From NCBI GenBank assembly GCA_947258695.1, contig CAMYJG010000012.1, forward strand, positions 1 through 64,000: 64,000 nucleotides of DNA, read 5' to 3'. The notes beneath the pieces were generated by a model. That model had not been told where the DNA came from, did not search any database, and was given only the letters and a program-made list of their open reading frames with translations. Source of the DNA: an uncultured Ectothiorhodospiraceae bacterium (GTDB lineage: Bacteria; Pseudomonadota; Gammaproteobacteria; UBA6429; Thiohalophilaceae). Made by a program: the position numbers and the translations under genes. The stretch's first letter is position 1, and each line of letters begins with the position of its first letter. Below, one piece after another: positions 1-64,000 of this stretch.

Positions 1-2
1 AA

Positions 3-329
3 ATCGAAACCATCATCGGTATCTATGATTGGGAACGAGAGATTAAACAAACCATCAGCCTCGATCTGGAAATGGCGTCTGACATTAGTAAGGCGGCAGA
101 AACAGATGATATTAATAACACCCTGGATTACAAAGCAGTGGCAAAGCGTTTAATTAGTTTTGTTGAAGACAGCGAGTTTTTACTGGTAGAGCGTCTTGCT
201 GAAGAATGTGCACAAATTATTTTAAAAGAATTTGATGTGCCCTGGGTTCGCTTGAAACTGAATAAGGGTGAAGCTGTCAGTGGTGCAAGTGGTGTTGGAA
301 TACTCATTGAACGTGGCACAAAACCTTAA
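3..329 (+). CDS. folB: Dihydroneopterin aldolase FolB (5' end outside window)
   Basis: Folate pathway enzyme that converts dihydroneopterin to 6-hydroxymethyl-dihydropterin and glycolaldehyde in the cytoplasm. The frame is open from base 3, before the first internal ATG at 72. The upstream residues IYDWERE followed by KQTISLDLEM match the family's N-terminal strand, so the ATG at 72 is not the true start and only the first few residues are missing. The C-terminal part carries a VERLAEECAQIIL helix and ends in a short strand, as in other FolB proteins. It is followed 17 bases later by folK, the next enzyme, supporting a folBK operon. Confidence 0.88.
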   Translation: METIIGIYDWEREIKQTISLDLEMASDISKAAETDDINNTLDYKAVAKRLISFVEDSEFLLVERLAEECAQIILKEFDVPWVRLKLNKGEAVSGASGVGILIERGTKP

Positions 330-346
330 CCTACTAAAAAATAAAC

Positions 347-835
347 ATGGCTAAAGTTTATATCAGTATCGGAAGTAATATTAACGCGGAGAAAAATATT
401 CGCCTTGCTATTAAAGCGCTGCAACAGGCTTATGGCAAACTAATACTTTCGTCTGTTTATGAAAGTGAAGCCGTTGGTTTTGATGGTGATAATTTTTTAA
501 ACATGGTGGTAGCTTTGAATACTGAAGATGATGTGTATACCGTCGCGGCTACTTTACGAAAAATTGAAGATCAGAGTGGCCGTGATCGAAGCGGCCCCCG
601 CTTTTCATCACGAACCGTTGATCTTGATTTATTACTTTATGATGATCTTATTTTGCAGGAAGAAGGTCTGGACATCCCAAGAGATGAGATTACCGAGAAT
701 GCTTTTGTTTTACTTCCTCTTGATGAAATCGCACCGCAGTTAGTACACCCGGTTTCCGGTAAGACCATGTGTGATCACTGGCTAAACTTTGATAAAAATT
801 CACAAAAACTCTGGCCAATTGAATTTAAGTTTTAA
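347..835 (+). CDS. folK: 6-hydroxymethyl-dihydropterin pyrophosphokinase FolK
   Basis: Transfers pyrophosphate from ATP to 6-hydroxymethyl-7,8-dihydropterin, the step before dihydropteroate synthase. The 162-residue protein opens with the YISIGSNI strand typical of the family and has the RDRSGPRFSSRTVDLDLLLYDD segment corresponding to the HPPK signature, with the two metal-binding aspartates in DLDLLL. Length matches the usual 155-170 residues. It lies directly after folB and is convergent with the pteridine reductase-like gene, whose 3' end is 4 bases away. Confidence 0.93.
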   Translation: MAKVYISIGSNINAEKNIRLAIKALQQAYGKLILSSVYESEAVGFDGDNFLNMVVALNTEDDVYTVAATLRKIEDQSGRDRSGPRFSSRTVDLDLLLYDDLILQEEGLDIPRDEITENAFVLLPLDEIAPQLVHPVSGKTMCDHWLNFDKNSQKLWPIEFKF

Positions 836-839
836 TTAC

Positions 840-1574
840 TCAGGAATTTAAACTACGTCCACCATCAACCGCTATAATTTGACCGGTAACATATCCGGCA
901 TCCCTGGCTAAATATAAAATTGTTTTCGCGATATCGTTGGGTTCACCCTGCCGTTTTAAGAATGTGCGTGAAACAATTCGTTGTTTTGCTACCTCATCTA
1001 AATTCTCTGGCCAAAGTATAGCGCCAGGTGCAACCGCATTGACCCTGACCTCAGGGCCAAGTTCACCGGCCAATGATTTTGTCATCATCACCAGCCCGGC
1101 TTTTGCCATCGAGTAAATGGGGAATTTTTTTAACGGGCGCTCGGCATGAATATCAACAATGTTAATAATGCAGCCGTTATGTTTTTTCAAATGAGGTGCC
1201 GCGGCCTGTGATAAAAAGAATGGTGCCTTGAGATTTGAACCAATAAGATCATCCCATTGCTCTTCAGTCGCATCGCCGATTTTAGTTGGGTAAAAACTCG
1301 AAGCATTATTGATTAATACGTCCAGTCTGCCCCAGGCCTTAATAGACTCTTCTACCAGCGCATTGAGGCCATTAGTAATATGCAAATCAGCCTGGATAAG
1401 GATCACCGAGTTTTCACGTATGTCATTGAGCTCTTCTTGCAGTGCCTGGGCCTGTTGTCGAGAACTCCGGTAATGCAACACAATATTCATCCCGTTCTGG
1501 TGTAACAACTTAGCGGTTGCCGCACCAATTCGATGTGCGGCGCCGGTAATTAAAACAACAGGGTGATTGTCCAT
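840..1574 (-). CDS. folM: Pteridine reductase-type short-chain dehydrogenase (FolM/PTR1-like)
   Basis: NADPH-dependent short-chain dehydrogenase of 244 residues, probably reducing dihydropterins or dihydromonapterin. The N-terminal nucleotide motif reads TGAAHRIG, the TGxxxRxG form diagnostic of the pteridine reductase branch rather than the usual TGxxxGxG. The catalytic region has NIVDIHAE with Asp where ordinary SDRs have Ser, and YSMAK (YxxxK) follows; both fit PTR1/FolM. The C-terminal GQIIAVDGG motif is present. Convergent position next to folBK supports a pterin substrate, although substrate choice is inferred from family and context. FabG-like ketoacyl reductase is the alternative but is disfavoured by the Arg and Asp signatures. 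Confidence 0.8.
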   Translation of the reverse strand: MDNHPVVLITGAAHRIGAATAKLLHQNGMNIVLHYRSSRQQAQALQEELNDIRENSVILIQADLHITNGLNALVEESIKAWGRLDVLINNASSFYPTKIGDATEEQWDDLIGSNLKAPFFLSQAAAPHLKKHNGCIINIVDIHAERPLKKFPIYSMAKAGLVMMTKSLAGELGPEVRVNAVAPGAILWPENLDEVAKQRIVSRTFLKRQGEPNDIAKTILYLARDAGYVTGQIIAVDGGRSLNS

Positions 1575-1637
1575 TTGTGGTATCCTTTGAAAAATTTTAT
1601 CAACTGTAACACAAGCTATCAGGTCTAGTCTGTATTC

Positions 1638-2852
1638 ATGTCTACGGATTCATATTCTCATCAACTTTACCAGTCTGCTAATGCGGCCAAAGAATTACCG
1701 GCGCCGGGAAAATTAGCACAACAGCACAGTGAAGAACTGATCTCGTTGATTAAAAAAGAAATTGAATTGAATAATGGTGCAATTTCATTTCAGCGATACA
1801 TGGAGCTTGCCTTGTATGCACCGGGCCTGGGGTATTACGCCGCTGGTAGTACCAAGTTAGGTGAAAGTGGTGATTTTATTACCGCACCGGAAATTTCAGC
1901 TTTGTTTTCCCAGGCATTAGCTAAAGCCATTGTGCCTGCACTGGATGAAAGTAACATTATTCTAGAAGTCGGGGCCGGACGTGGTCGCATGGCAGCCGAT
2001 ATACTTCTTTATTTGCAGCAGCAAAATAAATTACCCGATGAATACTGGATTCTTGAATTAAGTGCAGATTTACGTGAACGGCAAAAGCAAACGATAGCAG
2101 AGCTTGTTCCTGAGCTTAACGATAAAGTGAAGTGGCTGGATAATTTGCCGCAACATTTTTCAGGTGTGGTTTTAGCGAATGAGTTGCTTGATGCAATGCC
2201 AGTGCAATTATTTCAGAAAAATGAAAATGACATTTATGATGTTAACGTGATATGGAAAGATGATAGTTTTGCTTTTCGTTTTGATTCCAGTTTTGATCAA
2301 CGATTAACTTACCGGGTTAAAGAGATTGAAGCTGAACTACAAAGTGAATTTAACGCCGGTTATGTTTCTGAAATTAACTTTGCGGCAGAAGACTGGTTAA
2401 AAAGCATTGCTGAGCGATTACAGAAGGGAATTATTGTATTGGTAGATTATGGTTTTCCCCGTCATGAGTATTACCATGCACAACGCAGTCAGGGTACTTT
2501 AATGTGTCATTACCAGCATCGCACTCATCCCGATGTTTTTGTTTATCCGGGCTTGCAAGATATAACTGCGCATGTTGATTTTACTGCTATGGCGGATGCG
2601 GCATTGGAGTCTGGTTTAAAAGTAATGGGTTATACTAACCAGGTAAGCTTTTTGATGGGGGCGGGACTGATTGAATTAGCTGCACTTGAAGAAGAAAAAG
2701 AGTTGCAACAACAGATGGAAATCGCGGCGCAAATTAAAAAATTGACTTTGCCGCATGAAATGGGTGAGTTATTTAAAGTTATCGGCTTTAGTAAAAACTG
2801 TGATATTTCATTACCCGCATTTGAGTTTAGAGATTTACGTGAACATCTTTAA
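1638..2852 (+). CDS. SAM-dependent methyltransferase, MidA/NDUFAF7 family
   Basis: A 404-residue protein of the class I methyltransferase family COG1565 (DUF185), whose mitochondrial member methylates an arginine of complex I; bacterial substrates are largely unknown. The signature N-terminal part has YMELALYAPGLGYYA and KLGESGDFITAPEIS, and the SAM-binding loop is ILEVGAGRGRMA. ANELLDAMPV follows, and DYGFPRHEYYHAQRSQGTL is the family's central motif. Start at 1638 gives a divergent arrangement with the reductase gene, 63 bases apart. Function in this organism is inferred only from family; a respiratory-complex assembly role is possible. Confidence 0.85.
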   Translation: MSTDSYSHQLYQSANAAKELPAPGKLAQQHSEELISLIKKEIELNNGAISFQRYMELALYAPGLGYYAAGSTKLGESGDFITAPEISALFSQALAKAIVPALDESNIILEVGAGRGRMAADILLYLQQQNKLPDEYWILELSADLRERQKQTIAELVPELNDKVKWLDNLPQHFSGVVLANELLDAMPVQLFQKNENDIYDVNVIWKDDSFAFRFDSSFDQRLTYRVKEIEAELQSEFNAGYVSEINFAAEDWLKSIAERLQKGIIVLVDYGFPRHEYYHAQRSQGTLMCHYQHRTHPDVFVYPGLQDITAHVDFTAMADAALESGLKVMGYTNQVSFLMGAGLIELAALEEEKELQQQMEIAAQIKKLTLPHEMGELFKVIGFSKNCDISLPAFEFRDLREHL

Positions 2853-2854
2853 TA

Positions 2855-2925
2855 CTGGTCATTGTGAGTATAGCGAAGCAATCTCTTGAAAGGTGCTTTA
2901 AAATTGAGATTACCAGGTCATTAAT
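2855..2925. repeat. Intergenic imperfect inverted repeat (GCAATCTC/GAGATT type)
   Basis: The gap between the methyltransferase and uppP contains a GGTCATTGTGAG-type left arm, GCAATCTC, and an opposing GAGATTACC-AGGTCATT right arm. A degenerate relative occurs near 19211-19290 (GCAATCTAC ... GAGATTGCCACGTCA). This resembles the short interspersed palindromic elements built on TCATTGCGAG/GCAATCTC common in many gammaproteobacterial intergenic regions. It may fold at RNA level and act as a transcript end or stability element; that is inference. Confidence 0.5.
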
Positions 2926-2959
2926 AATTAGTGTTAAGTAGGATATAAAAGGAAATAAA

Positions 2960-3757
2960 ATGCTTTTTTGGCAAATAGTTGTACTGGCATTAGTACAGGG
3001 CTTAACTGAATTTTTACCAATATCAAGTTCTGCGCATTTAATACTGGTACCTGTTTTAAGTGACTGGCCGGATCAGGGGCTGGCTTTTGATGTTGTTGTG
3101 CATCTTGGTACTTTAACCGCGGTAGTCTGGTATTTTCGAAAAGATGTGGTTCAGTTAAGCGTTGACTGGACACGCTCATGTGTAAAAAAACAAACGGTAG
3201 GTGAGAGTCGCTTAGCCTGGCTGGTCATTATTGGAACTATTCCGGTAGGTGCCGCAGGATTATTGTTACATGATATGGTTGATAATGTGTTTCGTTCACC
3301 GCTTGTTATTGCGTGGGCAACGATTGGTTTCGGTTTATTACTCGGTGCAGCGGATTACCTGGGTAAGCATATACATAATGAGCATCAGTTGAGCTGGAAA
3401 AACGGAATAATCATTGGTTTTGCACAAGCGGTGGCATTAATACCGGGTACATCTCGATCAGGTATCACCATGACAGCAGGTTTGTTTACTGGCTTAACCC
3501 GCCAGGCTGCCGCACGTTTTTCTTTTTTGCTTTCTATCCCGGCAATCTTAATGGCGGGAAGTTACAAAACGTTAAAACTTATTCAGCAAGGTGATGGTGT
3601 TGAGTGGTTGGCAATAGGCTTAGGTTATGTTTTATCAGCAGTTTCAGCTTATGTCTGCATCCATTACTTTCTTAAAATGTTGGAAAAGATTGGCATGACA
3701 CCCTTCGTGATTTATCGTCTCGCGCAGGGATTTATTTTGCTATACCTGTTCTCGTAA
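2960..3757 (+). CDS. uppP: Undecaprenyl-diphosphatase UppP (BacA)
   Basis: Integral inner-membrane enzyme that dephosphorylates undecaprenyl pyrophosphate to recycle the lipid carrier of peptidoglycan synthesis. The 265-residue protein has the hallmark LVQGLTEFLPISSSAHL motif at about residues 12-28 (catalytic Glu and Ser) and the second signature PGTSRSGITMTAG near residue 160, in a strongly hydrophobic multi-helix chain. Length agrees with the family. The spacing of 8 bases to the VanZ-like gene suggests co-transcription. Family members give bacitracin resistance when overproduced. Confidence 0.95.
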   Translation: MLFWQIVVLALVQGLTEFLPISSSAHLILVPVLSDWPDQGLAFDVVVHLGTLTAVVWYFRKDVVQLSVDWTRSCVKKQTVGESRLAWLVIIGTIPVGAAGLLLHDMVDNVFRSPLVIAWATIGFGLLLGAADYLGKHIHNEHQLSWKNGIIIGFAQAVALIPGTSRSGITMTAGLFTGLTRQAAARFSFLLSIPAILMAGSYKTLKLIQQGDGVEWLAIGLGYVLSAVSAYVCIHYFLKMLEKIGMTPFVIYRLAQGFILLYLFS

Positions 3758-3765
3758 GAATTAAA

Positions 3766-4155
3766 ATGTTACGTTATTTTTCATTATGGGCAAGTATAGG
3801 TTGGTTATTGGTTGTCGCTATATGTTATCTTTCCTTAATGGCCAGTCCACCAGGAATGGATATTGATCTTAAATACAGTGACAAGCTGGGACATTTTATT
3901 TCGTATTTTTTTCTTATGTTCTGGTTTGCCCAGTTGTATAAAACGCCGGCTTTCAGAATAGCGTATATTTTATTTTTTAGCGTAATGGGTGCCGGTTTAG
4001 AACTTATGCAGGGACTGGGTGGCGTCCGTTTTTTTGAATACTCCGATATGCTGGCAAATACCACGGGTGTTTTGTTCGGCTGGTTTATTACCAGGGGAAA
4101 ATTAAAAAATACCCTGTTAGCGTTGGAACAGATTATGATTGAATCAAAGTCGTGA
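3766..4155 (+). CDS. VanZ-like family membrane protein
   Basis: A 129-residue protein with about four predicted membrane segments. The pattern SDKLGHFISYFFLMFWFAQL and later EYSDMLANTTGVLFGW fits the VanZ-like family, where a K-x-x-H-F-x-x-Y/F motif and a D-x-x-A-N/D motif recur. The biochemical role of chromosomal VanZ-like proteins is not established; VanZ itself lowers teicoplanin binding. It follows uppP closely, consistent with an envelope function, and is convergent with rimO (3' ends 1 base apart). Confidence 0.75.
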   Translation: MLRYFSLWASIGWLLVVAICYLSLMASPPGMDIDLKYSDKLGHFISYFFLMFWFAQLYKTPAFRIAYILFFSVMGAGLELMQGLGGVRFFEYSDMLANTTGVLFGWFITRGKLKNTLLALEQIMIESKS

Positions 4156-4156
4156 T

Positions 4157-5356
4157 TTAATCAATGGGCCTGGCTATTAAGTCATGCTCGGTTGCAGAAA
4201 CAATTTTAACCTCAACAAAGTCTCCCAGTTCGACATCTTCAAAGCCATCTAATATCACTTCACCATCTATTTCCGGTGCATCTGCTTTTGAACGCGCTAA
4301 AACTAAACCTTCATCCCCATAACTATCAACTAACACGGTCATGGTCTGGCCAATTTTCTTTTGTAATTTATCGGCACTGATTTGAGCTTGTAAATGCATA
4401 AAGCGTTCGAGACGTTCCTGTTGTAGTTCTTCTGGAACAAAGTTACCCAATTCGTTTGCCACTGCACCTTCAACAGGTGAATAGGCAAAGGCACCAACAC
4501 GATCAAGCTGAGCTTCTTCAATAAAATCGAGTAGCTGTTCAAAATCATCATCTGTTTCACCAGGAAAACCAACGATAAAGGTCGAGCGCAGTGTGATATC
4601 AGGACAGATGGTGCGCCAGTTTCTGATGCGTTCTAATGTCTTATCAATTTTACCGGGACGTTTCATGGCTTTAAGAATGGAAGGGCTTGCATGCTGCAGC
4701 GGAATATCAAGGTAGGGCAAAATTTTACCTTCAGCCATTAATGGAATGACATCATCAACATGTGGATAAGGATAAACATAGTGTAAACGCACCCAGGCAC
4801 CCAGCTCACTTAAGGCAGCAGAAAGATTTGTCATATGAGTTTTGATTGGTTGCCCACCCCAAAAACCGGTGCGGTATTTCACGTCCACTCCATAGGCGCT
4901 GGTATCTTGTGAAATAACCAGTAATTCTTTAACGCCTGTATTAACCAGGTTTTCAGCTTCCTGCATAACATCTCCAATATCACGGCTAACAAGGTCGCCA
5001 CGCAAAGAAGGAATAATGCAAAAAGTACAGCGGTGATTACAGCCTTCAGATATTTTTAAATAGGCGTAATGTTTAGGGGTTAGCTTAATACCGGCATTTG
5101 GAACAAGATCAGAAAAAGGATCATGTGGCTTAGGTAAATGATCATGTACCACCTGCATTACTTCGTTGGCAGCATGAGGGCCGGTGACAGCAAGTACATT
5201 GGGATAGGCGGTTTCAATAACGCCTTCTTTTGCACCAAGACAACCTGTGACAATAACTTTGCCATTTTCTTCCAGGGCTTCACCTATTGCTGAATCAACT
5301 AATGCTTTAGGGCAGCCAAGGCTGATAAATCCAATTTTTGGTGCTGGTTTTGTCAT
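4157..5356 (-). CDS. rimO: Ribosomal protein S12 methylthiotransferase RimO with internal deletion in the MTTase domain
   Basis: RimO adds a methylthio group to the conserved Asp of ribosomal protein S12 using two [4Fe-4S] clusters. The radical-SAM motif CNHRCTFC, the [16 protein letters not shown] region, and the C-terminal TRAM segment are intact, and identity with RimO is obvious. The N-terminal domain is abnormal: GCPKALVDS runs straight into [19 protein letters not shown]. In E. coli RimO, as I recall it, about 41 residues separate these blocks, including the NTCGF cysteine, one of three ligands of the auxiliary cluster. The frame is preserved (join near 5290). The protein is 399 residues against about 440. 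Either this strain carries a non-functional or altered RimO, or the assembly dropped 123 bases. Confidence 0.9.
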
Positions 5357-5458
5357 AGATAACTTGAAAAAATTGCTGGTTAAGAGGGGAAGTATTTTAG
5401 CATTTCTCTTTAGTAAACCACAGAGATTTCACTAAAACGGCTTATAACTGAGATAAAT

Positions 5459-7663
5459 TTATTTCACTTCCCAGCTTGTTCCTTCTGAAACGTCTTCAAT
5501 TGCCTGTAAGAGTTGGTTTCGAGTAAATGGCTTAGGTAGCAAGGTTAGCTTTTCCTGTTCCAGTTTAGCTTTATTGGCAATAACATCGGGGTAACCTGAA
5601 ATTAATAATATTGTTAATTTATGGTAGGTGTTTCTAGCATGATTCGCGAGTTCAATGCCATTCATACTACCTGGCATAACGATATCGCTAATGAGTAAGC
5701 CAATATTATTATTTTTATCTTTTAAGAGTTCAATTGCTTCTTTTGCGTTAGTGGCAATCAGAACAGTAAAATCCAGTTCTCTTAAAGTTGTTGCTGTTGT
5801 TTCTGCAACTTGAAAATCATCCTCGACAAGTAGTATTGATTTGTTACGAAAACTGAATTTTGGCTGGCTCTGGACCGATTCGGCTAGCTCTAAATCATCT
5901 TCTGCTAAAGGTAAATATATGAAAACAGTGGTGCCAATATTTTTTTTGCTTTTAATTTCAATATATCCATTTGATTGCTGAATAAAACCATACACCATGC
6001 TTAATCCAAGTCCACTACCTTCACCTATATCTTTTGTCGTATAAAAAGGCTCAAATACATGATTGATAGTGACTTGATCCATGCCTGTTCCGCTATCACT
6101 GATGGATATTTTTACATACTTGCCGGGTTTAACATTATCAAAATGTGTTTCAATTTCCTGTGATTCAATTAATTCATTTTTTATTGAGATAACCCCGCCA
6201 TTGGGCATAGCATCCCGAGAGTTAATGGTAATATTGAGAAATACACTGCCAATTACTGAAGCATCAATAAGAATAGGTAACTTTTCATTGCTAACGTGTG
6301 AAACTATTTGAATGTTTTCAGAAAGAGTTCGGTTAAGAAATTCAACTGTTTCTGTTATTGCCTGGCCACTTTCCATGACTTGGGGATTTAAATTTTGCTG
6401 GCCTGCATAAAATAATAAATGTTGAGTGAGCGCGGCGCCTTTTTGTACGGCAGTTAAAGTGTTTTCAATATTATCGTTTAAAGTTTTATCGTTTTTTGTT
6501 TTTTCTAAAGCAAGTTCCAGGTTGCCCATCATAATGGCTAGTAAATTATTAAAATCATGAGCTATACCACCAGTAAGTTGGCCTATTGCCTCCATGCGTT
6601 GTTTTTTATTTAATTGCTTGAGGATTTTTTTATCATCCGTCAGGTCGTTAATCGATGCAATAAATAAAATATCATCTCCAACACGCATTTCACCAATGCC
6701 TAAATGCATGGGGAATTGTTCTCCGTTTGCACGTAAACCGGTTACTTCTCTTCCCGCGCCAATAATATGCGCTTCACCCGTTTCAAGATATCGTTTGAGA
6801 TACATGTCGTGATGTTTTTTAAAATCATCAGGCATTAAAAGGGTGACATTTTTCCCTACTACTTCATCAGGACTATAGCCAAAAATTTCCTGGGCAGCAG
6901 AATTATAGACCTGAATGATACCTTTGCTATTGATCACTATATTTCCGATAGAGACACTTTCAAATGCAATTCGAAAGCGTTCTTCGTTGTCAATTAATTT
7001 TTTTTCATCCGTTGTTACTTTTTTAAATATAAAAATGACAGCAATAAAACTAACAATAATTACGATTAACCCACTCAAAATCAATTCATTTCTAATATTC
7101 CGGTATTCTTTTTTAGATGATTCAAGAAATTCAGTTGCTTTATTTCGCGCGAATAACAAAATGTCATCCATGTTACTAATGAGTGATTCAACATAGACTT
7201 GACCTTTGCCTTTTGTAATCGCCGCAGCCTGGTCATTTTTTTTGTTTTTTGCCAGTGCGATAACTTCATTTCTAATCTCTTCCCAGGCAATAAATTGATT
7301 ACGGAGCTTTGTGATTCGATTTTTGTCGCCTAAAAACTGCTTGTAAATTAAACCAAACTCCTTAAGTATTATTTTTTGACCGAGCGCAACTTTTTTAACC
7401 GCTTTATCTAGTTCACTAGTATTTTTTGCAATAGACACATCCTTCATATATCTGTGCATTGATATAATATTAGAATTTACAGTTTGAACTGAGTTACTAA
7501 CAACTAAAGGGTGTTGATAAATTTTTTGAGTGAATTCAGATAGATGAGAAATTTTTGATAAGCCATTAATAATTAGTGTCAGCATTAATCCAATAATGAG
7601 CGTGCTAAATAATACTAATATTTTAGCGGTGAAAGTGAATGATTTAATATGCGAAAACAACAT
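5459..7663 (-). CDS. Membrane hybrid sensor histidine kinase with FixL-like PAS domain
   Basis: A 734-residue hybrid kinase. Two membrane helices (about residues 13-33 and 193-215) enclose a periplasmic helical region of about 160 residues resembling four-helix sensor modules. A cytoplasmic PAS domain follows (about 226-340) whose NIVINSKGIIQVYNSAAQEIFGYSPDEVVGKNV sequence is of the FixL-like subfamily; without alignment the haem ligand cannot be confirmed. The kinase core has GGIAHDFNNLLAIM (phospho-acceptor His) and ATPase motifs DSGTGMD and GSGLGLSMVYG. A C-terminal receiver (about 612-725) has the DDF acidic pair and phospho-Asp in LLISDIVMPGSM. No partner regulator is adjacent. The FixJ-like regulator at 16.1 kb is a possible partner. 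Confidence 0.85.
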   Translation of the reverse strand: MLFSHIKSFTFTAKILVLFSTLIIGLMLTLIINGLSKISHLSEFTQKIYQHPLVVSNSVQTVNSNIISMHRYMKDVSIAKNTSELDKAVKKVALGQKIILKEFGLIYKQFLGDKNRITKLRNQFIAWEEIRNEVIALAKNKKNDQAAAITKGKGQVYVESLISNMDDILLFARNKATEFLESSKKEYRNIRNELILSGLIVIIVSFIAVIFIFKKVTTDEKKLIDNEERFRIAFESVSIGNIVINSKGIIQVYNSAAQEIFGYSPDEVVGKNVTLLMPDDFKKHHDMYLKRYLETGEAHIIGAGREVTGLRANGEQFPMHLGIGEMRVGDDILFIASINDLTDDKKILKQLNKKQRMEAIGQLTGGIAHDFNNLLAIMMGNLELALEKTKNDKTLNDNIENTLTAVQKGAALTQHLLFYAGQQNLNPQVMESGQAITETVEFLNRTLSENIQIVSHVSNEKLPILIDASVIGSVFLNITINSRDAMPNGGVISIKNELIESQEIETHFDNVKPGKYVKISISDSGTGMDQVTINHVFEPFYTTKDIGEGSGLGLSMVYGFIQQSNGYIEIKSKKNIGTTVFIYLPLAEDDLELAESVQSQPKFSFRNKSILLVEDDFQVAETTATTLRELDFTVLIATNAKEAIELLKDKNNNIGLLISDIVMPGSMNGIELANHARNTYHKLTILLISGYPDVIANKAKLEQEKLTLLPKPFTRNQLLQAIEDVSEGTSWEVK

Positions 7664-7759
7664 TATTTAGATGCCCTTAATAAAGTAATGTGCGTATGTT
7701 ATTAATGTATGAATATAGGTATGAAATTACAACGTTATATATGATAATAAGCCTGTTTT

Positions 7760-8974
7760 TTAGCGAGCGGATTTTATGGCTTTAATACGTAACTTGCTTA
7801 GTTCGTCTTTGATATCTTTTCCTTTTAATCCCTGGGCGACAAGTGCTTTAGCGTCAATTGATTTAGCCGCGTTAAATACTTTGCGATAAATACCCGGCTG
7901 AACAAAATCCTGATCTTCATAACCTGGGCGTCCTCGTGAGTCAGCTTCACAGGCCAATAAAAATAATTCAAAACGATCCGGTCTACGAAAAGCATCCACA
8001 GCTTCAAGTGTTTGTAAAAAAGTATCATCGCGCAATTCTTCAGCACGGTGATAATGTAAGTGATACTTAGTTACAATAACAGCAAGTTCACGGTAATCAT
8101 TCGGAATACGATAGCGCTCACACAACGCTTCCACTAAAGCTACACCACGCGATTCATGACAAATATGTTTAGGCCATTCTGACTTAGGTGTAATGCCTTT
8201 ACCAAGATCATGAACTAAAGCAGCAAAGCGTACCCGCGGATCTTCAGATAACTTTGCTGCCTGGGTTAAAACCATCATGGTGTGGACACCGCTATCAATT
8301 TCCGGATGATATTTCTCGGGCTGTGGTACTCCCCATAATTGATCAATCTCTGGAAAGAGTTTTTTTAAGGCACCGCACTCACGCAAAACTTCAAAGTAAG
8401 GTGCCGGTGTTTTCTCAGCCAGGGCACGCATGGTTTCTTGCCAGACACGTTCAGCAACCAGTGCATCAACTTCGCCGTTGTTGACCATCTCAGTCATCAA
8501 CTGTTGAGTTTCTTCAGCAACTGTAAAACCCAGTTCAGCAAAACGAGCAGCAAACCGAGCAACGCGTAAAATGCGTACTGGATCTTCGATAAAAGCCGGA
8601 GAAACATGCCGTAGTACTTTTGCTTTTATATCGGCTTGCCCATTGAAGGGATCAATTAATTTACCATCAGCAGACTGGGCAATAGCATTGATGGTGAGAT
8701 CCCGTCTCGCTAAATCTTGCTCTAAGGTGACATCGGCAGAGGCATGAAAACTAAAACCGGTGTATCCGGCGGCAGTCTTGCGTTCTTTTCGGGCAAGCGC
8801 ATACTCTTCGTTAGTTTCCGGGTGTAAAAATACGGGAAAGTCTTTTCCTACCTGCCGATAATTTTGTTCAAGCATTTCTTCAGGCGTTGCTCCAACCACT
8901 ACCCAGTCGCTGTCCTTGGTTTCAATATCCAATAATTGATCGCGTACATGTCCACCAACAAGATATATTTCCAT
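7760..8974 (-). CDS. cca: CCA-adding tRNA nucleotidyltransferase (multifunctional, with HD domain)
   Basis: Adds or repairs the 3' CCA of tRNA. The 404-residue protein begins with the class II nucleotidyltransferase signature [12 protein letters not shown] and the DSDWVVVG catalytic acidic pair, followed by [10 protein letters not shown] and the neck/body region [16 protein letters not shown]. An HD phosphohydrolase domain is present from about residue 225 ([21 protein letters not shown]), the arrangement of the E. coli type enzyme with extra phosphatase and 2',3'-cyclic phosphodiesterase activity. Length matches (412 in E. coli). The gene is solitary on the minus strand. Confidence 0.95.
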
Positions 8975-9159
8975 AATTTAATAAATGTCTTTCTCTAAAG
9001 TTATCGGCTTATACTTTCAATAAATTCCAAACGCTATTAATCTTTATTGTATCGGTAAATAGCATTGCGATCACACTTTAGTTATATGTCTTTATAGAAT
9101 TCAGTTATCTATCGTAATTAAGCTATAGTTGTAATACATCAATTTTTCAGGAGTATTGT

Positions 9160-10524
9160 ATGAGTTTTGAAGTGATTAATCCGGTAACGGGCGAGAAAGT
9201 CACAGAATTTTCAGCCTGGGATTCATCACAGCTGGAATCAGCATTGGCCGCTGTTGCCGCGGCATCACCTGCATGGCGAAACACCGTGATCTCTGAACGC
9301 TGTGAATTGATGCATAAAGCTGCTGATGTATTACGCAATAACAAGGAAAAATATGCGGCGATTATTACCCAGGAAATGGGGAAATTAATTAATGAATCAC
9401 GTGCCGAAGTTGAAAAATGTGCCCTGGCTTGTGATTACTATGCCGAGAATGGGTCCGCATTTTTAGCCGATGAAGCAATCGATTCTGATGCAGGTAAAAG
9501 TTATGTTGCCTACCTGCCTTTAGGTACGGTGTTAGCCGTAATGCCGTGGAATTTTCCGTTGTGGCAGGTTTTTCGTTTTGCTGCACCTGCACTTGTCGCC
9601 GGCAATAGCGGTGTTTTAAAACATGCATCTAACGTTCCGCAATGTGCTTTACTCATCGAAGAGGTATTTAAACTGGCCGGTTTTCCTGACAGTATTTTTC
9701 GTTCTTTAATGATTCGCGCTTCACAGGTAAAGGCCGTGATAGAAGATCCCCGTATACATGCCGTGACTTTAACCGGCAGCGAACCAGCCGGGCGACAAGT
9801 GGCAGCAACCGCAGCTAATCATTTAAAAAAATCTGTTTTGGAGTTGGGTGGATCAGATGCTTTTATTGTTTTAGAAGATGCAGATCTTGATCTCACGGTA
9901 CAGAATGCACTGATTTCCCGTTTTTTAAACAGCGGGCAAAGTTGTATCGCGGCAAAACGATTTATCGTGGTTGATGCTATTGCAGAAGATTTTATTGCTC
10001 GTTTCAAAGCGGGCGTTGAAGCGTTAAAAGCGGGTGATCCCATGGATGAATCAACCACACTGGCGCCGATGGCGCGTGAAGATTTAAGGAATGAATTACA
10101 TGACCAGGTAAAAGATAGCCTGGCAGCGGGTGCAGTTGCAGTAACAGGGTGTGAACCCATTTCAGGCCAGGGCGCTTTTTATAAAGCATCAATTCTGGAT
10201 CGGGTAGAAGCCGGGATGCGTGCCTATCATGAAGAACTTTTTGGTCCTGTGGCAATCATTCTTCATGCTCGTGATGATGCTGATGCTTTACGCATTGCGA
10301 ATGAATCACCATTTGGTTTAGGCGGCAGTGTCTGGACCCAGGATTCATCAAGAGGTGAACGGATAGCGCGCCAGATCGAGTCGGGTTGTAGCTTTGTTAA
10401 TGGTATGGTGAAAAGCGATCCACGCTTACCGTTTGGTGGAATCAAAAATTCAGGCTATGGTCGTGAACTTTCCTGGCATGGTATTCGGGAATTTACCAAT
10501 GCCAAGACTATCTGGATTAAATAA
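9160..10524 (+). CDS. NAD(P)-dependent succinate-semialdehyde-type dehydrogenase
   Basis: Aldehyde dehydrogenase of 454 residues that oxidises an aldehyde, most likely succinate semialdehyde, to the acid. It shows the cofactor region VMPWNFPLWQVFRFAAPALVAGN, the catalytic Glu in LELGGSD, and the catalytic Cys in NSGQSCIAAKRF. It closely resembles the short Sad/YneI branch, which starts at MSFEVINPVTG and lacks the N-terminal extension of GabD. A ribosome-binding AGGAG lies 8-12 bases before the ATG. It stands alone between divergent cca and convergent GGDEF-EAL genes. Substrate is inferred from family resemblance. Confidence 0.85.
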   Translation: MSFEVINPVTGEKVTEFSAWDSSQLESALAAVAAASPAWRNTVISERCELMHKAADVLRNNKEKYAAIITQEMGKLINESRAEVEKCALACDYYAENGSAFLADEAIDSDAGKSYVAYLPLGTVLAVMPWNFPLWQVFRFAAPALVAGNSGVLKHASNVPQCALLIEEVFKLAGFPDSIFRSLMIRASQVKAVIEDPRIHAVTLTGSEPAGRQVAATAANHLKKSVLELGGSDAFIVLEDADLDLTVQNALISRFLNSGQSCIAAKRFIVVDAIAEDFIARFKAGVEALKAGDPMDESTTLAPMAREDLRNELHDQVKDSLAAGAVAVTGCEPISGQGAFYKASILDRVEAGMRAYHEELFGPVAIILHARDDADALRIANESPFGLGGSVWTQDSSRGERIARQIESGCSFVNGMVKSDPRLPFGGIKNSGYGRELSWHGIREFTNAKTIWIK

Positions 10525-10539
10525 TAAAGATTAAACCGC

Positions 10540-10566
10540 GGGGAACATGGGGCCCCAGTGTTCCCT
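10540..10566. terminator. Hairpin between convergent genes
   Basis: GGGAACA, then the self-complementary TGGGGCCCCA, then TGTTCCC form a strong nested palindrome in the 55 bases between the aldehyde dehydrogenase stop and the GGDEF-EAL stop. There is no long T run on either strand, so efficiency as an intrinsic terminator is uncertain, but position between two converging 3' ends supports that role. Confidence 0.55.
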
Positions 10567-10579
10567 GTTGTTCAATGAG

Positions 10580-12298
10580 TTACTCTGCCGGTTTAGCAGA
10601 AAAGTAACCCTGTCCCCAGGAGACGCCCAGTGCACGTAATACATCCAATGTTTTTTGATCTTCAATGTGCTCAGCAATGGTAATGAGGTCCAGGGACTCA
10701 GCCATTTTTTGAATGCCATTAATAATTTTACGTGCGCGATCTTCATAAGCAACGCGTTTTATTAAAGATCCATCAAATTTTAAATAGCTAATCGGTAAAT
10801 CTGCCAGGTAAGTCAGAGAAGAGTAACCACTACCAAAGTCATCAATCGCAAGTGGTATACCAAATTCAATAAACGGAGCAAGTAGATTTTTTACTTCGGC
10901 CATGTCACCAAGCAGCTCCTGCTCGGTAATTTCTATAACAATGGGTTTACTCTCGCATTCAGAGTGACCACATTCCTCGCATTTTAGTTTTGCATACTGC
11001 AGGAGTTCTTGAACTAATTGTGGATGGCGTAGTAAATCAGCTGACACGTTGACAAAGTGAGGGAGGTCATTCTTGCTGTAGGCAAAGTTTTCAGAACAGC
11101 GAGAAAGCATTTTGTTTATTATTTGGTAGTCAATCCTATGTACCATTTGCAGTTCAATCGCTGCATCAATAAAGCTATGTGCTTCAATCAGCGAGCCATC
11201 TTTCTCCTGGATGCGGGCTAACGCTTCTTCAGCAACCTGTTGACCGGTAAAAATATCAAAAATCGGCTGGTATACTGGTGTAACTCGATCTTCTTTTAAT
11301 GCATTTTCTAATAGGGTTCCAACGGAAAAAATCTTTCCGGTCGATTGTTGGCTACTATGGATACGGTTACGCCCGTTTTGCTTAGCTTGATGTAATGTTG
11401 CATCAGCGACACGAAATAGTTCTTCTGGGCTGTTACCATCTTCAGGAAAGTTAGAGACACCAATACTGAGGGTGACAGGAATTGTTTCATTGTCCAGTTT
11501 GAAAGGGTCCTCGGCTAAACTATTGCATAGGCGTTGAGCAATTTTACAGGCAGTGTCTAAATCTGCATCAGGCAACATACAAAGAAATTCTTCGCCGCCC
11601 CATCTGCCAAGATTATCTTTGTCACGAATTATAAACTGTAAGCGTTCGGCAATCACTTGAAGTAACTGGTCACCTGTTTTATGCCCATATTGATCGTTTA
11701 TTAATTTAAAGCGATCGATGTCTAATAAAAGAACGGAATAGGTTTTATCTCTGTACTTATAATCATTATGCAGGTGAGTAATTGATTGTTGCAGTGTATT
11801 GCGGTTAGGCGTACGGGTTAGAGTGTCATGACTAAATTGATATAATAGTGGACGTTGTTTATCACTATTTATGGCGCTTAGCTTATGGAACATTAAGATA
11901 ACAGTATTTTCGTCAAGCGGAGAAATACTGAAATCAACCAGGATGTCGACATTTTTTTTCGTTCGGATCAAATGTTTTTTAATCGGTCCAAACGTATTAC
12001 CGGAATCAATAATTTTGTTTACAATTTTTAAATAAGATTGCTCTAAAACATCATTGCAAAACTGAAAAACGTTTTCCAATGGCTTGCCTTTAGCATCGAG
12101 TTGTAACCAGCCTGTTATTTTACTTGCCGTTTTATTGATGAAAATTATTTCACCTTTTTTGTTGATGCCAATCGCGCCATCGTAATAAATGGATAATAAA
12201 TCTTCTGCATAATCATCGGCACGAGGATCACCGAAAAGAGAAACGACTGAGGAGGTACTTTCTATCTGATCACTGGCGCGTTGTTTGGGGTTTGCCAC
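10580..12298 (-). CDS. PAS-GGDEF-EAL c-di-GMP signalling protein
   Basis: A 572-residue soluble protein with a PAS domain (about 30-140), a diguanylate cyclase domain with the active-site variant GGEEF (in RWGGEEFLCML), and an EAL phosphodiesterase domain. EAL motifs seen are EEALARI, ITEQELL, AIDDFGSGYSS, YLKFDGSLI, AEHIED and GQGYFSAKP. The key acidic residues appear kept, so both domains could be active, though KFDGSLI and AEHIE deviate from the common K-I-D and AEGVE. No membrane segment is evident. It is a single gene, so its target output is unknown. Confidence 0.88.
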   Translation of the reverse strand: MANPKQRASDQIESTSSVVSLFGDPRADDYAEDLLSIYYDGAIGINKKGEIIFINKTASKITGWLQLDAKGKPLENVFQFCNDVLEQSYLKIVNKIIDSGNTFGPIKKHLIRTKKNVDILVDFSISPLDENTVILMFHKLSAINSDKQRPLLYQFSHDTLTRTPNRNTLQQSITHLHNDYKYRDKTYSVLLLDIDRFKLINDQYGHKTGDQLLQVIAERLQFIIRDKDNLGRWGGEEFLCMLPDADLDTACKIAQRLCNSLAEDPFKLDNETIPVTLSIGVSNFPEDGNSPEELFRVADATLHQAKQNGRNRIHSSQQSTGKIFSVGTLLENALKEDRVTPVYQPIFDIFTGQQVAEEALARIQEKDGSLIEAHSFIDAAIELQMVHRIDYQIINKMLSRCSENFAYSKNDLPHFVNVSADLLRHPQLVQELLQYAKLKCEECGHSECESKPIVIEITEQELLGDMAEVKNLLAPFIEFGIPLAIDDFGSGYSSLTYLADLPISYLKFDGSLIKRVAYEDRARKIINGIQKMAESLDLITIAEHIEDQKTLDVLRALGVSWGQGYFSAKPAE

Positions 12299-12390
12299 AA
12301 GTTTGCCTATTAAATTTGTTCTATTCTTACAATAAGAATAACATATAAGTGGGTAATATTTATAAAAAAACTATAATCTAGCGCACAAAT

Positions 12391-13605
12391 ATGAAAAACC
12401 AAGCAACATTAATCAGGCGTCTTTCATTACCACTGCTGGTTTTTTATGGCATTGGCACTATTTTAGGTGCGGGGATCTACGTTTTAGTGGGAAAGGTGGC
12501 TGGTGAAGCCGGTTTTTACACCCCTTTTTCCTTCTTATTGGCCTCGACATTAGCCGCTTTTTCGGCTTTTTCCTATGCTGAACTGGCGGCACGTTTCCCC
12601 AAAAGTGCAGGTGAAGCGATATATATTGAAGAAGGTTTTGCGATAAAAAACCTTTCGATATTAGTTGGTTTTTTAATCATCTCGGTCGGCGTGATATCCG
12701 TTGCCACCCTGGCGCATGGATTTACGGGTTATTTTAAGATATTTTTTGATTTACCCGAGGTAGTTATCATCATTTCAATTGTCCTGTTTATCGGACTGGT
12801 CTGTGCCTGGGGAATTGAGCAATCGGTTGTTATTGCATCGATTATGACCGTTGTTGAAATAATTGGTTTATTGATTATTTTATACGTTGGCAAAGATGCT
12901 TTCACTATGCTGCCTGAAAAATTTCCCGAGATGATACCCCCATTGGATGCCACTATCTGGGCGGGTATTTTTTTGGGAAGTTTTGTCGCGTTTTATGCTT
13001 TCATCGGTTTTGAGGATATTGTTAATGTTGCCGAGGAAGCGATCAAACCCAGCATCAATATTCCATTAGCGATTATTATTTCATTAATCGTCACGACAAT
13101 TTTTTATGTGCTTATCTCGATCGTTGCCATTTTACTGGTCGCACCAGAAAAGCTGGCAGCGAGCGAGGCACCATTAGCCATGATTTACCAGTTAACAACC
13201 GGCAAGACACCTTTGGTTATAACAATGATTAGCTTAATTTCTGTTGTGAATGGCGCCTTAATTCAGGTCATAATGGCAACACGGGTACTCTATGGTATGA
13301 GTCGTAAGCAGTGGTTGCCGGCAATGGTTGGCAGGGTTAATGCCACGACACATACTCCGCTTATAGCAACAATGATTATTACAGCTTTAATTCTGCTTTT
13401 TGCTTTAATTTTTCCCTTGTTAAGTTTAGCCAAAATCACCAGTTTTATAACCTTAACTATCTTTATGTTAATTAATTTTTCATTACTTAAAATTAAATAC
13501 TCTAAAAGAGAGTATTCAGGGTTTACAGTACCCCTGTGGGTACCCTTAACCGGTGGCGTATTTACGTTGTTATTTATATTATATTTAATAACTACGTTTA
13601 TTTAA
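12391..13605 (+). CDS. APC-family amino acid permease
   Basis: A 404-residue integral membrane protein with about 11-12 hydrophobic helices. The N-terminal GIGTILGAGIYVLVGKVAGEAG is the hallmark GxGxIxGxGI unwound helix 1 of the amino acid-polyamine-organocation family, followed by YAELAARFPKSAGEAIYIEE. The substrate cannot be read from the sequence. The stop overlaps the ATG of the TauE-like gene by one base (TAATG), indicating translational coupling. Confidence 0.85.
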   Translation: MKNQATLIRRLSLPLLVFYGIGTILGAGIYVLVGKVAGEAGFYTPFSFLLASTLAAFSAFSYAELAARFPKSAGEAIYIEEGFAIKNLSILVGFLIISVGVISVATLAHGFTGYFKIFFDLPEVVIIISIVLFIGLVCAWGIEQSVVIASIMTVVEIIGLLIILYVGKDAFTMLPEKFPEMIPPLDATIWAGIFLGSFVAFYAFIGFEDIVNVAEEAIKPSINIPLAIIISLIVTTIFYVLISIVAILLVAPEKLAASEAPLAMIYQLTTGKTPLVITMISLISVVNGALIQVIMATRVLYGMSRKQWLPAMVGRVNATTHTPLIATMIITALILLFALIFPLLSLAKITSFITLTIFMLINFSLLKIKYSKREYSGFTVPLWVPLTGGVFTLLFILYLITTFI

Positions 13606-14399
13606 TGATAATAGAGTACTTAAGTTATATTGGTTTGGGAGCAATCGCGGGATTTGTTGCCGGCCTTTTAGGCGTAGGTGGTGGTTTAATTATTGTGCCT
13701 GTTTTGATTTTATTATTTCAGGCAAATAACTTTTCAGCTGAGATCATTGTTCATATGGCAATAGGTACCTCACTGGCCAGCATTGTATTTACTTCTATTT
13801 CATCAGTTTATGCCCATCATTATCGGCATCACGCGGTGCAATGGCGTATCGTGAAAAAGCTGACGCCTGGAATTATTATTGGTGCTGCAGCCGGGGCAAT
13901 CATCGCTAACATGGTTGCGGCAAAAAACTTACAAATGTTTTTTGCTATTTTTGAATTAACTATCGCGCTACAAATGGCTTTAAATATTAAGGCTCATGCT
14001 TCTCGCACTCTACCACGTACGGCAGGCATGACACTGGTTGGTTCGGGAATTGGTTCACTATCAGCAATAGTCGGTATTGGCGGCGGAACCTTAACTGTTC
14101 CTTTTTTAAGCTGGTGTAATGTAAAAATGCAACAGGCAGTGGCAACCTCAAGTGCCTGTGGATTACCAATAGCCGTTGCCGGGTGTATTGGTTTTATGAT
14201 TACTGGCTGGGATGTGTCTTTATTACCTGTAGATGCAGTGGGCTATATTTATTGGCCGGCATTATTAGCGATTAGCTTTTCAAGTATATTATTTGCACCA
14301 CTGGGGGCAAAAGTGGCGCACTATATTTCTCCGCAAAAACTAAGACGCATTTTTTCTATCGTGTTGTTTTTACTCGGGGTAAAAATGTTATTGGGTTAA
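13605..14399 (+). CDS. TauE/SafE-family sulfite or organosulfonate exporter
   Basis: Membrane protein of 264 residues with the paired internal motifs GLLGVGGGLIIVPVL and AIVGIGGGTLTVPFL typical of the TauE/SafE family, each half containing about four helices. Members export sulfite, sulfoacetate or other anions, so in this sulfur oxidiser it may relieve sulfite stress; that link is inferred. The start at 13605 is chosen because it sits in the TAATG coupling with the upstream permease; a longer GTG-initiated version from 13536 would overlap the permease by 70 bases. Confidence 0.82.
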   Translation: MIIEYLSYIGLGAIAGFVAGLLGVGGGLIIVPVLILLFQANNFSAEIIVHMAIGTSLASIVFTSISSVYAHHYRHHAVQWRIVKKLTPGIIIGAAAGAIIANMVAAKNLQMFFAIFELTIALQMALNIKAHASRTLPRTAGMTLVGSGIGSLSAIVGIGGGTLTVPFLSWCNVKMQQAVATSSACGLPIAVAGCIGFMITGWDVSLLPVDAVGYIYWPALLAISFSSILFAPLGAKVAHYISPQKLRRIFSIVLFLLGVKMLLG

Positions 14400-14893
14400 G
14401 TATCTTCGATTATGATTAAAATATAACCCAGTGAAACATAGTCATTAATTGTTGCCGGTCCTGCAGCAGCAACATCGACATAATCAGGGAAATCTTCTTC
14501 AGTTACATTTCGCCAGCTGGCATGCGTACCACATACATGAAGTGGTACATTCTCATCTTTAACAAGTTGCTGTGTTAAAGAATGAACGGTTTTGTATTTC
14601 TTGTTTTTGTTAGTTTGTAATGCGAATTGTTCACTGCCATGAGTCACAATCGCAATTTCAAGTTTCGGGAAACGTTTGCGTAATGCCTTAATGTGGTTTT
14701 GAACTTCGGGTAATGCCCATTCAAGACTATTCGCATCGCCAGTGACTATTTCAAAAACAATTCCGGCGGGTGGATTTTTTTGCGCAAGGATGTCATCTAT
14801 TTTTTCACCTGAGTCAATAGCATGGCTTATTGGCATAAACAGCAGGTTGGAGGTAATTAAGGTAGTTAGAAGTATAATATTTTTTATCATCAT
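14396..14893 (-). CDS. Exported DsrE-like protein
   Basis: A 165-residue protein with a signal peptide ending in the ISHA region near residue 25. The mature part has a Rossmann-like pattern (GIVFEIVTGD, KLEIAIVTHGSEQFAL, VPLHVCGTHAS, GYILIII) that fits the DsrE/DsrF-like fold, with one conserved-looking Cys in LHVCGTHA. Cytoplasmic DsrE/TusD members relay sulfane sulfur through such a cysteine; exported relatives occur in sulfur oxidisers but their role is not settled. It overlaps the convergent TauE-like gene by 4 bases. Confidence in fold is moderate, in function low. Confidence 0.65.
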   Translation of the reverse strand: MMIKNIILLTTLITSNLLFMPISHAIDSGEKIDDILAQKNPPAGIVFEIVTGDANSLEWALPEVQNHIKALRKRFPKLEIAIVTHGSEQFALQTNKNKKYKTVHSLTQQLVKDENVPLHVCGTHASWRNVTEEDFPDYVDVAAAGPATINDYVSLGYILIIIEDT

Positions 14894-14907
14894 TGCATCT
14901 CATTATG

Positions 14908-14941
14908 TTATTGCAAGCCATAAAATCATGGCTCGCAATGA
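14908..14941. repeat. Short intergenic hairpin between moaA and the DsrE-like gene
   Basis: The arms ATTGCAAGCCAT and ATGGCTCGCAAT face each other around a six-base spacer in the 56-base gap after moaA. The TTGC/GCAATGACA composition is like the TCATTGCGAG-type interspersed palindromes. It would lie in the moaA transcript 3' end and the 5' leader of the DsrE-like gene. Confidence 0.5.
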
Positions 14942-14949
14942 CACGTGTC

Positions 14950-15933
14950 TCAACCACCAGTCATAGACATAAAGCGAACCAGTTTTTCAGGTTTGTCACT
15001 AAACTCATGTTTTTCAGGTTTTAAGTTAATCGCTTTTTGTATGTGCTGCTTCAATTCGTCATCACTGATACCAGCACGCATTAACTCCCGTAGTGGGTAA
15101 CTATCTTCTTGACCTAAACAAAGGTATAAAGTTCCATCGACAGATAGTCGAACACGATTACAGGTATCACAAAAGTGTTGTGACATCGGTGTGATATACC
15201 CGATTCTTAAATCAGTACCCTCGACCCGCACATAACGGGCTGGGCCACCACCGTTCATATTTGCTTTGACCAGGGTATATTTTTTTGCCAGTCGATCATG
15301 AATTTCATTTAATGGAATATATTGCAGGCTGGCACCGCGACCCGTGTCACCCATGGGCATGGTTTCTATGAAGCGTAACGTGAAGTCATTATCGATACAA
15401 AATTGCACCATGTCTTCAACTTCATCATCATTAACACCACGCATCACAACCATGTTGATTTTAACCGGGTGGAAGCCAGCTTCCTTCGCAGCCATTAAGC
15501 CATCAATGACTTTTTCCAGTTTGCCACCAGTAATATTTTTAAAGCGGTCGGCTTTTAATGTATCCAGACTAACATTGATCCGTGAAATGCCGGCTTGTTG
15601 TAAAGCTGCAGCCTGTTTTTTCATGCGCGTTGCATTACTGCTTAGCGAAAGATCATTAATCCCGGGTAGAGCAGCCAGTCTGGCTGCAAGCTCAGGCAGG
15701 TTCTTTCTTACTAATGGTTCTCCACCGGTGATACGGATCCGTTTTGTACCCAGCTCACCAAAGAGCCTGATTACCCGTTCAATTTCATCAAAAGTAAGCC
15801 AGTTTTCGGGTTCATTAAAATCTTTAAAACCTTCTGGCATACAGTAGTTGCATCTTAAATCACAACGATCGGTAACCGACAAGCGCAAGTACTCAATGCT
15901 GCGTCCATATTGATCGATTAATTGTTGAGTCAT
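14950..15933 (-). CDS. moaA: GTP 3',8-cyclase MoaA
   Basis: Radical-SAM enzyme that makes the first molybdenum-cofactor intermediate from GTP. It shows the N-terminal cluster motif CDLRCNYC, the GGEPLVRK glycine motif, the C-terminal cluster motif CDTCNRVRLSVDGTLYLCLG and the terminal Gly-Gly needed for activity. I place the start at the internal Met (MTQQLIDQYGR) at 15933, which gives a 327-residue protein matching MoaA; an upstream in-frame ATG at 15987 would add 18 atypical residues. Moco is required by the SoeA-type oxidoreductase in this window. No other moa gene lies nearby. Confidence 0.93.
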   Translation of the reverse strand: MTQQLIDQYGRSIEYLRLSVTDRCDLRCNYCMPEGFKDFNEPENWLTFDEIERVIRLFGELGTKRIRITGGEPLVRKNLPELAARLAALPGINDLSLSSNATRMKKQAAALQQAGISRINVSLDTLKADRFKNITGGKLEKVIDGLMAAKEAGFHPVKINMVVMRGVNDDEVEDMVQFCIDNDFTLRFIETMPMGDTGRGASLQYIPLNEIHDRLAKKYTLVKANMNGGGPARYVRVEGTDLRIGYITPMSQHFCDTCNRVRLSVDGTLYLCLGQEDSYPLRELMRAGISDDELKQHIQKAINLKPEKHEFSDKPEKLVRFMSMTGG

Positions 15934-16085
15934 ACAAAAACCATGTGGATTAAGTGGATATAACTGTAGGAAAACTGTATTAGCCAATGCTAATTATAAC
16001 TGATCGTGGCGTAAGAGAGAGTACCAAAGTGGTTTTATTTTAACTTTATCGGGAGGGAAAATTGTTGAGTTTTATTAGGGTTATA

Positions 16086-16697
16086 TTAGTCGCTGACTTC
16101 TAATGACATACGGACCAGATCGGTTACGGAGCTGACCTCCATTTTGTCCATAACATTAGAGCGGTGAACTTCGACAGTTTTAACACTGATTTCTAATTCT
16201 TTCGCAATATCTTTATTGAGCTTACCGGCGACAACAAGTTCCATCACTTGTTTTTCGCGCTTAGTTAAAGAGTCGATACGTTCTTGTGTTTTATATTGTA
16301 ACTTGTGTTTTTTTCGGTTTTTCTTATGAGTGCTGATTGCATTGTGGACCAGGTCAAGCAGTTCCTGGCCTTTAAAGGGTTTTTCAAGAAAATCCAGTAC
16401 CCCAGCTTTCATTGCTTTGACAACAGTCGATATATCCCCAAAACCACTAATCATAATGACAGGCAGATCGATGTTATTTTTTTCAAGTTGCTGGTGTAAA
16501 TCGAGGCCACTTATGCCGGGCAACCGTAGATCGAGTATTAGGCAGCCATAGCCATCCGCTGTGTAATTTTCCAGAAATTCATTAGCATCATTATAGACTT
16601 TTGACTGGTAGCCTATAGACGAGACGAGTTCTCGCAGGTATTTAAGCATGCTCGGATCATCATCGACGATGTGTATGGTGACGTTTTTATTTGTCAT
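16086..16697 (-). CDS. FixJ/NarL-type response regulator
   Basis: About 203 residues: an N-terminal receiver with HIVDDDPSMLKYLRELV, phospho-Asp in CLILDLRLPGISG, and Lys in FLEKPFKGQELL, then a LuxR-type helix-turn-helix with LTKREKQVMELVVAGKLNKDIAKELEISVKTVEVHRSNVMDKM. This is the FixJ/TtrR/NodW subgroup. The start is set at MTNKNVTIHIV; the frame is open upstream but adds an unlikely AT-rich leader. There is no adjacent kinase. The PAS hybrid kinase at 5.5-7.7 kb is a conceivable partner. Targets are unknown. Confidence 0.87.
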   Translation of the reverse strand: MTNKNVTIHIVDDDPSMLKYLRELVSSIGYQSKVYNDANEFLENYTADGYGCLILDLRLPGISGLDLHQQLEKNNIDLPVIMISGFGDISTVVKAMKAGVLDFLEKPFKGQELLDLVHNAISTHKKNRKKHKLQYKTQERIDSLTKREKQVMELVVAGKLNKDIAKELEISVKTVEVHRSNVMDKMEVSSVTDLVRMSLEVSD

Positions 16698-16941
16698 ATT
16701 ATAATTATAGAAAACGTTATAAATCTTAAAAAGCACTAGTTTGTAGATAATGTATCTCAGGGGGGAAATGAGATGTTATTTACAGGCTGTAATCATAGTG
16801 CTTCCCCATTTAATATCATATTATGGTCAGCAGTTATTGCTATTAGGGTATTCCCTGATAAATTGAGCAATAGCTCACAAGTTGTGTGATATAGTCTGGC
16901 TAATGAGCAAAATTAATTTTTTTGATTAAGTTATTCGTATT

Positions 16942-17589
16942 ATGAAAAACCAGTATGTATACAGTAAAAAACTGGAGGTTAAAAACCTTTCTTGTTTTCG
17001 TAATGAGCAAATTTTATTTAGTGAAGTTAACTTTTCACTAGTTCCAGGAAATGTGCTCTTTTTACAGGGCGAAAATGGCAGCGGTAAAACCAGTTTGCTA
17101 AGAATTCTATGTGGTTTTCGTTTAGCCGATGAAGGAGAAATTAACTGGGGAGATAAAAAAGTCTCAGGTATGCCTGAATATTTTCAGAATATTTCTTATG
17201 TCGGGCATAAAAATGGCATTAAGGATGAACTTAGCGTTGAAGAAAATCTAAATTTAATGCGATCAATGGCAAGTGTTTCTGATATTAAAACGGAAAATGT
17301 TTTAAAAGAAATTGGTTTATTTAAACGGGCAGATGTCATTAGTCGACAATTATCGGCAGGGCAAAAACGTAAACTCGCACTGGCACGTTTAATGATGACG
17401 GATAATTCTTTCTGGATTCTTGACGAACCTTTTACTTCACTGGATAAAACAAGCGTTGGTTTTTTTGAAACTTTAATCAAACAGCATATATCGAGAGGTG
17501 GCATGTTAATTTTAACCTCCCATCATGATATTGATTTGTCTGGCTTACCGGTTCAGCATTTTAGTTTAAGTAGTCAAGCTAATGTTTAA
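16942..17589 (+). CDS. ccmA: Haem exporter ATP-binding protein CcmA
   Basis: ATPase of the CcmABCD complex, which releases holo-CcmE during cytochrome c maturation. The 215-residue protein has Walker A QGENGSGKTSLLRIL, signature RQLSAGQKRKLALARL, and Walker B FWILDEPFTSLD. It is the first gene of the ccmABCDEFGHI cluster and overlaps ccmB by 8 bases. The 200-base region upstream is AT-rich and likely contains the operon promoter. Confidence 0.94.
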   Translation: MKNQYVYSKKLEVKNLSCFRNEQILFSEVNFSLVPGNVLFLQGENGSGKTSLLRILCGFRLADEGEINWGDKKVSGMPEYFQNISYVGHKNGIKDELSVEENLNLMRSMASVSDIKTENVLKEIGLFKRADVISRQLSAGQKRKLALARLMMTDNSFWILDEPFTSLDKTSVGFFETLIKQHISRGGMLILTSHHDIDLSGLPVQHFSLSSQANV

Positions 17590-18250
17590 AACATGGTTGC
17601 AAATATTTAAACGAGATTTATTGATCGCTTTTCGTCGGCGTTCAGAAATTATTCATCCCTTGATCTTTTTTGTTATGGTTATTTCATTATTTCCATTAGC
17701 TATTGGTGACGATAAAGTTCTGTTACAAAAAATTGCCCCCGCAATTATCTGGGTGACGGCTTTACTGGCGACAATGTTGTCATTAGATAATTTATTTCGT
17801 TCAGACTTTGAAGACGGAAGCCTTGAACAAATGACCCTGCTAAAAACACCCTTGTCATTTTTAGTAACAGCAAAAATTTCGGCGCACTGGTTTATAACGG
17901 GATTACCTTTAATCCTAATAACCCCACTACTTGCAACATTATTGTATCTTTCGTCAGATACTATAATGATGTTATTGCTCACTTTGTTATTAGGTACTCC
18001 TACCTTAAGTTTAATTGGTGCGGTGGGTATCGCTTTAACTGTGGGATTAAGGCAGGGAGGGGTTATACTATCGTTGTTAATTTTACCTCTGTATATTCCG
18101 GTATTAATTTTTGCGACACTGGCATTAGAAAATACGGTACAGGGATTTTCAGCTGAGGCGCAATTAGCGATGATGTTGGCAGTTTTAGTGCTGGCGATGA
18201 CATTATCTCCATTTGCTATTGCCGCAGCATTAAAAGTAAGTTTGAATTAA
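17582..18250 (+). CDS. ccmB: Haem exporter permease CcmB
   Basis: Inner-membrane subunit of the CcmABCD complex; 222 residues with about six membrane helices. The N-terminal FKRDLLIAFRRRSEIIHPLIFFVMVISLFPLAIG and the DNLFRSDFEDGSLEQ segment are characteristic. Overlaps ccmA by 8 bases and ends 4 bases before ccmC, so translation is probably coupled. Confidence 0.94.
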   Translation: MFKTWLQIFKRDLLIAFRRRSEIIHPLIFFVMVISLFPLAIGDDKVLLQKIAPAIIWVTALLATMLSLDNLFRSDFEDGSLEQMTLLKTPLSFLVTAKISAHWFITGLPLILITPLLATLLYLSSDTIMMLLLTLLLGTPTLSLIGAVGIALTVGLRQGGVILSLLILPLYIPVLIFATLALENTVQGFSAEAQLAMMLAVLVLAMTLSPFAIAAALKVSLN

Positions 18251-18253
18251 GTT

Positions 18254-19000
18254 ATGGATATTAAGCTTCTCTATCATAAATTTTCTTCTCCCCCCTATTT
18301 TTATAGGATCGCGGGACTATGGCTGCCCTATATTATGGGGTTATTTGTAACCCTGTTTATTGCAGGTTTATATGGTGGCCTGATAATGGCGCCGACAGAT
18401 TACGAGCAAGGTGAAGCTTATCGAATTATTTATGTACACGTTCCTGCTGCCTGGATGTCACTCTTTATATATATGGTAATGGCCATTACCGGTGCCATTG
18501 GTTTAATCTGGCGATTAAAATTAGCTGAAATTGTGTCAATAAGTAGCGCACCCATTGGTGCCAGTTTTACTTTCCTAACATTGGTCACAGGTTCGTTCTG
18601 GGGTAAGCCGATGTGGAATACCTGGTGGGTCTGGGATGCCCGCCTGACCTCTGAATTATTGTTATTATTTTTATATCTCGGTGTGATTGCGTTATATAAT
18701 GCTATCGAAGATAAACGTACCGCGGCACGTGCGGTTGCTATTTTAGCGCTGGTTGGGGTTGTTAATATTCCAATCATTCATTACTCGGTAGAGTGGTGGA
18801 ATACCTTGCACCAGGGACCCACCATTACTAAATTTGATACGCCTTCAATACATTTATCCATGTTAATTCCGTTACTCATAATGGCTGTTGCATTTAAACT
18901 GTTTTATATAGGCAGCCTGTTTATGCGAGTCAGAACAGAGTTGTTAAAGCGGGAACAAAAAAGTCGCTGGGTATCAGAATTACTTAAGATAAAAAAATAG
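18254..19000 (+). CDS. ccmC: Haem delivery protein CcmC
   Basis: Six-helix membrane protein that attaches haem to CcmE. The tryptophan-rich WWD motif is present as WGKPMWNTWWVWDARLTSEL, and the flanking haem-ligand histidines are plausible in IIYVHVPAAWMS and in the later NTLHQGPTI region. The length of 248 residues is usual. It sits in order between ccmB and ccmD. Confidence 0.95.
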   Translation: MDIKLLYHKFSSPPYFYRIAGLWLPYIMGLFVTLFIAGLYGGLIMAPTDYEQGEAYRIIYVHVPAAWMSLFIYMVMAITGAIGLIWRLKLAEIVSISSAPIGASFTFLTLVTGSFWGKPMWNTWWVWDARLTSELLLLFLYLGVIALYNAIEDKRTAARAVAILALVGVVNIPIIHYSVEWWNTLHQGPTITKFDTPSIHLSMLIPLLIMAVAFKLFYIGSLFMRVRTELLKREQKSRWVSELLKIKK

Positions 19001-19031
19001 TGTCATTCCGGCATGACGAGAGACTAATAAG

Positions 19032-19199
19032 ATGGAAGTACTAGATTTCGGTAAATACAATTTATATATATGGGCGTCATATGGACTGACGTTTCTGGTC
19101 CTGATATTGAATGTTGCATTACCTTATTTTGAAAAAAAGAAACTATTAAAAAGTATACAACGACGGAACTATTTGAATAATAATGGTTCGAATGGCTAA
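19032..19199 (+). CDS. ccmD: Haem exporter protein CcmD
   Basis: A 55-residue single-span membrane protein that stabilises the CcmC-CcmE complex. From the ATG at 19032 it reads MEVLDFGKYNLYIWASYGLT, followed by a hydrophobic helix and a basic EKKKLLKSIQRR tail, the typical CcmD layout. It lies 31 bases after ccmC and before ccmE, exactly where ccmD is expected. Confidence 0.88.
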   Translation: MEVLDFGKYNLYIWASYGLTFLVLILNVALPYFEKKKLLKSIQRRNYLNNNGSNG

Positions 19200-19204
19200 T
19201 CTAT

Positions 19205-19292
19205 TTATTTTGTCAATGCCAAGTCATAATATGACTGCAGCAATCTACATATTTAAAATTACTTAAATTGAGATTGCCACGTCAACACTGAC
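19205..19292. repeat. Degenerate interspersed palindromic element between ccmD and ccmE
   Basis: In the 168-base gap ccmD-ccmE, CAGCAATCTAC and the opposing GAGATTGCCACGTCA resemble a decayed copy of the GCAATCTC/GAGATTGCCACG intergenic element also seen near 2855-2925. It interrupts an otherwise tightly packed ccm operon. No gene fits this gap. Confidence 0.4.
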
Positions 19293-19367
19293 ATAATCTT
19301 TTTCAGTATTTTCTAGCAAGGACAAATAATTTCGAGTCATAGTAATTAACATTAGTGAGTAAACAAA

Positions 19368-19838
19368 GTGAAAGCAGCACGAAAGAAAAGATTATTTTTT
19401 ATTGTATTTCTTGTGGCCGGGGTAACGCTCGCTGCAGGTTTTGCAATGTATGCCTTTAATCAAAACCTGATGTTTTATTTCTCGCCTTCCGATGTCAAGC
19501 AGGGAAAGGCGCCGACAAATAAATTATTCCGCATGGGTGGCATGGTTGTTAAGGGCAGTTTTGTAAAAGAACAAAACAGTTTGAAAGTGCATTTTGATCT
19601 TACCGATTACGACAAAATCGTTAGTGTCGAATACACTGGCATACTTCCGGATTTGTTTCGTGAAGGGCAGGGTATTATCAGTCGCGGCAAATTAAATGAT
19701 AAAGGTGTGTTTATAGCTGAAGAAGTGCTGGCAAAACATGATGAAAATTACATGCCGCCTGAAGTTGCGGAGTCATTAAAAAAGGCTCAACTTGATAAAA
19801 CGCTACCTAATAAATCTCAGCCAAATAAATCTGAATAA
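19368..19838 (+). CDS. ccmE: Haem chaperone CcmE
   Basis: Periplasmic membrane-anchored protein of 156 residues that carries haem covalently to the CcmFH ligase. After a single N-terminal helix, the beta-barrel ends with EVLAKHDENYMPPEV, giving the covalent haem His and the conserved Tyr of HxxxY. A Lys/Gln-rich tail follows. The start at 19368 is GTG. It precedes ccmF by 11 bases. Confidence 0.95.
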   Translation: MKAARKKRLFFIVFLVAGVTLAAGFAMYAFNQNLMFYFSPSDVKQGKAPTNKLFRMGGMVVKGSFVKEQNSLKVHFDLTDYDKIVSVEYTGILPDLFREGQGIISRGKLNDKGVFIAEEVLAKHDENYMPPEVAESLKKAQLDKTLPNKSQPNKSE

Positions 19839-19849
19839 GAAAATTAATT

Positions 19850-21811
19850 ATGATTCCTGAACTTGGTCAATTCGCATTAATCATTGCGCTGGTTATGGCG
19901 CTGGTGCAATCTATCTTACCTACTGTAGGTGCAGCAAAAGGCGTTAATTCCTGGATGGCGCTGGCAAAGCCAGTCGCACAGTTGCAATTATTTTTTGTTA
20001 CTGTTGCCTTTGCCTGTTTAGTTTATGCCTTTGTTGTTAATGACTTTTCAGTGGTCTATGTCGCGAATAATTCAAACACTGCTTTACCTTTAGTCTATCG
20101 CATATCTGCAGTTTGGGGTGGGCATGAAGGCTCGCTGTTATTATGGGCGTTAACCTTATCTGTGTGGACCGGGGCAGTGACTGTTTTCAGTAAAGGTATT
20201 CCAAAAGACATGTTATCGCGTGTAATTGGTGTCATGGGCATGGTCAGCGTTGGCTTTTTACTCTTTATGTTATTGACCTCTAATCCTTTTGATCGTTTTG
20301 CAATGGCACCTGTTGAGGGGCGTGACTTAAATCCCTTACTTCAGGATTTTGGTTTAATCATTCATCCACCGATGTTGTACATGGGTTATGTGGGTTTCTC
20401 GGTTGCCTTTGCCTTTGCGATTGCCGCGATGTTAGGTGGAAAACTTGATGCGGCCTGGGCGCGTTGGTCTCGTCCATGGACAAATATTGCATGGGCCTTC
20501 TTAACTATCGGTATTTCTCTTGGCAGTTGGTGGGCTTATTACGAGCTCGGTTGGGGCGGCTGGTGGTTCTGGGATCCGGTAGAGAACGCCTCCTTTATGC
20601 CATGGTTAGTGGGCACCGCACTCATGCATTCATTAGCAGTAACCGAAAAGCGTGGCACCTTTAAAGCCTGGACCGTACTGTTAGCTATCTTTGCATTCTC
20701 GTTAAGTTTATTGGGTACCTTCTTAGTACGTTCAGGGGTATTAACCTCAGTACATGCCTTTGCAACTGATCCTGAGCGCGGTGTCTTTATATTAATATTT
20801 TTGGTAATAGCAATTGGCGGCTCGTTAATGCTGTACGCATGGCGTGCACCGAGTATTCGCAGTTCAACAACCTTTGAATTATTTTCTCGTGAGACCGCTT
20901 TACTCTTTAATAATGTGATTTTAGTGGTGGTGGCAGCAAGTGTTTTATTAGGCACGTTATATCCTTTGTTACTTGATGCCTTAGGTGCAGGAAAAATTTC
21001 TGTAGGCCCTCCGTATTTTAATAGCGTATTTGTTCCGTTAACCATTCCTTTAGCATTATTGATGGGCGTGGGCGCAATGATGCGCTGGAAACAAGATAAA
21101 CCTATGCGCCTGGTAAAAGCACTGGGACTGTTATTTGTACTTAGCCTGGTTATTGGTGTTTCACTACCCTTACTTTTTCCACGCTATGAGTTTGGTGCGG
21201 CGATCGGTTTAATGCTAGCTATATGGATATTATTAACAACACTTCAAGGGCTACGTGTTCGGCTGGCAAATAAGACTTTATCGCTACAAGCTCTTATTAG
21301 TATTCCACGTGGCTTTTACGGCATGAGTATCGCCCATCTTGGTGTGGCTGTTTTCATTGTCGGTATTACCTTAACGTCTATTTATAGTGAAGAAAAAGAT
21401 GTGCGCATGACGCCAGGTGAAAAATTCGTTTTAGCCGGATATAGTTTTGAATTTAAAGGTGCGAAATCAATTCCTGGTCCTAATTATCAGGCTCAAACAG
21501 GGCACCTCACCGTAAGCAAGGATGGCCAGCTAGTTGCCACATTGTATCCGGAAAAACGTGTTTACCGAGTACAAAAAAATCCAATGACAGAAGCCGCTAT
21601 TGATGCGGGCATAACGCGTGACTTATTTGTTGCCCTGGGTGAACCCCGCGGTGCCGGTGGCGCGTGGAGCTTACGACTGTATGTAAAACCGTTTATTCGC
21701 TGGATATGGTTAGGTACATTATTTATGGCTTTCGGTGGTGTGCTTGCAGCAACCGATCGACGTTATCGATTTGCAGGTAAAAAAATTAGTGGCAAAGAGG
21801 TGAAAGTGTGA
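19850..21811 (+). CDS. ccmF: Cytochrome c haem lyase subunit CcmF
   Basis: Large (653 residues) polytopic membrane protein that ligates haem to apocytochromes. The WWD domain is present as WGGWWFWDPVENASFMPW, and haem-ligand histidines lie in conserved contexts such as VWGGHEGSLLLW and LIIHPPMLYMGYVG. A periplasmic domain after residue about 500 precedes the final helix. The stop overlaps the start of ccmG by 4 bases. Confidence 0.95.
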   Translation: MIPELGQFALIIALVMALVQSILPTVGAAKGVNSWMALAKPVAQLQLFFVTVAFACLVYAFVVNDFSVVYVANNSNTALPLVYRISAVWGGHEGSLLLWALTLSVWTGAVTVFSKGIPKDMLSRVIGVMGMVSVGFLLFMLLTSNPFDRFAMAPVEGRDLNPLLQDFGLIIHPPMLYMGYVGFSVAFAFAIAAMLGGKLDAAWARWSRPWTNIAWAFLTIGISLGSWWAYYELGWGGWWFWDPVENASFMPWLVGTALMHSLAVTEKRGTFKAWTVLLAIFAFSLSLLGTFLVRSGVLTSVHAFATDPERGVFILIFLVIAIGGSLMLYAWRAPSIRSSTTFELFSRETALLFNNVILVVVAASVLLGTLYPLLLDALGAGKISVGPPYFNSVFVPLTIPLALLMGVGAMMRWKQDKPMRLVKALGLLFVLSLVIGVSLPLLFPRYEFGAAIGLMLAIWILLTTLQGLRVRLANKTLSLQALISIPRGFYGMSIAHLGVAVFIVGITLTSIYSEEKDVRMTPGEKFVLAGYSFEFKGAKSIPGPNYQAQTGHLTVSKDGQLVATLYPEKRVYRVQKNPMTEAAIDAGITRDLFVALGEPRGAGGAWSLRLYVKPFIRWIWLGTLFMAFGGVLAATDRRYRFAGKKISGKEVKV

Positions 21812-22344
21812 GTTTCAATCGCGCCTTATTGCCGTTAATTGCCTTTATCGTTTTAGTAATATTTTTAGGGATTGGTTTAACCAAAGATCCACGTAAATTA
21901 CCGTCACCTTTTATTGGTAAAGCAGCACCCGTGTTCAATTTACCGTTGCTGCATCAGCTAGAAAACACATTTACGCCTAAGTCGATGCTTGGCAAAGTCT
22001 GGATTTTAAATGTCTGGGCTTCATGGTGTGTTTCTTGTCGTGCTGAGCATCATGTTTTAAATAGTCTTGTCAGAAATAACCAGGTCAATTTAATCGGCTT
22101 GAATTATAAAGATGAAGTGGCTGATGCACGTCGTTGGTTAGCCCGCTACGGTGATCCATATCAACTCAGTGTCAGCGATCTTGAAGGATTAGTTGGAATA
22201 GAGTGGGGTGTTTATGGTGTACCCGAAACATTTGTTATGGATAAAAAAGGTATTGTGCGTTTAAAACACACCGGACCTGTTAACAATGAAGATATAACAA
22301 ACAAGATAATTCCATTAATTAAACAGTTAGAGGCGGAATCATGA
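21808..22344 (+). CDS. ccmG: Thiol:disulfide interchange protein CcmG (DsbE)
   Basis: Membrane-tethered periplasmic thioredoxin that keeps apocytochrome cysteines reduced. The 178-residue chain has one N-terminal helix, the active site WASWCVSCRAEH, and the cis-Pro segment GVPETFVMD. The GVYGVPET loop is typical of CcmG. It overlaps ccmF by 4 bases and ccmH by 4 bases. Confidence 0.94.
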   Translation: MSFNRALLPLIAFIVLVIFLGIGLTKDPRKLPSPFIGKAAPVFNLPLLHQLENTFTPKSMLGKVWILNVWASWCVSCRAEHHVLNSLVRNNQVNLIGLNYKDEVADARRWLARYGDPYQLSVSDLEGLVGIEWGVYGVPETFVMDKKGIVRLKHTGPVNNEDITNKIIPLIKQLEAES

Positions 22345-22811
22345 AAGGCTTAATGATTGCTCTCACTTTATTTTTTTTATTAAACCCGACTAGCTATGCG
22401 GCTTTTGAAGTAAAAAAATTTGAAAATCCACAACATGAGCAACGTTATAAACAATTGGTTGATGAATTACGTTGCCTGGTTTGTCAAAATCAAAATTTAG
22501 CCGATTCAAATTCTGAATTAGCACAAGATCTGCGCAAACAAGTCTATAAAATGATTAATGCTGGCCAAAGTGATGAAGAGATCATGGAGTTTATGGTCAC
22601 GCGCTATGGTGATTTCGTTTTATATCGTCCACCTTTTAAAACAACAACTTTCATTTTGTGGCTCGGCCCTTTTATTATCTTCATAATAGGGTTTGTAGTC
22701 TTGATACGTTTTATTCGTTTGCGTAAAAAAGTTGTAATCACAGAATTATCCAATGATGAAAAAGAAAAATTAAAACAATTATTGGATGAAGATAAAGGAA
22801 AAGATAAATGA
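22341..22811 (+). CDS. ccmH: Cytochrome c biogenesis protein CcmH (CycL domain)
   Basis: Thiol-oxidoreductase subunit of the haem lyase, 156 residues. After a signal sequence it has the LRCLVCQNQNLADSNSELAQDLR motif with the redox CxxC, followed by a C-terminal membrane helix and a basic tail. Only the CcmH N-terminal domain is encoded here, with the TPR domain in the separate ccmI gene, the split arrangement used outside enterobacteria. Confidence 0.94.
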   Translation: MKGLMIALTLFFLLNPTSYAAFEVKKFENPQHEQRYKQLVDELRCLVCQNQNLADSNSELAQDLRKQVYKMINAGQSDEEIMEFMVTRYGDFVLYRPPFKTTTFILWLGPFIIFIIGFVVLIRFIRLRKKVVITELSNDEKEKLKQLLDEDKGKDK

Positions 22812-24073
22812 TTACTTTTTGGATTTTTGCTATTGCAATGCTTGTTATTGCACTGGTCATTTTACTACGTCCATTACGTCTTGATTCAGATAAAAGTGAT
22901 GCAGATCGAACCGCGCAAAATATCGCGATCACAAAAGAACGTCTTAACGAATTAAAAGTAGAATTTGAGCAAGACACGATTAGTGAAGAAGAGTACCAGC
23001 AAACACGAGAAGAACTCGAACAAGCCTTATTAAATGATGTTGAACAACCTGCCGCAGAAAATTCCCGGATTACAAATAACGAATCTTATAATCGCATTGC
23101 TCGTTTTGTTTTACTATTTGCCGTACCTGTTTTTGCGATTAGTTTATATGCTTATTTAGGTAAACCAGAATTAATTGAAGCTGGTAAACAACAAGTTGCC
23201 GCGCCTACTGGGCATACTTCTGCGAGTGGCAAGAGTAAGATGGGCACCGTTGAAGAGATGGTGGAAAAACTCGCCGCAAAATTAAAACAAAATCCGAATA
23301 ATGCAGAAGGCTGGTATATGCTCGGTCGTTCATATATGTCGATGAAAAAGTTTAAAGAAGCGGCAGCGGCATTAGAAAAAACCAATCAATTGGTTCCAAA
23401 TAATCCTGCAGTAATGTTGCGTTACGCCGATGCCTTGACCATGTCCCGGGGAGGACAAATCAGCGGTAAACCTTTTGAGTTGATCTTAAAAGCACTTGAG
23501 TTACAACCTAACGATCCAACAGGTTTGTGGCTGGCAGGCATGGGCTATGAAGAGCAAGGTGATTATAATAATGCCATATCCTATTGGCGACGATTATTGC
23601 CCTTGCTAAAAGATGAAAAATCTTTAACCGAAGTTAAAATACTCATCAGGCAAGCTAAAATGAAAGCGGGTCCCAACTACAAAGAACAAGCTGAGACTGA
23701 AACAGAAAAGAAACAAGATAAGGGCATTCAAAATATAAGCTTGAATGTGAGTCTGGATAAAAGCCTATTGAGTAAAGCTTCCGCCGATGATGCAGTATTT
23801 ATTTTTGCCAGGGCGGCCAATGGCCCGCCCATGCCATTAGCTGTTGTCCGCAAACAGGTCAGGGATTTACCAATAAAAGTAATATTGGATGACTCTATGG
23901 CCATGACACCGAGCATGAAGCTTTCCAGTTTTAGTAAAGTTCACGTAGTTGCAAGAATTTCAAAGTCAGGTAGTGCTAAAGTACAAGCTGGCGATCTTGA
24001 AAGTGAAAAACGAGTCGTTACGTCAGAGCAAAAAGCACAGATCGAGCTTTTAATTAATAAAGTTTTACCCTGA
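22808..24073 (+). CDS. ccmI: Cytochrome c biogenesis protein CcmI (TPR apocytochrome chaperone)
   Basis: A 421-residue protein with two N-terminal helices separated by a coiled segment (about residues 35-80), then tetratricopeptide repeats (GWYMLGRSYMSMKKFKEAAAALEK and following) that bind apocytochrome C-termini, then a C-terminal domain of beta character (SLNVSLDKSLLSKASADDAVFIFARA) seen in longer CcmI forms. It overlaps ccmH by 4 bases and ends the ccm operon. Confidence 0.9.
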   Translation: MITFWIFAIAMLVIALVILLRPLRLDSDKSDADRTAQNIAITKERLNELKVEFEQDTISEEEYQQTREELEQALLNDVEQPAAENSRITNNESYNRIARFVLLFAVPVFAISLYAYLGKPELIEAGKQQVAAPTGHTSASGKSKMGTVEEMVEKLAAKLKQNPNNAEGWYMLGRSYMSMKKFKEAAAALEKTNQLVPNNPAVMLRYADALTMSRGGQISGKPFELILKALELQPNDPTGLWLAGMGYEEQGDYNNAISYWRRLLPLLKDEKSLTEVKILIRQAKMKAGPNYKEQAETETEKKQDKGIQNISLNVSLDKSLLSKASADDAVFIFARAANGPPMPLAVVRKQVRDLPIKVILDDSMAMTPSMKLSSFSKVHVVARISKSGSAKVQAGDLESEKRVVTSEQKAQIELLINKVLP

Positions 24074-24132
24074 ATCTTTTATAGTAAACTAATTTACTCA
24101 AGTATTATCCGTCGAAACACTTTAAAAACTCT

Positions 24133-24169
24133 TGTATTGTTATAAATAATTAATTGCATATGCAATACA
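24133..24169. promoter_or_regulatory. Nested palindrome upstream of the multihaem cytochrome gene
   Basis: ATTGCATATGCAAT is a perfect 14-base palindrome at 24153-24166. It partly overlaps a second inverted pair, TGTATTG (24133-24139) and CAATACA (24163-24169). The gene begins 158 bases downstream of the palindrome. It looks like an operator for a dimeric regulator; no known regulator consensus is matched with confidence. Confidence 0.4.
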
Positions 24170-24327
24170 GAGGTCTATACTTAAACAAATTTCCCTAGGT
24201 TGTTGTATCAGTTTGTTAGCCAAAATTTTGTTTGTGTGGGGAAGTTGTATCGAACAAAAAAACGCTAACAGTATCGGTATACTAGTTGTTGTAATAATAA
24301 ACAATAAATAACACAAAGGAATACCCG

Positions 24328-26724
24328 ATGAAAAGACTCAGCCTCTTACTTCTAATGTTGTGTTTTACAACAGCTTCCTTTGCTGCAGAAAAATATGAAA
24401 AGGTCTCACAAAAACTAGCCGACAAAAATGGTTGCTTATCTTGCCACCAAGGCATTGAGTCTATTCGAGATAAAAATGCGCCAATGATGCTTGCGATCAA
24501 GGCGATTGGTGCTACTCACGGTGATCCGGGTGGTTGTGTTGTTTGTCATGGTGGTACACCCAGTGCGACAACAAAAATTGCTGCGCATAGTGGCAGTCCC
24601 AAAGCATTAAGAGATGCCAAAGGGCCTCAACTCTTTTATCGTGATCCAGGTAGTATTTGGGTCAACAAATTTACCTGTAGCCAGTCCGGTTGCCATCAAG
24701 GTTATAGTGATCGTGTAGAAAAATCGCTAATGAATACCGAGGCCGGTAAGATTCAGGGTAACTTGCATACCTGGGGTATTAAAGAAGTACAAAACTATAA
24801 TGTACCTTGGGGTAACTATGATATAAAAGATAAAGATGGCATCACGCCTCAGGTGGGAACCAAGGCCTATAAAGATTATATGAAAAAAATGATCAAGGCT
24901 CACCCAAAGCAGTTCCCAAAAGAATTAAAGAAACTACCTCTCCCTTCTGTTGATGAAATCGAAAAAGATCCTAAAAAGGCCGGGTTTACCTATCAACGTC
25001 ATGAGTGTCAACGTTGCCATGTTGGTGTGCGTGGTCGTGAAAAACGCGGTGACTACCGCGGCATGGGTTGCTCGTCTTGTCACATCCCTTATAGTAACGA
25101 AGGTTACTATGAAGGTAATGATCCAACTATTGATAAGACACAGAAAGGACATTTACTGGTACATAGTATCCAGGCCACCCGTAAATCCAAGGTAAAAGTA
25201 CCCAGTGGTAACCACTACACTGGTATCCCGGTTGAAAGCTGTAATTCATGCCATAACCGGGGCAAACGTATTGGTGTCACATACCAGGGTTTGATGGAGT
25301 TCACTTATGGTAGCCCGTTCAATGCCAAGGGTGAGAAACAACCCAAGTTACATACCAAGCGTTATTTGTTTATCTCAGATGATTTGCATCACCAAATTAA
25401 GAGTCGTAAAGGTAATCCAAAAGGTGGCCTGCTATGTCAGGACTGCCATACCTCTATTGATATGCATGGTGACGGTAATATCTTTGGTACTACCCTGGCA
25501 CAAGTTGAAATTGAATGTGAAGATTGCCACGGCACGCCTCGTAAGTATCCATGGGAATTACCACTAGGTACAGGTGAAGAGTTTGGCAGAACGTTGTCTA
25601 AAAAAGGGCGTGGCCTGTCAGATCAAGCCTCACTTGAAACCCAGACTTTCGCAACAAATTATGACAAGAAAGATGGCTACCTGTTAACCACACGGGGCAA
25701 CCCATTTGGTAATGTGGTCAAAGATGGTGATAAAGTTATCTTACACTCGGCCACGGGTAATGATTTTGAAATACCTGTACTAAAAACATTACATAAGAAA
25801 AATGCCTGGAAGAGCCCGAATGCCATGGTGGCGATGGATCGGGTAGAAAAACATGCGGAAAGTCTTGAGTGTTATGCTTGCCATGCCTCATGGGTACCAC
25901 AATGTTATGGCTGCCATGTAAAAATGGACTATAGCGAAGGTAAGAAGTCTATCGACTGGGTAAGTTCAGGCAACAAACGGACTGAAAATGGTGAAACAGC
26001 AGAATCCGTTCTTGGCAGTGGTGGTCTTAAAACACCAGGTAAAACAAGCGAAACACGTTCTTACTTACGTTGGGAAGAACCTGTTCTGGGTATTAATGGT
26101 GAAGGCCGTGTAACTCCATTGATGCCAGGTTGCCAGGTTGTCTTTACCGTTATCGATCGAAAAGGTAAAACGATTGCTCTTAACCAGACCCATCGTTCCA
26201 AGGATGAAGCAAAAGCGATAGGCCAAAAACGTCTGCCACTTGGGCTGGATATGGCTCCGGTACAGCCACACTCAGCGCAACGTAAAGCCCGCACTTGTGA
26301 GTCATGCCATAATAATCCTAAGGCGTTGGGTTACGGTATCTCAGGTGGTGTGTTCCAGACCCGTTATACTGAAAACGTAATTGAAGATTTGATTAATCAG
26401 AAAACCGGTAAACCGATTGCGAAAAAATCTATTATCCAGATTCCTAAAATTAAGGGTATGGATTTTGATTGGTCAACTATTGTGAACAAGAAAGGTGAAC
26501 AGGTACAAACAGTAGGTACACACTGGCCTATGTCTCGAGCCTTACCGAAAGAAATGCGTGATGCTATGCAACGTACTGGCTTGTGTATGGGCTGCCACCG
26601 TGAGATGACAAATGAGCAACTTTGGAATAAAGTGGCAACGAAAGGTCAGCTTAACGATAAGCAACATACTGAATTAATGAATAAAATGTTCAAAGCTTAT
26701 GCTGACATGAAAAATAAAAAATAA
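24328..26724 (+). CDS. Periplasmic dodecahaem cytochrome c
   Basis: A 798-residue secreted protein with a clear signal peptide ending near SFAA (residue 20). I count eleven CxxCH motifs (near residues 36, 70, 227, 248, 305, 370, 397, 515, 526, 657, 753) and one CSQSGCH (Cx4CH) at 117, so twelve probable haems. Pairs at 227/248 and 515/526 are closely spaced, suggesting stacked haems. A haem-free stretch of about 110 residues (403-514) could hold a beta domain. No C-terminal membrane helix is present, so it should be soluble or complex-bound in the periplasm. I do not recognise the family: MccA sulfite reductase, octahaem tetrathionate reductase and HAO differ in haem number or motifs. It follows the ccm operon and starts a three-gene unit. 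Confidence 0.9.
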   Translation: MKRLSLLLLMLCFTTASFAAEKYEKVSQKLADKNGCLSCHQGIESIRDKNAPMMLAIKAIGATHGDPGGCVVCHGGTPSATTKIAAHSGSPKALRDAKGPQLFYRDPGSIWVNKFTCSQSGCHQGYSDRVEKSLMNTEAGKIQGNLHTWGIKEVQNYNVPWGNYDIKDKDGITPQVGTKAYKDYMKKMIKAHPKQFPKELKKLPLPSVDEIEKDPKKAGFTYQRHECQRCHVGVRGREKRGDYRGMGCSSCHIPYSNEGYYEGNDPTIDKTQKGHLLVHSIQATRKSKVKVPSGNHYTGIPVESCNSCHNRGKRIGVTYQGLMEFTYGSPFNAKGEKQPKLHTKRYLFISDDLHHQIKSRKGNPKGGLLCQDCHTSIDMHGDGNIFGTTLAQVEIECEDCHGTPRKYPWELPLGTGEEFGRTLSKKGRGLSDQASLETQTFATNYDKKDGYLLTTRGNPFGNVVKDGDKVILHSATGNDFEIPVLKTLHKKNAWKSPNAMVAMDRVEKHAESLECYACHASWVPQCYGCHVKMDYSEGKKSIDWVSSGNKRTENGETAESVLGSGGLKTPGKTSETRSYLRWEEPVLGINGEGRVTPLMPGCQVVFTVIDRKGKTIALNQTHRSKDEAKAIGQKRLPLGLDMAPVQPHSAQRKARTCESCHNNPKALGYGISGGVFQTRYTENVIEDLINQKTGKPIAKKSIIQIPKIKGMDFDWSTIVNKKGEQVQTVGTHWPMSRALPKEMRDAMQRTGLCMGCHREMTNEQLWNKVATKGQLNDKQHTELMNKMFKAYADMKNKK

Positions 26725-26759
26725 GAATTTAAAATAGATAAGAGCATAGTTATTTGTTA

Positions 26760-27533
26760 ATGAAATGGTGTTTAAGATGTAAATATAGACTCATCGTGGT
26801 TTTAGCTGCGATGAGTCTTGTTGCTTGTCAGCAAAAATCCAGTGAATCAACTGCTAAAGCGTCTAACGAAACATCTACCTCTCCCGCAAATGCACCGACA
26901 AGAATGGGTCCACATGGCAGTTATGATCCTCATTATAAACTCACTGCAGAAAAACATATCCAGGTTGCGCTAAAACATCGCGATGAAAATCGAATCGGTG
27001 AAGCACTAGATGAGCTACAGCGTGCAATCGAAAAATTTGATAAAGAGGCACGGCTCTATTCAGTACGCGCCAGTATATTAATGGAAAAAGGAGAGCTGAG
27101 TTCAGCTTTAAGGGATTTAGAAAAGTCTTTAGAGTTAAATCCAGATGATCCATCGACCTTGACTAACCGGGCCCAGGCTTATCGTAGCTTTGGTCGTATT
27201 GCTGAAGCACTAAATGACTTAAACAAAGCGATTGAAAAAGATCCTGATTTCATTGCAGCACGCTTTAATCGTGGCGCTATTTATTACAGTAGTGGTGAAT
27301 ATAAAAAGGCGTTAAAAGACTTTAATCATTCGATTGCAGTTGATCCTCATACCGAAGCACTCTACTTTAATCGCGCATCAGTTTATGATGCCTTAGGCAA
27401 GAAGAAGTTAGCTATTACTGATTTAAAACATTTTATTCAACTCTCGAAAAACGAAAGCTGGATAAAAACCGCTAACGAGTTATTAAACAAATGGCAGGCT
27501 ACCGCTGCAGAAGACAGTAAGCAAAAATCATAG
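26760..27533 (+). CDS. TPR-repeat lipoprotein
   Basis: A 257-residue outer or inner membrane-anchored lipoprotein: the signal sequence ends with the lipobox LVAC followed by QQKSS. A low-complexity Ser/Thr/Ala linker precedes about five tetratricopeptide repeats (for example ALDELQRAIEKFDKEARLYSVRASILMEKGELSSAL). The start is taken at ATG 26760; a TTG two codons upstream is an alternative. It lies 35 bases after the dodecahaem cytochrome gene and shares its last base with the GTG of the next gene, so the three genes are probably one transcript. Role inferred: scaffold for the cytochrome. Confidence 0.8.
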   Translation: MKWCLRCKYRLIVVLAAMSLVACQQKSSESTAKASNETSTSPANAPTRMGPHGSYDPHYKLTAEKHIQVALKHRDENRIGEALDELQRAIEKFDKEARLYSVRASILMEKGELSSALRDLEKSLELNPDDPSTLTNRAQAYRSFGRIAEALNDLNKAIEKDPDFIAARFNRGAIYYSSGEYKKALKDFNHSIAVDPHTEALYFNRASVYDALGKKKLAITDLKHFIQLSKNESWIKTANELLNKWQATAAEDSKQKS

Positions 27534-28123
27534 TGTACAGATTTAACTTATCAAAACTTTTATTTTCTTTTATTTTATACTTAGGTATAGGATTTGCTGT
27601 TGCCGCTACTGATTCAAGAATAAGTTTCAAACAGTTATTAAATGAAGCCGGATTGGTGCTAAATTCAGCAAATAACTTAAACATCGTTAAGCCACAGGCA
27701 AATTCGATACAACCCTATGAGTATGCACTGCGCAGCAGTGATGCCGCCCTGGAAATTCGCTATGCAATCCGGCCCTTAGCGCGTGTAAAAATTGAATATG
27801 AAGATCCGCATAATTCCGCTCCCAATCCAAATCATATATTTCCTTTATTATTTGATACGATGTTAGAAAACTTATCAAAAGAAGGAAATACACCTAAAAG
27901 AGAATACTCACCTGAACAAGCACGAAATATATTTAATGCTGATTGGGCTAATGCAGCTGCGTTTGATGTGGTCCCGGAATTTTCTAAAAAGTATAAACAG
28001 GGTTTACTGGTTGCCATGCATAAAAATACAAAAGCAGATGCCTATGTGATCTTTCTTTATAATGACTATCAAAAGATTAAAAAGATCATTGACTCAAGTA
28101 TGCGAATTGTCATATTTAAATAA
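27533..28123 (+). CDS. Secreted protein of unknown function
   Basis: A 196-residue protein with an N-terminal signal segment (hydrophobic run ending in AVAATDS). Its GTG start at 27533 overlaps the TAG of the TPR lipoprotein gene. I do not recognise the family. Visible features are a predominantly alpha/beta mature chain with SDAALEIRYAIRPLARVKIEYEDPHN and a C-terminal YVIFLYNDYQKIKKII strand-helix; no cysteine is present in the mature part, so it carries no haem. Tight coupling to the cytochrome and TPR genes suggests a partner or assembly role in that complex. Confidence 0.7.
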   Translation: MYRFNLSKLLFSFILYLGIGFAVAATDSRISFKQLLNEAGLVLNSANNLNIVKPQANSIQPYEYALRSSDAALEIRYAIRPLARVKIEYEDPHNSAPNPNHIFPLLFDTMLENLSKEGNTPKREYSPEQARNIFNADWANAAAFDVVPEFSKKYKQGLLVAMHKNTKADAYVIFLYNDYQKIKKIIDSSMRIVIFK

Positions 28124-28173
28124 TGTAAGTATCAAGATACAGGTTATTTATCACTGTATTAGTAATAATTTCC

Positions 28174-28458
28174 TTAAATAGGAGACGGTAATTCTAATTG
28201 TTGGATTACTTTTTCTGCGGTACCTTGATCTGGATGCCCTACCGCGATAACTTCGTCATTTATTATAAAAGCAGGAAATGATTTGATATTAAGTTTAGTT
28301 GCCGTGTCTTTACCTGTGGTTTCCGAGTAATTCTGAGTTTCAAATTTTATATAATTTTTTAAACAGACGTCGTGCCATATATTCCTGGTGGCAGCACATA
28401 ATGAATAAGGTCCCGCTAATATTAGTATGGCTTTTATCCTGAATAGAAATCCTATATT
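28174..28458 (-). pseudogene. Remnant of a small thioredoxin-fold protein
   Basis: Between stops at 28459-28461 and 28174-28176 the minus strand encodes an uninterrupted stretch containing KAILILAGPYSLCAATRNIW, then NIKSFPAFIINDEVIAVGHP and AEKVIQQLELPSPI. The SFPA cis-proline and the IINDEVIAVGHP strand-turn are typical of thioredoxin/glutaredoxin-like proteins. There is no ATG, GTG or TTG in a sensible position; the likely original start before KAILI reads ATA. The CxxC that should begin near YSLC has lost its first Cys. I interpret it as a decayed gene, although use of an ATA start cannot be excluded. Confidence 0.6.
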
Positions 28459-28576
28459 CTAATAATATTCGTTGATTGTATTGTTTCTATACTTTTAACA
28501 CATTGACTAAAGTCAAGAATAAGCTTTATATAAATTTGCAGTGGCAAAAAAAATAAGAGATATAAAAAATAAGTCT

Positions 28577-28999
28577 ATGTAGAAAAGTATTGATCTAGAT
28601 GAGCTTCATCAAATCCCTTTGTTTTCAGCGTTAGATGAAGAGCAGCTTGAGAGTGTTTTAAAACATAGTCGTACCATTTCCTTAAAAGCAAAAAATATTC
28701 TTTTTGAAAAGAGTTCAGAAGCGACACACTTTTATCTTTTAAGAGCCGGAGAAATCAAACTTTATAGTTTGTCTGAAGATGGTGATGAAAAAGTTATTGA
28801 AATTATTTATCCATCACAAACTTTTGCTGAAGCGATAATGTTTATGCCTAAACAAATTTATCCCGTCAGTGCAGAAACACTTAAAGAAAGTGAAATATGT
28901 AGTTTCGATTTTAAACACTTTCGTAGTTTGCTGGCTGGAGTTGATTATATTTTCTTAATAAATCCAACCATAATAGTATTGATTTCGTTTTACTCTTAG
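28577..28999 (+). pseudogene. Truncated Crp/Fnr-family regulator with stop at codon 2
   Basis: ATG at 28577 is followed immediately by TAG and then by an in-frame cyclic-nucleotide-binding-like sensor domain: KSIDLDELHQIPLFSALDEE, RAGEIKLYSLSEDGDEKVIEII, PSQTFAEAIMF, SAETLKESEICSF. This resembles the DNR/FNR-like branch. A TTG at 28619 could start translation. The domain stops at LLAGVDYIFLINP plus a short unrelated tail, so the dimerisation helix and the DNA-binding helix-turn-helix are absent, and no remnant of them is seen in the 146 bases before the next gene. Two independent lesions argue for a pseudogene. Confidence 0.8.
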
Positions 29000-29145
29000 A
29001 GGTGTAAAGCTTAATAACTATAATTCCTTAAAAATTCAATATAATTGTCTTATTTTAGTTCAATATATCAGTCGTAAAGGATTAAGTTTTAGCGGCGTTT
29101 GCCGTTATAAAAGGTAAGAAATATCTTACGAATCACTTACAAAAT

Positions 29146-31494
29146 ATGTCAGAACAAACTGGAAAACAGCCCTCACTTGAATTATTACAATTGCAGCAGG
29201 CATATAAATTAAAATTGCCTGAAAAAATTGATGAAATCGAGGTTATTTGGTCCGGTTTAAAATTATCACAAGATCAGGGTTTTACTGTTTTGCACCTTAA
29301 GCTACACAGCCTGGTTGGTACTGCCGGGACATATAATGCTTTGGTTGTGAGCAACCTGGCACGTAAGATTGAAATCATTATTAAATCATTACTGAATAAT
29401 GAAATAGAATTAAATAACGAGCTTATCGCCAGTATCGATTCTTACTTGCTTGATCTGCGAGAAATATCAGAAAAATGGCAACCATCTGATATACCCTATA
29501 TATCGCAGGTTAATAATAGCGCCTTAAAAGAAAGCAGCAACTGGAATAAAAACATTTTCTTAGTGGAAGATGATGTTGAACTTATCTTACCTTTAATTGA
29601 TTTTCTAGAAAGTGAAGGCTATAAGGTTTTTTATTTCCGAGATATCAATCAATTTGAAAATGTCTACCATCAACATGAATCGGCCTCAGCAATCATTATG
29701 GATATGTCATTTAATGAAGGGCATGTTGCTGGGGCGGACACTATAAAACGATTATCTGAAGAGGATGAAAATATTCCTCCTGTCATTTTTATTTCAGTTC
29801 ATGATGACATTGAAGCAAGATTAGCTGCAGCCCAGGTAGGCGCAAAAAGATATTTCACAAAACCAATTAATAAATCGAGCTTGTTATCATCCTTAGATAG
29901 TTTAACGCATCGTTCTGAAACTTCAGCCTATAAAATATTATTGATCGATGATGAAAAGGAAATCGTTGATTATTATTCAACGGTATTAATAAATAATGGC
30001 TTTGAGGTACGAGCATTTACTGATCCCATTGCTGGATACAAAGACATATTAAGTTTTGATCCTGACCTTATATTGTTAGATTTATACATGCCGGTATGCT
30101 CTGGATTTGATTTAGCAAAAATCATCAGACAAAATGATGACTACGCGCACTTACCTATCGTATTTTTATCATCAGAAATGGATATAGGTACTCAGCTGGC
30201 TGCGATGGATTTAGGTGGTGATGATTTTTTAATGAAACCAGTTGAAACTGAGCACCTGATTCAGGCGATGACATCCCGGGTTAAGCGATACCGGCGAATT
30301 AATAAATTAAACACCAAGCTAAAAGAAGCATTGATTGAGAGTGAATACCGCTTAGTCACATTAGATCAACATGCCATTGTTAGTATTGCCGATGAAGATG
30401 GAAATATATCTTATATTAATGAACAGTTTAAAAAAATAAGTGGTTATGAAGAAGATGAACTACTCGGAAAAAACTTCGCCTACACGGGTTCAAAAAAGCA
30501 CCAGGAAGTTACTGCAAATGCAATATGGAATGAAATTTCATCGGGCGAAATATGGCGAGGTCAGGTTTGTAATCTTGGAAAAAACAATAAAGAATTTTGG
30601 CTGGAGCTAACTATTGTACCGTTCTTAAGTGAAAGCGGAAAGCCGTATAAGTATATTGCCGTTGGCACAAATATTACGGAAATTAAGTTTTCTGAATTAA
30701 AAGCGCATGAAGATGAAATGATGCTAATAAAAGCAAAAGATGAGTCAGACAGGGCGAATAGTATGAAAACAGAGTTCCTGGCAAATATGAGTCATGAGTT
30801 GCGCACACCTTTAAATGCAATCAGTGGTTTTGCCCAGCTATTATTAATGGATGAGGATAAAAATTTAAATGATGAGCAAAGAGATAGTATCGAGGAAATA
30901 GAAAAAGCGAGTAGTCACTTGTTGTTATTAATTAGCGAGTTATTAAATTTATCGCAAATAGAAGCAGGAAAATTTAGGTTTAATTGTGAAACCGTTGGTT
31001 ACACAGATATTGTTGTTGAATGTGTGAATTTGATGCATAGTTTAATTGAACGAAAAGGCATTCATATCGAATATAAAAATGAAGATGAGTTGATCGATTT
31101 TGAGCACTTTGTGAATTTAGCTCTGACAATTTATGTTGACCCGGTTCGTTTTAAACAAATCTTTATCAATATTCTTAATAATGCATTGAATTACAATTCT
31201 GATAACGGAAAAGTTATTATTGCAACAAATAAAATAGATAATTCACTTTTGAAAATTTCTATTACCGATACCGGAGAAGAAATTACAGAAAAAAACCTGG
31301 AACAACTGTTTATCTCGCATAGTCGCCTCGGTAAAGAAGAGACAAATATTGAAGGAACAGGTTTAGGTTTGGTAATTAGTAAAAAATTAACCAATGCAAT
31401 GGGCGGGAAAATTGGAGTAAATAGTGAGGTTGGAAAAGGGACAACTTTCTGGTTAGAGTTCCCATTGAATGAATTAGATTTAATGAGAATTTAA
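29146..31494 (+). CDS. Soluble HPt-REC-REC-PAS histidine kinase
   Basis: A 782-residue cytoplasmic protein with an unusual order: HPt domain (about 10-115, phospho-His in LKLHSLVGTAG near residue 54), receiver 1 (about 137-250, acceptor in IIMDMSFNEG), receiver 2 (about 262-380, LILLDLYMPVCSG), PAS (about 400-510, SYINEQFKKISGYEEDELLGKNF), HisKA (MSHELRTPLNAISGFAQ) and HATPase. In the ATPase domain the usual DxGxG box reads DTGEE, while GTGLGLVISKKL is intact, so catalytic efficiency is uncertain. No membrane segment is found. It contains all phosphorelay elements except a DNA-binding or enzymatic output. No adjacent regulator. Confidence 0.87.
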   Translation: MSEQTGKQPSLELLQLQQAYKLKLPEKIDEIEVIWSGLKLSQDQGFTVLHLKLHSLVGTAGTYNALVVSNLARKIEIIIKSLLNNEIELNNELIASIDSYLLDLREISEKWQPSDIPYISQVNNSALKESSNWNKNIFLVEDDVELILPLIDFLESEGYKVFYFRDINQFENVYHQHESASAIIMDMSFNEGHVAGADTIKRLSEEDENIPPVIFISVHDDIEARLAAAQVGAKRYFTKPINKSSLLSSLDSLTHRSETSAYKILLIDDEKEIVDYYSTVLINNGFEVRAFTDPIAGYKDILSFDPDLILLDLYMPVCSGFDLAKIIRQNDDYAHLPIVFLSSEMDIGTQLAAMDLGGDDFLMKPVETEHLIQAMTSRVKRYRRINKLNTKLKEALIESEYRLVTLDQHAIVSIADEDGNISYINEQFKKISGYEEDELLGKNFAYTGSKKHQEVTANAIWNEISSGEIWRGQVCNLGKNNKEFWLELTIVPFLSESGKPYKYIAVGTNITEIKFSELKAHEDEMMLIKAKDESDRANSMKTEFLANMSHELRTPLNAISGFAQLLLMDEDKNLNDEQRDSIEEIEKASSHLLLLISELLNLSQIEAGKFRFNCETVGYTDIVVECVNLMHSLIERKGIHIEYKNEDELIDFEHFVNLALTIYVDPVRFKQIFINILNNALNYNSDNGKVIIATNKIDNSLLKISITDTGEEITEKNLEQLFISHSRLGKEETNIEGTGLGLVISKKLTNAMGGKIGVNSEVGKGTTFWLEFPLNELDLMRI

Positions 31495-31504
31495 TTATTA
31501 TCAT

Positions 31505-32833
31505 TTACATGGTGATGATTATTCCCGCACCACCTAAATTGCTTTTTTTAAATTCTAATGAGCCGTCATAAAGTAGAAGCATATCTTTCACCATAGCCAG
31601 ACCCAGTCCATGACCTGGTGTGTTTTCATCGGCTCTTTGTCCCCGTATTAGAATACGCTTTTCTATTTTATCATCAATCCCCGGGCCATCATCCTCAATT
31701 GATATTCGTACCTGGCCATTGATTTTCTCGACAGAAACATTAATTTTTTTATTGCACCATTTAAACGCATTTTCAATAACATTCCCAAGCAGTTCGTATA
31801 AGTCACCCTGTTCTATTTTTATAGAAATATCTTTATTGCCTGCATACTTGACCTCGACATTTTTATCTTTATAGACTTTTTCTAACGCATTAATAATTTT
31901 ATCAGCAATGCTGTATACATTTGTGAAGCCGGATAACCGGGTTTTCCCGGCAGTTGATGCGCGCTGCAATTGGTAATTGATGATGTTGTTGATCGTTTCA
32001 ATCTGTTCGTTAGCTATTTTTTTATCATTGTCTTTAAATGAAGAAACAATGCCTTGTAATACCGCTATCGGTGTTTTTAAACTATGCGCCATATTACCAA
32101 GGGCATCTCGATAGCGTGTTAATTGTTGTGATGATGATTCAAGTAACTGATTAAGGTTGTTTGTTAAAGGCGTTATTTCCTTAACATAATTATCACTTAG
32201 CTTGGTTGCATGACCTTGTTCTATCTGGCTCAGGTCATTGGCAACATGTCGTAAAGGTGTGAGGCCCCAGCGTAATATAAACATTTGGATAATAACCAGA
32301 AGAAAACTGATCCCTGCCAGCCATCCCCATAAGTTTTTTCTGAACAGGCTAATTTGAGCATCAAGAACATTCCTGTTTTCAATAATCTGAAATATGTATT
32401 GTTTTTCTTGTCTATCGCTTATCCATAGTGTGGAGAAATTAAGTGCTGTGTATGTTTGCTCGTCATGTCTGACTTTTGAGAAATAAAATTCTCCAGCCGT
32501 AATATCTGTCGGGACACTAATGTTAAAATTAAACAGGGATTTAGATTGCCAAACTAATTGATTGTTAGCGCTGATAACACGTGCATGCAAATTAGAATCA
32601 ATAATATTTAGACGAGGTTCTGTTATTTCTTCGGGTAGTGTTAAGTTATTATTCTCATCATCAAGCTCTGCATTTGCTAACAAGGCATAAATTTGAGTGC
32701 GTAAATTTTCTTGCTGAGACTTTTCTGCATTATTGCGAAATGCTTCATCAAGAACGAACCCGGTTAAACTCATAAATAAGACCAGTATTACGAGTGCTGA
32801 TATTAATACTCGTGCATGAATTGAATGTTTCAT
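31505..32833 (-). CDS. PhoQ-like membrane sensor histidine kinase
   Basis: About 442 residues: an N-terminal helix, a periplasmic sensor of roughly 130 residues, a second helix (WLAGISFLLVIIQMFIL), a HAMP-like linker (GLTPLRHVANDLSQIEQG), HisKA with NMAHSLKTPIAVLQGIV and HATPase with EDDGPGIDD and GHGLGLAMVKDML. The NMAHSLKTPLA form is typical of PhoQ/RstB-like kinases. I choose the ATG at 32833, one base after the regulator's TGA; an ATG at 32848 overlapping the regulator by 14 bases is the alternative. It forms an operon with the OmpR-type regulator and probably the PepSY gene upstream. Confidence 0.87.
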   Translation of the reverse strand: MKHSIHARVLISALVILVLFMSLTGFVLDEAFRNNAEKSQQENLRTQIYALLANAELDDENNNLTLPEEITEPRLNIIDSNLHARVISANNQLVWQSKSLFNFNISVPTDITAGEFYFSKVRHDEQTYTALNFSTLWISDRQEKQYIFQIIENRNVLDAQISLFRKNLWGWLAGISFLLVIIQMFILRWGLTPLRHVANDLSQIEQGHATKLSDNYVKEITPLTNNLNQLLESSSQQLTRYRDALGNMAHSLKTPIAVLQGIVSSFKDNDKKIANEQIETINNIINYQLQRASTAGKTRLSGFTNVYSIADKIINALEKVYKDKNVEVKYAGNKDISIKIEQGDLYELLGNVIENAFKWCNKKINVSVEKINGQVRISIEDDGPGIDDKIEKRILIRGQRADENTPGHGLGLAMVKDMLLLYDGSLEFKKSNLGGAGIIITM

Positions 32834-32834
32834 A

Positions 32835-33527
32835 TCAGTTTTTATCATTACTTATGGGTTTTAGGTTCCAACGGTAACCTCGACCACGTAAAGTTTCGAT
32901 AGGCTTCAGAGTACCGGTAGGGTCGAGCTTTTTCCTTAAGCGGCCGACAAAGACTTCGATGACATTGCTATCACGATCAAAATCCTGTTCATAGATGTGT
33001 TCTGTGAGTTCAGTTTTAGAAACAACTTGATCCGCTTTCATGATCAGGTATTCAATGACTCTATATTCATAAGCAGTCAGTTCCAGTTCAACTTCATCAA
33101 GATAAACTGATTGTTGCGATGTATTAATACTGAGAGAATCGAATTTGATAACGGGTTGGCTAACACCTGAGGAACGCCTTAATAATGCACGTGTTCTGGC
33201 CAGTAACTCTTCATTTTGAAAAGGTTTTACCAGGTAATCATCTGCGCCGGCTTCAAGTCCTTCAACCTTGTCTTGCCAATTGCCGCGGGCAGTTAATATA
33301 AGAATTGGAAAGCTTTTTCCTTGTTGTCGCCACTTTTGAATAACGTCAATGCCGGATAATTTAGGCAGGCCTAAATCAACGATCGCTAAATCAAACGGGT
33401 ATTCGCGACCCATAAAATATCCTGACTCGCCATCTTCGGCAGTATCGACAGCATAACCTTGTTGTTGCAGATATTGCTGTAACTGATTTCTCAGGTTAGG
33501 TTCATCTTCAATGGTTAATATACGCAT
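32835..33527 (-). CDS. OmpR/PhoP-family response regulator
   Basis: A 230-residue regulator: receiver with ILTIEDEPNLRNQL, phospho-Asp in LAIVDLGLPKLSG and Lys in YLVKPFQNEELL, followed by an OmpR-type winged helix (ELTAYEYRVIEYLIMKADQVVSKTEL, SNVIEVFVGRLRKKL, LRGRGYRW). Similarity in pattern to PhoP/QseB is strong. Its neighbours are a PhoQ-like kinase downstream and a PepSY-domain exported protein 8 bases upstream, an association often seen in metal- or envelope-sensing systems. Confidence 0.92.
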   Translation of the reverse strand: MRILTIEDEPNLRNQLQQYLQQQGYAVDTAEDGESGYFMGREYPFDLAIVDLGLPKLSGIDVIQKWRQQGKSFPILILTARGNWQDKVEGLEAGADDYLVKPFQNEELLARTRALLRRSSGVSQPVIKFDSLSINTSQQSVYLDEVELELTAYEYRVIEYLIMKADQVVSKTELTEHIYEQDFDRDSNVIEVFVGRLRKKLDPTGTLKPIETLRGRGYRWNLKPISNDKN

Positions 33528-33535
33528 AGTGAAAA

Positions 33536-33808
33536 TTACTGAGCAGCAATTTTAAATGTTTGTACTTTTCCTGAGGGTAACAAGACTTTAATTTTATATA
33601 CGGTTTGTCCCTTAATAGTTACCGTTTTCGCTGATAGCACTTTGCCTTTGGTTCGTTGTTTTACAGATTGAATTGCACTATTAAGATCTGGGTGACTTTT
33701 TTGTGCAAGTTGAATATGTGGAACAGCAACTGAAGCTTGTGCAAAAATGCTTGTACTTAACAGGCTGGCTAGCACAATAAGCATGGCAGGTAAGTGTGGG
33801 TATTTCAT
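33536..33808 (-). CDS. Exported PepSY-domain protein
   Basis: A 90-residue protein with a signal peptide (hydrophobic run ending in SIFAQA) and a mature domain, AIQSVKQRTKGKVLSAKTV...TVYKIKVLLPSGKVQTFKI, that follows the PepSY pattern of one helix and a beta-hairpin. PepSY proteins of this size commonly precede PhoPQ/QseBC-like pairs and may modulate the sensor; here it lies 8 bases before the regulator gene. Its exact function is not known. Confidence 0.8.
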   Translation of the reverse strand: MKYPHLPAMLIVLASLLSTSIFAQASVAVPHIQLAQKSHPDLNSAIQSVKQRTKGKVLSAKTVTIKGQTVYKIKVLLPSGKVQTFKIAAQ

Positions 33809-33837
33809 CTGTCAATCCTGACCTGGTAATGGTTGTT

Positions 33838-33870
33838 TTAGGTTGAGGCAATAAACTTGCCTCAACCTAA
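33838..33870. terminator. Perfect 14-base-pair hairpin between the PepSY and His-rich genes
   Basis: TTAGGTTGAGGCAA and TTGCCTCAACCTAA enclose the five-base loop TAAAC. It lies after the stop of the His/Arg-rich gene and upstream of the PepSY gene on the minus strand. No T run follows on that strand, so it may be a weak terminator, an attenuator for the regulator operon, or an mRNA 3'-end stabiliser. Confidence 0.55.
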
Positions 33871-33913
33871 GGATAACCAAGCCATTCAAGTTTCACCAGA
33901 ATTATTCAAGCTT

Positions 33914-34474
33914 TTAGTGGTGTGAAATTGCATTTCCAACTAGGGCACCGAAAATAGCTCCGCCAACGGTTGCTCCCGGATCACCATGGCTTACATCATT
34001 GGCAATAGCAGAGCCGATTAATCCTCCGGCTATTGTAGGCAAAGCACGATTTGAGTGTAGATGCGTGCTTACGCTAATTCTAGATGAGTGGCGTGGTGCT
34101 GTATATGCGTCATGGATTACATGTCGTTTTGTATGGTGGCGACCACGTCCCCAGTCTGAATCATGGCGACGCATATGCTTGTAAATTCTCATATGGCGTT
34201 TTGCACGGCGATCTAAATCATGGTGTTTACGGAAATGGCGATATTTACCATAGCGATGATCACGATGTTCAGCCCGGTGCGCTCTTTCCCAGTAATGGCG
34301 GCGCTGATGTTTGCGCATATGCCGTTTATGGTGCTCACCTTTGTATTGGAAATAACCCCGATCATAGTCACGATGGTGGCCGCGATCATGGCGATTTTCG
34401 CCAGCCTCAGCCATTGTCACGCTTGATAAAGCGATAGCAATAATACCTAATATGGTTTTGATACTTGTTTTCAT
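33914..34474 (-). CDS. Exported His/Arg-rich protein with glycine-zipper tail
   Basis: A 186-residue protein starting at the ATG at 34474, which has an AAGGAG ribosome-binding site 8 bases upstream; a longer open frame from 34696 overlaps soeC and is unlikely. A signal peptide ends at AEAGEN. The middle (about residues 25-130) is extraordinarily rich in His, Arg, Asp and Tyr, with runs such as HHKRHMRKHQRRHYWERAH. The C-terminus has ALPTIAGGLIGSAIAND and ATVGGAIFGALVGNAI, a glycine-zipper membrane-inserting motif. The composition suggests metal or polyanion binding at the outer membrane. Function is unknown; proximity to the PepSY/PhoPQ-like operon suggests an envelope-stress context. Confidence 0.75.
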   Translation of the reverse strand: MKTSIKTILGIIAIALSSVTMAEAGENRHDRGHHRDYDRGYFQYKGEHHKRHMRKHQRRHYWERAHRAEHRDHRYGKYRHFRKHHDLDRRAKRHMRIYKHMRRHDSDWGRGRHHTKRHVIHDAYTAPRHSSRISVSTHLHSNRALPTIAGGLIGSAIANDVSHGDPGATVGGAIFGALVGNAISHH

Positions 34475-34583
34475 GGCAGTTCTCCTTGTGTTGTGACAGC
34501 TTGTCGTGCTGTTATGGAGAACTATAGAGGGGGCAAGCTGAATCGAAGCTGAACAGAAAGAAAATATGATGAAAAAGCATAAA

Positions 34584-34618
34584 AAAAGCCGCCTTGTAGT
34601 GCTACAAGGCGGCTTTTT
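34584..34618. terminator. Bidirectional rho-independent terminator
   Basis: GCCGCCTTGTAG (34588-34599) pairs perfectly with CTACAAGGCGGC (34602-34613), preceded by AAAAAAA and followed by TTTTT, so it can act on both strands. It ends the soeABC transcript (soeC stop at 34639). Confidence 0.9.
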
Positions 34619-34638
34619 AGCGAGTTTAGCCTGTTTAC

Positions 34639-35616
34639 TTAGGTCGTTTGGTAATACAGGTTTTGTGGGTGATTCGCCTGGGCGAAAAAGAACCATCTTT
34701 CTGCAATTAAACCAACATACTGAATAATAAATGCGCCTAATAAAGTGCTTGTACTACCAGACTCCATACCCGACCATAGTAAAATAATAGGTACCGGGAA
34801 TACCAAAATCATAAAGCTCCATTTAATAATTTTGAAAAATGTTGCCGTTTTATGGTGAAAGAAATCACGTGTATTAACAGAACCACCTTGCATACCCATG
34901 GCTTTTTGTTGAATTTGTGGGTGACGAATACCGATCGCAGACTGAATAGTTGATTTTGCTTTAATACGAGAATTACGAATTAAAGAGCCACCACGAGTTA
35001 TGAATGCAAATGCGGTAATAATAATTGCCCAGTTGCCATATAAACCAAGCAGATCTGGCGCATTTGAACTTGCGAATGCAGCCGCTAAAGTAAATCCAGA
35101 TGCAGTACCTAATAAGATGTAGTTAATAGGTGTTAATGCACATGCCCACTCTTGGAGAAATTTAATTGCTGCGTAAATCATACCCGTGCAAATAAACAGT
35201 ACGAATGTAAAAAGCATACCTAAAGCACCAACAATCAGGCTTAACTGGAGCGTTGTCCCTGCTTTGCTGGTATATAAGACAGTATCCAAACCAAAGTAAT
35301 GCATGATGCTATAAACGAAAATCAAGCCCATTACGATGGGTAAAGCAATAACTTCACGAGACAACCATGAAGTACGCCATTGCGTTGCTGAGCGCCATGC
35401 CCGTTCTGGGCGTCCAAGGTGGAAGACTGAAGCGATTAAACCGCCAACTAAAAATACAAAAGCGATAATACCGCCTAAGCCGTAAAATGTTGCGCTGTCC
35501 TGGCTTGGGACCAGCTCAACCGCTGCGTAACTTTGACCTGTGAACAAGGCTAAAAACAAACCCTGTCCCACGCCGATTAATGTTGTTAAAAAGATAACTG
35601 AAAATGCCGGATGCAT
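34639..35616 (-). CDS. soeC: Sulfite dehydrogenase membrane subunit SoeC (DmsC/NrfD-like)
   Basis: Integral membrane quinone-reducing subunit of the cytoplasmic sulfite:quinone oxidoreductase. The 325-residue protein has about eight hydrophobic helices; HPAFSVIFLTTLIGVGQGLF, SVFHLGRPERAWRSATQWRTSWLSREV and the late GSTSTLLGAFIIQYVGLIAERWFFFAQANHPQNLYY are characteristic of SoeC/DmsC-type anchors (HLGRPER motif). It follows soeB after 101 bases containing a long hairpin. It binds no haem; electrons pass from the SoeB clusters to quinone. Confidence 0.88.
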   Translation of the reverse strand: MHPAFSVIFLTTLIGVGQGLFLALFTGQSYAAVELVPSQDSATFYGLGGIIAFVFLVGGLIASVFHLGRPERAWRSATQWRTSWLSREVIALPIVMGLIFVYSIMHYFGLDTVLYTSKAGTTLQLSLIVGALGMLFTFVLFICTGMIYAAIKFLQEWACALTPINYILLGTASGFTLAAAFASSNAPDLLGLYGNWAIIITAFAFITRGGSLIRNSRIKAKSTIQSAIGIRHPQIQQKAMGMQGGSVNTRDFFHHKTATFFKIIKWSFMILVFPVPIILLWSGMESGSTSTLLGAFIIQYVGLIAERWFFFAQANHPQNLYYQTT

Positions 35617-35649
35617 TGTCGATCTCCTAAATTATAATTAAATACGTTA

Positions 35650-35708
35650 GCCACGAAGAACACGAAGGACACAAAGTTTTTCTTGGTGTTCTTCGTGTCC
35701 TTGGTGGC
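35650..35708. repeat. Long imperfect inverted repeat between soeB and soeC
   Basis: Two arms of 27 bases (35650-35676 and 35682-35708) made of GCCACGAAGAACACGAAGGAC-like units face each other around a TTTTC-type loop, with about four mismatches. The sequence belongs to the CACGAAGGACACGAAG style of intergenic element found in many bacteria. In this position, inside an operon, its RNA form would sit between the soeB stop and the soeC start and could alter subunit stoichiometry. Confidence 0.7.
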
Positions 35709-35717
35709 AAATAACTG

Positions 35718-36449
35718 TTACCAAGAAGTACTGTCGTCGAGCGTTGTACCTTCTACCGGACCACTTGGACCACGTTGTTCTTTATTCAATGGATTATCTG
35801 CACGTTGCAATTCATCTTCATGAATATGCATATGTGTTTTACGACGTGGTAAGTAATGGTTAGATGGGTTAGTACCCCATTCAGGCATTAACTGATAACC
35901 GCCTTCTTCACGAATCGCAACAGAGACATCTGAATCAGCATCATGAACATCACCAAACAAACGAGCACTTGTCGGACAAGCCAATACACAAGCAGGTTTA
36001 CGTTCAGCTTCTGGTAAAGACTCATCGTAAATTCGATCAACACATAAGGTACATTTTTTCATGACCTTTTGTTCTTCGTCTATTTCACGTGCACCGTAAG
36101 GGCATGCCCATGAACAATAACGACAGCCGATACATTTATCATAATCAACTAAAACAATACCGTCTTTCTCACGTTTGTAACTTGCACCTGTTGGGCAAAC
36201 CGGTACGCAAGGTGCATCTTCACAATGCAAACAACTTTTAGGAAAGTGAACTGTTTCAGTTTTTGGAAACTCACCCACTTCATAAGTCTGAACACGGTTA
36301 AAGAAGGTACCGGTTGGATCTTTACCGTACGGATTTTCATCCGTCATAAAGCCTGCAGGACCTGAGGTGTTCCATTCTTTACAACTTGTTACGCAAGCAT
36401 GACAACCTACGCAAACATTAAGATCTATAACTAAAGCTAACTGAGTCAT
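35718..36449 (-). CDS. soeB: Sulfite dehydrogenase iron-sulfur subunit SoeB
   Basis: A 243-residue ferredoxin-like electron-transfer subunit. Four cysteine groups for [4Fe-4S] clusters are visible: CVGCHACVTSC, CLHCEDAPCVPVC, CIGCRYCSWAC and CTLC...CVLAC. This is the DmsB/SoeB arrangement of four clusters. No Tat signal is present, so the complex is cytoplasmic. Its ATG overlaps the last base of soeA, showing translational coupling. Electrons flow from the SoeA Mo site through these clusters to SoeC. Confidence 0.93.
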   Translation of the reverse strand: MTQLALVIDLNVCVGCHACVTSCKEWNTSGPAGFMTDENPYGKDPTGTFFNRVQTYEVGEFPKTETVHFPKSCLHCEDAPCVPVCPTGASYKREKDGIVLVDYDKCIGCRYCSWACPYGAREIDEEQKVMKKCTLCVDRIYDESLPEAERKPACVLACPTSARLFGDVHDADSDVSVAIREEGGYQLMPEWGTNPSNHYLPRRKTHMHIHEDELQRADNPLNKEQRGPSGPVEGTTLDDSTSW

Positions 36450-39349
36450 TATTTGGATCCTTTCGTAAACATGCCAGCAAAGAAACCTTGCTTCTTACGG
36501 CGTTCATCTGTGCCCGGAAGTTGTGGCATTTCATCAAACTGAGGGTATGATTCCTTAGGCTCATCATCTTCAGCTTTATAAACACGTACACGAACGTCAA
36601 ACCAACCTGCCTGACCTGTAACAGGATCAGAGTTAGAAATATGTTCACCACATTCGTTTTTAGGTAGCTCTTCAGAGATTAAATGATTCAACAAGAAACC
36701 TTTTTGAGATTCATTGGCGTCACCATCCAGGTTCCAGGCACCTTTTGCTTTACCCATTGCATTCCAGGTCCAAACTGTTCCTGGTTCAACGGCTTCGCTG
36801 TATCTGGCCAAGCATCTAACCTTGCCGTGCATAGATTCAGCCCACATCCAGCCACCGTCTTCGATGCCTTGCGCTTTCGCAGTAGCAGGATGAATGTGCA
36901 TGTAGTTATGCGCATGAATCTGACGTAACCACGCGTTTTGTGAATCCCACGAGTGATACATCGCCATAGGACGTTGGGTTAATGCCGCTAATGGATATTT
37001 TTGTTTGTCGGTTAACTGCACTTCTAACGGCTCTGCATAGAACGGTAATGGATCGAAATGAGTTTCAACACGGCCACGTAAATGCTCAGGTGGTTGTTTA
37101 CCATCAGATTTACCTTGTGCTGCACGACGGAATTTCATTAACACTTCAGAGTAAATATGAATGTTAATCGGTTCAGCATAACGTTGTAGAGAGTGTTCTT
37201 GTGACCACTTCAAGTAACCGCGATTCCAGTTACGCATGTACTGGTAAGACTTGGGTAAATGATGGTGGAAAACACAATTGTTTTTCTCATACATTTCCCA
37301 CTGGTTTGGATTCGGTTCACCTTTCATGAACTTCTCGCCACCTTTACCACGCCAGCCAGATAAGAAACCAATGCCAGAACCCGGCGCCGTTTCATAGTTA
37401 ACGATAAAGTCAGGGTAGTCACGGTATTTACGTGTGCCGTCTTCCTTGGTGAAAGCAGGCAGTTTTAAACGTGAACCTAATTCAATCAGTACTTCCTGGA
37501 ATGGTTTACATTCACCCTTAGGTGGAACAACAGGTATACGTACCGAATCAACGGGACCTTCAAATTCAGAAATCGGACGATCAAGTATTGAGATAACATC
37601 ATGACGTTCTAAATATGTTGTATCTGGAAGTAATAAATCCGCGTACGCTGACATTTCTGACTGGAATGCATCACAAACAATCAAGAATGGAATCTTGAAA
37701 GTGCCATCTTCATTTTTGTCATTGAGCATTTTGCGTACTTCAGACGTGTTCATGGTGGAGTTCCAGGCCATGTTCGCCATGAAGATGAGTAAAGTATCAA
37801 TGTCGTAGGGATCTTTATTGACCGCATTGGTGATCGCGTTTTGCATCATACCGTGTGCGGATAATGGGAATTCCCAGGAGAATGCTTTATCGATACGAAC
37901 CGGTTCACCTTTGTCGTCAACAAACAGGTCATCAGGCTCTGCCGGCCAACCCAGTGGCATACCATCTAGTGGCGTATTGGGTTTAACGCCTTCAGGACCT
38001 TTCGGTGTTTTCGCACATGGCGGAATCGGACGAGGGAATGGTGCTTTATGACGGAAACCACCTGGGCGGTCAATCGTACCTAAAAGACTCATTAAGATAG
38101 ACAAGGCACGAATTGATTGGAAACCATTTGAGTGTGCCGCTAAGCCGCGCATCGCATGGAAAGAAACCGGGTTACCGGTAACCGTGTCGTGATCTTTACC
38201 CCAGGCATCGGTCCAGGCAATCGGTAATTCAATTTGCTCATCACGTGCGGTGATACCCATTTCATGAGCTAGCGTTTTGATTCTGTCAGCAGGAATACCG
38301 GTCACTTCAGCAGCCCACTCAGGGGTGTATTCTTCAACACGCTCTTTTAATAATTGGAAAGCCGGTTTTACCTGGCGGCCATCCGGCATGGTGAATTCGC
38401 CCAATAAATAAGGATCTACACTTTCTTCACGCGCATGCATTGGTTTGTCGCTTGTACGATCCCACCAAACTTTATCTTGCGCTTCAAAACACTCTGTATC
38501 TTGCGGGATATCGGTGCGAACAAATAAACCGGCATCATCACTCGCTTCATCAGTGCTAACAAGTTCAGCAGAGTTTGAATATTGAACCAGGAAATCACGG
38601 TCATATAAACCGGTTTTGATAAGTTCATGAATCAGGGCAAGAATTAATGCGCCATCCGTACCCGGCTTAATCGCAATCCACTCATCAGCAATCGCTGAAT
38701 AACCCGTACGTACCGGGTTAATCGAAATAAAACGACCACCATTACGTTTGAATTTAGATAACTCAATTTTCATTGGGTTTGAGTGATGATCTTCTGCCGT
38801 ACCGATCATAACGAACAGTTTAGAACGCTCGAGATCAGGACCACCGAATTCCCAGAAAGAACCACCTATGGTGTAAATCATGCCTGCTGCCAGGTTAACT
38901 GAGCAGAAACCACCGTGGGCTGCATAGTTAGGTGTGCCGTATTGCTTAGCAAACATACCGGTAAGGGCCTGCATTTGGTCACGGCCAGTGAACATCGCAA
39001 ATTTCTTAGGATCGGTTTCACGTAAGTGGCGCAAACGATCTTCCATAATTTGGAAGGCTTCATCCCAGCTGATTTCTTCAAATTCAGCTGCACCACGCTC
39101 TGCACCTTCTTTACGTTTTAACGGTTTGGTTAAGCGGGCTGGTGAATATTGCTTCATGATGCCTGAGGCACCTTTCGCACAAATAACACCTTTGTTAAGC
39201 GGATGTTCAGGGTTACCTTGAATATAACGCACTTCGTTATCACGTAAAGTGACGCGAATACCGCAACGGCATGCGCACATATAACAAGTGGTGTTTTTTA
39301 CTTCGATTCGGCCTTCAGGTGGCTGAATTGGGTCATGTAATACGGTCAT
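36449..39349 (-). CDS. soeA: Sulfite dehydrogenase molybdopterin subunit SoeA
   Basis: Catalytic subunit of 966 residues that oxidises cytoplasmic sulfite to sulfate. It has the N-terminal [4Fe-4S] motif CYMCACRCGIRV...GVICAKG, bis-MGD binding blocks (GRDQMQALTG, GGSFWEFGGPDLERSKLFVMIGTAEDHHSN, PFLIVCDAFQSEMSAYADLLLPDTTYLERHD) and the C-terminal molydopterin dinucleotide domain (YPLAALTQRPMAMYHSWDSQNAWLRQIH). No twin-arginine signal is visible, which separates it from periplasmic DMSO or polysulfide reductases and supports SoeA. It is followed by soeB and soeC in one operon. A tetrathionate or thiosulfate reductase-type activity is the alternative, but context with aprBA and sat favours sulfite. 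Confidence 0.88.
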   Translation of the reverse strand: MTVLHDPIQPPEGRIEVKNTTCYMCACRCGIRVTLRDNEVRYIQGNPEHPLNKGVICAKGASGIMKQYSPARLTKPLKRKEGAERGAAEFEEISWDEAFQIMEDRLRHLRETDPKKFAMFTGRDQMQALTGMFAKQYGTPNYAAHGGFCSVNLAAGMIYTIGGSFWEFGGPDLERSKLFVMIGTAEDHHSNPMKIELSKFKRNGGRFISINPVRTGYSAIADEWIAIKPGTDGALILALIHELIKTGLYDRDFLVQYSNSAELVSTDEASDDAGLFVRTDIPQDTECFEAQDKVWWDRTSDKPMHAREESVDPYLLGEFTMPDGRQVKPAFQLLKERVEEYTPEWAAEVTGIPADRIKTLAHEMGITARDEQIELPIAWTDAWGKDHDTVTGNPVSFHAMRGLAAHSNGFQSIRALSILMSLLGTIDRPGGFRHKAPFPRPIPPCAKTPKGPEGVKPNTPLDGMPLGWPAEPDDLFVDDKGEPVRIDKAFSWEFPLSAHGMMQNAITNAVNKDPYDIDTLLIFMANMAWNSTMNTSEVRKMLNDKNEDGTFKIPFLIVCDAFQSEMSAYADLLLPDTTYLERHDVISILDRPISEFEGPVDSVRIPVVPPKGECKPFQEVLIELGSRLKLPAFTKEDGTRKYRDYPDFIVNYETAPGSGIGFLSGWRGKGGEKFMKGEPNPNQWEMYEKNNCVFHHHLPKSYQYMRNWNRGYLKWSQEHSLQRYAEPINIHIYSEVLMKFRRAAQGKSDGKQPPEHLRGRVETHFDPLPFYAEPLEVQLTDKQKYPLAALTQRPMAMYHSWDSQNAWLRQIHAHNYMHIHPATAKAQGIEDGGWMWAESMHGKVRCLARYSEAVEPGTVWTWNAMGKAKGAWNLDGDANESQKGFLLNHLISEELPKNECGEHISNSDPVTGQAGWFDVRVRVYKAEDDEPKESYPQFDEMPQLPGTDERRKKQGFFAGMFTKGSK

Positions 39350-39963
39350 AGTGTGGCCTTGATTACTGTGATCATTAGTGATGTTTTAATTAAGTGCGCG
39401 ATTATAGGGAGCTAACCACGCAGTGACTAATCATGTTTATTTAGTACATTATAAAATCATTATATACTAAAATAGCGCGCAATTTCACCTACCCCATTTG
39501 GGTAGTTAGAAAATAGCCTTCCATTTCAGATTAATTTAAATAAAAACCTATTTAAATTAGTGGCTTAGCCGAAAAACGAGATTGTCAGTAACTATAGACA
39601 AGCCTTGCAGATTTGCCAGTTTTAGTAGCGGCAGTTAACAATATTTCATGAGTAATAAATGATTTTAATTAGTGTGAAGAAAAGTGCTGCAAATCAGGTT
39701 TATTTTGCGTTATAGAGGTTAAAAGGCATCTATTTAAACTTTTTAACGTAAATTATCGCTTTTTAACGTAAACTGCATGAAAAAATGGTAATAATTTAAA
39801 GTTTCTATTAAATTAGCCGACACAATAAAAATCAGGCTATTGAACTAGCCAAATTAGTGCATATATTTTAGGTATATAGCATTTCGAATAATAAAAATAA
39901 GTACTGTTTAGGGTATATCAGGAACAACTTATATAGTGGTTTCAGTTTTAATTATATATTGAG
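39350..39963. other. Intergenic region between soeA and the PstS-like gene (divergent)
   Basis: No open frame worth calling is present in these 614 AT-rich bases. The soeA-proximal third contains the dyad described separately. A TATAAT appears twice on the minus strand (39448-39453 and 39459-39464) and is a plausible soeA promoter. Two copies of TTTTTAACGTAAA/T lie near 39737-39770 (CTTTTTAACGTAAATTATCG and CTTTTTAACGTAAACTGCA), a direct repeat of unknown meaning. Confidence 0.6.
39489..39505. promoter_or_regulatory. CTACCC-N5-GGGTAG dyad upstream of soeA
   Basis: A six-base inverted repeat with a five-base spacer lies about 140 bases before the soeA start and about 35-50 bases upstream of the two candidate TATAAT boxes on the minus strand, the spacing expected of an activator site. 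It resembles sites of LuxR/NarL-type regulators (TACYY half-sites), for example of the FixJ-like protein at 16.1 kb, but that connection is speculation. Confidence 0.35.
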
Positions 39964-39972
39964 GTGTCATTT

Positions 39973-40869
39973 ATGAGTTTTACTAAATATTTATCAGCAC
40001 TGGTTGCTGGAATTTTTTTAATGAATATCCAGACAGTCTCTGCAGCTGAAACCCTTCAATGGGCAGGTTGTGGTATTACCAAAAAAGCCTTTATGAAAGA
40101 GTTAGCTAAGGCTTACACCAAAAAAACCGGTATTCAAGTTAAGCTGAGCGGTGGTGGTGCGACTAAAGGTATCCGTAATGCAGCGAAAGGTGCGATTCAC
40201 ATTGGTGGTGCTTGCCGAGTTTCTTTAGAAAACCATGAAGAAGAACGTAATGCCTTCCAAATACCGGTTGCATGGGATGCGTTAGTGGCATTCGTACATA
40301 AAGATAACCCGGTTGATAATATTTCATTTAAACAATTAAACCAGGTTTACCTGGGAAAAATTACTAACTGGAAACAACTTGGTGGTAAGGACGCGCCGAT
40401 TGAGTTGTATGTACGTCGTGGAAAAATGTCGGGTGTCGGACGCACGCTACGTGAGCTGGTTTTTGCTAACTATGATCAAAAGTTTAAAGCCACTTACGTG
40501 GTTAAATCATCGGGTCCGGTTGAAAAAGGCGTGGTAAAAAATATTAATGGTTTAGGTGTTTCGGGTATCAGTAGTGCGAAAAAACGTAAGTTAAAATTAT
40601 TAAAACTTGATGGAAAAGCACCGACTTACGAGAACATCAAAAATGGTTCGTATGCCTTGTACCGTCCACTTTACCTGGTCATTAAGCGTGGTAATAAGGT
40701 ACCGCTGGTTAGAGACTTTGTTAAATATGCAGTGAGCAACGAAGGCCAGAAAATCATTCGTTCTCAGGGTACAGTGCCCTATGCTGAAGCATTGCACCTG
40801 GTAATGAAACAACTCGATCAATATGAACGTGCAAATAGAGAAGGTTTATCTCAAACCAAAGCACAGTAA
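39973..40869 (+). CDS. PstS-like periplasmic substrate-binding protein
   Basis: A 298-residue periplasmic binding protein (PBP-like domain) with a signal peptide ending at VSAAE. The mature part has the phosphate-binding-type motifs LSGGGATKGIRNAAKGAIHIGGACR and the late SNEGQKIIRSQGTVP. The start is placed at 39973, where a GAGG lies 8 bases upstream; the GTG at 39964 overlaps that site. No permease or ATPase gene accompanies it, so it may serve as a sensor or scavenging protein rather than part of a local Pst transporter. The ligand is uncertain; phosphate or another oxyanion is likely. Confidence 0.8.
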   Translation: MSFTKYLSALVAGIFLMNIQTVSAAETLQWAGCGITKKAFMKELAKAYTKKTGIQVKLSGGGATKGIRNAAKGAIHIGGACRVSLENHEEERNAFQIPVAWDALVAFVHKDNPVDNISFKQLNQVYLGKITNWKQLGGKDAPIELYVRRGKMSGVGRTLRELVFANYDQKFKATYVVKSSGPVEKGVVKNINGLGVSGISSAKKRKLKLLKLDGKAPTYENIKNGSYALYRPLYLVIKRGNKVPLVRDFVKYAVSNEGQKIIRSQGTVPYAEALHLVMKQLDQYERANREGLSQTKAQ

Positions 40870-40888
40870 TTACTTCTTTGTGTTAACA

Positions 40889-40915
40889 CAAAAGGGGCGT
40901 TATGCCCCTTTTTTA
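40889..40915 (+). terminator. Rho-independent terminator after the PstS-like gene
   Basis: AAAAGGGGC and GCCCCTTTT form a stem around GTTAT, followed by TTTTTT. It starts about 20 bases after the stop codon at 40869. Confidence 0.88.
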
Positions 40916-41285
40916 TTGCCTGCTATTTAATAGTGATTACGGCTTTCGTCACATGTTTATCCCTGCTCATATCGTTCATTGGCGCTTTGCCTCGCATAAC
41001 GAATTTAATTGAAATTTAGCTGCCGAAAATACGGCGTTTTTTTATATAACGTAAAGTGGAAGAATTTAAATAACATAGTAAATCAGTAGGTTATAGAAAA
41101 AATCATGCCGAAACTAGCGTCCGGTTACAAATAAATAAGAGGTATAAAATATATGTATAGGGGGGTAATGCATTCATGCTAGACGGTCACTCAATTTAGG
41201 AATACTCTACGCTGCAAATAATTAAAAGGGTTTCCTGTGGAGGAAGCTCGAGTCAAAAAGTCACAAAAATTTTGAGGATAACAAA
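40916..41285. other. Leader and promoter region of aprMBA
   Basis: No coding frame is supported. A weak GCCG/CGGC stem followed by GTTTTTTT occurs at 41022-41042. Further down, ATAGGGGGGTAATGCATTCATGC (41157-41178) is a striking G6 tract next to an ATGCATTCAT near-palindrome. An extended 5' leader ends in TTGAGGATAACAAA directly before the aprM ATG, giving a ribosome-binding GAGG. The promoter of a strongly expressed operon is expected here but no consensus stands out. Confidence 0.5.
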
Positions 41286-42146
41286 ATGTTCACAACCAAC
41301 CCTTTTGACGCTATCACGTCATTAATATCTACCGATGTAATGCAGATGTACGTCATTTTAATGGCTGTACTTGTTGCTGCCGGTACAATTCTTGACATGA
41401 TGCATAAGAAAAGTGCCAAGTACTTTTTCGAAAATGCAGAAAAAGCAAAGAAAAATGCAAAACGCTCAGTGAGCACTGGTGAAAAAGCTGGCCTGGCAGT
41501 TGCAACACTTGCAAACGAAGTTTTAACTTCCGGTGAGTTCAGTAACCAAAAGCGTAGAATGTCTCACCTTTTAACCATGTATGGTTTCATTATCTTTGTC
41601 GCTTCTTCTGGCTTGATGATTTTTGAATGCGAAACGTTTGCAGCAACAACACTTGCCCAGGCCTGGCACATTGGTGCACTTATGCTTGCTGTTGGCGGCT
41701 ACTGGTTCTGGTTCTTCATCCGAGTAGATGTGAATTCAGAAGGTGTTCGCTGGTACCAGTTACGTAAAGCAGATATGTTTATTGTCTCTTTACTTCTTAC
41801 AGCAACATTCGGTTTAGTTTGGTCTTACTTACAACACAAAGGTACCACTGGTGCAGTAGCTGATATGGGTTGGACAACTTTGTTCTTCGTACTTTTCGTT
41901 CTTTCAAACACATTCCTGTTCTCGACTGTAATGTGGTCTAAGTTTGCACATATGTTCTTTAAGCCAGCAGCAGCATTACAAAAACGTATTGCGCATGCAG
42001 ATGGTTCAGCAGAGAACTTGCCAGAAGACTTCGATCTGACAGATCCAGCAGTACAGGCGAAATTCCCGGATATTCCAGAATATATGGGTAAAAATCCAGA
42101 ATATATGGGGCATGGTATCCGTCGTGAACCTGCAAACCACTACTAA
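41286..42146 (+). CDS. aprM: APS reductase-associated membrane protein AprM
   Basis: A 286-residue membrane protein directly upstream of aprBA. About five to six hydrophobic helices are visible, with charged amphipathic spacers (FENAEKAKKNAKRSVSTGEK) and a hydrophilic C-terminal tail ending YMGKNPEYMGHGIRREP. Beta- and gammaproteobacterial sulfur oxidisers that lack QmoABC carry this gene, called aprM, before aprBA and it is proposed to link APS reductase to the quinone pool. The haem-free HdrE/QmoC-like fold is possible. It is 38 bases from aprB and in the same direction. Confidence 0.85.
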   Translation: MFTTNPFDAITSLISTDVMQMYVILMAVLVAAGTILDMMHKKSAKYFFENAEKAKKNAKRSVSTGEKAGLAVATLANEVLTSGEFSNQKRRMSHLLTMYGFIIFVASSGLMIFECETFAATTLAQAWHIGALMLAVGGYWFWFFIRVDVNSEGVRWYQLRKADMFIVSLLLTATFGLVWSYLQHKGTTGAVADMGWTTLFFVLFVLSNTFLFSTVMWSKFAHMFFKPAAALQKRIAHADGSAENLPEDFDLTDPAVQAKFPDIPEYMGKNPEYMGHGIRREPANHY

Positions 42147-42184
42147 ACATTAATCTAATAACAATTATTTAAGAGAGAAATATT

Positions 42185-42667
42185 ATGCCTACTTTTGTAT
42201 ATATGACTCGTTGTGATGGTTGTGGACAGTGCGTTGATATCTGCCCATCTGACATCATGCACATCGACAAAACATTGCGTCGTGCTTACAACATTGAACC
42301 TAACATGTGTTGGGAATGTTATTCATGCGTAAAAGCTTGCCCACATCATGCAATTGATGTTCGTGGTTACGCTGATTTCGCTCCACTTGGTCACTCTGTA
42401 CGTGTACATCGTGATGAAGAAAAAGGAACAATCGCATGGCGCATTAAATTCCGTAATGGCAAAAAAGACATGGATCTTTTAGCGCCAATTACTACTAAGC
42501 CTTGGGGTAGTGGACATTATGATTTAGCAAGTGTGCCTGCACCAGCTAAGGATATGGTCAACACTGAGCTACTTTATAACGAGCCTAAGTACGTTGCTAT
42601 GAATGAGAATGACTTAATGACTCTTGAATCAAATGGCTTAGAAATTAAAGAAGGGGTTTACTACTAA
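42185..42667 (+). CDS. aprB: Adenylylsulfate reductase beta subunit AprB
   Basis: Iron-sulfur subunit of 160 residues. Two [4Fe-4S] motifs are present in the first half: CDGCGQCVDICPSDIM and CWECYSCVKACPHHAIDVRGYADFAPLG, exactly the AprB pattern. The C-terminal part is the extended tail that wraps around AprA. The stop TAA shares its last base with the aprA ATG, so the two subunits are translationally coupled. In this organism it works in the oxidative direction, sulfite plus AMP to APS. Confidence 0.96.
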   Translation: MPTFVYMTRCDGCGQCVDICPSDIMHIDKTLRRAYNIEPNMCWECYSCVKACPHHAIDVRGYADFAPLGHSVRVHRDEEKGTIAWRIKFRNGKKDMDLLAPITTKPWGSGHYDLASVPAPAKDMVNTELLYNEPKYVAMNENDLMTLESNGLEIKEGVYY

Positions 42668-44574
42668 TGGGCTACAAGACAATTATTGAAGACGATATCG
42701 ATATCCTCGTCGCAGGTGCAGGCCTTGGTGGTACTGGTGCTGCTTTCGAAGCTCGCTACTGGGGCCAAGATAAAAAAATCGTTATCGCTGAAAAAGCAAA
42801 CATCGACCGTTCTGGTGCAGTAGCACAAGGTCTATACGCGATTAACTGTTACATGGGTACGCGTTTTGGCGAAAATAATCCTGAAGATCACGTACGTTAT
42901 GCACGTATCGATTTAATGGGTATGGTTCGTGAAGATCTCGCGTTCGATATGGCACGTCACGTTGACTCGGCTGTTCATCAGTTCGAAGAATGGGGCTTAC
43001 CTATCATGCGTAACACAAAAACTGGCGCATATCTTCGTGAAGGTCGCTGGCAGATTATGATTCATGGTGAATCTTATAAGCCTATCGTTGCTGAAGCGGC
43101 GAAAAAATCGGCAGACAAAGTATTCAACCGTGTATGTGTCACACACTTATTGATGGATGAAGCGAAAGAAAACCGTGTTGCGGGTGCTGTTGGCTTCAAC
43201 GTACGTACTGGTAACTACCACGTATTTAAGTCTAAGACTGTTATCTGTGGTGCTGGTGGTGCTTCAAACATCTTTAAACCTCGTTCAGTGGGTGAAGGCG
43301 CAGGTCGTGTATGGTACGCACCATGGTCATCAGGTTCTGCATACGGTCTTATGATCGAAGCGGGCGCGAAAATGACTCAAATGGAAAACCGTATCGTATT
43401 AGCACGTTTCAAAGATGGCTACGGTCCTGTTGGCGCATACTTCTTACACCTTAAAACATATACGCAAAATGCTTACGGTGAAGAGTACGAATCAAAATGG
43501 TTCCCAGCGCTTCAAAAAATGGTTGGTAAAGAATACCTGGATCCTGAAGCGTCTCATACGACTCATCGTCCAATTCCAACTTGTTTACGTAACCACGCAA
43601 TCATCTCTGAGGTGAATGCAGGTCGTGGTCCAATCCACATGGTTACAATGGAAGCATTCCAGGATCCACATTTAGAGGAAATTGGCTGGCATAACTTCTT
43701 AGGTATGACAGTTGGTCAAGCGGTTCTTTGGGCTGCAACTGACGTTGATCCTAAATACGAAAATCCAGAATTAACGACTTCTGAGCCATACGTAATGGGT
43801 TCTCATGCAACAGGTTGTGGTGCATGGTGTTCAGGTCCTGAAGATGTTTCACCAGACGATTACTTCTGGGGTTATAACCGTATGACGACGATTGAAGGTT
43901 TATTTGGTGCAGGTGATGCGGTAGGTGGTACTCCACACGCATTCTCATCAGGTTCTTTCACTGAAGGTCGTTTATCAGCTAAAGCGGCTTGTAAATACAT
44001 CGACGATGGTAAAGCTGAAGGTATCCGTGTAACGGACGCACAAATCAGCCGTCGTAAAGAAGAAATCTACAAGCCAATGGAAACGTACACTGTTGGCCGT
44101 AACGAAATCGTTGCTGGTTCGGTTAACCCGAATTACATCAACCCACGTCAAGGTCTTGACCGTCTACAAAAATTGATGGATGAGTACTGTGGTGGTTTCG
44201 GTGTGAACTACATGACGAATGACAAGCTTTTAAGCATTGGTCTTAAGAAAATGGCTATTCTTGGTGAAGATTTAGATAAAGTTGCTGCAGAAGACGTTCA
44301 CGAATTACTTCGTGCATGGGAATTGAAGCATCGTTTCTTAACTTCAGAAGCTGTATTCCAACACACGATGTTCCGTAAGGAAACTCGCTGGCCTGGTTAC
44401 TACTACCGTGGTGATGCAATGAAGGTTGATGATGAGAACTGGCATGTTTTAACAGTATCTCGTCGTGATCCTAAAACAGGTGAATACACGATGGAAAAAG
44501 CGCCTCTATACCACCTTGTAGGTGATATCGAGGACAAAGACTTAGCTAAATTAAAAGCTGAAGGTCACCACTAA
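42667..44574 (+). CDS. aprA: Adenylylsulfate reductase alpha subunit AprA
   Basis: FAD-containing catalytic subunit of dissimilatory APS reductase, 635 residues. The FAD-binding loop is VAGAGLGGTGAAFEARYWG; further family blocks are KANIDRSGAVAQGLYAINCY, REGRWQIMIHGESYKPIVAEAAK, GAGGASNIFKPRSVGEGAGRVWYAPWSSGSAYGLMIEAG and LFGAGDAVGGTPHAFSSGSFTEGRLSAKAAC. Codons are dominated by GGT, CGT, AAC and GAA, suggesting high expression. Together with sat at 58.5 kb it forms the reverse APS pathway. Confidence 0.97.
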   Translation: MGYKTIIEDDIDILVAGAGLGGTGAAFEARYWGQDKKIVIAEKANIDRSGAVAQGLYAINCYMGTRFGENNPEDHVRYARIDLMGMVREDLAFDMARHVDSAVHQFEEWGLPIMRNTKTGAYLREGRWQIMIHGESYKPIVAEAAKKSADKVFNRVCVTHLLMDEAKENRVAGAVGFNVRTGNYHVFKSKTVICGAGGASNIFKPRSVGEGAGRVWYAPWSSGSAYGLMIEAGAKMTQMENRIVLARFKDGYGPVGAYFLHLKTYTQNAYGEEYESKWFPALQKMVGKEYLDPEASHTTHRPIPTCLRNHAIISEVNAGRGPIHMVTMEAFQDPHLEEIGWHNFLGMTVGQAVLWAATDVDPKYENPELTTSEPYVMGSHATGCGAWCSGPEDVSPDDYFWGYNRMTTIEGLFGAGDAVGGTPHAFSSGSFTEGRLSAKAACKYIDDGKAEGIRVTDAQISRRKEEIYKPMETYTVGRNEIVAGSVNPNYINPRQGLDRLQKLMDEYCGGFGVNYMTNDKLLSIGLKKMAILGEDLDKVAAEDVHELLRAWELKHRFLTSEAVFQHTMFRKETRWPGYYYRGDAMKVDDENWHVLTVSRRDPKTGEYTMEKAPLYHLVGDIEDKDLAKLKAEGHH

Positions 44575-44657
44575 GCAAATAAAGGCTTGATTATTAAGCT
44601 GTAAATTTATTTGCTACAAGAAAAGGACTGGCATGTATAATGTCGGTCCTTTTTTTA
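44575..44657 (+). terminator. Tandem hairpins and rho-independent terminator after aprA
   Basis: Immediately after the aprA stop, GCAAATAAA and TTTATTTGC (44575-44614) form a first AT-rich stem with inner AGGCTT/AAGCT pairing. A second hairpin, AAAAGGACTGGCAT with ATGTCGGTCCTTTT around GTATA (44621-44653), is followed by a T run and is a canonical terminator. The first stem may protect the abundant aprMBA message from 3' decay. Confidence 0.88.
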
Positions 44658-44727
44658 TCTATACTGGGTATCTTTTCCCCGTTATAGATAAGGTTAAGTA
44701 AATGTAAGAAATAGACAGAGATTTAAG

Positions 44728-45078
44728 ATGAACATTATTGAAAATACAGATGAAGAAATTTTAGCGGAAGCTAACCCGATGTGGGCCGATCTTGTTAAAT
44801 ATTCAAATGAAGGAAATTACGGTGCCTTCACTCGTAATTTTTCTGCTTCATTTATGAAAGGTGCCAATGAAGTTGAAATGGGTAAACAATTTGCCAGAAG
44901 TGATTTAGCTAAAAACTTATCAGAAGATTATACCTACCTGGGCATGATACGCCGTGGGGAATATGTCACCGTTTTATATAAGGTGATCAATAAAAAATCG
45001 CAAGGTGAATGGCTGGGACGACTGGTACTCGGTTATGAAAAAGATAAAGTTAAAATTTTTGGCGCGACTCTATTTTAA
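44728..45078 (+). CDS. Small conserved-looking protein downstream of aprA
   Basis: A 116-residue soluble acidic protein without signal peptide or cysteine. The sequence has an N-terminal helix (DEEILAEANPMWADLVKYSNEGNYGAFTRNFS), a middle helix and three C-terminal strands (YLGMIRRGEYVTVLYKVI, GEWLGRLVLGYEKDKVKIFGATLF). This helix-then-curved-sheet pattern is compatible with an NTF2/DUF4440-like cone fold, but I do not recognise a defined family. It has its own leader after the aprA terminator. Function unknown. Confidence 0.7.
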   Translation: MNIIENTDEEILAEANPMWADLVKYSNEGNYGAFTRNFSASFMKGANEVEMGKQFARSDLAKNLSEDYTYLGMIRRGEYVTVLYKVINKKSQGEWLGRLVLGYEKDKVKIFGATLF

Positions 45079-45079
45079 A

Positions 45080-45237
45080 TTCCCCCTCCCTTTACGGGAG
45101 GGGGTTAGGGGGATAACCAGCGACTTAGCTGTAGTTGTACCACAGCTTAGTCGAATGGCTAGTTTTTTTACCAGGGTAAATAAAAAATCTTCCCCCACCC
45201 TAACCCTCCCCCAAAATGGGGGAGGGAATGATTTTTT
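45080..45237. repeat. Intergenic repeat element, left copy
   Basis: Contains the hairpin CCCCCTCCC-TTTACG-GGGAGGGGG, then GGATAACCAGCGACTTAGCT, a short loop, AGCTTAGTCGAATGGC, and finally CCCTAACCCTCCCCC-AAAAT-GGGGGAGGG. The CGACTTAGCTGT and ACAGCTTAGTCG arms form an inner stem. A second, inverted copy lies at 46870-46985. The element is non-coding and MITE- or REP-like; the frame that runs across it is spurious. Confidence 0.75.
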
Positions 45238-45290
45238 AACTGAGCCTTAGCTATTTTGTAAGACAGCTATAATGAAAACAGGTTTTAAGT

Positions 45291-45800
45291 ATGTCAGATA
45301 CAATTGAAGACGAAAAATTCGTTGAACTAAATTATAAGGTCGTCGACGACAAAACCGGTGATGTGCTGGTTACAGTCGATTACCCGATCGGTTATGTTCA
45401 TGGCGTTAATGATGTTATGGCAGAAGAAGTGACTAAGCATCTTTACGGTAAAAAAGTCGGCGATATCATTGAAGTGCCAGTCGATACTAAATTGTTATAT
45501 GGTGAGCGAGATGAATCATTGGTTTTTACCGACAGCATTGAAAATGTGCCAGAGGAATACCATGAAATTGGTATGACCATCACCATGGAAAATGAAAAAG
45601 GTGAACCTAAGAGTTTTATCGTGACCCGTTTTGACGATAAAACTTTAACGGTAGATGGAAATAATCCGCTATGTGGTCGTGACGTTACGTTCGTGTTGGA
45701 AGTATTATCCATACGTGAAGCTACAGATGAAGAAGTTGATCTCGGTGGCGCGGTTGATGCTAACCCCGAGCTAGACGAAATCTTAGAACGAGCTGAATGA
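45291..45800 (+). CDS. SlyD-like FKBP-type peptidyl-prolyl isomerase
   Basis: A 169-residue cytoplasmic foldase. The order of segments, FVELNYKVVDDKTGDVLVT, YPIGYVHGVNDVMAEEVTKHLYGKKVGDIIEV and VTRFDDKTLTVDGNNPLCGRDVTFVLEV, is that of SlyD/FkpB FKBPs with an insert-in-flap domain; the NPLAG(K/R) motif appears here as NPLCGRDVTF. It lacks the His/Cys-rich metal-binding tail of E. coli SlyD. It is followed 10 bases later by a TPR gene; the pair is flanked by inverted repeats. Confidence 0.85.
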   Translation: MSDTIEDEKFVELNYKVVDDKTGDVLVTVDYPIGYVHGVNDVMAEEVTKHLYGKKVGDIIEVPVDTKLLYGERDESLVFTDSIENVPEEYHEIGMTITMENEKGEPKSFIVTRFDDKTLTVDGNNPLCGRDVTFVLEVLSIREATDEEVDLGGAVDANPELDEILERAE

Positions 45801-45810
45801 GTTACTTACT

Positions 45811-46839
45811 ATGAAGTACAGCACGCCATATCTCCTATACCCAGTAAACCATAATCTTGAGCGCGCAATTGCAAGTTCTTTGATCTTGTTGGACGATGAA
45901 ACGCTGCAACTTGCTAGCCCTGACAGAAGTGTGCCGGTTGCAGATAATTTTCTTTTTACCCGCGGTAATTTTGAACAACATACCTTTAGTGGAAATGTGT
46001 ATGAGCCTTTGCGTCACGCACTAGAAGCATCCGCGACAGAAGAACTTCGTAAGCAGGAGCCGCTAGCCTGGGCGGATACACAAAACCGGCTGGGAAATAT
46101 TCTTGCGGCAATTGGACAGCAGATGCACGATGCCGAGATATTTCAGAAGGCAGTTGAGAGTTTCACTCTCGCGCTGGAAGAACTTAGCCAGCAAGACTCT
46201 CCGCTAGAATGGGCTGCTACACAGGCGAACCTGGCGACGGCACTGCAAGCCCTCGGACGCCTGGAATCGGATGCAAAAGTATTGAATAAGGCGGTTGATG
46301 CCTATACAGCTGCGCTATTAGTATTTACCAAAAAAGATACGCCTGAAGAGTGGAAGCTGATCATGCTGCAACTGGGTATGACTTTCCATGAGCATGGAAA
46401 AGTGCTTAAGGGTAACCGACAATTTCAAAAAGCCGTTGTCGCTTTCAAAAATGCGATTCCAGAGCTCGATGCGGACAATTACCCGGTTGAACTGGCCGCT
46501 GCACATAATAATTGCGGCGCGGTATTGCATAACCTGGCGGAGTCAGAAGAAAATCCTGAGCGCTTTGAAGAAGCGCTAAGATCTTACGAGACAGCTTGGA
46601 AAGTCTGCATGGAGCAGCAGCGTCCTGTTCACCTGTCTGTACTTTGCCGGGTCAACAAGGCAAGCGCACGAAACGAGCTGGCAGAATTAACCAGCGATGC
46701 CGTGCTAGCAGAAGAAGTTGCCGATGATATTGAAATCATTATGGAATGTTTCCCTCACGCTTTACAGCCGTTATGCGTAAAACATTGTGAGGCGCAATTA
46801 AACCTGGCGAAGAAGCTGGCAAACGCTTCAGCGGCATAA
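45811..46839 (+). CDS. Tetratricopeptide-repeat protein
   Basis: A 342-residue cytoplasmic protein without signal peptide. The first 85 residues have no obvious motif; from about residue 85 there are roughly 50-residue repeats with the pattern LAWADTQNRLGNILAAIGQQ...FQKAVESFTLALEEL, LEWAATQANLATALQALGRL and VELAAAHNNCGAVLHNLAES, a TPR variant often called TQxNLGxAL. It starts 10 bases after the FKBP gene and is probably co-transcribed. Likely a protein-interaction scaffold; partner unknown. Confidence 0.8.
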   Translation: MKYSTPYLLYPVNHNLERAIASSLILLDDETLQLASPDRSVPVADNFLFTRGNFEQHTFSGNVYEPLRHALEASATEELRKQEPLAWADTQNRLGNILAAIGQQMHDAEIFQKAVESFTLALEELSQQDSPLEWAATQANLATALQALGRLESDAKVLNKAVDAYTAALLVFTKKDTPEEWKLIMLQLGMTFHEHGKVLKGNRQFQKAVVAFKNAIPELDADNYPVELAAAHNNCGAVLHNLAESEENPERFEEALRSYETAWKVCMEQQRPVHLSVLCRVNKASARNELAELTSDAVLAEEVADDIEIIMECFPHALQPLCVKHCEAQLNLAKKLANASAA

Positions 46840-46869
46840 TAAACATTTCCTCCTTGATAAAACGACTCG

Positions 46870-46985
46870 CCATTAGACTAAGCTCTCCGAGCTAAGTCGC
46901 TGGTTATCCCATTTTGGGAGGGGGCTACGACTGCAGGGATGCAGGAGATAGAGCAAGGCATGGAGCAGTTGCCGAGGGGGAGGGG
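46870..46985. repeat. Intergenic repeat element, right copy (inverted)
   Basis: AGCTAAGTCGCTGGTTATCC here is the exact reverse complement of GGATAACCAGCGACTTAGCT in the left copy (45080-45237), and CCATTAGACTAAGCT is the near-complement of its AGCTTAGTCGAATGG. Flanking GGGAGGGGGCT and GGGGGAGGGGAC tracts are also shared. The two copies point toward each other around the FKBP and TPR genes. Confidence 0.72.
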
Positions 46986-46992
46986 ACTATAA

Positions 46993-47421
46993 TTAAACCC
47001 GCTTTTCCAGCTCGTAATCGACGTTGAGAAATGCACCAATTTCAGATGCAAACTTTGTGACACGCGCACCAAATCCGACTGCCGGTGCGTTTTCATCTTT
47101 ATCAATTGACAGAGTCAATACAAGTCCTAATCTTGGAGACAGATTATGTGCTTTGCAAAGTTCGATGATTTTATCCTTGCTGCCTTCAATTTTTTTCAAA
47201 ATATCATCATCCATGAGTTTGTACATATCCAATTCCTGGGTATCAGAATCTAGGATTTCAGTAGAAAACTCCCAAGTGCTGATGACGGGTTTGTCTAAAC
47301 TGCCATGCATTCCAGCATCATCGGAAGAGGTGGGTTCTAAACCGAGTGATTCTGTTACGATTTTTGGGTCAAAGTGATAGCCTGAAAGCCCAAAAAAAGC
47401 GCGTCCTTTGTTCGATGCCAC
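46993..47421 (-). CDS. DUF4279-like protein
   Basis: A 142-residue soluble protein. The opening ASNKGRAFFGLSGYHFDPKIVTESLGLEPT, a central ISTWEFSTEI strand and a C-terminal GLVLTLSIDKDENAPAVGF resemble the DUF4279 family, where a YxFDPxxITxxLGLxPT pattern recurs. Family function is unknown, though members occur near immunity-type genes. It is a single gene, convergent with the TPR gene. Confidence 0.65.
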   Translation of the reverse strand: MASNKGRAFFGLSGYHFDPKIVTESLGLEPTSSDDAGMHGSLDKPVISTWEFSTEILDSDTQELDMYKLMDDDILKKIEGSKDKIIELCKAHNLSPRLGLVLTLSIDKDENAPAVGFGARVTKFASEIGAFLNVDYELEKRV

Positions 47422-47581
47422 GGGTAATTTCCTCTAAATAAGTCGATAATTTGATGCGCGAATTATAGCGTGTAAGGCTGGTTATTACTGTATTAACTTT
47501 TTTTAGGGGGGCTAACTAACTATTTATTATGTTTTTGCTGTGAAAAATGTAAAAATTAGGCCAGTAGAATAGATTTAAAGC

Positions 47582-48010
47582 ATGGGTAAGAAAGATTTGT
47601 CAGCGGTAGAAAAACAAGAAAAAAAGCGAGATCCCAATAACCCGTGTTTATTTTGTACCGATGCTAAAGGTGTTTCGCTGCAAAATGAGCTAGCTTACAG
47701 TGCGCGAGACAGCTACGGGGTCAGCCCGGGGCACAGCCTGGTAATACCACGTCGGCATGTTGCTGAGTTTTTTGATTTGACGTCAGAAGAAGTCGCGGCT
47801 TGCATGGATTTGATAAGCCAGGAAAAAAAGCTGCTTGATCAAGAATTTAAGCCGGATGGCTACAATATCGGTGTGAACGTTGGAGCGGCCGCGGGCCAGA
47901 GTATTTTTCATGTTCATATCCACATCATTCCTCGCTACAAGGGGGATGTTGAGAACCCGCAAGGGGGCGTGCGACATGTTCTTCCTAAGAAGGCACATTA
48001 CACACGTTAG
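47582..48010 (+). CDS. HIT-family nucleotide-binding protein
   Basis: A 142-residue histidine-triad protein, a nucleotidyl hydrolase or transferase such as an Ap4A or adenosine-phosphoramidate hydrolase. Motifs are CLFCTDA at the start (a CxxC zinc site, with the second pair not evident), SPGHSLVIPRRHVAEFFDLT and the catalytic triad HVHIHIIPR. The AMP-moiety chemistry could relate to APS metabolism (some HIT proteins hydrolyse APS), but that is only suggested by its neighbourhood 3 kb from aprBA. An ATG at 47582 is used without a strong ribosome-binding site. Confidence 0.9.
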   Translation: MGKKDLSAVEKQEKKRDPNNPCLFCTDAKGVSLQNELAYSARDSYGVSPGHSLVIPRRHVAEFFDLTSEEVAACMDLISQEKKLLDQEFKPDGYNIGVNVGAAAGQSIFHVHIHIIPRYKGDVENPQGGVRHVLPKKAHYTR

Positions 48011-48097
48011 AACAGATTATTTCGTCAGTTTACTGGGAGGGACTGGCATATTAATTTCGATTCCTCCCACTATTAAAACAATTAAGGAGTTAATGAT

Positions 48098-48256
48098 ATG
48101 GCTGAATTTACACGTCCTAAGGTGCCAACAGGTGTAACTGAGTATGTAACGACTACACAAAAAGAAATCGTACCTGGTCAGTTCCATGTAGGTTACTTAA
48201 CTGAATGGAAAGCTTTCCAAAAAGAAGTACCGTACCAAGCACCTAAAAAGCCTTAA
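48098..48256 (+). CDS. Small 52-residue protein of unknown function
   Basis: An open frame from the ATG at 48098, with AAGGAG 8 bases upstream and a rho-independent terminator 13 bases after its stop, so it is a well-formed gene. The product begins MAEFTRPKVPTGVTEYVTTT and ends QAPKKP; it is basic, lacks cysteine and membrane segments and has a central GQFHVGYLTEWKAFQKEV strand-helix. Codon use (GGT, CGT, GTA, AAA) resembles highly expressed genes such as aprBA. I do not recognise it. Confidence 0.8.
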   Translation: MAEFTRPKVPTGVTEYVTTTQKEIVPGQFHVGYLTEWKAFQKEVPYQAPKKP

Positions 48257-48268
48257 GGTAATCTGCTG

Positions 48269-48298
48269 CACGAGCTTAAAAGCTCGTGTGGCTTTTTT
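48269..48298 (+). terminator. Rho-independent terminator
   Basis: CACGAGCTT and AAGCTCGTG pair around AA, followed by TGGCTTTTTT. It closes the transcript of the 52-residue protein gene and lies just before the 3' end of the minus-strand signalling operon. Confidence 0.88.
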
Positions 48299-48316
48299 CC
48301 ATCAATAATATATTAA

Positions 48317-50548
48317 TTATTCAACAACTTGCGGTCCAAGCACGCGCAGGACTTCATCGACCGTTGTTAGGCCAAGATTAACTTTTCGAGCTGCATCGTG
48401 GATTAGGCTATGCATTGTTTTATTAGCGGCCCTGGTTAATTCAACGGTACTTGCCTGGGAAGAAATGAGTTCCCGGATAGTATCATCAAGCACCAGCACT
48501 TCATGTATTGCCAAACGTCCGTTGTAACCAGTATGAGAACATTTACGGCAGCCTGCACCATGAAATGTCTTTAAATCACTGGCTTCAAAAGCTGGCCCAA
48601 GACTATGCAAAATGTCCTCGGGGATCTCAGTTTGTTCACGGCAATCATCACAAATTTTACGTACCAGTCGTTGTGCGATCACCGCTTCTAATGCAGCTGA
48701 AACAATATAAGGTTTGACGCCCAGGTCGAGTAGTCTGGCAATAGTCGCTATCGCTGAATTGGTGTGCAAGGTGGAATACACCAGGTGTCCAGTTAGAGCA
48801 GCATGAAAAGTCACTTCTGCTGTATCCAGGTCACGAATTTCACCTAATAAAATAACATCGGGATCTTGTCTCAGGATGGCACGGAGTACGGTAGGAAAAT
48901 CCATTCCATATTTTTCTTTAACCATGACCTGGCCAGCCATATCAAGATAATACTCAACCGGATCTTCGATAGTGACATAATTTTTATCCGGTGTTGCATC
49001 ATGTTGTAACATAGAATATAGCGTTGTTGTTTTACCGCTTCCGGTTGGTCCTGTGGCCAGGATAATGCCCTGTGGTTTACGAATAACTCTTGAAAGTTTT
49101 TTTAATTCAGTCGGTGCAAGCCCAAGCTGATCAATATTATGTACAGTTGCATTACGATCAAGAATTCGCATGACCACTTTTTCCCCATTGATAGTTGGTA
49201 GTGTTGAAATACGTAAATCAATGATTCGCATCGGCGTCTTGACGGTTATACGTCCATCTTGCGGTTTACGTCGCTCTGTTATATCAAGTTCTGACATCAC
49301 CTTAATGCGTGAGATCAGTGACATATGCAAATTATGTGGTATTTGAATTTTATCTGTTAATACACCGTCGATACGATAGCGGACAACAACAGACTTGGTT
49401 TTCGGATGAATGTGGATGTCACTGGCGCCAAGGCGTATAGCTTCAAGAACAATCACATTTACCAGGCGAATGGCTGGTGGTTCATCGGTGCTTCGTAGTA
49501 GCTCTTCCATACTAAGGTCGTCATCATCTTCAATAACAACCTCAATACCATCAATAGGGTCAGTATTTGCAACCAGTGTTTCCAGGTCTTCGAAATCGAC
49601 ATCGGTACCGTAGACGTCAATGATTTTTTCGCTAATATCAGCAGCATTTGCCATTACGGCTTGTATTTCCAGTCCGATAGTAAAACGCAAATCATCAATC
49701 AATCCCATATCCATGGGATCTGCCATTGCAATCATTAAACGCCTGTTTTCCTGTTTTAGAGGTAAAATAAGCTGTCTTTCACAAAAGCTTTTTGGCACAA
49801 GTGCCGAAACGGCTTTATCAATCTGGAATTCTGCAAGAGAAACCTCTTCAATCATTAAATCTTTTTTTAATAAACTTCTTATTTGATTCTCTGACACCCA
49901 TTCTCTTTCAAGCAATATTTTAATGGTCGGTGTTTTTTTAGTTTGCTGAATTTTATATATTTCCTGCACCTGTTTATCATTTAATAAATTACGTTTGTGC
50001 AAAATAATGGCGAGTTGACTTCTATTGGTAACAGCAAGTTTTGATAATGTTGAAATTTCTTTAGTTTTATCAGCATTTAGTTTTTGTAATTCTTTGTTAC
50101 GCTGAATTAAATCGTATTGTTCTAAACCCAGGCCGACTGTAATTCGTAGGTCATCATCGTTCCATGGCTTGAGAATAAATTTATATACCGCACCTTCTTT
50201 AATTGCTGTCATGACGGCTTCAGCATCTGCATGTCCGGTTAACAAGATTCGGATCATATCGGGATGTTCTGCTTTGGCACGGCGCATAAGTTCGCCGCCA
50301 TTCATAACAGGCATTTTGAAATCAGAAATCATCAACTGGCATTTCTCTTGCGCCAGTACTTTTAATGCTTCTTCGCCATTATTTGCGGTAAACACATTAT
50401 AATTTTCCTGGCGAAATACCCGCTTGAGAGAATTTAGAATATTCGGTTCATCATCAATCAGTAATATCTGGTATTTATCTGGTTTATCTGGTGATGCTGT
50501 TTCTTTATTAGTATCTTCACCGGTAAATAAGGAGGCATATTGCGACAT
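48317..50548 (-). CDS. Receiver-domain fused PilB/GspE-type assembly ATPase
   Basis: A 743-residue fusion. Residues about 25-145 are a HupR-like receiver (ILLIDDEPNILNSLKRVF, phospho-Asp in LMISDFKMPVMNG, FILKPWNDDDL). A helical linker leads to a T2SSE/MshE N-terminal domain (about 180-330), and the C-terminal half is a complete PilB/GspE hexameric ATPase: Walker A GPTGSGKTTTL, Walker B ILLGEIRD, His box HAALTGHLVYSTLHTN, and the zinc tetracysteine CDDC...CRKC. It powers type IV pilus or type II secretion subunit assembly in relatives. Here no pilus structural gene is nearby; it is the last gene of an eight-gene signalling operon, 4 bases after a kinase. Phosphorylation-gated motor activity is inferred. 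Confidence 0.9.
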   Translation of the reverse strand: MSQYASLFTGEDTNKETASPDKPDKYQILLIDDEPNILNSLKRVFRQENYNVFTANNGEEALKVLAQEKCQLMISDFKMPVMNGGELMRRAKAEHPDMIRILLTGHADAEAVMTAIKEGAVYKFILKPWNDDDLRITVGLGLEQYDLIQRNKELQKLNADKTKEISTLSKLAVTNRSQLAIILHKRNLLNDKQVQEIYKIQQTKKTPTIKILLEREWVSENQIRSLLKKDLMIEEVSLAEFQIDKAVSALVPKSFCERQLILPLKQENRRLMIAMADPMDMGLIDDLRFTIGLEIQAVMANAADISEKIIDVYGTDVDFEDLETLVANTDPIDGIEVVIEDDDDLSMEELLRSTDEPPAIRLVNVIVLEAIRLGASDIHIHPKTKSVVVRYRIDGVLTDKIQIPHNLHMSLISRIKVMSELDITERRKPQDGRITVKTPMRIIDLRISTLPTINGEKVVMRILDRNATVHNIDQLGLAPTELKKLSRVIRKPQGIILATGPTGSGKTTTLYSMLQHDATPDKNYVTIEDPVEYYLDMAGQVMVKEKYGMDFPTVLRAILRQDPDVILLGEIRDLDTAEVTFHAALTGHLVYSTLHTNSAIATIARLLDLGVKPYIVSAALEAVIAQRLVRKICDDCREQTEIPEDILHSLGPAFEASDLKTFHGAGCRKCSHTGYNGRLAIHEVLVLDDTIRELISSQASTVELTRAANKTMHSLIHDAARKVNLGLTTVDEVLRVLGPQVVE

Positions 50549-50552
50549 GGTA

Positions 50553-51779
50553 TTATTCCTTTACCGGAAGCGTAATAATAAAGCTGGTGCCATTATCTTT
50601 TTGGCTATCAACTTTTATTCGGCCGTCATGTGATTTTATAATATCCATTGACACTGTTAGACCAAGCCCTGTCCCGGAACCGACTTCCTGTGTGGTATAG
50701 AATGGATCAAAAATACGATCCAGTTGCTCAGCAGACATGCCGCAACCGTTGTCACTGATAGTTATAGATATCTCGTCATCAATAAATGCGGTTGTTACTT
50801 TTATTTTACCGTGGTCATGTTTTATTGCCTGGGAAGCATTTTGAATAATATTTAAAAATACCTGTCCCAGGTGGCCAGATTCACAGCGGGTTTTAGGTAA
50901 GTCTTTTAAATCAAGTTGCAGTTCAGCGGTTTGGGCTATTTGGCTACTTGCAACATTACCAACAGAACGAATGACTTCGTTCAAGTCAGTAATAGCGACC
51001 TCAGTACCATCAACATTTGAAAAGTCTTTGAGATCAGCAACGATTTTTTTTACCCGATCTGCACCATCAATACTTTCCTTGAGTAAAATCGAAAAATCCT
51101 CAAGGTTGAAATCTATATCATTCTCTTTCCAGAAAGTTCTAAGTTCACCACTATCGACATCGTTATTTAGCTTTTTTGCAAAGTCATCCATTACATTTAC
51201 ATAGTCAACAGCGGTACCTAAGTTGCTACGAATAAAACCGATAGGATTATTAATTTCATGTGCTACACCTGCGGCAAGTTGGCCCACTGAAGCAAATTTT
51301 TCTGCCTGGTATAATTGCCGTTGGGCAGCATCAATAGTTTTAACCTGTTGCTGCACACGTTGCTCAAGATTATCTGCAAGTTCTTTATACTTTGCTTCGG
51401 AAGCAAGTAAATCTTCATGTTTTTTTTGTAGTTTTTCGTAATCAGCATGAACTGATTCAAGATGCAGATCTGATGCCATGTGATATCGCTCAGAACTTTT
51501 TAATAGTAGTTGCAATAAAATTGCGACATGTTTTGCAGCTTGTCCATTTTCTGCTTCGAGGTAGCCAATGGGTTCAATTTGTACAGCAAGCATTATTTTG
51601 TGAGAGTCAGGTTCTGCATTTTCTTCACCAAAGATAACCTTGTCTTTACTATCAAGCAGGCGGACTGTATTTCCCAACATGTTTTTTAAACTGGCATATA
51701 ATTTTTTTTGATTTATTCCCTTCAATAAATCATATATCGTCAGGTCGCGATCAAATGTATTTTGCGGAATTATGCGCAT
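50553..51779 (-). CDS. Soluble sensor histidine kinase (GAF-like sensor)
   Basis: A 408-residue cytoplasmic kinase. The N-terminal 120 residues look like a small sensor of GAF type (KNMLGNTVRLLDSKDKVIFG, KIMLAVQIEPIGYLEAEN), followed by a coiled coil (about 125-170) and a kinase core with GVAHEINNPIGFIRSNL (phospho-His) and ISDNGCGMS, GSGTGLGLTVSMDIIKSH. The HEINNPIG form is shared with the second kinase of this operon at 54.4 kb. No receiver is attached; phosphate probably goes to one or more of the four stand-alone or fused receivers encoded in the same operon. Confidence 0.88.
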   Translation of the reverse strand: MRIIPQNTFDRDLTIYDLLKGINQKKLYASLKNMLGNTVRLLDSKDKVIFGEENAEPDSHKIMLAVQIEPIGYLEAENGQAAKHVAILLQLLLKSSERYHMASDLHLESVHADYEKLQKKHEDLLASEAKYKELADNLEQRVQQQVKTIDAAQRQLYQAEKFASVGQLAAGVAHEINNPIGFIRSNLGTAVDYVNVMDDFAKKLNNDVDSGELRTFWKENDIDFNLEDFSILLKESIDGADRVKKIVADLKDFSNVDGTEVAITDLNEVIRSVGNVASSQIAQTAELQLDLKDLPKTRCESGHLGQVFLNIIQNASQAIKHDHGKIKVTTAFIDDEISITISDNGCGMSAEQLDRIFDPFYTTQEVGSGTGLGLTVSMDIIKSHDGRIKVDSQKDNGTSFIITLPVKE

Positions 51780-51787
51780 ATTTATAC

Positions 51788-52444
51788 CTACATATCGCTT
51801 GATGCCATCACTGACATGATAAAGTCATTTTCTTCGAAACCATGTTTTGATTTAAGTTCAAAACGGCGTTCCATATCCTGATATACAAGAAAAAGTAATT
51901 TTTCAAATGTTTCTTTCACGCCGGCACCTGTTGTGGCGGTACTAAAAATAATAGGCCACTTAGTTTGCCCCCACCGTTGATTAACTTCTTCTTCGCTGAC
52001 AATATCGGTTAAATCTCGTTTATTAAACTGCACAACCAGTGGTAATGAATCAAAATCAAGTCCGACGCGTTTAGAATTATCAGCCAGGTTCTGAAATGAT
52101 TCGCCATTATTCACTTTCTGGTTGTTTTGTGAGTCGGCAACAAAGACGATACCATCTGCACGTGAAAGGACGGATTTTCTTGTGCCATCATGGGCAACTT
52201 GGCCAGGAACAGTAAATAATTTAAATTTAATTAATAGTCCGGATTTTGCTCTTATGCCAATGGGTAATAAATCAAAAAACAAGGTGCGATCATTTTTGGT
52301 TTCCATGGTCATCAGTTCACCAGATAATTGTGGATCAATCAGATCATGCAGTGACATCAGATTTGTTGTTTTGCCACTCAGTGCTGGACCGTAATAAACC
52401 AGTTTAATGGTTAGTTTCTGCTCATTTTCATCGTACTCCGCCAT
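51788..52444 (-). CDS. MglA-type small GTPase
   Basis: A 218-residue Ras-like GTPase of the bacterial MglA/COG2229 type. The P-loop is YYGPALSGKTTNLMSL, the switch II region reads LFTVPGQVAHDGTRKSVLSRADGIVFVADSQ with Pro in place of the classical Asp-Thr (VPGQ as in MglA), and the base-recognition motif is QFNKRDL. MglA proteins control cell polarity and type IV pili in gliding bacteria. No Roadblock/MglB GAP gene is visible nearby, so its activating partner is unknown. It lies 2 bases after the stand-alone receiver gene and 8 before the kinase gene. Confidence 0.9.
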   Translation of the reverse strand: MAEYDENEQKLTIKLVYYGPALSGKTTNLMSLHDLIDPQLSGELMTMETKNDRTLFFDLLPIGIRAKSGLLIKFKLFTVPGQVAHDGTRKSVLSRADGIVFVADSQNNQKVNNGESFQNLADNSKRVGLDFDSLPLVVQFNKRDLTDIVSEEEVNQRWGQTKWPIIFSTATTGAGVKETFEKLLFLVYQDMERRFELKSKHGFEENDFIMSVMASSDM

Positions 52445-52446
52445 AG

Positions 52447-52965
52447 CTATTCATCATCTTCAATCACAATTGATCCATCTTCATTCCAGTTAACATGAGT
52501 AATACCAGGGCTTTCTTTTTCCAATTTAGATAACAGTTTCTGGTTTTTACTTAATTCTTTGCTTTGGCTTCGTACCTGGTTTGCCAGGAATATGTTTTCT
52601 GTCATTATTTCTTTGTACTTTAATGATTGCTCAATAGTGAGTATGAGTTCATAGTCGTTCCAGGGTTTGTGAATAAAACGAAATATTTCTGCTTCGTTAA
52701 TAGCGCTAACTAAAGCTTCCAGATCTGTATAACCACTTAAAATAATGCGGACTGCATTTGGTTGTATATCTTTTACCTTGATAAGAAACTCTACCCCATT
52801 CATTTCCGGCATACGGTAGTCAGAGATAAATAAATCAAACGAGCTTGATTCTGCACCTGCAGCTGAAGTAAATGTTTGAACGTTCCAGTCCCCGATTTTT
52901 TTTAAACATCGCTTAAGTGCATTAACAATGTTTTCTTCATCATCGACAATTAATATGTTGTACAT
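52447..52965 (-). CDS. Stand-alone HupR-like receiver protein
   Basis: A 172-residue protein: receiver (residues 1-125) with ILIVDDEENIVNALKRCL, phospho-Asp in LFISDYRMPEMNG and FIHKPWNDYEL, then a short coiled coil and an acidic C-terminal tail (NWNEDGSIVIEDDE). There is no output domain, so it may act by binding another protein of the operon, for example the GTPase or the ATPase. It is embedded between the REC-HD-GYP gene and the GTPase gene. Confidence 0.87.
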   Translation of the reverse strand: MYNILIVDDEENIVNALKRCLKKIGDWNVQTFTSAAGAESSSFDLFISDYRMPEMNGVEFLIKVKDIQPNAVRIILSGYTDLEALVSAINEAEIFRFIHKPWNDYELILTIEQSLKYKEIMTENIFLANQVRSQSKELSKNQKLLSKLEKESPGITHVNWNEDGSIVIEDDE

Positions 52966-52976
52966 TTGAATTTCCT

Positions 52977-54347
52977 TTAGCCTACGATATAAACATCCAT
53001 CTTCTCATTGACAGAGTTTTCCATTTTTCGAATACGACGAATTATATTTTCATTGAGTTTTTGACCTTTAGTTAATAACACAACGCCATTACACATTTTT
53101 AAATCTCTTGCCAGAATCATGCCTTCAGAGATTTTAAGAGTGTTAAGTTTTAATTCTTTTACTTTATCTTTTTTAACTTCTTTAACTTCTTTATTTTCGA
53201 TATCAGATGTATCTGATATTCCTAGCATTTTAAATAACACGTCCACCAGCGTTGGATCGTATCGTGTGCCTCGGTTGCGATTGATATTGGCAGCGCTTTC
53301 ACTGGCGGAAAGTCTCTGAGATGACAATAAACCTGCCTGTAAAGAATAATAATCGCCTACCAGTGCGAGGATTCGAGAACCAAGAGGTATGTCTTGCCCT
53401 TTTAAATTGTCCGGATAACCCTGGCCATCGTATTGTTCATGTTGATGACGAATAATAGTCGAAGCCGTTTCAAGATATTCAAGTGACATTAATATTCCCT
53501 GACCAATATCAGGATGCATAATGAATGTAGTTTGTTCTTCACTACTTAGACTGTTAAATGGTTTACTAATTAATTCATCAGGTAAACCTATTTTTCCTAT
53601 ATTACGTAACAGGCATGCAAATGTTAGTTGTTGCACTTCGTCATCAGACATCCCGATTGTTTTTGCTATTTTCTGTGAAATGTCAGTAATGTTCTGCGTT
53701 AAACCACTTTCTCCTCCTTCACGTAACTCAATGATATTGGAAAATACTTTAATGGTAGTGACATAGTTATTCTTTAACGAGTTATGTGCAAGCTGCAATT
53801 GCCCCATTGTTTGACGTACTTCTTCAGTACGCGCTGTAACTCTTTCTTCCAAGTCTTCATTGAGTTCTTTGAGTTCTCTATTTTGAGCTTCTGTCAACGC
53901 TTGAAGTCTTTCCCGTTCTTTCTCCAGATATTTGCCTTTAAGTGCATGTTGTATGGTAAGGCGAATATCATTGTCTTCCCAGGGTTTACTAATATAACGA
54001 TAGATGCTGCCTTTATTAATCGCATTGATAGTGGACGTAATATCTGCATATCCTGTTAGCAGTATTCGAATGGTGTCAGGATATTTATTAGCAACACGCT
54101 CCAGGAATTCAGCCCCATCCATTTCGGGCATTCTCATATCTGATACAACGATATCCACTTTTGCCATCTCTAGCATGGTCAGTCCTTCAGCACCACTTTC
54201 AGCAACCATAATGTTTCCAATAATTGGTCGAAATAATCGTTTTAATGAAGACAGAATATTTTTTTCATCATCAACGAATAAAATAGTTGCATCCAGCTTA
54301 TTTTGCGTAGGATCCTTTTGCTCTGATTTATTTGACTGAGTATTCAA
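52977..54347 (-). CDS. Receiver plus degenerate HD-GYP domain protein
   Basis: A 456-residue protein with a HupR-like receiver (about 20-140; VVSDMRMPEMDG, YISKPWEDNDI), a coiled coil (about 145-190), and an HD-GYP-type domain (about 200-385). The GYP-side motifs are recognisable (HPDIGQGIL, HQHEQYDGQGYP) but the metal-binding HD dyad, normally HDIGKI, reads RNIGKIG and the first helix His is also missing. c-di-GMP phosphodiesterase activity is therefore unlikely; a ligand-binding or interaction role is more plausible. A C-terminal domain (about 395-456, ISEGMILARDLKMCNGVVLLTKGQKL) is the small beta module often attached to HD-GYP proteins. Confidence 0.87.
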   Translation of the reverse strand: MNTQSNKSEQKDPTQNKLDATILFVDDEKNILSSLKRLFRPIIGNIMVAESGAEGLTMLEMAKVDIVVSDMRMPEMDGAEFLERVANKYPDTIRILLTGYADITSTINAINKGSIYRYISKPWEDNDIRLTIQHALKGKYLEKERERLQALTEAQNRELKELNEDLEERVTARTEEVRQTMGQLQLAHNSLKNNYVTTIKVFSNIIELREGGESGLTQNITDISQKIAKTIGMSDDEVQQLTFACLLRNIGKIGLPDELISKPFNSLSSEEQTTFIMHPDIGQGILMSLEYLETASTIIRHQHEQYDGQGYPDNLKGQDIPLGSRILALVGDYYSLQAGLLSSQRLSASESAANINRNRGTRYDPTLVDVLFKMLGISDTSDIENKEVKEVKKDKVKELKLNTLKISEGMILARDLKMCNGVVLLTKGQKLNENIIRRIRKMENSVNEKMDVYIVG

Positions 54348-54377
54348 AATTTATACCTATATACAAATGATATTAAA

Positions 54378-55817
54378 TTAACTTTCTGCTTGCTGTTCTG
54401 GTTGTTTAATCGGAAGCGTAACTGTAAAGGTTGTGCCTTTATTAATTTCGCTATCTACTTCAATATTGCCACCATGTTTTTGAATGATGCTATATGATAA
54501 TGACAAACCTAGCCCCGTTCCCTGGCCTACAGGTTTTGTAGTGAAAAACGGTTCAAATAATTTAGCAATGTTTTCTTGTTTAATTCCGCTACCTGTATCT
54601 GTGACCTTAATCCAGACCGTGTCATTGTCATTTTTCCCGGTACGAATCGTAATGGTGCCCTGGCTTTCTATTGAATGTGCTGCGTTAACCAAAAGATTCA
54701 TGAACACCTGGTTTATTTGAGATGCGATGCATTCTATGTCAGGCACATCACCATATTCCTTAATGACTTCTGCTTTATATTTAATCTCGTTATTAACCAC
54801 GTTTAAGGTGCTATCAATCCCGCTATGCAGGTTTGTCCATTGCCATTCTTCTTCGTCGACATGAGAGAAATCCTTAAGATCCTGTACAATTTTTTTAACC
54901 CGGTTAACCCCTTCTTTTGATTCACTAAGTAATTGACCGATATCTTCTTTAACAAAATCATAGTCAATATCTTGTTTAAGTTTGGTTACATCTTCTGCAG
55001 CAACACTCTTTTCTTCGCTTAAAACAGATACCTCGTCAACAAAAGTCAGTAAGTCTTTTACATAATCATCCAGTGAAGTGATATTTGAGTTAATGTAACC
55101 AACCGGGTTATTTATTTCATGCGCCACTCCGGCGGCAAGCTGGCCAATCGATGCCATTTTTTCCGATTGCAGAAGTTGACCTTGTATTTCATTTATTTTT
55201 TCCAGCAGGCTTGCTTGTTCCGCTTTTTCTTGTTCCAGTAAAATATTTTTGTCGGCTAATTCATTTAATAATTCAGTTCTTTCGCATATATGTTCAATTT
55301 CAATGATGAAGAGTTTAATAATCATCTCGTCACTTTCATCAAAAAGTTCACCATCATTTTTTTCTGATAAATAAACTGTACCACGTACTACTTTGTTTAC
55401 TGTTAACGGCATACCTATCAGGGTTGTCATATCAGGATGACCGTCCGGAAAACCGACTGAATCAGGGTCTTCCTTGATATTATTTATAATCGAAGTTTCG
55501 GGCGATTTATATATTTTACTTAGCAGACCTTTTCCTTCTGGTTTATTGCCTAATCTTTTTTTTGTTTCATCGTCGATGCCGACAGTGTAAAAACTTTCAA
55601 GCTTGCCGTCCTGAGAAAACAGACCAAGTGCAACATATTTTGCCCCGGCTAATGAAGATAATTCTGAAACAAATTCCTGGTAGAAGCTTTCGACATCACC
55701 CGTGTTATACAGTTCAGCTTCCAGCTCCCTGATTTTTTGTAAAGAATCTGTGAGCAAAACCATTCTGATATTTGCTTTAGCAAGGTAATCTAGTTGTTCC
55801 TGGTAATTATCATTCAT
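54378..55817 (-). CDS. Soluble GAF-domain sensor histidine kinase
   Basis: A 479-residue cytoplasmic kinase. A GAF domain occupies about residues 30-175 (SSLAGAKYVALGLFSQDGKLESFYTVGID, IGMPLTVNKVVRGTVYLSEK), followed by a coiled coil and a kinase core with GVAHEINNPVGYINSNITSL, TDTGSGIKQ and GQGTGLGLSLSYSIIQKHGG. Its catalytic core closely parallels that of the other kinase in the operon. No receiver or membrane segment is present. Ligand of the GAF domain is unknown. Confidence 0.88.
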   Translation of the reverse strand: MNDNYQEQLDYLAKANIRMVLLTDSLQKIRELEAELYNTGDVESFYQEFVSELSSLAGAKYVALGLFSQDGKLESFYTVGIDDETKKRLGNKPEGKGLLSKIYKSPETSIINNIKEDPDSVGFPDGHPDMTTLIGMPLTVNKVVRGTVYLSEKNDGELFDESDEMIIKLFIIEIEHICERTELLNELADKNILLEQEKAEQASLLEKINEIQGQLLQSEKMASIGQLAAGVAHEINNPVGYINSNITSLDDYVKDLLTFVDEVSVLSEEKSVAAEDVTKLKQDIDYDFVKEDIGQLLSESKEGVNRVKKIVQDLKDFSHVDEEEWQWTNLHSGIDSTLNVVNNEIKYKAEVIKEYGDVPDIECIASQINQVFMNLLVNAAHSIESQGTITIRTGKNDNDTVWIKVTDTGSGIKQENIAKLFEPFFTTKPVGQGTGLGLSLSYSIIQKHGGNIEVDSEINKGTTFTVTLPIKQPEQQAES

Positions 55818-55841
55818 AATATTTAGTCACTTTTATTAATG

Positions 55842-56675
55842 CTAATCGATGTTATCGAACATACCATCCAGCATAGACATTTTTTGTTTGATTTCCGGCA
55901 ACATGGTTTGCAATGTCTTTTTATCAGAACCAAGTTTTACAAGGTAATCATTATTGATATTTTTTAATATGTCAGCTTCAGGCAAGTCTGCTTCTAACTG
56001 ATAACAAATACTATCTGCCAGGCTTAGTAAGGCAGCTGCAGAAGAATTAACAAGTTCAGAGGGCTGATGGTGTGTTTCAATCAATTCCTGTATATCTTCG
56101 GGCAGGTTCCATTTACCAATTATTTTTGCCCCAACCAGGGCATGACTGATTCCCAAAAGCTTAGTTTCTTCATCAATGCTGTCACATTCCATCGAATTTT
56201 CTGCTTCTATCAATGAGTGGTATTCAGGAAAAGTATCTAAAAGGATAAATTTACCTACATCGTGCAATAAGCCGACGATATAAGCTTTGCCCTGATCTTG
56301 TTGTGTTTGTTTTTCCAGAAACTCAGCAACAGTTGCTACTTTAAGAGAGTGAGACCATATATTTTTTCGTTCTGCAGTCGCTGGAAATGATTCTAATGCG
56401 CCGGCCGATAACAAGATGTTTCTTATAATATTATTACCCAAAATAACAGATGCACTTTCAATATCATCTATTTTCCCACTCATTCCATAAAACGGTGAAT
56501 TTGCAATGGATAACAGCCGTGCTGCAAGTAAAGGTTCTTGCTTTAAAACACCGGCTATTTCTCGATTATCTGTTTTGGCAGAATCAATTATACTGATCGC
56601 TTTTTGAATAACCTGGGAAAATGGTTTTACATTAGCAATTGCTTGTTCAATCTTTTGTTCTGTTTCTGCGCTCAT
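55842..56675 (-). CDS. HDOD-domain protein
   Basis: A 277-residue HDOD protein, a non-catalytic relative of HD hydrolases that acts as an interaction module in signalling and type IV pilus-related pathways. Typical segments are VIQKAISIIDSAKTDNREIAGVLKQEPLLAARLLSIANSPFYG and the pseudo-active YIVGLLHDVGKFILLDTFPE followed by LVGAKIIGKWNLPEDIQELIETHH. It lies between the first receiver gene and the GAF kinase gene, with short gaps (33 and 24 bases), indicating a shared transcript. Confidence 0.88.
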   Translation of the reverse strand: MSAETEQKIEQAIANVKPFSQVIQKAISIIDSAKTDNREIAGVLKQEPLLAARLLSIANSPFYGMSGKIDDIESASVILGNNIIRNILLSAGALESFPATAERKNIWSHSLKVATVAEFLEKQTQQDQGKAYIVGLLHDVGKFILLDTFPEYHSLIEAENSMECDSIDEETKLLGISHALVGAKIIGKWNLPEDIQELIETHHQPSELVNSSAAALLSLADSICYQLEADLPEADILKNINNDYLVKLGSDKKTLQTMLPEIKQKMSMLDGMFDNID

Positions 56676-56708
56676 ATTGTTAATCTTTTTTACTCTTGGT
56701 TATACTTT

Positions 56709-57608
56709 CTATATCGTTTCAGTTAAGACTAATATCGTTCCACCTGAACCTGAACTTATCCCCATTTTCTTGCCATGTACATCCAGCCTGGCTTCATTTG
56801 CTAACGTGACAGTCTCAAACTGATCGCCTGCTTTACTGGATACATTTTCATATATATCAAACAATTTATCGGGTAGTGACTGTTTTGCCATGCTGCCGAT
56901 TACTGGTGCTGTGCCATTGCTTAACCATTGTTCTGTTAATTTATTGGTAATTGCCACGATACCGCTGTCATCAATGCCAATAATGCCTGCTGGCATATTC
57001 TCAAGCACCTCTTGTGCGATAGTCAGAACATGCAGGTTTAAATTTGCTTCTTCTGTTTTTTTCTCAACATTTTTACTTAGTTGCAGGTTCGCTTTTTCTA
57101 ATGATGCATTTGCCAGCTTTAGTTCTTCAGTTAAGCGGATGTTCTCTAACTTCATTTCATAATGTTCAAAAGCTTCGGCCACATTTTTCTGTAATAATTC
57201 ATCATCCCAGGGTTTGGTTAGAAATTTGTAAATGGCGCCTTCGTTAATGGCATCAGTAACGGAATTAAGCTCTGTATATCCGCTGAGTACGATACGAATG
57301 GTATCTGGGTGTGTTAGTTTTACCTGGTAAAGAAATTCTACCCCGGTCATTTCTGGCATTCTTTGATCCGTAATAATGACGCCAATGTCGTGTTCTTCCA
57401 GAACCTTTAGCCCTTCTTTGCCACTATATGCCCGAAATATTTTGTAGCCTTCTCTACGTAATAGCCGGGTCAAAGACGACACGATATTTTCTTCGTCATC
57501 AACGAGTAATAGTGTTCTTTGATATTGTGTGTCATCTACCAAGATGATGTTCTCCAAGCCGTTATATTTAGCGGATTCACTTTTTTTGAATAATTGCTGC
57601 TTTAACAA
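56709..57608 (-). CDS. Receiver-coiled coil-PAS protein
   Basis: First gene of the minus-strand signalling operon; 299 residues. A HupR-like receiver (about 28-148; LLLVDDEENIVSSLTRLL, VIITDQRMPEMTG, FLTKPWDDELL) is followed by a long coiled coil (about 155-200) and a PAS-like domain (VLENMPAGIIGIDDSGIVAITNKLTEQWL). No enzymatic output domain. The receiver is clearly paralogous to those of the other three receiver proteins encoded downstream. The start codon at 57608 lies just after an AT-rich promoter region. Confidence 0.86.
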   Translation of the reverse strand: MLKQQLFKKSESAKYNGLENIILVDDTQYQRTLLLVDDEENIVSSLTRLLRREGYKIFRAYSGKEGLKVLEEHDIGVIITDQRMPEMTGVEFLYQVKLTHPDTIRIVLSGYTELNSVTDAINEGAIYKFLTKPWDDELLQKNVAEAFEHYEMKLENIRLTEELKLANASLEKANLQLSKNVEKKTEEANLNLHVLTIAQEVLENMPAGIIGIDDSGIVAITNKLTEQWLSNGTAPVIGSMAKQSLPDKLFDIYENVSSKAGDQFETVTLANEARLDVHGKKMGISSGSGGTILVLTETI

Positions 57609-57958
57609 CTGCCTGAAATTGAAAATGGAAATAATTGTGTTTATTAGGTGTATTTTTTGTATGTATAAAAAGCATCTAATTTTGTTTCCAGTTTCTCTAT
57701 TTCAGTTCAAAGCGTAAATAACTCATTCTGCAATTAAACTTATCGGCAGAATTCGGAATTTTTTAAGTTAACTATTTGTATTTTTAATATTTAGAGAGAA
57801 ATTGTTTAATGTGTTTTTCTAAACAGTATTAAGAATGAGTAATATTGCAGGCAATATTTAAGTTCAGTCCGTTAGAGTCGATAAGGGGTAAAGCAATACA
57901 AGGTTTTACTTTATTTGTGTTTCTATAGGCTTAAAAATAATAGTGTTATAAATCAGCA
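57609..57958. other. Divergent promoter region of the signalling operon
   Basis: A 350-base AT-rich interval between the receiver-PAS gene (minus) and the zinc-ribbon-like gene (plus). No open frame or strong hairpin is seen. It should carry the promoters of both transcripts; GTCGATAAGGGGTAAAG near 57877 and several TATAAA-like stretches are present, but I cannot define -35/-10 pairs reliably. Confidence 0.4.
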
Positions 57959-58372
57959 ATGACTACTTCATCATCCGACAATTTTTTTGCTGGCCTCAAA
58001 TCCATTGTGGATTCAGCTTTTCCTAAAACATGTCCTATGTGTGGGAAAACGTATAATAATGAAGATGCCTTTATAAATGAGACAACAAAGCTCAATAATC
58101 AAACTGGACTTAAACAGTCCTATGATGATGATGATCACACCATCGTCGAGCTCTATCGAAATTGTTCCTGTGGTTCGACATTAATGAATTTTTTTGGTGA
58201 TCGCCGGGATACTTCCGAAGCAGGTGAAAAACGCAGGGCGAAAATTGGAGAGCTTATTGAGTACCTTATCACCCAGGGTCTAGAACAAGACCTGGCGCGG
58301 ACTGAGTTATTAAAAGCAATACGTGGCGAAAAAAGTGAAGTGCTAAAAAAAATCAAGCTTCCAAAAAATTAA
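57959..58372 (+). CDS. Small zinc-ribbon-like protein of unknown function
   Basis: A 137-residue soluble protein. Two cysteine pairs, CPMCGKTY at about residue 26 and CSCGSTL at about residue 69, could form a split zinc ribbon. A C-terminal helical half (RRAKIGELIEYLITQGLEQDLARTELLKAIRGEKSEVLKK) is basic. I do not recognise the family. It is transcribed divergently from the signalling operon and ends at a shared bidirectional terminator with sat. A regulatory or adaptor role is possible. Confidence 0.7.
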   Translation: MTTSSSDNFFAGLKSIVDSAFPKTCPMCGKTYNNEDAFINETTKLNNQTGLKQSYDDDDHTIVELYRNCSCGSTLMNFFGDRRDTSEAGEKRRAKIGELIEYLITQGLEQDLARTELLKAIRGEKSEVLKKIKLPKN

Positions 58373-58421
58373 TAGATGATTTTAATATTTGTTTTAACGA
58401 CAGAGTATACTGTCAACAAAT

Positions 58422-58458
58422 AAAAAACCCCGGGTGAAAAATTCATACCGGGGTTTTC
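58422..58458. terminator. Bidirectional rho-independent terminator
   Basis: AAAACCCCGG and CCGGGGTTTT form a stem with a 14-base loop, bounded by A- and T-runs on the two sides. It separates the zinc-ribbon-like gene from the convergent sat gene. Confidence 0.88.
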
Positions 58459-58484
58459 ATTACTGTGCTGATTATTATATCGTG

Positions 58485-59669
58485 TTACAAGCTTTGATAA
58501 TAATCAATCAAGATTTTAGCCACTTCAGGACGTGAGAATTCTTTAGGTGGCGCTTCACCGTTACCGAGCATTTCACGTACCTTAGTCCCCGAGAGAAGAA
58601 CAAAATCTTCTTTTTCATGATCAGGTGCTTCACACATCATGACCACTTTATTGAGTTTCTTCGACCAGGCGGTGTGATCGGCTTTAAAGATTTCGATGTC
58701 TAAAGAGCCCGCTGGAACTTCATCTTCAAAGATAGTTTGGGCATCAAATGCACCGTAGTAATCACCGACACCGGCATGGTCACGACCAATAATAAAGTGA
58801 GTCGCGCCCATGTTTTGACGGAAGTAAGCATGTAATACCGCTTCACGAGGGCCGGCATATAACATGTCGAAACCGTAACCGGTTACCATGGCACTGTTTG
58901 CTGGGAAGTACACTTCAACCATTTTACGAATTGCCGCATCACGTACTGGCGCAGGAATATCACCGGGCTTTAATTTACCGAGTAACATGTGAATCACAAG
59001 GCCGTCACAACCTAAACGATCCATGGCCATATGGCAGAGTTCTTCGTGTGCTAAATGCATCGGGTTACGCGTTTGGAAGGCCACGATTTTTTTCCAGCCA
59101 CGCTCTGAAATTTCGTTACGAATTTCAACCGCAGTACGGAAGGTATCCGGGAATTCTGTCAGGAAGTAACTGAAGTTAAGCACCTGGATGGGACCAGAAA
59201 CCGCGGTTTGACCCTGGCTGTTAAATGCAGCAACACCCGGGTGTTCTGTGTCATCTGTGCGGTAAACCTTATCTGTCATGGTTTTCATTTGTTCATCAGA
59301 AACGGATTCAATCGCTTCAACATCCATAATCGCGAGAACAGGATTGCCGTCTACATTGGGGTCACGTAAAGCAATACGTTTTGCATCACCAATCGCATCG
59401 GCATTTTCGAGTAAACACATCACTGGAACCGGGAAGAAAGAGCCATCCGTTAAGGTCATTTTTTCTGCGGCACCCATGGCATCAGCGACGTTCATAAAGC
59501 CTTTTAATGGATTGAAGTAACCGCCACCCATCATCACAGCATTTCCGGCTGCCTGTGAGCTGATAATGACGGATGGTAATGATTCAGCTTCTTTACTGAG
59601 CTTGTCATGTTCGGCATCGTCATAGACGAAGCGCGGTTGAAGTTCGTCGGAACCTACTGGTTTAATCAT
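58485..59669 (-). CDS. sat: Dissimilatory sulfate adenylyltransferase (ATP sulfurylase) Sat
   Basis: Homo-oligomeric ATP sulfurylase of 394 residues; in sulfur oxidisers it converts APS and pyrophosphate to ATP and sulfate. Active-site motifs are AFQTRNPMHLAHEEL (QxRNPxHxxH) and IIGRDHAGVGDYYG (GRDHAG), and the C-terminal FVLLSGTKVREML is typical. No APS-kinase domain is attached. A GAGGAA precedes the ATG by 9-14 bases. It is separated from aprMBA by 14 kb, unlike the clustered arrangement in many relatives. High-expression codon bias is visible. Confidence 0.96.
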   Translation of the reverse strand: MIKPVGSDELQPRFVYDDAEHDKLSKEAESLPSVIISSQAAGNAVMMGGGYFNPLKGFMNVADAMGAAEKMTLTDGSFFPVPVMCLLENADAIGDAKRIALRDPNVDGNPVLAIMDVEAIESVSDEQMKTMTDKVYRTDDTEHPGVAAFNSQGQTAVSGPIQVLNFSYFLTEFPDTFRTAVEIRNEISERGWKKIVAFQTRNPMHLAHEELCHMAMDRLGCDGLVIHMLLGKLKPGDIPAPVRDAAIRKMVEVYFPANSAMVTGYGFDMLYAGPREAVLHAYFRQNMGATHFIIGRDHAGVGDYYGAFDAQTIFEDEVPAGSLDIEIFKADHTAWSKKLNKVVMMCEAPDHEKEDFVLLSGTKVREMLGNGEAPPKEFSRPEVAKILIDYYQSL

Positions 59670-59973
59670 CCTAATATTCCTCGTTTCTACGACCTGAAAA
59701 AGGTGAGTAGTTAATGGTTAAGATACTGTTTTTAAATGTTTTTATTATTTGTTTTGTTGCAGTTAATTTGCGAAACCTGACTGCAAATATCAACACAATG
59801 CAGGCTAAATAATAGTGAGCAGCACTATACAACACTCTGCACTGGTCAGAATAATAGGTCTATTTATGAGGTCATAGAATGTGATGAATTGGCGGGATTT
59901 TGAGTCTGGGAGATAAAAAACACCCATCAAATGATAGGCGTTTAGTCACAAAAATCCTTACCCGTGGGAGCAT
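59670..59973. other. Intergenic region between the hybrid kinase 3' end and sat
   Basis: 304 bases without a supported gene. The part near 59913-59963 contains the left copy of a terminator-like repeat (separate entry). The sat-proximal part is AT-rich and presumably carries the sat promoter; no consensus box is clear. Confidence 0.5.
59913..59963 (-). terminator. Degenerate terminator repeat, left copy
   Basis: TAAAAAACACCCATCAAATGATAGGCG followed by TTTAGTCACAAAAATCC is a close but decayed version of the segment at 63702-63749. On the minus strand it forms an imperfect hairpin (CGCCTATCA / TGATGGGTG) followed by TTTTTTA and ends the hybrid kinase transcript (stop at 59974). Confidence 0.65.
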
Positions 59974-61557
59974 TTACGCATTTGTTGCCAGGAATTTGTC
60001 GATACAAGTATAAAAATCAGCGAGTTTAACCGGTTTTGATAAGTAATCACTAAATCCAACTTCTAAGCCGTGACGAATATCAGCCTCCATGGCATGAGCA
60101 CTAATAGCAATAACCGGTATATGTTTTAATTGATCGGTTGTTTTTAATATTTTCAATACTTCGTAGCCATTCATGCCGGGTAAATTTATATCAAGTAATA
60201 TCAAATCTGGTCTTTTACTTTTCGCAAGATCAAGACCAAGAAAGGGTTCATGTGCCGTTTCCAGCTTGATATTATTTCTTTGTCTTAAAAGTGCTTCAAT
60301 AAGCCGAAGATTGGCCGGATTATCTTCAATATATAATATCGTTTTTTGTTGCCCACTATCTTTTGTTAAGTCCTGAATTTTTTCGTTGCCTGGAACAGAG
60401 TCTTTCTCAGCTGATGAAAGCATTTTTATTTCGTCCAGTTCAAACTCAATCCAGAAAGTACTGCCCACACCAGGTGTGCTTTCTAGCCCGATTGATCCAC
60501 CCATTAGTTCCATGAGTTGTTTACTAATGACCAGGCCAATACCAGTGCCTTCAACATTACTATATTCTGCGCCTGCCCTTTCAAAGGGTTTAAATAACTT
60601 ATTTTGCTGATCAAGACTCAGGCCCAGGCCGGAATCAGTGATTGAAATTCTAAGTCGATGGTTGTTTTCAAGGGTTTCAGCGTTGATGCTGACATATCCA
60701 CCGCTCTTGTTATATTTAACAGCATTTGACAACAGGTTTAATAAAACTTGCTTGGCGCGTGTGAAATCCATACGTACAAGATAGTCTTTATTAGCCGGGA
60801 TGTTATTAATAAAATCGAGATTATTTTTTTCAATTAAGGGTAAAATAATTGCAGTGCTATCATTCATTAGTTCAATAAAGCTCACATTGTCGATCGACAA
60901 GTTTAAATGCCCTGCTTCAATTTTGGTTAAATCGAGTACTTCATTAATTAACTCAAGCAGGTGATCTCCCGCTTTAAGAATTTCATTTATACTTTGAATG
61001 TGATCTTCATCTGTAATATCAACTTCAAGTACCTGGGCAAAACCTAAAATGGCGTTCATTGGTGTTCGTAATTCATGACTCATATTGGACAAGAAAATAG
61101 ATTTTGATTTACTGGCTTCTTCTGCTTCCTGCATAGCTTTTTGCAGATCTGATGTACGTTGTTTAACCGTTTCTTCCAGGTGTTGCTGGTGTTGTTCCAG
61201 GTTTTTTAACACGATATTTCTTTCGAACTCGGTAGCTAAGCGAGTGGAAAATACATCAAGAATAGAAGCATTTTCTGTGGTAAGTGTCATAGGCTTGATA
61301 TCAAGCACAGATACCAGGCCTATGGTTTTACCAGCTGAAGTTATAAGTGGCGAACCAAAATAGCTTTCCACCCCCATATCAATTAACATTTGATCATCTG
61401 AATAAATTTCAGATGCGTTTGTTTCAATGATACTTTTTTCCTTGCTGATAATATCTTTACAGGGCGTGCCTTCAAGTGGGTATTCAAAATTTTCGGCATA
61501 GTGATTACCTGCTCTTACTGCAAGGGTGCGAACATGAGTTCGCTCTGGTTCAATCAA
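59974..61557 (-). pseudogene. 3' part of a split GAF-HK-REC hybrid sensor kinase
   Basis: The open frame encodes 527 residues: a GAF domain starting abruptly at its first strand (LLIEPERTHVRTLAVRAGNHYAENFEYPLEGTPC), HisKA with MSHELRTPMNAILGFAQVL, HATPase (TDSGLGLS, GTGIGLVISKQLM) and a receiver with ILYIEDNPANLRLIEALL and LILLDINLPGMNG. The only start is a TTG at 61557 inside the GAF sequence; the true beginning of that domain (DVYNCKYAFIGL) lies upstream in the same frame but overlaps the preceding gene. I interpret this gene and the one at 61554-62564 as halves of one ancestral kinase separated by a deletion/frameshift. A re-initiated, truncated kinase could still be made. Confidence 0.7.
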
Positions 61558-62564
61558 TAAACCGATGAAGGCATATTTGCAGTTATAAACATCGGTAAGA
61601 TTCCCATTTTGTCTTCATGCACAGTTTCAAACGTGGTTGAACTATGCTCAGAGTTGGTAAGCTGTAAAACCATCTCCCGAAACTGGGTTTCATTGTAGAG
61701 AGGTTTTATGTCATATGGATGCATTTGCATCAGTTCTGCATAAGAATATTTAACCTGATCCATTGCACCTTTATTAACATACGTAAACTTAAGATCATCA
61801 GCGGAAAAAATAAACACACAATCGGTAGTCGCATCAAGTGAGTTTTTAAATTCAGTAAGTTCTTGGGTATTGTCTTTTTGTCTTTTAAGAATTTTTTTGA
61901 TAAGTAAGATGATCCGATAAGTTATGTAACTGGTGACAGCAATGACCAGCAGGATAACGAAGAAAAATGTTGTTTTGAAAAATTCTCTGGATTTAGCTTG
62001 TTTGAGATAAAGCTGTTGTTGTGCCTGGTTATGAAGTCTGTGTAATTGTGAACGGGAAATTTCAAGTTGCTCATAAGCATTATCAATTGCCGTTGTAGAG
62101 ATTTCATTTTTATAACTAAGTTCCGTAATTTGTTTGAGAAGAATAAATGAATTGTTTTTCAGGCGCGTTACCGATAAATCAAAATCAGCAACACCCTTAT
62201 TTTCATGTAGTTCAAATAAGAGTGAAAGGCTACGTGTAGTGACGTGTAAATAGTTTGCGACACGGATATCTTTTTCCCGCAGTAAATCAGGGTTGTTGTT
62301 TAATGAAGTTTTGTTGTGGAGTTTATTTCTAAAAAACCAGTCAAGTAACAGGTGATGTTCAGTTTCAATATTATTTAAATACTCAATGGAAGGGAGGTGA
62401 TATTGATTGATTTGGGTGTTGATATCAGCGGATGATTTGAATTGCCACAAAAGATAGCTAATAACCATTAAAGCAAATAACGCAAGGATAGTGATGAGAA
62501 TAAATATGTATCTGGTAATCGATTTTGAGGAATCATTCGAGCTGAGAGATATTTGAGAGGACAT
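61554..62564 (-). pseudogene. 5' part of a split membrane sensor kinase (helix-sensor-helix-PAS)
   Basis: Encodes 336 residues: an N-terminal membrane helix (about 19-43), a helical periplasmic region of about 160 residues, a second helix (FFKTTFFFVILLVIAVTSYITY), and a PAS domain (about 240-320, NSLDATTDCVFIFSADDLKFTYVNKGAM). The PAS core ends normally at FETVHEDKMG and then runs into ILPMFITANMPSSVY and a stop. In another frame the same bases encode the first GAF strand of the downstream gene. Most of the PAS end and the PAS-GAF linker are missing. It is preceded by a PhnD-like lipoprotein gene (4-base gap), the natural input partner. Confidence 0.7.
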
Positions 62565-62567
62565 AAG

Positions 62568-63446
62568 TTATTTCAACATCTTCGATTTATTGTATATATC
62601 TTCAAGTATCACAAAGTTTTCATGGGTTGCGGGAAGGAAATACTTTGCTCCGACATCATTAAGAATTTTACTGTGTTCAGGATTATTGAGTGAAAGACTT
62701 AAAAAGGCTTCTCTTATTTTATTTTTTACGTTATCGGGAATATGTGGTTGTACTGCCCAAACATAGTCCGGGTATGGGGGAGAGGTCCAAAGTACACGAA
62801 TACTATTTTTATCTACTCTTCCATCTCTTAATAGTTTATTAATAATTTCGGCATTCGCTGACCCTGCGCTCACTTTTCCTTCTGCAACTAGTTTTGCCGT
62901 ATCATAGTGTGAGCCTGAATAAGTTACTTTTTTAAAAAATGTTTCGGGTTCCATATTCAGTTGTGAAAAAAAGTACCTGGGCATAAAGTGTCCCGAGGTG
63001 GAAAGTTTTGCACCAAAGCTAAAATGGGTATTTTTTAAATCGCTTAAAGTTTTAGCGGGGTGATTATTTTTAACTATAACAACCGAGTAAAAACGTTCAT
63101 CAACATCGCGAAATATTAAGGGCTCAGCTTTGGCATTGCTGTGAGCCTTTATATAAGTGATGCCACCAAAATTGGCCAGGTCAATTTCTTTATTTAAAAA
63201 CTTGTCATAGAGATCTTGATAAGATTTAGCGTAAATAAGTTCAAAGTGAAGTCCTGTTTGTTTACTTACGTAATCAATTAAAGCGTTATATCGCTTATCG
63301 AGTTGGTTTATACTGGTGTCGGGTAAAAAACTAACCCGGATAGTGGTGTTTTTATTATTATCAGAGCATGCAGCGAGAAAATTAAAAAGAACAAATACGA
63401 ACGCTATTTTAGCTATAAACATCAAGTTGTTAATTGATGCCTTCAT
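62568..63446 (-). CDS. PhnD-like substrate-binding lipoprotein
   Basis: A 292-residue lipoprotein: the signal sequence ends with the lipobox LAAC. The mature part matches the PhnD/phosphate-phosphonate binding family (IRVSFLPDTSINQLDKRYNALIDYVSKQTGLHFELIYAKSYQDLYDKF; LANFGGITYIKAHS; FGAKLSTSGHFMPRYFF). No transporter genes are adjacent; instead a membrane sensor kinase follows, so it probably presented a ligand to the sensor rather than to an ABC transporter. Ligand unknown; similar proteins bind phosphonates, thiosulfate- or arsenite-related ligands. Confidence 0.85.
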   Translation of the reverse strand: MKASINNLMFIAKIAFVFVLFNFLAACSDNNKNTTIRVSFLPDTSINQLDKRYNALIDYVSKQTGLHFELIYAKSYQDLYDKFLNKEIDLANFGGITYIKAHSNAKAEPLIFRDVDERFYSVVIVKNNHPAKTLSDLKNTHFSFGAKLSTSGHFMPRYFFSQLNMEPETFFKKVTYSGSHYDTAKLVAEGKVSAGSANAEIINKLLRDGRVDKNSIRVLWTSPPYPDYVWAVQPHIPDNVKNKIREAFLSLSLNNPEHSKILNDVGAKYFLPATHENFVILEDIYNKSKMLK

Positions 63447-63785
63447 AAAATGTACTCCGTAATTATAATCAAAGTAAAATGTATACTATTAAAGGTAAAC
63501 CCTAAATTATTAAATATTTCTGCTAGTTTAATCGGCTGAATTGAATTTATCTTTAATAATGACTTGAATTTTTTAAACCTTGTTTACACAGAATTTATTA
63601 ACATGCATTTATGCACACATTTTTTGTAAACTTAATTGAAGAAGAATTTAACTATTTAAGATTAACTCGAGTAATAGATTAAACGAGAACTGTATTTGGA
63701 ATAAAAAAACGCCCATCAATGATGGGCGTTTAGTCACAATAATCCTCCCAGAGGGGGCAGGGAGTTTAATTGTTAGGGAACAGTT
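63447..63785. other. Intergenic region upstream of the PhnD-like gene
   Basis: 339 bases, AT-rich, without a supported gene. It contains the promoter region of the minus-strand PhnD-like gene (near 63447-63650) and the terminator of the gene at the right edge. Confidence 0.5.
63702..63749 (-). terminator. Rho-independent terminator repeat, right copy
   Basis: AACGCCCATC and GATGGGCGTT form a perfect ten-base stem around AAT, with the A-run on the plus strand giving the T-run on the minus strand. It ends the transcript of the gene at the right edge. The same segment, including the flanking TTTAGTCACAA-AATCC, recurs at 59913-59963. Confidence 0.85.
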
Positions 63786-64000
63786 TTAAGCTGCTGTTTC
63801 TTTCGCTAAACGTGCTGCTTCTGCTTCTTCTGCAGAGTAAGCTGCACCCGCCCACATCATGTCGTAAGCGATTTCTTCGTTACCATTTTCGCAACATTCT
63901 AGAACGTTTTCGAATAATGGTTGGAAAGTTTCTGAACGGTGAGAAGCTTCATGCTCTTCAAACGTTTTCCAGAAAGTGATGATTAGCGCTTCTTTGCCTT
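63786..64000 (-). CDS. C-terminal part of a small protein, possibly a dimeric alpha/beta-barrel (ABM-like)
   Basis: The last 71 residues of a protein whose start lies beyond the window. The visible sequence contains GKEALIITFWKTFEEHEASH, FQPLFENVLECCENGNEEIAYDMMWAG and an Ala/Glu-rich tail ending LAKETAA. The strand-then-EEHE-helix pattern resembles antibiotic-biosynthesis-monooxygenase-like dimeric ferredoxin folds, but the family is not certain. Codon use suggests strong expression. It has a clear terminator. Confidence 0.6.
   Translation of the reverse strand, partial: GKEALIITFWKTFEEHEASHRSETFQPLFENVLECCENGNEEIAYDMMWAGAAYSAEEAEAARLAKETAA

Follow-up and report, generated by a model that had tools for sequence, protein, structure and literature searches.

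What could a bacterium do with a pilus motor ATPase encoded in one operon with two-component receivers, histidine kinases and an MglA-type GTPase, and which machine would such a motor drive? The question is raised by a 64,000-nucleotide stretch of DNA (hereafter the window) from an uncultured Ectothiorhodospiraceae bacterium. The ORF check places eight minus-strand genes at positions 48317–57608, with gaps of 4, 8, 2, 11, 30, 24 and 33 bases (from the last gene to the first), in agreement with the original prediction, made from the letters of the window, of eight minus-strand genes spaced by 2–33 bases. The first gene encodes a REC-(weak PAS) response regulator of 299 aa (56709–57608; Pfam REC, PAS sub-threshold). 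It is followed by genes for an HDOD protein of 277 aa (55842–56675; PF08668, 1.5e-46), a GAF histidine kinase of 479 aa (54378–55817; Pfam GAF and HATPase, HisKA slightly under the cut-off), a REC-HD-GYP response regulator of the NosR family (52977–54347; Pfam REC and HD_5, NF053512) and a stand-alone receiver of 172 aa in which the Pfam REC domain is extended by a tail of ~55 aa (52447–52965). The last three genes encode an MglA-family GTPase of 218 aa (51788–52444; Pfam Arf/Ras-like, MglA structure matches at 4e-43), a soluble histidine kinase of 408 aa termed HK2 (50553–51779; Pfam HisKA-HATPase), whose N-terminal ~100 aa are predicted to form a small GAF/roadblock-like alpha-beta domain, and a REC-MshEN-T2SSE ATPase of 743 aa, a receiver-fused PilB-like motor assigned by Pfam, invariant residues and a separate clade (48317–50548). 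The earlier domain list agrees with Pfam apart from the MshEN domain of the motor, which it did not contain. The exact 5' ends of the first and fourth genes are uncertain because both start codons are TTG. A pattern scan detects a 12-pair stem just 3' of the last stop codon (48265–48292, strand unassigned), a possible transcription terminator; the promoter scan found sites no more often than in shuffled sequences, and phage-family profiles gave no informative match.

The receiver-fused ATPase has all features of the T4P/T2SS extension ATPase superfamily, that is, Walker A, the GEIRD Walker B, the tetracysteine zinc motif and MshEN. The MshEN domain follows the receiver and precedes the ATPase core, and both PF00437 and PF05157 score over their Pfam cut-offs. 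No variation in Walker A, Walker B or the four zinc cysteines occurs among 72 sequences, and the receiver residues D33, D76, T104 and K127 are invariant in 71 orthologues, with E34 kept in 98%. This is so even though motors of different families are only 62–68% identical. The motor does not reach the family cut-offs of PilB (TIGR02538; 565.2 bits vs 675.65, compared with 857.3 for the true PilB of the genome), GspE (TIGR02533; 553.2 vs 630.25) or TfpB (NF053534; 447.6 vs 850). In a tree with reference PilB, MshE, GspE and TfpB sequences, labelled via NCBIfam, the receiver-fused ATPases form one clade with support 100/100. Its nearest neighbor is the TfpB clade, with weak support (80/87); the deep forks of the tree are poorly resolved and the PilB of the genome sits on a long branch. 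As far as sequence can tell, the motor is a member of a distinct conserved PilB-class clade in which the motor residues are complete and the receiver is intact. The receiver-fused PilB/GspE-like motor foreseen in the original prediction is therefore confirmed, with its phospho-acceptor site intact.

Is the association of this motor with its neighbors more than a local accident? A GTPase alignment was scanned against one genome per species (84,980 species), yielding 420 relatives, of which the best 80 loci were fetched; this set consists of the closest relatives, and counts made on it apply under that condition. The set spans gammaproteobacteria, betaproteobacteria and Desulfobulbales, which are soil and water bacteria of distant kinship; cultured carriers are Aromatoleum toluvorans, Azoarcus, Dechloromonas, Methylomonas, Zoogloea oleivorans and Desulfogranum. 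The conservation of gene neighborhoods, proposed earlier as a check, holds throughout the readable part of these best 80 loci. In each of the 77 loci where HK2 was recognised, its gene lies directly 3' of that of the GTPase (median gap −4 bases), and the receiver-fused ATPase gene is 3' of HK2 in all 71 readable loci (median gap 3 bases); the genes often overlap. Judged by this gene order, the motor is genetically locked to the MglA-type GTPase and the soluble kinase. Among the 57 of the best 80 loci that have at least 9 kb of upstream sequence, a GAF-type kinase gene is found in 46, the REC-PAS type in 43, REC-HD-GYP in 42, REC in 39 and HDOD in 26; all five types occur together in 23. In 370 genomes evenly drawn from the class, each at least 90% complete, 8 contain the receiver-fused ATPase and 10 a GTPase orthologue, which is a partial match in two of them. 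All eight ATPase-bearing genomes have the GTPase (Fisher p 6e-15, ignoring kinship). Within the same genus, the GTPase occurs in one of seven other species (genomes G001–G007), and hence the operon is patchy, often gained or lost.

The pilus machines of the genome were then compared with the motor. Contig 32 carries a pilA-pilB-pilC-pilD locus, contig 7 an MSHA-like locus with pilins, a platform and MshE, and contig 9 pilT/pilU; gene names other than those of the ATPases were read from translations. The genome has only two platform proteins, each with its own ATPase adjoining, and the receiver-fused ATPase is therefore the third motor of extension type, one that lacks its own machine. A pilus system deprived of an ATPase, which had been proposed as something to look for, was not found in this genome, since both platforms are paired with an ATPase. 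The opposite possibility named there, that the motor is simply a routine PilB in a normal pil operon, does not apply, as the true PilB is encoded in the pilA-B-C-D locus. In the best 80 of the 420 loci, no platform or secretin-type machine genes were found in the operon or up to about 10 kb away, and a single pilin-like ORF was seen near the operon, in one locus. Because no pilin or platform gene accompanies the motor, bar this one ORF, the motor probably acts in trans, as the original prediction had proposed from the lack of an encoded pilin, MglB or chemoreceptor.

Our preferred reading, to which we give an even chance, is that the operon encodes an accessory, signal-gated type IV pilus extension motor that is controlled by phosphorylation and by the GTPase and acts in trans. 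The T4aP gene pilP is present in 10 of 10 class genomes with the GTPase and in 39 of 41 locus genomes, vs 293 of 360 of the rest. The association is weak (p 0.13 and 0.015, ignoring kinship) because T4aP is common to most of the class. The motor could instead serve an MSHA-like machine or a type II secretion-like system, and the operon would then control attachment or secretion. T2SSF platforms are present in all 41 locus genomes, often several per genome, the genome studied here has MSHA-like pilins and a platform, and the related kinase family, matched below its cut-off, is named 'T2SS_HK' by NCBI. However, the MSHA-like locus already owns an MshE with c-di-GMP motifs, and the motor clade groups with neither MshE nor GspE; we regard this alternative as rather unlikely. 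The ATPase could also have ceased to drive a filament and become an ATP-dependent output or scaffold of a GTPase-centred signalling complex. The lack of platform and secretin-type genes beside the motor in the best 80 of 420 loci, with their single pilin-like ORF, would fit such a role, as would the fact that all remaining operon genes are signalling genes, but the invariance of the zinc cysteines, the GEIRD box and all other motor features at such low identity between families makes it unlikely.

Extra T2SSE ATPases of no known type, in frames of ~780–820 aa, were observed in four of the operon genomes (G083, G067, G098 and G076).

What could feed a signal into the motor? All four operon receivers contain DDE and KPWxD, and each retains the phospho-acceptor Asp along with the Thr/Ser and Lys residues, which are invariant or nearly so among orthologues. 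The three best matches of the motor receiver among the REC domains of the genome are the other receivers of the operon (115, 111 and 87 bits; the next match has 60), which identifies the four as expanded paralogues. Both operon kinases carry the HEINNPxG motif (HEINNPVG in the GAF kinase and HEINNPIG in HK2). The shared receiver form, the paralogy and the two HEINNPxG kinases had all been predicted, and each of them stands.

The GTPase matches MglA of Thermus and Myxococcus at about 1e-43. It has the features expected of MglA, namely homology, the Arg finger R53, Gln82 and N/TKxD, and R53, Q82 and NKxD (MglA numbering) are invariant in 81 sequences, which bears out its earlier assignment as MglA-type. 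MglB is the usual partner of MglA. No MglB (roadblock/LC7, PF03259) was found in the genome studied here, and the roadblock/LC7 protein is absent from 31 of the 41 operon genomes. For this reason the operon GTPase seems to work independently of MglB. A sequence-profile comparison of the HK2 N-terminus with MglB gave no significant match (probability about 2%). A distant Deinococcus relative of the GTPase provides a contrast case, with MglB adjoining. An orphan MglA is not new in itself, as 59 MglA homologues without a coupled MglB were listed by Wuichet and Sogaard-Andersen (PMC4316618).

The predicted fold of the HK2 N-terminus, a small alpha-beta domain, matches roadblock proteins, MglB among them (Z 6.4, rmsd 2.5 over 77), and GAF domains (Z up to 7.3) about equally well, all values being below Z 8 and too low to choose between the two; Foldseek gave no match under 0.001 for this region. 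In all readable loci the HK2 gene is flanked by those of the GTPase and the motor. We speculate that a roadblock-like N-terminus of HK2 could, instead of MglB, sense whether the MglA-type GTPase is loaded with GTP, forming a relay from GTPase to histidine kinase to phosphorylation of the motor receiver. We consider this relay quite doubtful.

Could c-di-GMP be the messenger instead? The MshEN domain of the motor was searched for two RLGxx..G....LxxxLxxQ motifs, following the pattern of PMC5013675. None of the 72 motors has the c-di-GMP motif, even by the relaxed published pattern, and MshE of the same genome, used as a positive control, matches twice. According to the same paper, imperfect MshEN motifs may still bind c-di-GMP, so that the loss of c-di-GMP binding by the motor is a prediction. 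The REC-HD-GYP protein passes the NosR family model NF053512 (532.3 bits vs cut-off 400). In the window copy, LRNIGK replaces LHDIGK and QHE replaces HHE, and with the loss of H248, D249 and H302 the HD pair and one histidine of the HHE, metal ligands of an active HD-GYP phosphodiesterase, are gone. The protein is thus predicted to be catalytically dead. The REC-HD-GYP gene named in the original prediction is present, but this copy is degenerate. The HD pair is retained in ~82% of orthologous HD-GYPs, and therefore the decay concerns this copy and not most relatives. Given the predicted dead HD-GYP and an MshEN domain without the c-di-GMP motif, c-di-GMP is unlikely to act on the motor.

The same data bear on a further alternative, namely that the operon encodes a system like NosP/NosK/NosR, sensing nitric oxide or redox state and signalling through c-di-GMP, to which a motor has been attached. 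The described system responds to nitric oxide, and its kinase NosK phosphorylates NosR (PMC12570481). In favor of the comparison are the NosR family score, the size and unassigned N-terminus of HK2, which are as described for NosK, the HD pair kept in most orthologues and a protoglobin-PAS-GGDEF-EAL-REC protein in an operon of relatives (locus L029). Against it, the FIST sensor (NosP, PF08495) was not found in the genome, which is 95% complete, and neither the residues of the window HD-GYP nor the motor MshEN domains, read beside their MshE control, point to c-di-GMP. We find such a system quite improbable here. Large PAS-GGDEF-EAL-REC proteins, one of them with protoglobin, do occur in the operons of relatives, and c-di-GMP as well as gas sensing may thus be of importance in other carriers. 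The protein with protoglobin belongs to Methylobacillus sp. MM3 (L029:2217–5300), where it lies within the related operon and is a possible gas-sensing input.

Returning to the accessory pilus motor, we suggest the following scheme. The GAF kinase and HK2 would phosphorylate the receivers, and the receiver of the motor could govern the formation of hexamers or the docking of the motor to a platform already present in the cell (PilC or MshG). Instead of MglB, the GTPase would have HK2 and the stand-alone receiver as partners, and it may set where or when the motor is used, comparable to MglA and SofG acting for PilB in Myxococcus. There, T4P formation is stimulated by MglA (PMC7519303), and PilB and PilT are positioned by SofG (PMC4316618). 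The motor would add to PilB or replace it on the T4aP machine, like TfpB in Acinetobacter baylyi, which is a second extension motor by experiment (PMC8213720). The degenerate HD-GYP and the HDOD protein could be binding or scaffold proteins here. The pilus target, the phosphotransfer and the action of the GTPase on the motor are all putative in this scheme. Points against it are the purely putative contact with a pilus machine, the weak link to TfpB, the TfpB, PilB and GspE scores below cut-off, the missing MglB and the weak pilP association. Overall, the observation behind the original prediction is confirmed, and its interpretation is partly supported.

The candidate system resembles several known ones in part. 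Like TfpB (PMC8213720), weakly its nearest named clade, the motor is an extra PilB-class motor alongside a canonical PilB; unlike TfpB, for which no receiver domain and no GTPase/kinase operon are reported, it scores 448 against the TfpB cut-off of 850. The MglA/MglB/RomR module and SofG of Myxococcus xanthus share an MglA-type GTPase with the intrinsic Arg53 and Gln82, receiver proteins and control of PilB-driven pili. In contrast to that module, the window genome lacks MglB, and the GTPase shares its operon with kinases and a receiver-fused motor of its own. NosP-NosK-NosR (PMC12570481) has in common the REC-HD-GYP family, a soluble kinase without a known sensor domain and a degenerate HD-GYP, whereas the window system has no FIST sensor and adds GTPase, HDOD and motor genes. 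The motor shares the MshEN-T2SSE core with MshE, the c-di-GMP-gated MSHA pilus ATPase (PMC5013675), but lacks the c-di-GMP motif, and control seems to have shifted to the fused receiver; the same paper mentions in passing that MshEN is associated with REC.

Bacteria often have more PilB-like ATPases than pilus machines, and a 2024 review (PMC11656802) asks for the purpose of the extra ones. The 2024 review on the control of PilB does not use the words GTPase, MglA or receiver, and it mentions a REC domain for FimX only. The parts of the operon belong to known families. We found no prior description of the gene set, nor of its deeply conserved, linked combination, in the accessible text of the open-licence literature; a subscription paper was possibly missed. 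The conserved linkage of motor, GTPase and kinase suggests a not yet described way of switching pilus motors on and off. It defines a conserved family of extra motors whose control lies in the same polypeptide and operon, comprising a receiver, kinases and an MglA-type GTPase without MglB. The operon allows a direct test of pilus-motor switching by phosphorylation, and it represents an MglA system whose candidate partners are identified by linkage.

Additional genes were observed at or near the operon. A ~105-aa protein of no known family, absent in the window, is encoded between the REC-PAS and HDOD genes in L046 (6268–6594) and nine other loci. A DUF6901-kind gene (PF21842, tested on L025) is found near the operon in five diverse genomes (L025:14868–15569, and L014/L022, L032, L053 and L067). 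In the window, the operon adjoins a 137-aa ORF without a Pfam match (57959–58372), homologues of which occur near the operon in loci L014/L022 and L091.
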